From positions 1 to 24,912 of the IMG/VR virus record IMGVR_UViG_3300023180_000371: a stretch of 24,912 nucleotides of DNA, one strand, 5' to 3'. A program made the position numbers and the translations under genes. Origin of the DNA: a virus. How positions within the stretch are numbered: position 1 is the stretch's first letter; every line of letters begins with the position of its first letter. Below, piece by piece: positions 1 to 24,912 of this stretch. The notes beneath the pieces were generated by a model. It saw nothing but the letters and a program-made list of their open reading frames with translations. It was not told where the DNA came from and made no database searches.

Positions 1-802
1 TGCTAGTAGTAATTGAAACTGTATTAGGATATCTTAAAATCACTACTCCAGATCCACCATTGCCGCCGCCACTATTTCCGACTCCATCATACGAAGTGCC
101 ACCACCACCGCCAGCGCCTTTGTTAGTTGTACCTGCATTACCGTTGTCTGTTTCATCTAGTCCGCCTTGCCCTCCACCGCCAGAGCCTCCACTACCCTGA
201 CCGCCACCGCCTCCATATCTTGTAATTGAATAACCTGCACCACCACCGCCGCCACGTGTAACTGCAGATCCTGTTATAGATGAAGATAATCCATTACCAC
301 CATTAGCACTTGATAAAGTTGTATGACCAACTCCACCACCGCCACCAGCCTGAGCATCGTTTGGAACATTAGAACCGTTCCCGCCTTGATTAGCAGTACC
401 ACTACCGCCAGCACCGTTTTGATATTCGCCACCGCCGCCGCCACATCCGCCAGAGCCTCCATTTGCAGCGTTATAGCCGCCCCCACCGCCGCCACCTGTT
501 GAAGTTACTGTAGCGAATGTAGAATTACCTCCAGCACCTCCTCTAACGGCTGTATTAAATGATCCACCTCCGCCGCCACCTATAGTAACGGTATAAGTAG
601 TATTCTTATCTAAAGTTAATGGAGTTTCTGTAGATGAATTTCTTCCAGACGTTTCAGTAGAAAAAGAATTACGATAGCCACCAGCACCACCTCCGCCGCC
701 TCCATCAAAACCACCGCCAGCACCTCCTGCAAGTACTAAATAACTAACTTCTACAGTAGTGTCTCCAGCTTGTAGTCCGAATCTTGCTGCACCTAAAGGC
801 AC
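1..802 (-). CDS. Glycine-rich tail fibre/adhesin, 5' part (gene crosses the contig ends)
   Basis: Start is GTG at 802-800, preceded by AGGAGG that overlaps the upstream gene's TAG. It opens MPLGAARFGLQAGDTTVEV, then becomes very glycine-rich with long GGGGG runs separated by short Ser/Thr/Asn stretches, and ends in a GGSGVVILRYPNT motif. Joined across the circle to the 24661-24912 part, the protein is about 296 residues. Short glycine-rich proteins with this VLAGGAGG opening and G(V/I)VI(L/I)RY ending are common among marine phage tail proteins (Gly_rich_2-type domain) and probably sit at the tail tip for host recognition. That role is inferred from family and position after another fibre gene. 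Gly codons are mostly GGT/GGC/GGA, so this stretch is locally much richer in G and C than its surroundings. Confidence 0.8.
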   Translation of the reverse strand, partial: MPLGAARFGLQAGDTTVEVSYLVLAGGAGGGFDGGGGGGAGGYRNSFSTETSGRNSSTETPLTLDKNTTYTVTIGGGGGGSFNTAVRGGAGGNSTFATVTSTGGGGGGGYNAANGGSGGCGGGGGEYQNGAGGSGTANQGGNGSNVPNDAQAGGGGGVGHTTLSSANGGNGLSSSITGSAVTRGGGGGAGYSITRYGGGGGQGSGGSGGGGQGGLDETDNGNAGTTNKGAGGGGGTSYDGVGNSGGGNGGSGVVILRYPNTVSITTS

Positions 803-811
803 TTTAACCTC

Positions 812-1483
812 CTAACTAAAATCTTGTAATACGTTTAATAATGGAGTTCCAGCATCTACAAAAAGAAAAGTAATCAAATCAATTGCACCAGATCCCGTAG
901 ATACTGTATATCCTGATCCTCCAGCTGTTTTTGCAGTAACATCTGATCCAGAGTTTACCGTAACTGCATTAATAGCAACTGTTCTCGCAGTACTATCTTG
1001 TGTAATTTGTAGAGTAAAAGTAGAGACGCCATTTGTTGGCACATTTGTAAAGTCTATGTCTGTAATATTTTCTGATAATGTTATCGTTCCTGTATTTCCT
1101 GAATTAAGATCTATTGATAAAACTCCTGAGGAACTCGTAAGAGATTGATCAACTTCTGCATAATCTTGTATCGATATTCCAGATACAGTCGAATCTAAAT
1201 TAATTGTTACAGTTCCAGAAGTGCCACCTCCGTTTAAATTTGTGCCGGCAGTTACTCCCTCGATATCTCCTGTCTCTGCTGATATCCAGCTGCTCCCATT
1301 CCACGCTTTTATGACGTTTGCTGTTGTGTCGTAAAATATAGTCCCAGCAACTTTATTAGTAAGAGCAGTATTAGCAGCAGCTTCACTACTAAATATAAAA
1401 ACTAAACTATCCTGAATGTCTTGAAATCTGGACTCAGTAACGAGATCTCCTGTAGTCCAATCAAACCAGCTGCCTGCAGCCAT
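812..1483 (-). CDS. Tail fibre / receptor-binding protein candidate
   Basis: A 223-aa protein with an ATG start and a clear AAAGGAG ribosome site. The N-terminal part (about 1-75) carries an AGTIFYDTTANVIKAWNGSSW segment, a fold often seen in phage tail fibres and baseplate-attached proteins. The middle (about 76-105) has TNLNGGGTSGTVTINLD, a repeat typical of trimeric beta-helical fibre shafts. The C-terminal half is Ser/Thr/Val-rich beta sequence with a hydrophobic end. It sits between the minor tail protein and the glycine-rich fibre, as expected for distal tail fibre proteins. I see no enzymatic motif. The exact receptor role is inferred from composition and position. Confidence 0.75.
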   Translation of the reverse strand: MAAGSWFDWTTGDLVTESRFQDIQDSLVFIFSSEAAANTALTNKVAGTIFYDTTANVIKAWNGSSWISAETGDIEGVTAGTNLNGGGTSGTVTINLDSTVSGISIQDYAEVDQSLTSSSGVLSIDLNSGNTGTITLSENITDIDFTNVPTNGVSTFTLQITQDSTARTVAINAVTVNSGSDVTAKTAGGSGYTVSTGSGAIDLITFLFVDAGTPLLNVLQDFS

Positions 1484-1502
1484 TAATAAACTCCTTTTTT
1501 TC

Positions 1503-2747
1503 CTAAGTATAACTCAGATTTGTGTCGATTCCTAATCTATTTACTCCCAAGATCCAAGCTCCCGTCTCAGCTGGAGATAGCCCTATAGTCCATGTCCAGA
1601 CTCCATTAGATGCATCTACTTTATGTCTTATTTTTTCTATAAACAAATCATAAGACTCTACATCATTACTAGGAGTTGTTACTTTAGCCTCTACGAATGA
1701 TCCTATATCTAATCCTAGAGCTTTCGTCCATAAGTTAACATCTTGACGAGGACGGAAGATTAATTGTGTAATTTGTGTTTGAGGTATGTCGTTAGATACT
1801 ACGATTTGACCTGCTATTGAGGAGGTGTCTGAGTCATTAACGTTTAAAGTACCTGATTTCGTGAGAGAATGAGTTCCAAAACGTTCTACAGACTCATTAG
1901 AAATAGCAGTTTGAGTAGTTCCTCCTGATCTTGTGATCTGTACAGTATTTATGATCTTATCATCGTCAAAAGTAGTTACTATATCAGAATAAGGAAGTTC
2001 TCCTACTCCCTGACCGAATGTTGCATCTGGAGTCGTTGTATTCGTTAAACGATAATTTCGATCCCTAAATGTTGCATCTCCATCTGCTGCTATAAAAAAA
2101 GTACCGTTTTCTGCCTCTTCGTTTTTACGAATAGCTTGTAATAAATTATCTGATTCTGATTGTACTTGTACCTCTAATTGACCTGTAGAGATATCCTGAT
2201 TTGTATAATTAAAAGAATCTAATATATTTTTTACTCTTACGGATGATAATTCTTGTTGTTGTGTAAGTGATAATCTTGTAGCGATTCCCAATTTGCTAAC
2301 TCCTAGATTCCATCCTACATTATTTAAATTAGCATTAAATAGTAATTTAAAGAGATCAACACATCTTAATTTAGTTGTAGAGTCTGATCCCTGTCCTGCA
2401 TAATTTACAGGAAAACTCTCAACAAATCCATGAAATATAATGTATGTCGTAGAATCGTAAACAGCTTTAATTCTTATTCTCTTTAATGGTTGTATCTTAG
2501 ATCTGTTGTTTGTTGAATCGTAATAATGTGTAGTTTGATTAGGAGAAAATCTATTATCTCTATTGTCTAAAACTACAGATGCCGTCCCTGTTTGAAAAGT
2601 GTCTAAGTTGGAATTTCTTCCTCTTACTATTTCAAAAGATCTTAGATAATCAGAGACATCAGTAAACGTCTGAGTAGAATCTAGAGGATTAGAATCAAAC
2701 GCTATCTCTGTAATTAGATCTACATTAGTATCGAATGGGACTGACAT
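1503..2747 (-). CDS. Minor tail protein (distal tail / baseplate hub-like)
   Basis: A 414-aa protein whose ATG overlaps the tape-measure stop as TGATG, so it is probably translationally coupled. The N-terminal 75 residues (DVSDYLRSFEIVRGR, then GTASVVLDNRDNRFSP) match the recurrent start of siphovirus minor tail proteins found directly after the tape measure. The middle is beta-rich with HGFVESFPVNY around residue 106. The C-terminal part has a domain that often contacts the tail tip. The peptide INRLGID-like pattern GVNRLGIDTNLS at the end echoes NLGVSKLGIATRLS near residue 150, a possible internal repeat. It probably forms part of the tail tip joining tube and fibres. Confidence 0.7.
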   Translation of the reverse strand: MSVPFDTNVDLITEIAFDSNPLDSTQTFTDVSDYLRSFEIVRGRNSNLDTFQTGTASVVLDNRDNRFSPNQTTHYYDSTNNRSKIQPLKRIRIKAVYDSTTYIIFHGFVESFPVNYAGQGSDSTTKLRCVDLFKLLFNANLNNVGWNLGVSKLGIATRLSLTQQQELSSVRVKNILDSFNYTNQDISTGQLEVQVQSESDNLLQAIRKNEEAENGTFFIAADGDATFRDRNYRLTNTTTPDATFGQGVGELPYSDIVTTFDDDKIINTVQITRSGGTTQTAISNESVERFGTHSLTKSGTLNVNDSDTSSIAGQIVVSNDIPQTQITQLIFRPRQDVNLWTKALGLDIGSFVEAKVTTPSNDVESYDLFIEKIRHKVDASNGVWTWTIGLSPAETGAWILGVNRLGIDTNLSYT

Positions 2748-4795
2748 CAGATTATAAAAGTTTTACCCTGTTGTTGAATACGTGTATTGACTGCTTGAAA
2801 TAAATCTGCTGCATCGTCTTTGAGTTCTAGTTCTACTTTTACAGGAGTAACTCCAAATTGTTTTCCTATAGCTTGTTCTACATCAGATTCAAAACTGAAT
2901 CCTCCTCCTGTATCTACTCTGAATGGTTGAGCACTTTGGAAAAATTTACCACCTCCGCCACCTCCACCAGATACAGTAAACGGTAATTCTTTATCTCCTT
3001 TTTTAAATGATTCTTTAAATATATCGCTTAATTCTTTTTCATCTTCTTTAGTCATTTTAGAAAAATCTGGCATAATAGCTCCCTCTAAAGATTCAGCTAT
3101 AATCTCCGATAACGGTTTTCCTTTTACTTTTTCTAATAAATTTAAATATGCTGCATATACATTATTAAATGCATCATCAAAACTTATATTTAATGTCTCG
3201 GCTGCCTCTTGTAATTCTGATCTAAAATCTTCAGTTGAGAAGAAGTTCATAAAATCTTGTAGTAATTGAAGATCTTCAAACTGTTTATTAATTGAATTGG
3301 AGGTATTGTTAAACTCTCTCTCTAAATCTTTTTCAGCCTCTTGTACGTTTTTTCTAGCTTGTATTAATTGATCTGATTCTCTTGTTAATGCTAATTCTAT
3401 TAATCTTAATTCTTCTTGAGCTACTGCTAATTCTGCTGTTACATCTTTGCCTTGACTTTGGAAGAATGTAAGTTCTCTAATCTGTTGTTGTAATTCTTTT
3501 TTTCTTAGAGCTTCTTGAGCTGATATTAATCCCTCTTCTTCTAAAGCTTTATTTAACTCTGATTGTGCATCTTCTCTTGTTTTCTGAAGATCTTCTAAAC
3601 GTTCAGTTTCAGTATTTGTTACTCCTAAAAGTTTTGTAAGTTGTGTCAAAAATGGAAGAGTTTCCTTTTTTAATAATTCGTTGTATTTCTTTTGAGACGG
3701 TATTAAAGAAGAAAAAGTATTCCTAAATTTAGTTTGTTCTCTAGTCAAATATGCTTGTTGTACTGTTTGTACTATTAATCTATCATTCGTACGATCTACA
3801 ATCTTTAAATATTCCCTATAATCGTCTGCAAGTTCTCCAAGACTTTTACCCTGAGCTTTTAGTCGATCTATGAATCCAAGTCGATAAAATTGTTTAGTTC
3901 CTAAAACAACATTGCCAATAGCTTCAGATAAACCAGCGAATCCCTCTATTAATAAAGGCCCTACTTCTAAAGCGAACTCTCTAAATACGGGAAGTAGTTC
4001 TGCTGCAACAGGGATCAACTCTTCTCCGATTTCTTGTCTAGTCTCTCTTAACTCAGCGTTTAATAATCTCTGTTGGTTTGCGAACGATGCAGAAGTTCTC
4101 TCAAGATCTCCAATCTGAACAGCTGCTTTTTGTTGTATAAGATTTAATGTAGCTAATGCCTTCTCTTGTCTGGTTAGTAAATCTGCACTCTCTTTTCCTG
4201 TAAGGATAAATGCCTCTGTTTGTACTTCAGCCTCAGTAATTGCAATACCATAAGTTTTAAGAGCTTCCCTCTCTCCGACCAACGCAGATCGGAATGCATT
4301 TAGTACAGGCTCGGCGCCGGCGCTGATATTTGAAAAAGATGCAACGTCCGCTGCAATCTTTGTTAATTGAACTGCAAGATCTGCAGATTCTCCCTGAGTA
4401 AAACCTATACCCTGAGCAACAGCACCTAAAGTCGCGTTTAATTGTTTTGCCTCTGCAACAGTAAGTCCTGCTTTATTAGCGAAATTCTCGAGTTCCTTAC
4501 TTGCTCTAGCTGCAGCATCTCCGAATGTAGTATCAAATGCTGCCCCTGCCTCTTCTGCGGAGACTGCTGATTCTAAGGCTGCTGCAGAAAAATCTACAAG
4601 TTGTTTTACTAAGAATGCACCTCCAGCAATAGATCCAAATCTTTTAAGAGTCTTTGCGAACTCTTTACCCTCTTTATCAGCTTTCTTGACTTCATCAGCA
4701 AGTTGATCTACTTCTTTAGATGCTTTATCCATGTCTCTAGAGAGACGGTTCACTCCGACTGCTTTAATGAATAATTCTAAAGTAGCACTTGCCAA
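2747..4795 (-). CDS. Tape measure protein
   Basis: A 682-aa protein with TTG start at 4795, preceded by AGGAG. The N-terminal part (about 17-50) is a charged coiled coil (MDKASKEVDQLADEVKKADK) followed by a hydrophobic segment GSIAGGAFLVKQLV. Residues about 70-240 contain the alpha-helical tape-measure core with FTQGESADLAVQLTKI and ALKTYGIAITEAEV, a pattern characteristic of phage tail length proteins. Long coiled coils follow (about 390-510), then a GGGGGGG linker near 617. Using the known proportionality of about 1.5 angstrom per residue, the tail would be near 100 nm. It lies between the chaperone G/T pair and the minor tail protein, the canonical order. There is no peptidase motif that I can see. 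Confidence 0.93.
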   Translation of the reverse strand: MASATLELFIKAVGVNRLSRDMDKASKEVDQLADEVKKADKEGKEFAKTLKRFGSIAGGAFLVKQLVDFSAAALESAVSAEEAGAAFDTTFGDAAARASKELENFANKAGLTVAEAKQLNATLGAVAQGIGFTQGESADLAVQLTKIAADVASFSNISAGAEPVLNAFRSALVGEREALKTYGIAITEAEVQTEAFILTGKESADLLTRQEKALATLNLIQQKAAVQIGDLERTSASFANQQRLLNAELRETRQEIGEELIPVAAELLPVFREFALEVGPLLIEGFAGLSEAIGNVVLGTKQFYRLGFIDRLKAQGKSLGELADDYREYLKIVDRTNDRLIVQTVQQAYLTREQTKFRNTFSSLIPSQKKYNELLKKETLPFLTQLTKLLGVTNTETERLEDLQKTREDAQSELNKALEEEGLISAQEALRKKELQQQIRELTFFQSQGKDVTAELAVAQEELRLIELALTRESDQLIQARKNVQEAEKDLEREFNNTSNSINKQFEDLQLLQDFMNFFSTEDFRSELQEAAETLNISFDDAFNNVYAAYLNLLEKVKGKPLSEIIAESLEGAIMPDFSKMTKEDEKELSDIFKESFKKGDKELPFTVSGGGGGGGKFFQSAQPFRVDTGGGFSFESDVEQAIGKQFGVTPVKVELELKDDAADLFQAVNTRIQQQGKTFII

Positions 4796-4796
4796 T

Positions 4797-4982
4797 TTAT
4801 CTCCTCAATTTAGAACGAGCTTTAGCTTCTGTAATAGCTTTCTGTTCTTCTACTTGCTTATTTAAATAGTATAGTTTCCAAGATTCAAATTCTGAAACGC
4901 TCATAGATTTTCTTAATTTATCGACCGTCATCCCTAGTTTTTCAGCTAGAGTAAATTCAAACCAGATCTCGTCTCTATTTCG
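4797..4982 (-). CDS. Tail assembly chaperone T extension (+1 frame, candidate frameshift product)
   Basis: Immediately downstream of and overlapping the G stop codon there is an open frame, in the +1 frame relative to G, running to TAA at 4797. From CGA at 4982 it reads RNRDEIWFEFTLAEKLGM and later SVSEFESWKLYYLNKQ, 61 residues in all. The pattern (W.F..AEKLG.T...L...MS..EF..W..YY) is what the T part of G-GT tail chaperones looks like. There is no good start codon with a ribosome site in this frame before the conserved part, so it is most likely expressed by a ribosomal +1 shift. A plausible slip is UUU to UUC at 4986-4983, giving a fusion of about 176 aa. This frame is too short to be called as a separate gene and would be missed by most annotation. 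Confidence 0.72.
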   Translation of the reverse strand, partial: RNRDEIWFEFTLAEKLGMTVDKLRKSMSVSEFESWKLYYLNKQVEEQKAITEAKARSKLRR

Positions 4983-5328
4983 GAAATTGATCCGCGATTT
5001 CTCGCTGATCCTCCTTAGTCCATGCCATACACTTATAAATAGCTATTAATATTCGATCTATAATCATAGGAGTAGAGACTTCATAAAATTTCTCTACTTG
5101 ATCTAAATCTTCTAAATCTGGATCAATAACTCCATATTGAATAAGTAATTTCTCAAACAATACATCATCTCTTTGATCTCCATCAACATTAGCTAATTTA
5201 TTTATATGAACTGAATCTTTTTTAGATAAACCCTGTACAATAACTGATTTATTCCACTCTGGTATTTCTACCTCTTTAGTAGGTAAATCAGGTGCATTCG
5301 ATAAATCTTCTAATTTTAATCTTTTCAA
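4975..5328 (-). CDS. Tail assembly chaperone G
   Basis: A 117-aa acidic, helical protein starting with TTG at 5328, five bases after AGGAGG. It contains VEIPEWNKSVIVQGLSKKD near the N-terminus and FEKLLIQYGVIDPDLEDLDQVE in the middle, the usual form of siphovirus tail chaperone G in AT-rich and actinobacterial phages. It lies directly between the tail-tube gene and the tape measure, the position of G in lambda-like phages. Such chaperones coat the tape measure during tail assembly and are normally made together with a frameshifted GT form, for which there is a candidate here. Confidence 0.82.
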   Translation of the reverse strand: MKRLKLEDLSNAPDLPTKEVEIPEWNKSVIVQGLSKKDSVHINKLANVDGDQRDDVLFEKLLIQYGVIDPDLEDLDQVEKFYEVSTPMIIDRILIAIYKCMAWTKEDQREIADQFPK

Positions 5329-5348
5329 AACGACCTCCTAATTAAATA

Positions 5349-5756
5349 TTAGTAGGTGCCTTCTGTAACGTCTCCAGATACCTGAAAACTTGCAGTAAAA
5401 CTTGCTGCTCCTGTAACGTCTGCAGATCTATCGTATCCTGTACAGATAGCCTCTCCAGATGCTTTAGGATTACCAGAAGTTGATCCGATTGGCCCAAATT
5501 CGAATGATCCCTCTGATCCTACGATCCCTGAGAGATAACCATCTACAGTAGTGTCAAAACTACCGCTGATAGTAATTGTCGAGTCTTTAAGGCCCGCCAC
5601 GAATGCTTTAGACGAATTACTGAAGGCGCTTACCTCCGCTACGTCTGCTGTTCGTGAGACTGATACGTCTGTAAGAGTATTAGAGATATCTCTAAGAGTT
5701 CCTCCAGAATCGTCAATCGAGAATACTGCGTTTTTACCGTGTGTAAATGTTGGCAT
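5349..5756 (-). CDS. Tail tube protein B (short paralogue)
   Basis: A 135-aa protein opening MPTFTHGKNAVFSIDDSGG, with ATG preceded by AGGAAAGGA. It is the single-domain version of a siphovirus tail-tube protein: DVSVSRTADVAEVSAFSNSS, then FVAGLKDSTITISGSFD, then TGYDRSADVTGAASFTASF. The gene upstream (5769-6488) begins with the identical MPTFTHGKNAV and shares the TSD/TAD-V-E-S-F, FV(S/A)GLKD and YDRSADV motifs, so the two are tandem duplicates. Both are located between tail terminator and chaperone, where the tail-tube gene belongs. It could be the main tube subunit, a minor cap or a tube-ending variant. Tube identity is well supported; the division of labour is inferred. Confidence 0.85.
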   Translation of the reverse strand: MPTFTHGKNAVFSIDDSGGTLRDISNTLTDVSVSRTADVAEVSAFSNSSKAFVAGLKDSTITISGSFDTTVDGYLSGIVGSEGSFEFGPIGSTSGNPKASGEAICTGYDRSADVTGAASFTASFQVSGDVTEGTY

Positions 5757-5768
5757 TCTTTTCCTTTC

Positions 5769-6488
5769 CTATGTTTGAGCGAATCCGATTGCAACTGTAT
5801 AGCTTGGAGTAGTTCCTGCAATTGTAAGAACACATCTTGCATACCTAGCTGGTGCGGATGCACTTGTTTGTATTTCACTTGTTCCAGACGTTGTTACTTG
5901 TGTAAAAGTAATATAATCTGAAAACGAAATATTATCAGTAGAAGTTTGAATCTTTGCATCAAGAGTTTGTCCTGTGCCTGAGGAGTTTGTTACATGAAGA
6001 ATAGCTGCTCCTCCATTAGATCCAGCAGAACCAAAGTCAACGGAAGTCTCTGTACTTGTAGAGGTTTTAGTTGTTGGTTCTAATAAACTTTTACCATTAT
6101 ACGAGTCTCCTGTAAATTGAAATGCAATAGCAACTGAGACGACTGAGTTTACGTCTGCAGATCTATCGTAGGAAGTCTCTAAAGTAGTTCCAAAAGATAC
6201 AGGATTCCCTCTTGTATATCCTATATTTGCTATTGAAAACCCTGATCCAGATCCTCCTAGTTGAGCAAGGTATTCAGCGTCTGCGTCTGGATCAGAGGAT
6301 TCATAATAGCCGCTTAATGTTGCCGTTCCGTCTTTGAGTCCACTTACAAAAGTTTTACTCGTTGAATTAAAAGTACTTGTCTCGCTTACATCTGAAGTAA
6401 GAGATAATGATAAATCTGTAAGAGTAGTTGTAAGATTAGTATTATCTAATAAAACTACTGCATTTTTTCCATGTGTAAAAGTTGGCAT
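5769..6488 (-). CDS. Tail tube protein A (long paralogue with C-terminal extension)
   Basis: A 239-aa protein with ATG abutting the stop of the preceding small gene and a GAGGAAG ribosome site inside that gene's tail. Residues 1-130 are a tail-tube domain homologous to the next gene, with MPTFTHGKNAV, FVSGLKDGTATLSG and SYDRSADVNSVVSVAIAFQF. Residues about 131-239 form an extra Ser/Thr/Gly-rich beta domain (VDFGSAGSNGGAAILHVTN through ARYARCVLTIAGTTPSYTVAIG), resembling the surface beta-sandwich domains appended to many tail-tube proteins. Such domains protrude from the tail and may touch host surface. The pairing of a long and a short form suggests a mixed or two-section tail tube. Confidence 0.85.
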   Translation of the reverse strand: MPTFTHGKNAVVLLDNTNLTTTLTDLSLSLTSDVSETSTFNSTSKTFVSGLKDGTATLSGYYESSDPDADAEYLAQLGGSGSGFSIANIGYTRGNPVSFGTTLETSYDRSADVNSVVSVAIAFQFTGDSYNGKSLLEPTTKTSTSTETSVDFGSAGSNGGAAILHVTNSSGTGQTLDAKIQTSTDNISFSDYITFTQVTTSGTSEIQTSASAPARYARCVLTIAGTTPSYTVAIGFAQT

Positions 6489-6659
6489 TTATTCTTCCTC
6501 TTCTTTAACCATCTTACTATCAAACTTAATTGCTGCATTATTCTTAATCAAACTCTTAGCAATTTTATCTGGTAAATCTAAGACTTTACCCTCTTCAACT
6601 CTGATCTCTTTTCCGTCTTTATCTGGAAAATTAGATCCTTTTAATATTTTAATTTTCAT
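6489..6659 (-). CDS. Small conserved-looking tail-region protein, 56 aa
   Basis: An ATG at 6659 overlaps the tail-terminator stop as ATGA, and the stop TAA at 6489 is followed directly by the ATG of tail tube A. The protein opens MKIKILKGSNFPDKDGKEI, continues VEEGKVLDLPDKIAKSLIKN and ends in KEEEE. The layout K.LKG..F.DKDGK...VEEGKV.DLPDK.AK.LI is that of a small beta-barrel-like protein common in phage structural modules (…G.vvdLp...A..Li..g.A), but I cannot name a function. It is wedged without gap between two structural genes, so it is very probably translated. Its acidic end also supplies the ribosome site of the tube gene. Confidence 0.75.
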   Translation of the reverse strand: MKIKILKGSNFPDKDGKEIRVEEGKVLDLPDKIAKSLIKNNAAIKFDSKMVKEEEE

Positions 6660-7066
6660 GCTATAACCTCTATGTTAAAGGTAACTCCCAAATAAGAAGT
6701 TCCCTGATTTACTTCATACTCTCCGTAATCCGTTGCATTTACTACTTTAACAGACATTGCCGCACCATTCAACGTAGGATCACTCTCTATCGCTGCTTTG
6801 ATAGATTGTGAACCAGATCCAGCTAAATATGCATCTACTTCATCCTGACTTGTCTGAGCGTCCATTCTGTTTATATAGACAACTACAGGGATAGAATAAG
6901 TATCAGCACCTCGTCCCATCGTTGTATCGTATGTCAACTGATTTAAGGGAGCTATTAATGCAATAGGAGGAACTATATAATCTGGAACTATATCAGAGGC
7001 CGTTAAACCTACGATAGTCTCTAAATTAGTTTTAAGTCCATCTCTTATACTTGAAAAACTTGCCAT
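6656..7066 (-). CDS. Tail terminator protein
   Basis: A 136-aa protein, ATG overlapping the upstream stop as TAATG with AAGGAG in front. It starts MASFSSIRDGLKTNLETI and has IVPPIALIAPLNQLTYDTTMGRGADTYSIPVVVYINRMD-type core: a short helix, then a TYDTTMGRG-ADTYSIPVVVY beta region, ending in GTSYLGVTFNIEVIA. This is the pattern of small tail terminator/tail completion proteins that cap the tube and connect it to the neck. Position just before the tail tube and after the gp10-like protein agrees with the usual order. Confidence 0.75.
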   Translation of the reverse strand: MASFSSIRDGLKTNLETIVGLTASDIVPDYIVPPIALIAPLNQLTYDTTMGRGADTYSIPVVVYINRMDAQTSQDEVDAYLAGSGSQSIKAAIESDPTLNGAAMSVKVVNATDYGEYEVNQGTSYLGVTFNIEVIA

Positions 7067-7629
7067 TACTTAACACTCCTTGCAATATCTTCTGCAATTA
7101 ATTGTAACATTCGAGTCCCTCTTGCTTTAATTTCCTCTTGTTTTTCGTATATAATACCGCCAAGAAATGGCTTCATTTTTAAACCTCTTTGAGATATCTT
7201 CCTAGCTACAAGAAATGCATTCATCTTTGGAGTACCTCTATTAGCCCACTTATAAAGATCTGATCCTTTTTTATATGGAGGGAAGAACGGACGTGTTCTT
7301 TTTACAGGAGTAAAAGATCTCATAATAGGTTTACCATGTACGTATGGTGCATGTTTTGCAGTAGAGGCAATTTTAAATCCCTCTGACATTCTTAATCTAT
7401 TTGTGTTTTGTATTTTAGATACAAATATAGACCGTCTTAAAGTTCCTGTATTTTTATTACCTCGTCCAGATTGAGATCTGGGAGATGGTTTATTTCCTAA
7501 AACATCTAAAGACTCTTCTTTAACTTCTAAGGCTAATTCATTAAAAAAGTCTGTAGATCTTTTATTCCATATTGTTTGACCGTTTATTGATCTTGATAGA
7601 TCTAATGCTCCCTTAAGAGTTAATTTCAT
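7066..7629 (-). CDS. Head-tail joining protein (HK97 gp10-like)
   Basis: A 187-aa basic protein. ATG overlaps the upstream stop as ATGA. The stretch SGRGNKNTGTLRRSIFVSK, followed by STAKHAPYVHGKP and RTRPFFPPYKKGSDLYKWA, is the signature of HK97 gp10-type proteins (G.LR.SI ... A.YA..VH.G ... PF), found at the neck between connector and tail terminator. It has extra C-terminal helices (MLQLIAEDIARSVK). The order connector, gp10-like, tail terminator, tube is canonical for siphophages, supporting the call. Confidence 0.8.
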   Translation of the reverse strand: MKLTLKGALDLSRSINGQTIWNKRSTDFFNELALEVKEESLDVLGNKPSPRSQSGRGNKNTGTLRRSIFVSKIQNTNRLRMSEGFKIASTAKHAPYVHGKPIMRSFTPVKRTRPFFPPYKKGSDLYKWANRGTPKMNAFLVARKISQRGLKMKPFLGGIIYEKQEEIKARGTRMLQLIAEDIARSVK

Positions 7630-8327
7630 AGTCCATACTGACGATTATTGTTTATGGCTGTGAGGCCAACGTATGGACGACCACTTGCAAGAACTGTTGT
7701 AGATCTCTTGAACGGATTAATTAAAGTTCTTACATCTGGATCTAATTTAGATAAAAACATTATTGGAGCTTCGCCTGTCTCAGGATTACCAGAAAATCCC
7801 ATAGGGCTTTGCTTTCTTTGAAAAAATCTAGATGATTGAATTAATGCTGCTTGTTTTATTGCCTCTGGTATTGAATCAGATGCCCCATGTTGAGTAGGAA
7901 ATCCGAACGTTGCAGTAACTTTTAATGATCTAGGATAATGAGTCTGGAGTATTTTACCTCCATTCTCTATAGCCATAACTATTTTATAGAACGGCATATA
8001 GGGATGAACAGATCCAGCATTCAACGGATATAAATAAAAATCCGTGTTTAATACTAAAGTTTGATCGTCTGTCCCATCCTCGTTTAATGTCGTAACTACT
8101 AGATCAGTTGTTGTTGCAATGTCATCAACATAAACAAGATCTGCGAACTCACAATCATAATAACGAGTTTGTGTTGTCTCTGTCTGAAAAAATACACGGT
8201 TGCAATATTCATCAATTGCTCTAGATGCAGCATCTATTGAGATGTCTATATTTGTATCTTGTGCAGTACCCGTGATACCTAACCAAGTTTTGACGTCTCC
8301 CTTATCACAATATTGCTCATGTGCCAT
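7626..8327 (-). CDS. Head-tail connector / adaptor (HK97 gp6-like)
   Basis: A 233-aa protein. The N-terminal 60 residues (YCDKGDVKTWLGITGTAQD through IDAASRAIDEYCNRVFF) are the helical connector motif of HK97 gp6/SPP1 gp15-type adaptors. The rest is beta-rich with WDCEFADLVYVDDI-type sequence (actual YYDCEFADLVYVDDIATTT) and a helical end containing IPEAIKQAALIQSSRFFQR, which is typical of the longer members of the family. The ATG lies a few bases after the stop of the preceding gene and has no strong ribosome site. It probably docks under the portal. Confidence 0.8.
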   Translation of the reverse strand: MAHEQYCDKGDVKTWLGITGTAQDTNIDISIDAASRAIDEYCNRVFFQTETTQTRYYDCEFADLVYVDDIATTTDLVVTTLNEDGTDDQTLVLNTDFYLYPLNAGSVHPYMPFYKIVMAIENGGKILQTHYPRSLKVTATFGFPTQHGASDSIPEAIKQAALIQSSRFFQRKQSPMGFSGNPETGEAPIMFLSKLDPDVRTLINPFKRSTTVLASGRPYVGLTAINNNRQYGL

Positions 8328-8334
8328 TTTTTAA

Positions 8335-8616
8335 TTACTTGTTTTCTTCTGGTTTAACAGCTTTGTTTTCTACTTTTTTAACTGCTTTTTTTGTAACTTT
8401 TTCTAATTTAACATCTGGAATAGGATCTCCCATACCTGCAATAAGTATTGAACTTACGAACGGAGAGTTTTCTCCCTGTGCATATTTTTTAGTTCTATTA
8501 CACTTCCAGACTTTTTGTGATTCTTTTTCTACTAATTTCAAATTGTCTCCTCCTGTATGGAATGCAGAACCAACGATGCTCGTTGTCATAACATACCGTT
8601 GGTTCTGACTATCCAT
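8335..8616 (-). CDS. Unknown head-region protein, 93 aa
   Basis: An ORF squeezed between capsid and connector genes with 5-7 bp gaps on either side. It contains TTSIVGSAFHTGGDNLKLVEK and FVSSILIAGMGDPIPDVKLEK, then a very lysine/valine-rich tail with imperfect repeats (KKAVKKVENKAVKPEENK). One Cys at about residue 39 and no membrane segment. Location suggests a head decoration, head-tail joining or scaffolding-related role, but I do not recognise the family. A GAGGG ribosome-like element lies far upstream (about 15 bases), so its start is less certain than that of its neighbours. Confidence 0.65.
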   Translation of the reverse strand: MDSQNQRYVMTTSIVGSAFHTGGDNLKLVEKESQKVWKCNRTKKYAQGENSPFVSSILIAGMGDPIPDVKLEKVTKKAVKKVENKAVKPEENK

Positions 8617-8621
8617 AATTT

Positions 8622-9851
8622 TTATTCTATACCCTCGACTTTTGTAAAAGCTTGCGGTTTATAGACTGCACTTGCATAACGTAGAGATGCTTTAACAGTA
8701 AGGATATCCTTACCGAAGTCTCCATCAGCAGCAGAGTCAGAAATTTGTAATTCCATTCCTCGTCTGAATACGTGATTAACTGCAAGTCCACCTCCAAATT
8801 TACCGATAATTACATCAGCATTTTGAGATTGTGAAGTTCCGATTTGAGTTGATTTAACAACAGGAACGCCCCAGATTGTAGGACTTCCAGATTGTGCAGC
8901 GGCACCTAACATAAAGTTATTATTTCCGTCAACTTGTCCAGCTAATGCCTCATATGCGCCTGGGCTCATAATCATAGCGTCTGGGAATAATTTACCGTTT
9001 TCTTCAATGTCTTTAATACCCTCTAAGATAGATCTTAGTTTTCCACCTACGTTTGCAGGGAAGTTTGTAGCATTATAGATCACTTGATTAATGTTAGTTG
9101 TACCTAACAATCCCTGAATATTAGGGCTTGTACCATTACCACCGATAAACTCTTTTTCGAGTCTTTGTAGTACGTGATTTGCTAATCTACCGTCAAAGTA
9201 TGCACGTGCTCCAGCTTGATCCTCTAACAATTCCGCAGTGATTGGGAGTGTTGTTATGAACTTAGCTACAGGTGCAGTAACAGCTGTATAACTGAATGCA
9301 TCTTCTGGTGCAGCAGTTCCCTCAGCTTTTTCAGCAGCGTTATTTGTTGCTGTTTCTCTGAGGAAATAGTAAGTTGTTTGATCGGTATTAATTGAATCTA
9401 CAAGATCTAAAACAGGATTTGGATCTGGTTCTATCGCAGGGATAACCTGTTGATAGATGGTGTCTCTAGTCCATACGGAAGTTGTAACAGTTGTTTTAGT
9501 TTCCATAGGAATATTTTTGATACCGTGATCCACAAAACTGCTATAAGCTTTTGATTCCAAAAATTGTTGTCCAAGAGATTTTCTTTCTTCGTCTTGAGGT
9601 TCTCCATATACAGAGACTCCAGAGACTTTTTTAGAGTTTTCGATCTCTTCTTTGTTTGACTTTTTAACTTCTTCAAGTTCTGATAATTCACTAATTTTAG
9701 AACCTAATTCAGCTAATTCGTCATTTCTTTTCTTGATTTCCTCTTTTTGATCTGAGGACAAGTCGGACATATCTTTTACAGAATCAAATATTTGTGCAAG
9801 ATCTTCAGATTTTTGAGCCTTTTCAGCTCTCATTTCTTTTAATGTTGCCAT
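8622..9851 (-). CDS. Major capsid protein (HK97 fold)
   Basis: A 409-aa protein, ATG preceded by TAGGAGAATAA. Residues 1 to about 105 are a charged helical region (MATLKEMRAEKAQKSEDLAQ onward) like the delta/scaffold domain that the protease removes in HK97-type phages. From about 106 the capsid domain follows: SVWTRDTIYQQVIPAIEPDP, then FITTLPITAELLEDQAGARA, then LEKEFIGGNGTSPNIQGLLG, and a C-terminal FRRGMELQISDSAADGDFGK with ILTVKASLRYASAVYKPQAF. These segments follow the order of the HK97 gp5 family. It is located directly after the protease gene. Confidence 0.95.
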   Translation of the reverse strand: MATLKEMRAEKAQKSEDLAQIFDSVKDMSDLSSDQKEEIKKRNDELAELGSKISELSELEEVKKSNKEEIENSKKVSGVSVYGEPQDEERKSLGQQFLESKAYSSFVDHGIKNIPMETKTTVTTSVWTRDTIYQQVIPAIEPDPNPVLDLVDSINTDQTTYYFLRETATNNAAEKAEGTAAPEDAFSYTAVTAPVAKFITTLPITAELLEDQAGARAYFDGRLANHVLQRLEKEFIGGNGTSPNIQGLLGTTNINQVIYNATNFPANVGGKLRSILEGIKDIEENGKLFPDAMIMSPGAYEALAGQVDGNNNFMLGAAAQSGSPTIWGVPVVKSTQIGTSQSQNADVIIGKFGGGLAVNHVFRRGMELQISDSAADGDFGKDILTVKASLRYASAVYKPQAFTKVEGIE

Positions 9852-9856
9852 TAGAT

Positions 9857-10837
9857 TTATTCTCCTATATTTGATAAGTTCTTTTGAACTTCTATAAAGA
9901 GTTCATTATCTTTGATCGGATCATATCCATACTTATTAAGAATATCGTCTAGTTTGTTAAAAACTAAAGTCAATCCCTCTAAGTACTTGTCAATCAAATC
10001 AGTTGACTTTGAACTCAATGTCTTTTTTTCTGAGTTTCGTAGAAGAGCAAGATCTTCTATTCTCTCTGTAAATGCTTTAATCTCCTCAAGTGAAGATAAA
10101 GCTTCTTCATCTAGTCTCTTACCCTGTTGGGAAGTACTAGAAATCTGTAATTCTTCTTGTTGATCTGAGGTTTTGTTTACATATTCATTATGAGTAGCAC
10201 ACGGCATATATACTGTTTGTCCGTCTTTGTCGTGTGTATGAGTTCCCTCACATCCTAATTCTTTAGCACGTTCTGCTGCCTCTTGTTGAGTAGTGTACAT
10301 ATCGTCGCCTAAAGATTCTTTTTCTTCTAATTGTTCTAAACCTGATTTTAATGCTTGTACGAATGAGTTTTGTTGTGCTCCTACTAATACAGGAGAGACC
10401 TCCCATACTTTAACATCTTTAAGAATACGGACGGGAACTTCTTGTCCTTTTGAATCTATGTGAGTTCCTTTTTCGGAATCTAATACTTGAAAACCGTAAG
10501 AGAATTGTTGCATATCTTGCATTTGTTTTACAGTTTCGTAAGCTTCTTTGCCAGATTCAGTATTTAAAAAATACCCTTTAAAAACTGCTTTTTGATTATC
10601 AGTTTCAATTACTCCTCGACCGATTACCTTTGACCAATCATGATTCCAGACTAGAGGGACTTTATTCCCTGTATATCCTGATCTTAATGCTCCTTGCTTA
10701 GTAACATCTTGATCCGAATCGATTGTATCAAATAAAGAAAATACAGCCTCTAAGTATCTAGTATCTCCCTCCTCTTTGAGTTCAATCGGAGATTTTTTAT
10801 ATACTAAATCCTCTGGACGTTTTACTTCATTACTCAT
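9857..10837 (-). CDS. Prohead maturation protease with C-terminal Cys/His insert
   Basis: A 326-aa protein; its ATG overlaps the end of the portal gene (ATGAGTAA). Residues about 24-175 are the HK97-type (U35) prohead protease: YLEAVFSLFDTIDSDQDVT, then PLVWNHDWSKVIGRG with the catalytic-type His, then QMQDMQQFSYGFQVLDSEKG and VKVWEVSPVLVGAQQNS. The C-terminal part has an added segment: MYTTQQEAAERAKELGCEG followed by THTHDKDG and MPCATHNEY (residues about 180-219), holding C, H, H, C, H in a pattern that could bind metal. The end is a helical, charged region that may act as scaffold. The insert is seen in a number of phage proteases but its role is unknown to me. Confidence 0.92.
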   Translation of the reverse strand: MSNEVKRPEDLVYKKSPIELKEEGDTRYLEAVFSLFDTIDSDQDVTKQGALRSGYTGNKVPLVWNHDWSKVIGRGVIETDNQKAVFKGYFLNTESGKEAYETVKQMQDMQQFSYGFQVLDSEKGTHIDSKGQEVPVRILKDVKVWEVSPVLVGAQQNSFVQALKSGLEQLEEKESLGDDMYTTQQEAAERAKELGCEGTHTHDKDGQTVYMPCATHNEYVNKTSDQQEELQISSTSQQGKRLDEEALSSLEEIKAFTERIEDLALLRNSEKKTLSSKSTDLIDKYLEGLTLVFNKLDDILNKYGYDPIKDNELFIEVQKNLSNIGE

Positions 10838-13721
10838 CTATTACCTCTATAAACATCTCTGTACATCTACAATTTACAATTAAACCAGCAGGAGCTTTTG
10901 GATCGCCTGGATGATCTAACTTAATTCCATTATACAGATAAAAACTATCTGCAGGAACTCTTTGATTATCTAATATAAAATGAGACTCTCTTACTCGATC
11001 ATCTCTTTGTGATAGCCATTCTTTTTCTAAGGTTTTACCTGTAGATTTAGCTGCTCTTTGTTGAGACCATGAACTAGCTTTTAACACTTCTGTTCTAGCT
11101 ATAACTCTTGCTCTTGTAAGTGATTGTCCTCCTAAAATGTTATTAATATTCTTTGATAATTGTTTAAAGAATCTATCTCCCTCTGGACTGCCTTTTACAG
11201 GATTAACTATTCCTAGATCTTCAAACTCTTTTAATGTATCTGCTACGACTTTAGATATTCTTTTCTTAGTAGTTGTATTGAGATCATTCATTACGTTTTT
11301 ACTGTTTTCCTGTAAGAATCCTGCTGCTTGTCCGTCTTGAAATAGTGATCCAACTGCTTTTGGTACTTCTCTTTGACCTCTATAGAATCCATCTTCTACA
11401 ACTTTTTTGAGAGTACGTCCCTCTGATAACAATCCTGATAATGTTGTAAATACTGTCTCTATTGCCTCTTCTTCTTGTATTCTTACTCCTAGATCTCCCT
11501 CACTAGCTGCCTTAAAGTTGTTATCTTGAGGGAATAGATTGTCATAAGTTCTTACAGAGAAGTCATCTCCTAGAGAGTAGTAAAGAGGTAATAATTCCTT
11601 ATCAAATTTAGAATTTTCTAAGACTATGTCTGTATTAGTTTCAAAAGTTTTGACGTCTTGAGATCCCTCTAATGCTTTCAATACTTCTCTCTTTTGTCTG
11701 TTAAGTTCTTTTCCATAAACTTTAGTTATGAGATCCTCCCAACGAATACGAAGATCATCAACACTCTTCCAATACTTATACTTTTCGTCTTTTGTTTTAT
11801 ATTGTTTTACTGTTGGTAGTCCAAGAAATTTAGTAGTAGGTTCTTCCCATCCGTAAAGATCTATTGATTTTTCTTCTAATTTCTCTACTTCTCTCTCAGC
11901 CCACTTCATAGCTCTGAGTTTGTTTTCATTATCTAAATCTCCGCCCCATAATAACCATGCCACCTGACCTGCAGAAATATCTCCTTTTCCTGATAGATAA
12001 TCCCTAGCTTCTTCTGAGTCAAGATCTGAGACATGACGAGCGAACCATGCGGCCATTCTGACGACTTTATCATCTGATATATTCCCTTTAGCCATTTCTC
12101 TAGCTTCTCGTTTTGTTTTATCTGTCAATCCCGATCCAGCGAACTCTAGTAATTCGAGTCCTCGTTCTGCATTCTTTTGTATATAAGATGGGACATTATC
12201 TATAGCCTTTTTTCTTCTACGAGGTTTTTTAGGTTTTCCGTATTTATCATCTTCAGAATATCCCTCTATTTGTGCTAATCTTTGTTCTGCCTCTTCTCTG
12301 GTATCGTAACATCCAAAACTACGAGATCTATCTTCTGAATATACACAATATTGATTATCTTGTTCTATGATAATTTTTTTTTCTAAATCTAATATTTCCA
12401 ATTCTTTTATTGTTTTATTTGGAGTAGGTAATACGGGATCTCCTGTAGGTACTTGTCCAGAGAAAATTCTTACGTCTGAGCCATCGGCAGGGACTTCTAC
12501 TTGAGTCAATCCTCTTAAATAAACGTCCATGTTTGGATTGTCTGAGTTGAATCCTGTTGCTTTTCTAGCCTCTGCTACTGTTATAAAACCTGCATTTAAA
12601 CCCTGTACGACTCTCTGCATTTCTGCATCTTCGTCTTGTGATAGTGCTCTTACGTCTGATAGATCATATTTAAAACTGTAAGAATTATCATCTTCGAAAT
12701 CTTCTAATAATAACTGATTTGTTAGATCGTTAGAGACATTCTTCCACATAGGGATTAGTTTTTGTTCTGTAAAGAACTCTCTCAATTCTTTTGCATTTGA
12801 GTAGGTTGCGTTAGCTAATCCAGAACCGAGTCCAGCAAGTATTGCAGGCACTCCAAGAACTGCAGATATTCTCTCTTCGTTTACGTGTCGTAATTTACCG
12901 ATCTCTAAATCTCTAGGTGTAAAAGATAAAGTCTGGATATCAACTTCTCCTCCAGATATAACTAGAGGACGACCTCTATTCTCTCCTCCGAATCTTCGTC
13001 CAAATACTTCGGCTATATTTTCTGCCTCATCACTTGTCATGGAGAGATCATTCTTTGGAGATATAACGACGCCTGGAACTCCCATATTTTTTACAAGAGC
13101 AGCTGCCATTTGACTTGCTGCTGCATCTCCCAATACTTCTACTAATACTGATCTAAGAGGAGCAAGTCCTCTTCTGTGATTTCTAGGATCTATCTTTTCT
13201 CTTAGATGGATCATATCTTCTCTTTTTATGTGAAGAGTTTGTCCTTTTTGTTTGTATTCATAATGAGTAATTAACTCTTCTGAGTTTCCTTTTACATCTA
13301 CCTGATCTGGAATAAGAGGATATAGCTGTACAACTTGTCCAGAATCGTTACGAAGTTTCAATATGAATGAATCTCCTGCAACAGATATGGAACTAATTAT
13401 ATATTGATTTAATAAGTTCCCTGATAGATACGGAGATGGTTTTTTCATCAACATACTAGCAGGATGATTTAAGATCTTCTCTTCTCCCTCTTGTTTTGCT
13501 TGAAATACTTCTAACGGAGGTTCAGAGAATGCAGTTCCTAGTACGTTTAAACAGGCTAATGCTGCAGAGTTACCCTCTGGAGACATCTGATTAGTACCAG
13601 AGAAAAATCCAATATCGCTATTGAACGGGAATACAATCTGACTATTTGGGAAGTTTCCGTATGTCTTTTCTTCTACTTGTTCTGAATTAAATAAATTCTT
13701 TATGTTGTCTCTAATACCCAA
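10830..13721 (-). CDS. Portal protein fused to MuF-like head morphogenesis protein
   Basis: A single 963-aa ORF with TTG start directly after the terminase stop. Residues 1 to about 430 are an HK97-family portal (ALACLNVLGTAFSEPPLEVF, DMIHLREKIDPRNHRRGLAP, GVPAILAGLGSGLANATYSN). Residues about 456-487 hold a small Cys-pair segment (YCVYSEDRSRSFGCYDTREE). A basic linker KPKKPRRRKKA follows, then a helical domain about 508-613 (MAKGNISDDKVVRMAAWFAR, VAWLLWGGD). From about 640 to 963 is a minor-head MuF/SPP1 gp7-type domain ending in ARVIARTEVLKASSWSQQR and VNCRCTEMF. Most phages encode portal and MuF separately; here they are one chain, with extra domains in between. Confidence 0.9.
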   Translation of the reverse strand: MGIRDNIKNLFNSEQVEEKTYGNFPNSQIVFPFNSDIGFFSGTNQMSPEGNSAALACLNVLGTAFSEPPLEVFQAKQEGEEKILNHPASMLMKKPSPYLSGNLLNQYIISSISVAGDSFILKLRNDSGQVVQLYPLIPDQVDVKGNSEELITHYEYKQKGQTLHIKREDMIHLREKIDPRNHRRGLAPLRSVLVEVLGDAAASQMAAALVKNMGVPGVVISPKNDLSMTSDEAENIAEVFGRRFGGENRGRPLVISGGEVDIQTLSFTPRDLEIGKLRHVNEERISAVLGVPAILAGLGSGLANATYSNAKELREFFTEQKLIPMWKNVSNDLTNQLLLEDFEDDNSYSFKYDLSDVRALSQDEDAEMQRVVQGLNAGFITVAEARKATGFNSDNPNMDVYLRGLTQVEVPADGSDVRIFSGQVPTGDPVLPTPNKTIKELEILDLEKKIIIEQDNQYCVYSEDRSRSFGCYDTREEAEQRLAQIEGYSEDDKYGKPKKPRRRKKAIDNVPSYIQKNAERGLELLEFAGSGLTDKTKREAREMAKGNISDDKVVRMAAWFARHVSDLDSEEARDYLSGKGDISAGQVAWLLWGGDLDNENKLRAMKWAEREVEKLEEKSIDLYGWEEPTTKFLGLPTVKQYKTKDEKYKYWKSVDDLRIRWEDLITKVYGKELNRQKREVLKALEGSQDVKTFETNTDIVLENSKFDKELLPLYYSLGDDFSVRTYDNLFPQDNNFKAASEGDLGVRIQEEEAIETVFTTLSGLLSEGRTLKKVVEDGFYRGQREVPKAVGSLFQDGQAAGFLQENSKNVMNDLNTTTKKRISKVVADTLKEFEDLGIVNPVKGSPEGDRFFKQLSKNINNILGGQSLTRARVIARTEVLKASSWSQQRAAKSTGKTLEKEWLSQRDDRVRESHFILDNQRVPADSFYLYNGIKLDHPGDPKAPAGLIVNCRCTEMFIEVIDE

Positions 13722-14972
13722 TTAAGTTACACTCCAATTCGTTCTCCTTACTATTCCAAATCTTGCAGCATAACTCAATGCATCGACTTGATCGTCATGA
13801 CTGCCACTACTAGGGAATGACGTAAGTTCTCTCTCAAATTCTATCAGCCATTTTGCGTTTTTCAAAAACCATATAGAACCGTTTTCTATTCCAGCTGCAG
13901 CAGGAACTGCTCTTGCTGTTTTACTCTTATCAGCTTTTAAATTTTTAATTGGAAGTCCCTGTCTCCTTGCCATCTGAATAATACCTAGACCGAACGAGGA
14001 ATCCTCAACTCCCAGCCAAGACATATTATATTTATTTATCATCAACTCTATTTTTGGGAGTAACTCAGGAGCCTCTAATCGATCTCGAAATACATCCAAT
14101 ACTAATAATTTACCATCAGTTGTAGATCCAACGGTAATTATTACCGAATAATCTGCAGTCTCCTTAATACTTAATGCAGTGTCCATACATCCGAAGATTG
14201 ATAAATCAGAATGTTTATAAATTTGTCCATCTAAGATATATTCTGGATCTTCTCCATCTATACGATCAAAGTATTTAAACCACTCTCTTTTAAACATGTG
14301 TCCCACTTCGGTAAACTCTGCTAGAAATTCCTGAGCATAAACTAAAGATCCTAATTCTTGTTTAGCCTGTTCGAGTTCTTCCATATTAACTCGAGGAGAC
14401 TCTGCTGTAGTATAATGGAAAATCTTCCAATCTTTTCTCTGTTTTGCAGTTTCAAATAATTCATAGAACCAATTTATCCCATTCGGAGTAGAGATAAACA
14501 ATGCTTTTCCTAAAGAGTCTGAGAGTATTGGACGTACAGTCTCCCAAGTTTCCTTTTCTTGATATGCTGCCTCGTCAAAGATAATAAGATTAATACCTCC
14601 AGCACCTCTAAGAGTTTCAGGTTTATTAGCTGATTTGATCTGTATAGATCCACCGTTTTTTAATACTATTCTTTTTTCTACTTCTCTTATCTCGTAATAA
14701 TCCTCTGGAAGTTGTCTAATCAAAGACTTTAAATTTAACCAAGATTCTAAAGACTGAGGATAAACAGGGAATATAATCCAGATCTTTTTCTTTTTCAATG
14801 CTTGATCTAATGCACTTACGAGACTCAATGTTGTTTTTCCCCAACGACGCCCAGCGACTACAATTACAAATCTCTCAGATTCTATTGCTTTTATAACTTC
14901 TATTTGTCCTGTATGTAGATCAGGAGGAGTTGCATCAATCTTATTTACACTTCGTTGCCCCATACGTCCCAT
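13722..14972 (-). CDS. terL: Terminase large subunit (ATPase-nuclease)
   Basis: A 416-aa DNA-packaging motor. Walker A is AGRRWGKTT (G41-T48), Walker B is LIIFDEAAY (D133, E134), and a coupling motif STPNG lies near 161. The C-terminal nuclease part has acidic residues at D264 (GCMDTALS), E323/D324 (GVEDSSFG) and D393/D394/D397 (SHDDQVDALSYA), the usual RNase-H-like set. The 5' end overlaps the methyltransferase gene by 28 bp. Two in-frame ATGs at 14972 and 14963 are both possible; I use the first, with GGATGG upstream. Confidence 0.97.
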   Translation of the reverse strand: MGRMGQRSVNKIDATPPDLHTGQIEVIKAIESERFVIVVAGRRWGKTTLSLVSALDQALKKKKIWIIFPVYPQSLESWLNLKSLIRQLPEDYYEIREVEKRIVLKNGGSIQIKSANKPETLRGAGGINLIIFDEAAYQEKETWETVRPILSDSLGKALFISTPNGINWFYELFETAKQRKDWKIFHYTTAESPRVNMEELEQAKQELGSLVYAQEFLAEFTEVGHMFKREWFKYFDRIDGEDPEYILDGQIYKHSDLSIFGCMDTALSIKETADYSVIITVGSTTDGKLLVLDVFRDRLEAPELLPKIELMINKYNMSWLGVEDSSFGLGIIQMARRQGLPIKNLKADKSKTARAVPAAAGIENGSIWFLKNAKWLIEFERELTSFPSSGSHDDQVDALSYAARFGIVRRTNWSVT

Positions 14973-15478
14973 CCATCCGTTGTTTGTCTTGCGAATAATT
15001 CAATTCTAGGAAGATCTCCTACAAGTTCTATAATCTTATCTTTTACTATATCTGGTTTTTTTGAGTGTTTTTCTATTGGAGATTCTATAACACTATGGAC
15101 GGATGCACTTATTCTCTTTGGATTTCCTTTGATTGCTATTAAACAAATTTCAGGATTAGATCTCGTCCAACTTCCCATGCCCCAAAAATTCGTCAAAGAT
15201 TTTTTATTCTTCTTAATCCAAACAAAACCGAGAGTTTTATAGGTAAAGCCCCATTCTTTAATAATTTTCTCCGTGTCAAACAATTTAGGGAATGTTGTCC
15301 ATATAAATAAAATACAGTTTTCGTCTGTTATATCTTTTATATTTAAATTTGCTATATCTTTTTCATCCATAGTCGTATAATGTCTCTCTGCCCCCCCCCG
15401 ATTTAAAGACTTATCTCTATATTGCCACGGAGGATCAGCGTAGATAATATTATATTTTTTAGAGAGATTCTGGATCAT
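14945..15478 (-). CDS. MT-A70 family N6-adenine DNA methyltransferase
   Basis: A 177-aa protein with the catalytic DPPW at residues 15-18 in YNIIYADPPWQYRD, then HYTTMDEKDIANL and CILFIWTTFPKLFDTEKI, and a C-terminal SKKPDIVKDKIIELVGDLPR with RIELFARQ and GWDVWGNE. These are the standard MT-A70 / phage adenine methyltransferase blocks; the reaction is S-adenosylmethionine-dependent N6 methylation of adenine in DNA. The 5' end overlaps terS by 20 bp and the 3' end overlaps terL by 28 bp, so it is translated as part of the packaging operon. A run of nine G lies inside the coding region just after DPPW. I see no restriction enzyme partner. Confidence 0.9.
   Translation of the reverse strand: MIQNLSKKYNIIYADPPWQYRDKSLNRGGAERHYTTMDEKDIANLNIKDITDENCILFIWTTFPKLFDTEKIIKEWGFTYKTLGFVWIKKNKKSLTNFWGMGSWTRSNPEICLIAIKGNPKRISASVHSVIESPIEKHSKKPDIVKDKIIELVGDLPRIELFARQTTDGWDVWGNEV
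15391..15399 (-). repeat. G9 homopolymer tract inside the methyltransferase
   Basis: On the coding strand this is nine consecutive G (nine C on the plus strand), encoding Arg-Gly-Gly-Ala at residues 27-30 through CGG GGG GGG G. It is far longer than any other G or C run that I see in this AT-rich genome. Such tracts slip during replication and, in bacterial methyltransferases, switch the gene on and off. With nine G the frame is open; eight or ten would put the rest out of frame. Confidence 0.9.
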
Positions 15479-15956
15479 CCTGATCCCAATCCCATTTGAA
15501 TTTTATTTCTGGATATTCTATCTGGTTTACTTGTACCTGAGGAGTACCTATACCGTATATTTGTGCAATTATCTTGTAACATACGTCTAAAACTCCTTTT
15601 AATTCAGTAGGATTCATCTCTGATAGATCTCTCTCATCAAGTTGATCCAGAATTTTAAATACTATAGGTTTAATTTTATCTGATAAATCTCTAGCTGTCT
15701 CTCCAATTTGAGACATTATTTCGGATATAACTTGTTCATTCATAATCTTGTTTATTGCTTTTATACGATCAGTCCAATGATTTTTGGATGAGATTTGTTC
15801 TACACGTCTCGGAGTAATTCCGAAATTATCCGAAACTTTTTTAAGAGATCTACTAGCACCAAGAGATAAATAATATTCAAAACGTTTAAAATCTATATTC
15901 GATTCGTCCTCTTGTTGTTGATGCGGAAACGCTATAAACATATCGTCAAAAAACAT
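15459..15956 (-). CDS. terS: Terminase small subunit
   Basis: A 165-aa protein upstream of, and overlapping, the methyltransferase. Residues about 24-65 carry the small-terminase helix-turn-helix: FKRFEYYLSLGASRSLKKVS followed by GITPRRVEQISSKNHWTDRI, which binds DNA at the packaging site. Helical oligomerisation segments follow (about 66-140), and a C-terminal tail with PEIKFKWDWDQDD resembles the portion that meets the large subunit. There is no strong ribosome site at the ATG at 15956; an internal ATG at residue 6 is equally plausible. Confidence 0.85.
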   Translation of the reverse strand: MFFDDMFIAFPHQQQEDESNIDFKRFEYYLSLGASRSLKKVSDNFGITPRRVEQISSKNHWTDRIKAINKIMNEQVISEIMSQIGETARDLSDKIKPIVFKILDQLDERDLSEMNPTELKGVLDVCYKIIAQIYGIGTPQVQVNQIEYPEIKFKWDWDQDDPESL

Positions 15957-15984
15957 ATTGCTATAATACTATATCTTGTATATT

Positions 15985-16089
15985 TTATCTACGTACTATA
16001 TCTGGTGTTTTACAATCTGACAAAGATCCAAACTCACAATTACAAATCTTTGTAAAAGATCCATCTTCTTTAATATAAACAGTACACAT
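15985..16089 (-). CDS. 34-aa Cys-containing miniprotein
   Basis: ATG at 16089 overlaps the preceding gene's stop as TAATG, and the frame ends TAA at 15985. The protein begins MCTVYIKEDGSFTKIC and contains NCEFGSLSDC. Four Cys in 34 residues (C2, C16, C18, C26) suggest a small metal-binding or disulfide unit. I do not recognise it. The overlap with its upstream neighbour argues for real translation, but the small size keeps confidence moderate. It contains one copy of a 10-bp direct repeat shared with the terS leader. Confidence 0.5.
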   Translation of the reverse strand: MCTVYIKEDGSFTKICNCEFGSLSDCKTPDIVRR

Positions 16090-16256
16090 TATTTTTTAAT
16101 TTTATTAATTATTATTCCTAATATCAATGTTATTGTTGCAGTTTTTGTTGCTATAAACAAGTGTCCTAAAGATAAATCTATTCCAGAAGTCATCCCTAAA
16201 ATACATGCTACAAACGGTTTACTCCAATCCTCAATATGTTGTCTGAGAAGATTCAT
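16089..16256 (-). CDS. Small membrane protein, 55 aa (holin-like candidate)
   Basis: ATG at 16256 overlaps the stop of the upstream gene (TAATG); a longer frame upstream is only the antisense-of-frame extension into that gene. MNLLRQHIEDWSKPFVACIL leads into a first hydrophobic stretch (about 12-22), then HLFIATKTATITLILGIIIN forms a membrane helix (about 32-51), ending with KIKK. One or two membrane passes with a short basic end fits a small holin or similar pore protein, but no family signature is visible. It is the last of three small overlapping genes of this type. Confidence 0.6.
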   Translation of the reverse strand: MNLLRQHIEDWSKPFVACILGMTSGIDLSLGHLFIATKTATITLILGIIINKIKK

Positions 16257-16468
16257 TATCCACCGAGTTTTATTAAAACCTCTGTAATAGCTGAATTTAA
16301 TTCTCTCTCTCGCATTGCTAGATCTACTACATTCTGTTCTAATTTGTCTATTTGTACCATTAAGACTGCTACTTGAGACTGTAAATCGTTTACAGTTTTG
16401 AAGAGCCATCCAACTAAAGCAGCTAATCCTCCCTGTAAAATTTGATTAATATTTACTGTTGCTTTCAT
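16256..16468 (-). CDS. Small coiled-coil protein with hydrophobic N-terminus, 70 aa
   Basis: ATG at 16468 with AGGGA upstream, the stop coupling to the next gene by TAATG. The N-terminal part ILQGGLAALVGWLFKTVNDL is an amphipathic or membrane-inserting helix, followed by a heptad coiled coil (about 28-60, LQSQVAVLMVQIDKLEQNVV). It resembles small membrane-anchored coiled-coil proteins of phage lysis cassettes, though I cannot assign one. Together with its neighbours it forms a compact three-gene unit between regulatory genes and packaging genes. Confidence 0.65.
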   Translation of the reverse strand: MKATVNINQILQGGLAALVGWLFKTVNDLQSQVAVLMVQIDKLEQNVVDLAMRERELNSAITEVLIKLGG

Positions 16469-16473
16469 ATTCC

Positions 16474-16665
16474 CTACATTAAATTTGATAATAAAAAGGC
16501 TAAAGACAACAAAACTCCGATATAACTAAAAAATTCTGTTTTAGACAATTTAGCATTAACTTTTTCATGTAATTGATCTATTCTTAAATTAATTTTTTCT
16601 TGATTATTAAGTATTAAAATTAATAATTCTTTGTTTGACATTCCATTGCCATTACTATCAGCCAT
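16474..16665 (-). CDS. Small protein with coiled coil and C-terminal membrane helix, 63 aa
   Basis: ATG preceded by AAGGAT. MADSNGNGMSNKELLILILN starts a helix, residues about 20-42 form a coiled coil (NLRIDQLHEKVNAKLSKTEF), and FSYIGVLLSLAFLLSN at the end is a membrane helix with only M after it. The tail-anchored layout (cytoplasmic coiled coil, then membrane) recalls small holin-like proteins and some accessory membrane proteins of phages. Five bp separate it from the next gene. Confidence 0.65.
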   Translation of the reverse strand: MADSNGNGMSNKELLILILNNQEKINLRIDQLHEKVNAKLSKTEFFSYIGVLLSLAFLLSNLM

Positions 16666-16672
16666 GTATCCT

Positions 16673-16891
16673 TTATACCTTAAAAACTAGATATTTCGAA
16701 ATTCTATATAATTTATTTGTCTCATCTTCCTGAACCCAACAAACAAACTTATTATTACTTATAAATTCTATTCTTCTAAATACTCCATATCTCCAACGAA
16801 TCTCCTGAGTTGGAGGATCTATAATCTCATCCCAAGGCAAGACAAATTTAATCCTAGAACCAGCATAAATCTTCTTTTTCTTTTTTGACAT
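16673..16891 (-). CDS. Unknown protein, 72 aa
   Basis: ATG at 16891 lies inside the end of the winged-helix gene, an overlap of 38 bp. The sequence begins with a lysine cluster (MSKKKKKIYAGSRIKFVLPW), then DPPTQEIRWRYGVFRRIEF and NNKFVCWVQEDETNKLYRIS. Alternating hydrophobic and charged residues suggest a small beta-barrel. I do not recognise a family. No ribosome site stands out, so it may depend on coupling. Confidence 0.6.
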   Translation of the reverse strand: MSKKKKKIYAGSRIKFVLPWDEIIDPPTQEIRWRYGVFRRIEFISNNKFVCWVQEDETNKLYRISKYLVFKV

Positions 16892-17114
16892 CTACTTCAA
16901 TATTAGGATATCGATTTAACTTATACATGTATTGTCTATGATTGTGTCCCTGTAAATTACATGGTTCTCCCTCAATATTTAGAGACTCTTTACGAAGATC
17001 TGATATTCTTTGAGCATAGTCTTTGATAAATAATTCTCTCATAATCGTTGAACCGCATACCCAATCTCCACTCCAGAGGATATCTTTTATTCTTTGTTTG
17101 TCTGATTTACCCAT
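16854..17114 (-). CDS. Winged-helix DNA-binding protein, 86 aa
   Basis: ATG overlaps the Mom-like gene's stop as TAATG, with GGAGG just upstream. The sequence KQRIKDILWSGDWVCGSTIM followed by DYAQRISDLRKESLNIEGEP and RQYMYKLNRY is the helix-turn-helix plus wing layout found in small phage regulators that recognise DNA (…QRI.DLR..G..I). It directly follows the modification gene and could regulate it or the late operon. That is inference. Confidence 0.7.
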   Translation of the reverse strand: MGKSDKQRIKDILWSGDWVCGSTIMRELFIKDYAQRISDLRKESLNIEGEPCNLQGHNHRQYMYKLNRYPNIEVDVKKEKEDLCWF

Positions 17115-17839
17115 TACAAACCTCCAAATAAATTTAATTGAACGTCCATATCGTCAAACTCCACCTCATAATTTTTATTTTCTCCTTTAGGATATGGGAG
17201 TAAATCTAACTTAAACTCTCTCATAATGTGTCTTTTTTCCGACTTAGATCCGTTGATATAAATATATCTATGTTTTCCCGAGATATTTTTCTTCTGTAGA
17301 TTATAGAAATCGATTATATCTTGATTAGTTGGATTCTCTTTTCCGATCTGTTTTCTAAAAGATGAACTATGTTTTTTATGTCTAAAGTTCTTAAAGTGAA
17401 ACTCTGATCCGTCTGGATATGTAAACTGTACCGTATTTGAACTGACTCCCGTATAAAAAAAATTAGTTGCTTGATAAATATATCCATTATGGCCGTTGTT
17501 TGGATCTGCGAAACTAACTATTATCGTAGGTTTTGGAAGTAACTTAAACGATTTACTAACAAACATACTTAATACATTTTTTTCTAAATTATCAAGAGTA
17601 ATTAATCTATTCAACTCATAAACAATAGATCTATATTTCTCTCCTGCAATTGATTCAGCTAAAGTAGCTGAGGGACTCATTCCGTAAGTAACAACTCCAG
17701 AGATGATTCCATCTATGTAAAGACCGTACGCATACGATACAGAACACAATCTCTTTGCGTAATGTTTATTTAGCAACCAATCACTATAAACGGATTTAGG
17801 TACTTTTTGTACTGATATTTGCATAATATATTTTCCCAT
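17114..17839 (-). CDS. mom: Mom-like DNA adenine modification protein
   Basis: A 241-aa protein of the phage Mu Mom family as judged by its motif blocks: NKHYAKRLCSVSYAYGLYID followed by GVVTYG, then YELNRLI, then VSFADPNNGHNGYIYQATNF with FYTG. In Mu, Mom converts adenine to a carbamoylmethyl-type modified base that protects phage DNA from restriction, using a fold of the acetyltransferase (GNAT) class. The C-terminal 100 residues (HKKHSSSFRKQIGKENPTNQ onward) are an extension with HRYIYINGSKSEKRH. Start could be 17839 or 17824; both overlap the zinc-ribbon gene upstream. Family identity is from remembered motifs, not a search. Confidence 0.75.
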   Translation of the reverse strand: MGKYIMQISVQKVPKSVYSDWLLNKHYAKRLCSVSYAYGLYIDGIISGVVTYGMSPSATLAESIAGEKYRSIVYELNRLITLDNLEKNVLSMFVSKSFKLLPKPTIIVSFADPNNGHNGYIYQATNFFYTGVSSNTVQFTYPDGSEFHFKNFRHKKHSSSFRKQIGKENPTNQDIIDFYNLQKKNISGKHRYIYINGSKSEKRHIMREFKLDLLPYPKGENKNYEVEFDDMDVQLNLFGGL

Positions 17840-17969
17840 CTTTTGCCCATTTTCTTTTCTCTATCCAATATGTAACATCACAATCAGAACATATAAAAAT
17901 TGATCCTCTGAACATAGTCCCTCTCTTTTTACTTAGATCACATTCAGAACAGATATATCTAATACTCAT
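17796..17969 (-). CDS. Zinc-ribbon protein, 57 aa, Com-like candidate
   Basis: ATG at 17969 follows GGGGGA inside the end of the transglycosylase gene; a longer frame upstream lacks support. MSIRYICSECDLSKKRGTMF leads to SIFICSDCDVTYWIEKRKWA: two CxxC knuckles 19 residues apart, then a basic tail. The gene overlaps the start of the Mom-like gene by 29-44 bp. In phage Mu the translational activator Com, also a small four-Cys zinc protein, overlaps the start of mom in the same way. Sequence identity with Mu Com is not visible beyond the Cys pattern, so the functional call is an inference from arrangement. Confidence 0.7.
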   Translation of the reverse strand: MSIRYICSECDLSKKRGTMFRGSIFICSDCDVTYWIEKRKWAKDGKIYYANISTKST

Positions 17970-18363
17970 ATTTCCCCCAGCAATGTTTAGATGCGTTCCA
18001 ATGATGCCAGCCAGAATTACTCTGCAACCATCTTGCAACTCTTATGTTTGTTATTGGATCAAACATATCTAAGGATCTTTTATAAATATCTTTTTCAATC
18101 CAACGAGTAGTCCTCTCATTAAATTGAAATAAACCGATATCTTTTGATCCATCTTTATTAGTATTCGTCGCGTTTACTATTCCGTCTGATTCACAACTCA
18201 TCACGGATAATGCTTGAATCGTGTCCTCTTGAAAATATTGATAAACTTTGTACTGCCATTGCTCAGTATCTTCTATATGATTACAAAGACGATAAGTGTT
18301 TATCATATCTGGAGTAGGTTCAGTAGTAAACAACAACGAACATCCTAATAAAATCTCAATCAC
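17959..18363 (-). CDS. Lysozyme-like / lytic transglycosylase (endolysin candidate)
   Basis: A muralytic enzyme in the lysozyme-SLT fold: ALSVMSCESDGIVNATNTNK has the catalytic-type Glu in CESDG, followed by SKDIGLFQFNERTTRW and a C-terminal RVARWLQSNSGWHHWNASKH with CW. It would cut peptidoglycan glycan strands. I place the start at GTG 18363, overlapping the upstream stop (GTGATTGA); an ATG at 18387 is possible and would add eight residues. The N-terminal IEILLGCSLLFTTEP is short and hydrophobic with an LLGC lipobox-like motif, so the enzyme may be a lipoprotein or carry a signal-arrest-like segment. It sits in the early block, unlike most endolysins. Confidence 0.8.
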   Translation of the reverse strand: MIEILLGCSLLFTTEPTPDMINTYRLCNHIEDTEQWQYKVYQYFQEDTIQALSVMSCESDGIVNATNTNKDGSKDIGLFQFNERTTRWIEKDIYKRSLDMFDPITNIRVARWLQSNSGWHHWNASKHCWGKYEY

Positions 18364-18574
18364 TTCCCAAAGTCTCCCAACATTCATTACAAGACATATA
18401 ATCCATACTTGTAATAGGAAATATAAAAGTTCCTTTACACATAAAACAACTGAACATCCTTATTTCTTTTGGTGTATCGTTGTTCTTAAATATATAATTC
18501 TTTAAATAAAAAATTATATTCTTTGGATATTTAAAGAAGTTTTTAATTAATAATTTCTTAAGATCTTTATTCAT
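18356..18574 (-). CDS. Small basic protein with two CxxC motifs, 72 aa
   Basis: ATG at 18574 overlaps the upstream stop as TAATG. The first half is lysine/phenylalanine-rich (LLIKNFFKYPKNIIFYLKNY), the second holds CFMCKGTF and SCNECWE, two CxxC pairs 20 residues apart that form a plausible zinc ribbon. I do not recognise the family. It belongs to a run of tightly coupled small genes in the early block. Confidence 0.65.
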   Translation of the reverse strand: MNKDLKKLLIKNFFKYPKNIIFYLKNYIFKNNDTPKEIRMFSCFMCKGTFIFPITSMDYMSCNECWETLGSD

Positions 18575-18783
18575 TATTTTAAAAAGTGAAACTTCTTATC
18601 AAGTTCCATTCCTACAGGTTCAATATTAAAACTATAGTGAATACTTTTCGTATCATTCGCGAACGAGATTAATGCTTGTTCTGCTAGTTCTTTTGCCCCT
18701 TTTGGTTGCGGATAATTCTTATATTCTTTAGGTATTATATAAGTTTTTGATCCTTTAAAGTGAATAGTTAATTTCTCTGCCAT
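18574..18783 (-). CDS. Unknown protein, 69 aa
   Basis: ATG at 18783 overlaps the upstream stop (TAATG); the upstream in-frame TTG is not needed. The protein reads MAEKLTIHFKGSKTYIIPKE and later NIEPVGMELDKKFHFLK, with QPKGAKELAEQALISFANDT in the middle: beta strands around one helix. Similar small proteins with TIHFKG..TY.I are common in early regions of AT-rich phages, but no function is known to me. Confidence 0.7.
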   Translation of the reverse strand: MAEKLTIHFKGSKTYIIPKEYKNYPQPKGAKELAEQALISFANDTKSIHYSFNIEPVGMELDKKFHFLK

Positions 18784-19076
18784 TATTCTGCCCAATCCTT
18801 TATATATATTTTATGTTTTCTCGGTGTGCCATCCTTATTTAGTTTAGCACGAACTTTATTATCACAATTACAAGTCTCAGAATATATTCTAAGATCATAT
18901 TTCTTATTGAAATCGTAAACATATTTTCTTAAATTAGTTGTATCAAACTCATCCGTTAAATTACAGATAGATCCTCCTAATTCAAATACAATACGCATTT
19001 TCATTTTTTCTGTAAGATTTATTTCTTTTTTTAATAAATCTATTTCATTTACAGGTTTTAATCTCCCAAATATCAT
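18783..19076 (-). CDS. Unknown protein, 97 aa
   Basis: ATG at 19076 preceded by AGGAGGG about 12 bases upstream. The body has an N-terminal helix with NEIDLLKKEINLTEKMKMRI, a beta region (FELGGSICNLTDEFDTTNLR) and a C-terminal basic strand NKDGTPRKHKIYIKDWAE. It contains a C-x-C pair (ETCNCDNK). I see no family match. It follows the iteron-like repeats directly, so its promoter or ribosome site lies in or next to the putative origin. Confidence 0.65.
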   Translation of the reverse strand: MIFGRLKPVNEIDLLKKEINLTEKMKMRIVFELGGSICNLTDEFDTTNLRKYVYDFNKKYDLRIYSETCNCDNKVRAKLNKDGTPRKHKIYIKDWAE

Positions 19077-19108
19077 TATATTTTTATCCCTCCTAATATA
19101 ATTATTTA

Positions 19109-19136
19109 ACTCTACTCTTACTCTTACTCTTACTCT
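19109..19136 (-). repeat. Hexamer tandem repeat AAGAGT (plus strand ACTCTT), about 4.7 copies
   Basis: The plus strand reads ACTCT then three full ACTCTT units and ACTCT (19109-19136). The array directly abuts the palindromic repeats at 19137-19169 and an AT-rich stretch at 19097-19108. A short tandem array next to palindromic repeats and an AT-rich segment is what replication origins and slippage-prone control regions look like. It could also change spacing by slippage. Confidence 0.9.
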
Positions 19137-19169
19137 GTAACGTTACTGTAACGTTACTCATAACGTTAC
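19137..19169 (-). repeat. Three palindromic GTAACGTTAC repeats (iteron-like)
   Basis: Copies lie at 19137-19146, 19148-19157 and 19160-19169 (the last with A in place of the first G), spaced 11 and 12 bp. Each is a perfect or near-perfect palindrome, so a dimeric protein could bind on one face of the helix. The TAA stop of the winged-helix gene falls inside the last copy. Location at the end of a replication gene matches iterons near phage initiator genes (as in lambda O). Confidence 0.85.
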
Positions 19170-19588
19170 TTAATCTCATCCGCGATCTCTGGATGGAGTT
19201 TTTTCTGTAATTCTTTATATTTTTTATTCTGTTCCTCCTCTTTTTTTCTTTGTCTAAATTCTCTTTGTCTTTTTGCATTTAGTGCACGATAACTCTCAAC
19301 TGCAGAATATTTATCTTCCCAATCATGAACGTAAAAGAACTTACGTTTTTTATCTATGAATCCAGATTCTAAATACATATTAAACAGATCCTTACCCTCC
19401 CAGATCTGATCTTTTAATAGTTCTGGATGAGGGATAGATCCTACTTTTCCAAATTCAAAAGAATATGCCCATAACTTAACTAGACCTCCAAGAACTTCCA
19501 TCTCGGACATCTTGTTACGTTTAGCACACATTATCAATTTAGGATTTCTCAGTAAAGATATGTCCACTTGTACCCATGAGGAATACAT
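19166..19588 (-). CDS. Replisome-organizer-like winged-helix protein
   Basis: A 140-aa protein with ATG after AAGGGAG. Residues 1 to about 95 match the N-terminal winged helix of phage replisome organizers and lambda-O/DnaD-like initiators: WVQVDISLLRNPKLIMCAKR, then EVLGGLVKLWAYSFEFGKVG, then GFIDKKRKFFYVHDWEDKYS. The tail (NAKRQREFRQRKKEEE) is basic and helical. In this family the N-terminal domain binds origin repeats and the rest recruits the host helicase; here only a short basic tail follows. Palindromic iterons sit at its 3' end. No separate helicase or loader gene is visible, so host proteins must be used. Confidence 0.78.
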   Translation of the reverse strand: MYSSWVQVDISLLRNPKLIMCAKRNKMSEMEVLGGLVKLWAYSFEFGKVGSIPHPELLKDQIWEGKDLFNMYLESGFIDKKRKFFYVHDWEDKYSAVESYRALNAKRQREFRQRKKEEEQNKKYKELQKKLHPEIADEIK

Positions 19589-19593
19589 TAATA

Positions 19594-20259
19594 TTATTCT
19601 CCCTTATCAATATTTGCACGATCTTTAGTGATTATATCTTGAATCTCGTTCTTTATACTTTGTAAATTATTTATATTTATATCAGATTTACTTAATCCAA
19701 GTTGCCCCATAGCTTGAACAGTAACATCTCTAGCTTTATCTAAATTCTGATTAGTTGCCTCTAATGCATAATTTTTAATCGAGTTTTGTAAAGCTTTAGC
19801 TTTATCTGATATATCTTCTACTAATCCCTCCTTTTCTAACTCCTCTACTTTTTTATCTAGAGAAGATTTCTCTCCCTTTTCGTTAGGATATCCCTCATAT
19901 TTGTACTTAACTCCCTGTTTTTGCGGCTTTTCTGGGACTTTTTCGTTTTTTTGAGGGACAATACCCTGCATCTCTTCTCTTGTTGGTTCTGATCCGTAAA
20001 CCTTACGTAAACAACGTCCTACGGATTTAGTTTCGGCCATTTCAAACCAATGCGAATGATCTTTAACAGTTTGTTTTGCATGACTTACTGCCTTTGGAGA
20101 TTCGTCTGTTTTATCTTCATAAAAAGAAGTTTTAAAAACTACGTAATCGTCTCCAAAGTAAACGATCTCTGATACTAATCTACTGTTTGGATAATCTTTG
20201 ACGGACTGAGAGACTAACTCATCAACTCCGACATAATCTTCTAAAAATTTAGGTTTCAT
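19594..20259 (-). CDS. Single-strand annealing (Rad52/ERF-like) candidate
   Basis: A 221-aa protein with ATG after GGAGGGAA. The N-terminal 100 residues carry VSQSVKDYPNSRLVSEIVYF, VVFKTSFYED and WFEMAETKSVGRCLRKVYGS; the E-x-AETK-xGR-x-L block resembles the ET(S/K)A(V/I)GRAL motif of phage annealing proteins. The C-terminal half is a lysine/glutamate-rich linker (KNEKVPEKPQKQGVKYKYEG) followed by helices. It would support recombination-dependent replication and sits upstream of the replisome-organizer gene. Family call is by motif, and the tail is of unknown use. Confidence 0.68.
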   Translation of the reverse strand: MKPKFLEDYVGVDELVSQSVKDYPNSRLVSEIVYFGDDYVVFKTSFYEDKTDESPKAVSHAKQTVKDHSHWFEMAETKSVGRCLRKVYGSEPTREEMQGIVPQKNEKVPEKPQKQGVKYKYEGYPNEKGEKSSLDKKVEELEKEGLVEDISDKAKALQNSIKNYALEATNQNLDKARDVTVQAMGQLGLSKSDININNLQSIKNEIQDIITKDRANIDKGE

Positions 20260-20269
20260 TATTTCCCTC

Positions 20270-20392
20270 CTATACTAAATCTTCAATTTCATGTCTTATA
20301 CAACTTACACAACGTCCATCAATAGTAAACGTTGTCTCTCGTTCTACATGACACTCGATACAATTATTTATATAACGAAGATCACTTATCAT
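20270..20392 (-). CDS. 40-aa zinc-finger-like protein
   Basis: I choose ATG at 20392, overlapping the last codons of the upstream gene. The protein starts MISDLRYINNCIECHVERET and has CVSCIRHE near its end: two CxxC pairs 14 residues apart. A longer frame up to 20452 needs a TTG start and a much deeper overlap, so I reject it. Ribosome-site support is weak; coupling from the upstream gene is likely. The function is unknown. Confidence 0.6.
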   Translation of the reverse strand: MISDLRYINNCIECHVERETTFTIDGRCVSCIRHEIEDLV

Positions 20393-20576
20393 CTTCGAAT
20401 ATATTTCCAGAATGTAAAATATCTCCTCTATGGAGTCTGACTTCGAAATCAAAGTCTTTCATTCTTTTTTGATCTATCTTGTTATCAATCCAGATCCAAA
20501 GAAAAACAATAGTCATCATTAAACTTATGAATCCATAGACCATTAAAAACAGATAGAACCATTCTTGCGGCATCAT
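20382..20576 (-). CDS. Single-pass membrane protein, 64 aa
   Basis: ATG at 20576 overlaps the upstream stop (ATGA). The first 28 residues MMPQEWFYLFLMVYGFISLM through TIVFLWIWI form a membrane helix, followed by DNKIDQKRMKDFDFEVRLHR and an acidic end. It looks like a small early membrane protein with a cytoplasmic basic/acidic tail. No family is recognised. Confidence 0.7.
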   Translation of the reverse strand: MMPQEWFYLFLMVYGFISLMMTIVFLWIWIDNKIDQKRMKDFDFEVRLHRGDILHSGNIFEDDK

Positions 20577-20881
20577 TTAACGAACCTCACTCTCCTTTCA
20601 ATTTCTTTTCTTAGTGTTCTTGTAATTAGTGTCTTAGTGTCGTTGTCGAAATTATCTGATTCAACTAGGACACGAAATAAATTCCAGACATCATCTCTGA
20701 TCTCGTGTTTAACATTGAGATTAGAGTTTGTATTACTTGTATATTGAAACTGTAAATCTAATAATCTTTTAAACTTACCATCCAAAAGATTTAGTCTTAC
20801 ATCTGATTTACTACGTACCGAAGAATCATCTTCCCTAGATTCTTCAGTAGTGATATTTACATAATGATTACTTTTACTCAT
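20573..20881 (-). CDS. Unknown first gene of the early operon, 102 aa
   Basis: ATG at 20881 has a strong GGGAGG site seven bases upstream and a promoter-like element just before that. An extension to 21019 is open but upstream of the promoter, so I reject it. MSKSNHYVNITTEESREDDS, then LLDGKFKRLLDLQFQYTSNT, ending TLITRTLRKEIERRVRFVK. It is charged and mostly helical at the end. I do not recognise it; as the first gene behind the promoter it might be regulatory. Confidence 0.7.
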   Translation of the reverse strand: MSKSNHYVNITTEESREDDSSVRSKSDVRLNLLDGKFKRLLDLQFQYTSNTNSNLNVKHEIRDDVWNLFRVLVESDNFDNDTKTLITRTLRKEIERRVRFVK

Positions 20882-20899
20882 TAATAACCTCCCATAAGT

Positions 20900-20928
20900 A
20901 TTATTACATAAATAAAAAAATTTGTCAT
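20900..20928 (-). promoter_or_regulatory. Promoter for the early operon
   Basis: On the minus strand ATGACA (20928-20923), 17 bp spacer, then extended -10 TGTAATAAT (20908-20900). The start of transcription would be near 20893, followed at once by GGGAGG and the ATG at 20881. A perfect TTGACA lies 24 bp further upstream (20952-20947) but has no -10 at the right distance. Confidence 0.65.
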
Positions 20929-20975
20929 TCAAAAATAAATATTTTTTGTCAACGTATATGTGATATAATATCTTT

Positions 20976-21040
20976 AGATCTTGAGTTAATCCCTTAGTAT
21001 ATGAAGTACTGATATTCATTAATAATCTGACTCAAGATCT
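20976..21040 (-). repeat. 11-bp perfect inverted repeat AGATCTTGAGT/ACTCAAGATCT, 43-bp spacer
   Basis: Arms at 20976-20986 and 21030-21040 are exact reverse complements. Between them lies an AT-rich segment with a further small ATGAA/TTCAT pair. It lies between the terminator at 21052 and the promoter at 20900-20928, so it may be a pair of binding sites for a regulator or an RNA/DNA stem. I do not see this 11-mer elsewhere in the window. Confidence 0.85.
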
Positions 21041-21050
21041 GCCCATAATA

Positions 21051-21082
21051 AAAAAAGAGGAGATTCAAATCTCCTCTTTTTA
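21051..21082 (-). terminator. Rho-independent terminator between lysis and early blocks
   Basis: Minus strand: AAAAAGAGGAGAT, loop TTGA, ATCTCCTCT, then seven T. The stem is 13 bp counting the A/T part, GC-rich at its centre, with a strong U tract. Because the stem is flanked by A and T runs it could work on both strands. Confidence 0.92.
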
Positions 21083-21130
21083 TTTTCTATTAATCAGTTG
21101 CCTGAAAAAAATTAAGTAATTACTTGATTA

Positions 21131-21139
21131 ATTATACCA
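21131..21139 (-). promoter_or_regulatory. Extended -10 promoter right after the holin stop
   Basis: The minus strand reads TGG TATAAT (21139-21131), a perfect extended -10 element. The -35 region is poor. Its transcript would start near 21124 and meet the terminator at 21082-21051, giving a very short RNA unless read-through occurs. Region 20882-21141 otherwise has no gene. Confidence 0.5.
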
Positions 21140-21141
21140 TA

Positions 21142-21330
21142 TTATTTACTGACTTGTTTTTTTGCGTAAGATTTAACAACAGATAATGCCGAAGATCCTC
21201 CAGCGATTGCTGCTAATTGTAGTGAACTTGCGTCCACGCCTACCAACGGGCTAATAGTCAAAGCTCCTATAAAAGCTTCAATAAAAGTCCATAGGGCACG
21301 CTCTAACATGTCTTTTAATTCATCTGACAT
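21142..21330 (-). CDS. Holin (r1t-like)
   Basis: A 62-aa protein with ATG preceded by GAGGAGGAATAGT. The sequence MSDELKDMLERALWTFIEAF then GALTISPLVGVDASSLQLAA and IAGGSSALSVVKSYAKKQ follows the phage r1t holin family: an ERA..TF.QAF membrane helix, a short turn with a small loop, a second AAIAG..AALSVLKS helix, and a lysine end. It makes the membrane lesion that releases or activates the endolysin. This family is mostly seen in phages of Gram-positive bacteria. It closes the operon running from 23525. Confidence 0.85.
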   Translation of the reverse strand: MSDELKDMLERALWTFIEAFIGALTISPLVGVDASSLQLAAIAGGSSALSVVKSYAKKQVSK

Positions 21331-21331
21331 A

Positions 21332-21454
21332 CTATTCCTCCTCTTTTATTTTAGATTGTACTTTTTTAAAATTATTGCATTCTTTTGTTATACAAACAAA
21401 TGCATTATTAATTAATTCTAAAACTTGTTTACATGAATTGCATTTTAACTTCAC
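21332..21454 (-). CDS. 40-aa zinc-ribbon miniprotein
   Basis: GTG at 21454 has AGAGG seven bases upstream and the TAG at 21332 lies in the ribosome site of the holin. The protein begins MKLKCNSCKQVLELINNAFV and continues CITKECNNFKK: CxxC, then a CxxxxC, then a basic/acidic end. Its opening is like the four-Cys ribbon of phage Mu Com (…CKNC...), and like other short phage ribbons. It sits between the DUF5675 gene and the holin, so it may belong to the lysis cassette or regulate translation of its neighbours. Confidence 0.65.
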   Translation of the reverse strand: MKLKCNSCKQVLELINNAFVCITKECNNFKKVQSKIKEEE

Positions 21455-21466
21455 AAAACCTCTTTT

Positions 21467-22081
21467 CTATTGAGGATTCAGTCCTTTTAAAAGTATTGTT
21501 TGTCTTAGTGATTTAAGTTCTTTTTTGACTTGTTTTAATTCATCTCCTAAGAGTTGGACTAACTCCTCTTGATTAGATGAAACTTGATTTATATTGACTA
21601 CGTGATCCTTAGATTTATTAGATATTATTTGTCCGTCATAATCTATATATTCTACTGATACGTCCTCTCCAGACTCTATTGCGTCTCTAATTGGAGGATA
21701 GACTTCTTTGTAAGCGTCTGTAGATCGTCCGATAAAACCATCTTGAGAAGTTTTTCCGAGAAGAAGGCAGCCGGCCGTGTCGTCATCGTCATTGCCGATA
21801 TGCCAAAGAATCCACTCGAACCCCTCTACGTTATTTACATAGATCATACCTCGATGCATATCTGGAAATTTTTTAGAATATCGTTCATGGAATCCGCCTG
21901 TTTGTCGAAGAGTTAATTTATAAGTTCCAGCAGGGATTCTTGTCTCTCCATAAACTTTTTGAGATCTGTATTCGTCCTCTAGTGTATAACATAGAAAAGA
22001 CCGTACGTTATCTGTAACGTCAAATAATAGTCCTGTAGTAAAATCATCAGAACTGTTAAATCTTAAAACTTCAAGTTTCAT
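21467..22081 (-). CDS. DUF5675-like protein (possible cell-wall-acting enzyme)
   Basis: A 204-aa protein with ATG after AAGGT. The first 140 residues show CYTLEDEYR, GETRIPAGTYKLTLRQTGGF, FPDMHRGMIYVNNVEGFEWI and LWHIGNDDDDTAGCLLLGKT: the family of phage proteins I recognise as DUF5675. The HIGN…DTAGCLL motif resembles the His/Cys pair of L,D-transpeptidase folds. The C-terminal 45 residues form a coiled coil (EELVQLLGDELKQVKKELKS). Location two genes before the holin hints at lysis, but this is inference; it may equally be a structural or accessory protein. Confidence 0.78.
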   Translation of the reverse strand: MKLEVLRFNSSDDFTTGLLFDVTDNVRSFLCYTLEDEYRSQKVYGETRIPAGTYKLTLRQTGGFHERYSKKFPDMHRGMIYVNNVEGFEWILWHIGNDDDDTAGCLLLGKTSQDGFIGRSTDAYKEVYPPIRDAIESGEDVSVEYIDYDGQIISNKSKDHVVNINQVSSNQEELVQLLGDELKQVKKELKSLRQTILLKGLNPQ

Positions 22082-22084
22082 AAT

Positions 22085-23287
22085 TTACCTTATAACTCTA
22101 AGATTACTCCATTTTTCAGATCCTCCCAAAACTAAGGTAAGGATTCCTGAACCGTTACGACCTCCGTAAACGTTATCAAACCAAACAGAACCAGAGTCCA
22201 GAGACGGTGCTTGAGCTATTAATCTGTCTCCATCTACAGAATATGCAGAAAAAAAGTGAAAATGCCCCATTAATAAAACATCTGTATCGGCTATTTCTGA
22301 TCTTGCTAAACTTTGATTAGATAACCATGTTCTAGCTTTAGCTTGAGAATTAGTCCCTCCTGTTCTCATCTGGTGCCCGTGTGCTAGAGTTACAATTGTG
22401 TCTGATACATTAATAGTCAAAGTAAGATCCTGATCTGGAATAATGAAATCTATTTTATTTTTTAGTGTTGATTCTTTAAATATTTCCTCTAATTCTTCTG
22501 CTAACATTACGTCGCGATTGTCTCCGAACGTAGTAAAAGATCGTCCATTCTTACGTGGTTCGCCGTGATTTCCTCCGATAAATGCTACAGTAGTTTTATC
22601 AAATAATGGTGCTAATTCTTTTATAGCTGTATGAACCATACGTCTAGCAACTTTTTGCTGTTGTCTATAATCCATCATGACCGTAAATTCTTGTTGATCG
22701 TAAAACCCTGTGCAGCCTTCGACTATGTCGCCCAAACCAGCTAAAAACAATTCGTTTATAGGTTCATATTTTCTTAAACTCTTAATCTGATCCTTTAGTA
22801 TAGGTATAGATTTCATCCATCTATCTATTGTTTTTTCTGATCCCTCTTTGCCTATCTGCCAATCACTTAAACAAATTACGAATGTTTTACCTTTATCTAG
22901 TTTAAGTTTTTGAGGTTTTTTTATTCTCTTAGCTTCATTAAGTAATTTTTTAAAATCTTCATCTTTGATCGTAGATTCTCTAGATTGTATTTTAGCTTTA
23001 AAATAATATAGTCGTTCTACGTTCCCTGATCCTACGTTAGAATCCCAAAACCTTATTTCTGCTGTGCCTGGAATTACTTGATATTTAGTGTAATCATCTC
23101 CGAAATAATTTTTTAACTGTTCGTCCCAATCTATACTATTAGTTTTTTGAGGTTCAGATACTATCTCTCCTGATCCTGTTTTTTCTGAATAATAGATCCC
23201 TGATTGAAAATCTGGAGGTGCGGTTTTTCTTTTTTTGTGTGTAGGTTTTGAAGATCGAGTCTCCATGAACTTATCTAGATCAGACAA
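22085..23287 (-). CDS. Metallophosphoesterase
   Basis: A 400-aa protein; I use the TTG at 23287, overlapping the upstream stop by eight bp. The calcineurin-like phosphoesterase motifs are present in order: VICLSDWQIGK (D142, Q144), LAGLGDIVEG (D187), FIGGNHGEPR (N240, H241), LAHGHQ (H303, H305), and LLMGHFHFFS (H342, H344). The first motif has DWQ where most members have DxH. N-terminal 130 residues are a separate, charged region with SGIYYSEKTGSGEIV, probably for protein contacts. It could act on DNA ends, nucleotides or RNA. The same DWQ version occurs in phage proteins I associate with actinobacterial hosts. Confidence 0.9.
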   Translation of the reverse strand: MSDLDKFMETRSSKPTHKKRKTAPPDFQSGIYYSEKTGSGEIVSEPQKTNSIDWDEQLKNYFGDDYTKYQVIPGTAEIRFWDSNVGSGNVERLYYFKAKIQSRESTIKDEDFKKLLNEAKRIKKPQKLKLDKGKTFVICLSDWQIGKEGSEKTIDRWMKSIPILKDQIKSLRKYEPINELFLAGLGDIVEGCTGFYDQQEFTVMMDYRQQQKVARRMVHTAIKELAPLFDKTTVAFIGGNHGEPRKNGRSFTTFGDNRDVMLAEELEEIFKESTLKNKIDFIIPDQDLTLTINVSDTIVTLAHGHQMRTGGTNSQAKARTWLSNQSLARSEIADTDVLLMGHFHFFSAYSVDGDRLIAQAPSLDSGSVWFDNVYGGRNGSGILTLVLGGSEKWSNLRVIR

Positions 23288-23525
23288 AAAGTCCTGCCCT
23301 GTAGTCGTGGAAGTATCTTCTTACAGTATGAGGAGAGAGATGATTAAACTCTTCATAATGTTGGACAATAAATTCTGCTGCAGCTGTATCTGATATATTT
23401 TTTTCTTCTGCTTCTTTAGCTACATCTATTATTATTTGTCTTTTCTTTGGATCTTTTGAAAAGTGTCTAAAAGAAGTAAAACTCCCTGTTTTACGATCTC
23501 CTATAAATTTTTCTAATTCTGACAT
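23280..23525 (-). CDS. Small helical protein with putative helix-turn-helix, 81 aa
   Basis: First gene after the promoter region, ATG with AGGG upstream. MSELEKFIGDRKTGSFTSFR opens; then IIIDVAKEAEEKNISDTAAA and LSPHTVRRYFHDYRAGLF, which reads as two helices and a recognition-type helix (SPHTVRRYFHDYR). It is probably a small DNA-binding protein. Its first eight residues MSELEKFI match the start of the next gene, MSDLDKFM, suggesting a shared interaction motif. Overlap with that gene implies the two are made together. Confidence 0.72.
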   Translation of the reverse strand: MSELEKFIGDRKTGSFTSFRHFSKDPKKRQIIIDVAKEAEEKNISDTAAAEFIVQHYEEFNHLSPHTVRRYFHDYRAGLFV

Positions 23526-23548
23526 ATAAAACCCTGTTTAATAATTTT

Positions 23549-23567
23549 ATAATACAATTTTATTATA
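23549..23567 (-). promoter_or_regulatory. Promoter region before the metallophosphoesterase operon
   Basis: The minus strand holds TATAAT at 23567-23562 and TATTAT at 23554-23549 within a run of A/T. For the second, TTTACT 16 bp upstream is a fair -35. Located right after a terminator and 24 bp or more before an ATG with AGGG, so promoter function is likely though the exact start site is uncertain. Confidence 0.5.
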
Positions 23568-23579
23568 ACAAGTAAAAAC

Positions 23580-23626
23580 AGGGAATAATCAAGTTTGAAA
23601 GACGGCGGTAAACTTAACTATTCCCT
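23580..23626 (-). terminator. Rho-independent terminator ending the late operon
   Basis: Inverted arms of 17 bp (23580-23596 and 23610-23626) with two mismatches and a 13-base loop lie directly after the stop codon of the 225-aa gene. The minus-strand transcript continues into GTTTTTAC, giving the U tract. The arm sequence AGGGAATA..TCAAGTTT is perfect at both ends of the stem. It separates the late operon from the next promoter. Confidence 0.88.
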
Positions 23627-24304
23627 TTAATTCTTATATTTATGATAATTACTTCTAAACGTTGATCCACTAGTATAAAAACTAGATTGTTTAATTTTTC
23701 TTTTATGTTGATCGTAATTCTCTATTGATAGTTTTAAGTTATCTTTTCTTTTGTAAGGTATATACATTGCTAAAGGTGTTCCCTGTTTTATTAATATCTC
23801 TTTAACTTTTCCATTAATTATTATTTGAGGATTTATTTCATGGGAAAAATCTGTTTTAACAACTCCATAAGGTACAAAAAAATCTGATTGTTCATCATAA
23901 AACATAGGTAATTGCCTTAAACTATATCCATTCGGAGAAATACAATTCCATCCACTTATAAATTTTAAAACATACTTAGCGTTTGGAATGTTAGCATATT
24001 TTAAGAATTGTTCTTTTGGATGATCTTCAATAGTAAAATATGAACTCGGTATTTTCCACTCGTAATGATCCTTTTTTACATCTATATAAATATCTACAGG
24101 ACTCAACATTACAAAACCCTCATTAAATATATCTGAAAAAGATGGACAAGTTTTAACAGTCCTTATTCTATTAATAAACTTATATCCATCATAAATTTTA
24201 ATGTTTTTATACCAATTAGGAATATAATTTCTCGTTGGTTGTATATGTAATTCTGGAGTATCATGTATCTCCTGAATTTTGTTCGTCCAAACTATTTTTT
24301 TCAT
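23627..24304 (-). CDS. DUF6065-like phage protein, 225 aa
   Basis: ATG with AAGGCGG upstream. Features: PTRNYIPNWYKNIKIYDGYK, TVKTCPSFSDIFNEGFVMLS (a CPxFxD.F..GF motif) with PVDIYIDVKKDHYEWKIP, then FISGWNCISPNGYSLRQLPM. This R..P.WYK, K.CP.F.D....GF..L.P.D, W...P.GYS...P set is typical for a family of phage proteins annotated DUF6065, often next to tail genes. The function is unknown to me. It is the last gene of the late operon, followed immediately by the terminator. Confidence 0.7.
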   Translation of the reverse strand: MKKIVWTNKIQEIHDTPELHIQPTRNYIPNWYKNIKIYDGYKFINRIRTVKTCPSFSDIFNEGFVMLSPVDIYIDVKKDHYEWKIPSSYFTIEDHPKEQFLKYANIPNAKYVLKFISGWNCISPNGYSLRQLPMFYDEQSDFFVPYGVVKTDFSHEINPQIIINGKVKEILIKQGTPLAMYIPYKRKDNLKLSIENYDQHKRKIKQSSFYTSGSTFRSNYHKYKN

Positions 24305-24328
24305 TTTACCGCCTTTTATTTTATTGAA

Positions 24329-24661
24329 CTACTCCTCGTCCATTTCCCAAATCCAAGTACTAGTATTCAATGTAAAACTAATTGTATCTGTGCTAGGATT
24401 TTGTGCGTAAAAAACGTCATTATTTTCATCGTAAACAGAGCCAATAGATGCATAATTACCTCTGAATGCTGTCCCTCCGTCTGTATGAGCATTACCAACT
24501 GTATTATATGAAGTTCTCTTACAAGTTTGTCCTATTATGTCGGTGTAATAATCTTCCCATGAAGTATAACCCTCTGGAAGATCAGAAATATTATCTTCGT
24601 CCATACCAACAGTTACATTGACCACTATATTATTTTCGTCTAAAAATGCATAATGAGCCAT
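24329..24661 (-). CDS. Small tail-associated protein of unknown role, 110 aa
   Basis: ATG at 24661 overlaps the glycine-rich gene's stop (TAATG), so I reject the longer TTG start at 24670. MAHYAFLDENNIVVNVTVGM, then YTSWEDYYTDIIGQTCKRTS, AFRGNYASIGSVYDENNDVF and a C-terminal WIWEMDEE. The MAH(Y/F)A.LDENNIV..V..G.DE pattern is a familiar small protein among marine phages, usually next to tail fibre genes, and often located with glycine-rich proteins. Probably a fibre-associated or structural accessory protein; no activity is known to me. Confidence 0.72.
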   Translation of the reverse strand: MAHYAFLDENNIVVNVTVGMDEDNISDLPEGYTSWEDYYTDIIGQTCKRTSYNTVGNAHTDGGTAFRGNYASIGSVYDENNDVFYAQNPSTDTISFTLNTSTWIWEMDEE

Positions 24662-24912
24662 TATGACCAACTAACTGTGCCAGCAGTTCCTGCTGTTATT
24701 ACTATATATTTATCAGATCCTACAGTCTGCTCTCCTCCTGTTGTGAGATTGCTAGTAGTAATTGAAACTGTATTAGGATATCTTAAAATCACTACTCCAG
24801 ATCCACCATTGCCGCCGCCACTATTTCCGACTCCATCATACGAAGTGCCACCACCACCGCCAGCGCCTTTGTTAGCTGTACCTGCATTACCGTTGTCTGT
24901 TTCATCTAGTCC
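24661..24912 (-). CDS. Glycine-rich tail fibre, 3' part with stop
   Basis: Continuation of the gene at 1-802. In this copy the frame runs from GGA CTA GAT (24912) through GGSGVVILRYPNT to the end SNLTTGGEQTVGSDKYIVIT and GTAGTVSWS, stopping TAA at 24661. The part 24750-24912 is the repeat of 1-163. The C-terminal 30 residues after the RYPNT motif are less glycine-rich and probably form the trimeric end or attachment. Codon 24878-24876 is GCT (Ala) here but ACT (Thr) in the other copy. Confidence 0.8.
   Translation of the reverse strand, partial: GLDETDNGNAGTANKGAGGGGGTSYDGVGNSGGGNGGSGVVILRYPNTVSITTSNLTTGGEQTVGSDKYIVITAGTAGTVSWS
24750..24912. repeat. Terminal redundancy: identical to 1-163 except one base
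   Basis: 163 bases match the start of the window, with T at 127 versus C at 24876. This is the signature of a contig from a circular or circularly permuted genome. It makes the glycine-rich gene continuous across the ends. Real physical ends of the phage DNA cannot be deduced. Confidence 0.97.

Follow-up and report, generated by a model that had tools for sequence, protein, structure and literature searches.

Our analysis suggests that aquatic phages have repeatedly furnished DNA-modification enzymes of unrelated kinds with the same C-terminal tag for binding the sliding clamp. Mom, methyltransferases of the N4/N6 and C5 types and possibly an enzyme of the phosphorothioation type would carry this tag, so that phage DNA would be modified at the host replisome during its synthesis, as a viral parallel to the eukaryotic DNMT1-PCNA pair. 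From the sequences compared here, we consider this proposal fairly likely. The case at the centre of the analysis is a small aquatic phage, represented by a 24,912-base IMG/VR virus record that was analysed over its whole length (the window). It encodes a member of the Mom family with a clamp-tag-like tail and with a zinc-ribbon neighbour that is not homologous to the Com protein of phage Mu. The genes concerned are ordered SLT, ribbon, Mom and 86-aa gene along the minus strand, and every neighbouring pair overlaps (Table 1).

Table 1. Features of the Mom locus and of its surroundings in the window.
Feature	Position	Strand	Basis
SLT-type transglycosylase/lysozyme gene, directly upstream of the ribbon gene	17959..18387	-	PF01464, E 4.7e-8
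57-aa C4 zinc-ribbon gene, CxxC-x16-CxxC	17796..17969	-	Homologues, invariant Cys, dN/dS
Mom-family gene, 236 aa from the conserved ATG (241 aa from 17839)	17114..17824	-	PF25680, phrog_1384, AlphaFold model
Ribbon-Mom overlap of 29 nt (3' end of ribbon, start of Mom)	17796..17824	-	Conserved Mom ATG in relatives
QLNLF, Mom residues 229-233, candidate beta-sliding-clamp-binding motif	17126..17140	-	Motif consensus; disordered tail
86-aa gene downstream of Mom, ATG overlapping the Mom stop	16854..17114	-	Winged-helix-like by eye; syntenic in relatives
72-aa two-knuckle (CxxC) protein, just ahead of the SLT gene	18356..18574	-	Second ribbon-before-gene arrangement of the operon
MT-A70 adenine DNA methyltransferase, second DNA-modification gene, without the C-terminal motif	14945..15478	-	PF05063, E 7.1e-31

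By its sequence and predicted fold, the 236-aa protein is a GNAT-fold DNA-modification enzyme of the Mom family. The initial annotation had called the gene Mom-like from motifs that are indeed present in it, and the profile searches agree with this assignment: the ORF scored 123.4 bits against the Pfam family Mom (PF25680; curated cutoff 27.1) and matched both phrog_1384, 'Mom-like DNA modification protein' (E 4.7e-53), and, by phmmer, the sequence of Mu Mom in PDB 8bv8 (E 5.7e-9). An AlphaFold model built with 24 sequences (pLDDT 82.8) had Mu Mom 8bv8 as its best PDB match by Foldseek (E 3e-12). Structural alignment with 8bv8 gave a Z of 18.5 over 172 residues (rmsd 3.4), compared with 11.5 for the best other acetyltransferase, which places the protein annotated at 241 aa within Mom/GNAT. 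Moreover, S86 aligns with the catalytic Ser124 of Mu Mom, the residue replaced by Ala in 8bv8, whose entry title reads 'inactive mutant S124A', and H58, Y59, R111, D149 and Y159 are also retained. The Mom family is characterised by N6 carbamoylmethylation of adenine in DNA, and by analogy with Mu the window's enzyme presumably also forms an adduct on adenine. A defence-system profile search with Mom gave no match.

Family, GNAT fold, catalytic Ser and conserved positions are thus common to the two proteins, whereas an N-terminal extension of about 37 aa is present in Mu Mom and absent from the window's Mom; conversely, an insert near residues 150-180 and a disordered tail of about 23 aa ending QLNLFGGL are present in the window's Mom and absent from Mu Mom. 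The earlier remark that the C-terminal 100 aa are unlike Mu Mom was not borne out, since the sequence alignment reaches the last residue of the Mu protein (Y239 P240 K241) and the structural match spans residues 1-213 of the model; the insert and the last 23 or so residues are the only extra parts on the C-terminal side. Larger Moms of 307-424 aa were seen in L035, L042, L019, L022 and their relatives, where an insert with weak YunG, NADAR or HTH matches stands before the conserved C-terminal part and a Qxx[LMI]F tail is still found at the end.

The tail of the window's Mom is predicted to be disordered (residues 217-236, pLDDT < 50), and its QLNLF fits the bacterial clamp-binding motif Q-phi-x-[L/M]-[F/L], of which QLxLF is the strongest form and in which clamp binding depends on the Q, the L/M and the F (PMC11139829). 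QLNLF is the motif of DNA polymerase V, and several clamp-binding motifs sit in C-terminal tails (PMC11139829). The pentapeptide in a flexible C-terminal tail is therefore a trait that Mom has in common with Pol II, Pol IV and Pol V (UmuC QLNLF); the difference is that the motif stands here on phage DNA-modification enzymes, and methyltransferases are not mentioned in that review. Among the first 80 relatives, nearly all complete Moms end with Qxx[LMI]F (10 of 13 clusters at 70% identity). A second scan started from a Listeria Mom without the motif and yielded a largely separate sample; the loci that it contributed carry the motif in 17 of the 44 clusters they represent, by hand count. When both scans are taken together, Qxx[LMI]F lies within the last ten residues in 41 of 71 Mom clusters (80% identity), and QLNLF itself is also found in L191, L197 and L210. 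Mu Mom and the surveyed Moms of cultured phages have no clear C-terminal Qxx[LMI]F, and for this reason the motif is, as far as these sequences tell, a feature of part of the Mom family and one that Mom activity as such does not require. One contig, L251, encodes two Moms, and the C-terminal motif is present on both. In the open-access literature, no paper was found that connects the bacterial clamp with Mom or with methyltransferases of phages and, as far as this literature goes, a clamp-tag-like tail appears to be undescribed for phage DNA-modification enzymes.

The tail is not confined to Mom. In the first set, the motif was carried by 11 of the 289 other ORFs of at least 150 aa, all of them among the 24 ORFs similar to DNA-methyltransferase seeds and none among the 265 others, although the seeds were partly picked for the motif and a p value from this 24-versus-265 split overstates the association. 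Ten of these 11 ORFs were checked: nine match Pfam N6_N4_Mtase or C5 DNA_methylase, and the tenth is a phrog_757 DNA methyltransferase. With the second set added, the motif occurs in 15 of the 354 other gene clusters of Mom contigs (13 DNA methyltransferases, a second Mom and a PAPS-reductase/SspD-like protein) and C-terminally in 0 of the remaining 339, non-modification clusters, with the qualification that the clusters are not fully independent, the gene calls are mechanical and the motif is short. Six of the motif clusters were new after the idea had been formed, namely four N6_N4 methylases, the second Mom and the PAPS-reductase domain protein with its SspD-like PADLOC match. In 20 contigs found with one N4/N6 methylase, the tail varies around a QxxLF that is conserved in most complete relatives. 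The PAPS-reductase domain protein (L220:4441-5229), which has the SspD-like profile match, ends with QLKLF; it may be a DNA-sulfur modification enzyme with the same tail.

The presence of one short tail on several unrelated kinds of enzyme hints at a common partner. For this role the clamp is the best candidate, given the match of the motif and the frequent position of Mom genes beside replication genes (DNA polymerase, DnaB/SSB and even sliding clamp). In Arthrobacter phage Zartrosa, roughly 0.5 kb separates the Mom gene from a sliding-clamp gene of the phage itself. Taken by its sequence distribution, the tail suggests that phages dock DNA-modifying enzymes on the replisome. For the window, we consider it fairly probable that QLNLF in the disordered tail binds the host beta sliding clamp and would thereby bring Mom to newly replicated phage DNA, where the enzyme probably shields the phage genome from host restriction via adenine modification, as Mu Mom does. 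It is rather unlikely that the C-terminal Qxx[LMI]F is instead another short motif, such as a protease tag or a dimer contact. Clamp binding is read from a sequence pattern and its distribution, and tails ending with Phe might affect protein stability, but the tail is seen on DNA-modification enzymes alone, which are of three or more unrelated kinds, and its fixed residues are the key positions of clamp binding (PMC11139829). An archaeal PCNA motif, considered in view of a terminase match that included Halorubrum virus 4, was set aside: many tails end right after the Phe, a better fit to the bacterial clamp motif. In eukaryotes, the DNA-modifying enzyme DNMT1 is brought to new DNA by the replication clamp PCNA (PMC9690074); the phage case differs in that the enzymes are unrelated, the clamp is of another type, the viruses are bacterial and the interaction is a predicted one. 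If the clamp tag is true, it would explain how modification keeps pace with replication, and its sequence signature would allow metagenomes to be searched for unknown DNA-modification enzymes of phages. Restriction enzymes are able to attack phage DNA during copying.

Of lesser weight is the com-mom question, the answer to which would show whether zinc-ribbon control of Mom expression arose more than once. The ribbon is, on sequence grounds, a real gene under purifying selection, because dN/dS is below 1 in every informative pair (for the non-overlapping part only), all four Cys are invariant in the relatives, L115 included, and relatives are encoded in 17 viral contigs. Mom lies directly downstream in 16 of these 17 contigs, in which it is 69-100% identical, the overlap measures 29 or 41 nt and the SLT gene stands ahead of the ribbon. 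The two genes are also found apart. In the 24-kb contig L115, the ribbon relative is 58-60% identical and lies near methyltransferase-like genes, and Mom is not detectable. In L014 and L015, Mom is 78% identical and the ribbon is absent from both contigs, which are fragments of 6-7 kb whose genomes may have a ribbon elsewhere. The ribbon slot between SLT and Mom is filled there by a phrog_757 DNA methyltransferase (L014:1437-2126) and Mom is intact, as if DNA-modification genes were swapped at this slot. Cultured phages gave no credible relative of the ribbon, and a single 13-residue match in genome contigs was judged to be due to chance. The defence-system profile search was likewise without match for the ribbon, and its predicted structure has a pLDDT of 46.

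The initial annotation had interpreted the ribbon and Mom genes as a com-mom cassette. Mu Com binds RNA and acts as a trans-activator (PMC6483171), and in its outward traits the ribbon is indeed similar to Mu Com (PF10122): both are small basic C4 zinc ribbons (net charge +5 for the ribbon and +6 for Com), directly upstream of and overlapping mom, with an identical CxxC-x16-CxxC spacing (Cys 7/10/27/30 in the ribbon, 6/9/26/29 in Mu Com). The Mom half of the proposal and the order, overlap, spacing and charge stand. Com homology does not, and Mom without ribbon and ribbon without Mom also weigh against the Com half. None of ten ribbon family members matched PF10122 at E up to 1 (36.8 bits for the Mu Com control). 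Profile-profile comparison of the ribbon with Com by hhalign, using cleaned alignments and control ribbon families, gave 5.7%, within a range of 0.1-69% for other ribbon pairs and lower than several pairs of ribbons without known relation; a run before the alignments were cleaned had given 43%. Homology to Com was accordingly rejected after Pfam, NCBIfam and profile-profile searches, with generic ribbon similarity only. Small ribbons precede Mom in 7 of 65 Mom clusters. With the group of the window left out, 5 of 63 remain, which is no significant enrichment over the background of 13 of 354 (p = 0.12). Among 22 Mom loci of cultured phages, a two-knuckle ribbon directly before Mom was seen only in the Mu-like Pseudomonas phage JD024.

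The signals around the Mom start were also compared with the Mu arrangement. The overlap described previously is real, in that the minus-strand 57-aa ORF (17969-17796; knuckles CSEC and CSDC) overlaps the Mom-like ORF ending at 17114, but its length is 29 nt rather than 44 because the conserved Mom start is the ATG at 17824, the sole start common to all close relatives, and not that at 17839, which is absent from L012-L015. Such an overlap is nothing special in this operon: the SLT gene shares its last 11 nt with the start of the ribbon gene, and the junction between Mom and the 86-aa gene overlaps as well. The ribosome-binding site of Mom is located inside the ribbon ORF (GGGAAA in the window, GGGAG/GGAAG in relatives). 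RNAalifold found no structure and no covariation support at the Mom start across relatives; the window's own start has some predicted structure (z -1.7), and the Mu control was no clear outlier, so that the hairpin test is a weak one. The accessibility of the Mom start is ordinary for the window's genome and lowest in the ribbon-less L014 and L015, in a test where the Mu control was again no clear outlier. As for the GATC sites that had been pointed out near the ribbon gene as in Mu control, those at 17902 and 17936 exist, but their density is near the window average (191 seen versus 146 expected in the window, about 1.3 being expected per any 174 nt) and the site in the first knuckle is not retained in relatives such as L007. 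A Mu-type Dam control via clustered upstream GATC sites was rejected as chance for this reason.

These results make it unlikely that the window carries a convergent com-mom cassette, in which the ribbon protein would bind the mRNA near the Mom start and switch on Mom translation like Mu Com. The Mu-like order, overlap, Cys spacing and charge, together with the retention of the ribbon with Mom in 16 contigs, argue for it, but the Com similarity is at the level of generic ribbons, no conserved hairpin was found in the weak test available, the start is less rather than more accessible where the ribbon is lacking (Mu being no outlier), the two genes also occur apart, and other Moms are not significantly preceded by ribbons. 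The Com reading of the ribbon thus leans negative. It also seems improbable that the ribbon protein is a Gin-like zinc knuckle regulating transcription or a sigma factor, or a DNA-binding partner of modification enzymes, with an incidental position before Mom. Among solved proteins, the ribbon profile comes closest to the anti-sigma factor Gin (E 0.003) and the L115 ribbon is near methyltransferase-like genes without Mom, but the similarity to Gin is marginal and limited to the zinc knuckles, and a single ribbon sequence scored far below the cutoff against Pfam Gin.

We lean slightly towards a reading of the whole locus as a Mom enzyme with a clamp-binding tail and a ribbon gene coupled to it in cis, rather than as Mom with an obligatory Com-style activator. 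We favour translational coupling in cis, with the ribbon protein having a role of its own, because Com homology is lacking, ribbon and Mom are separable and ribbons are not significantly enriched before Mom. The Mom start and its ribosome-binding site lie inside the ribbon gene, and for this reason Mom translation would probably be coupled to ribosomes already on that gene, as it would be where other genes of the operon overlap. Against this reading stands the presence of the ribbon with Mom in 16 of 17 contigs, a tighter association than a chance neighbour needs. The ribbon is a conserved operon gene for a small basic protein, putatively of a nucleic-acid-binding or RNA-polymerase-binding type, and the protein itself is probably not an obligatory trans-activator in the manner of Com.

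Concerning the rest of the operon, the SLT gene is syntenic upstream of the ribbon in relatives, and a Pfam search with the 86-aa gene gave no match. The arrangement of a ribbon before a gene is present twice in the window's operon, before Mom and before the SLT gene, and a second two-knuckle zinc protein before the SLT gene is also encoded in L012, L013, L014 and L016. Finally, CCGG is strongly depleted in the whole window (3 seen versus 18 expected), which, with the over-representation of GATC, suggests selection against a CCGG-cutting or CCGG-targeting system.
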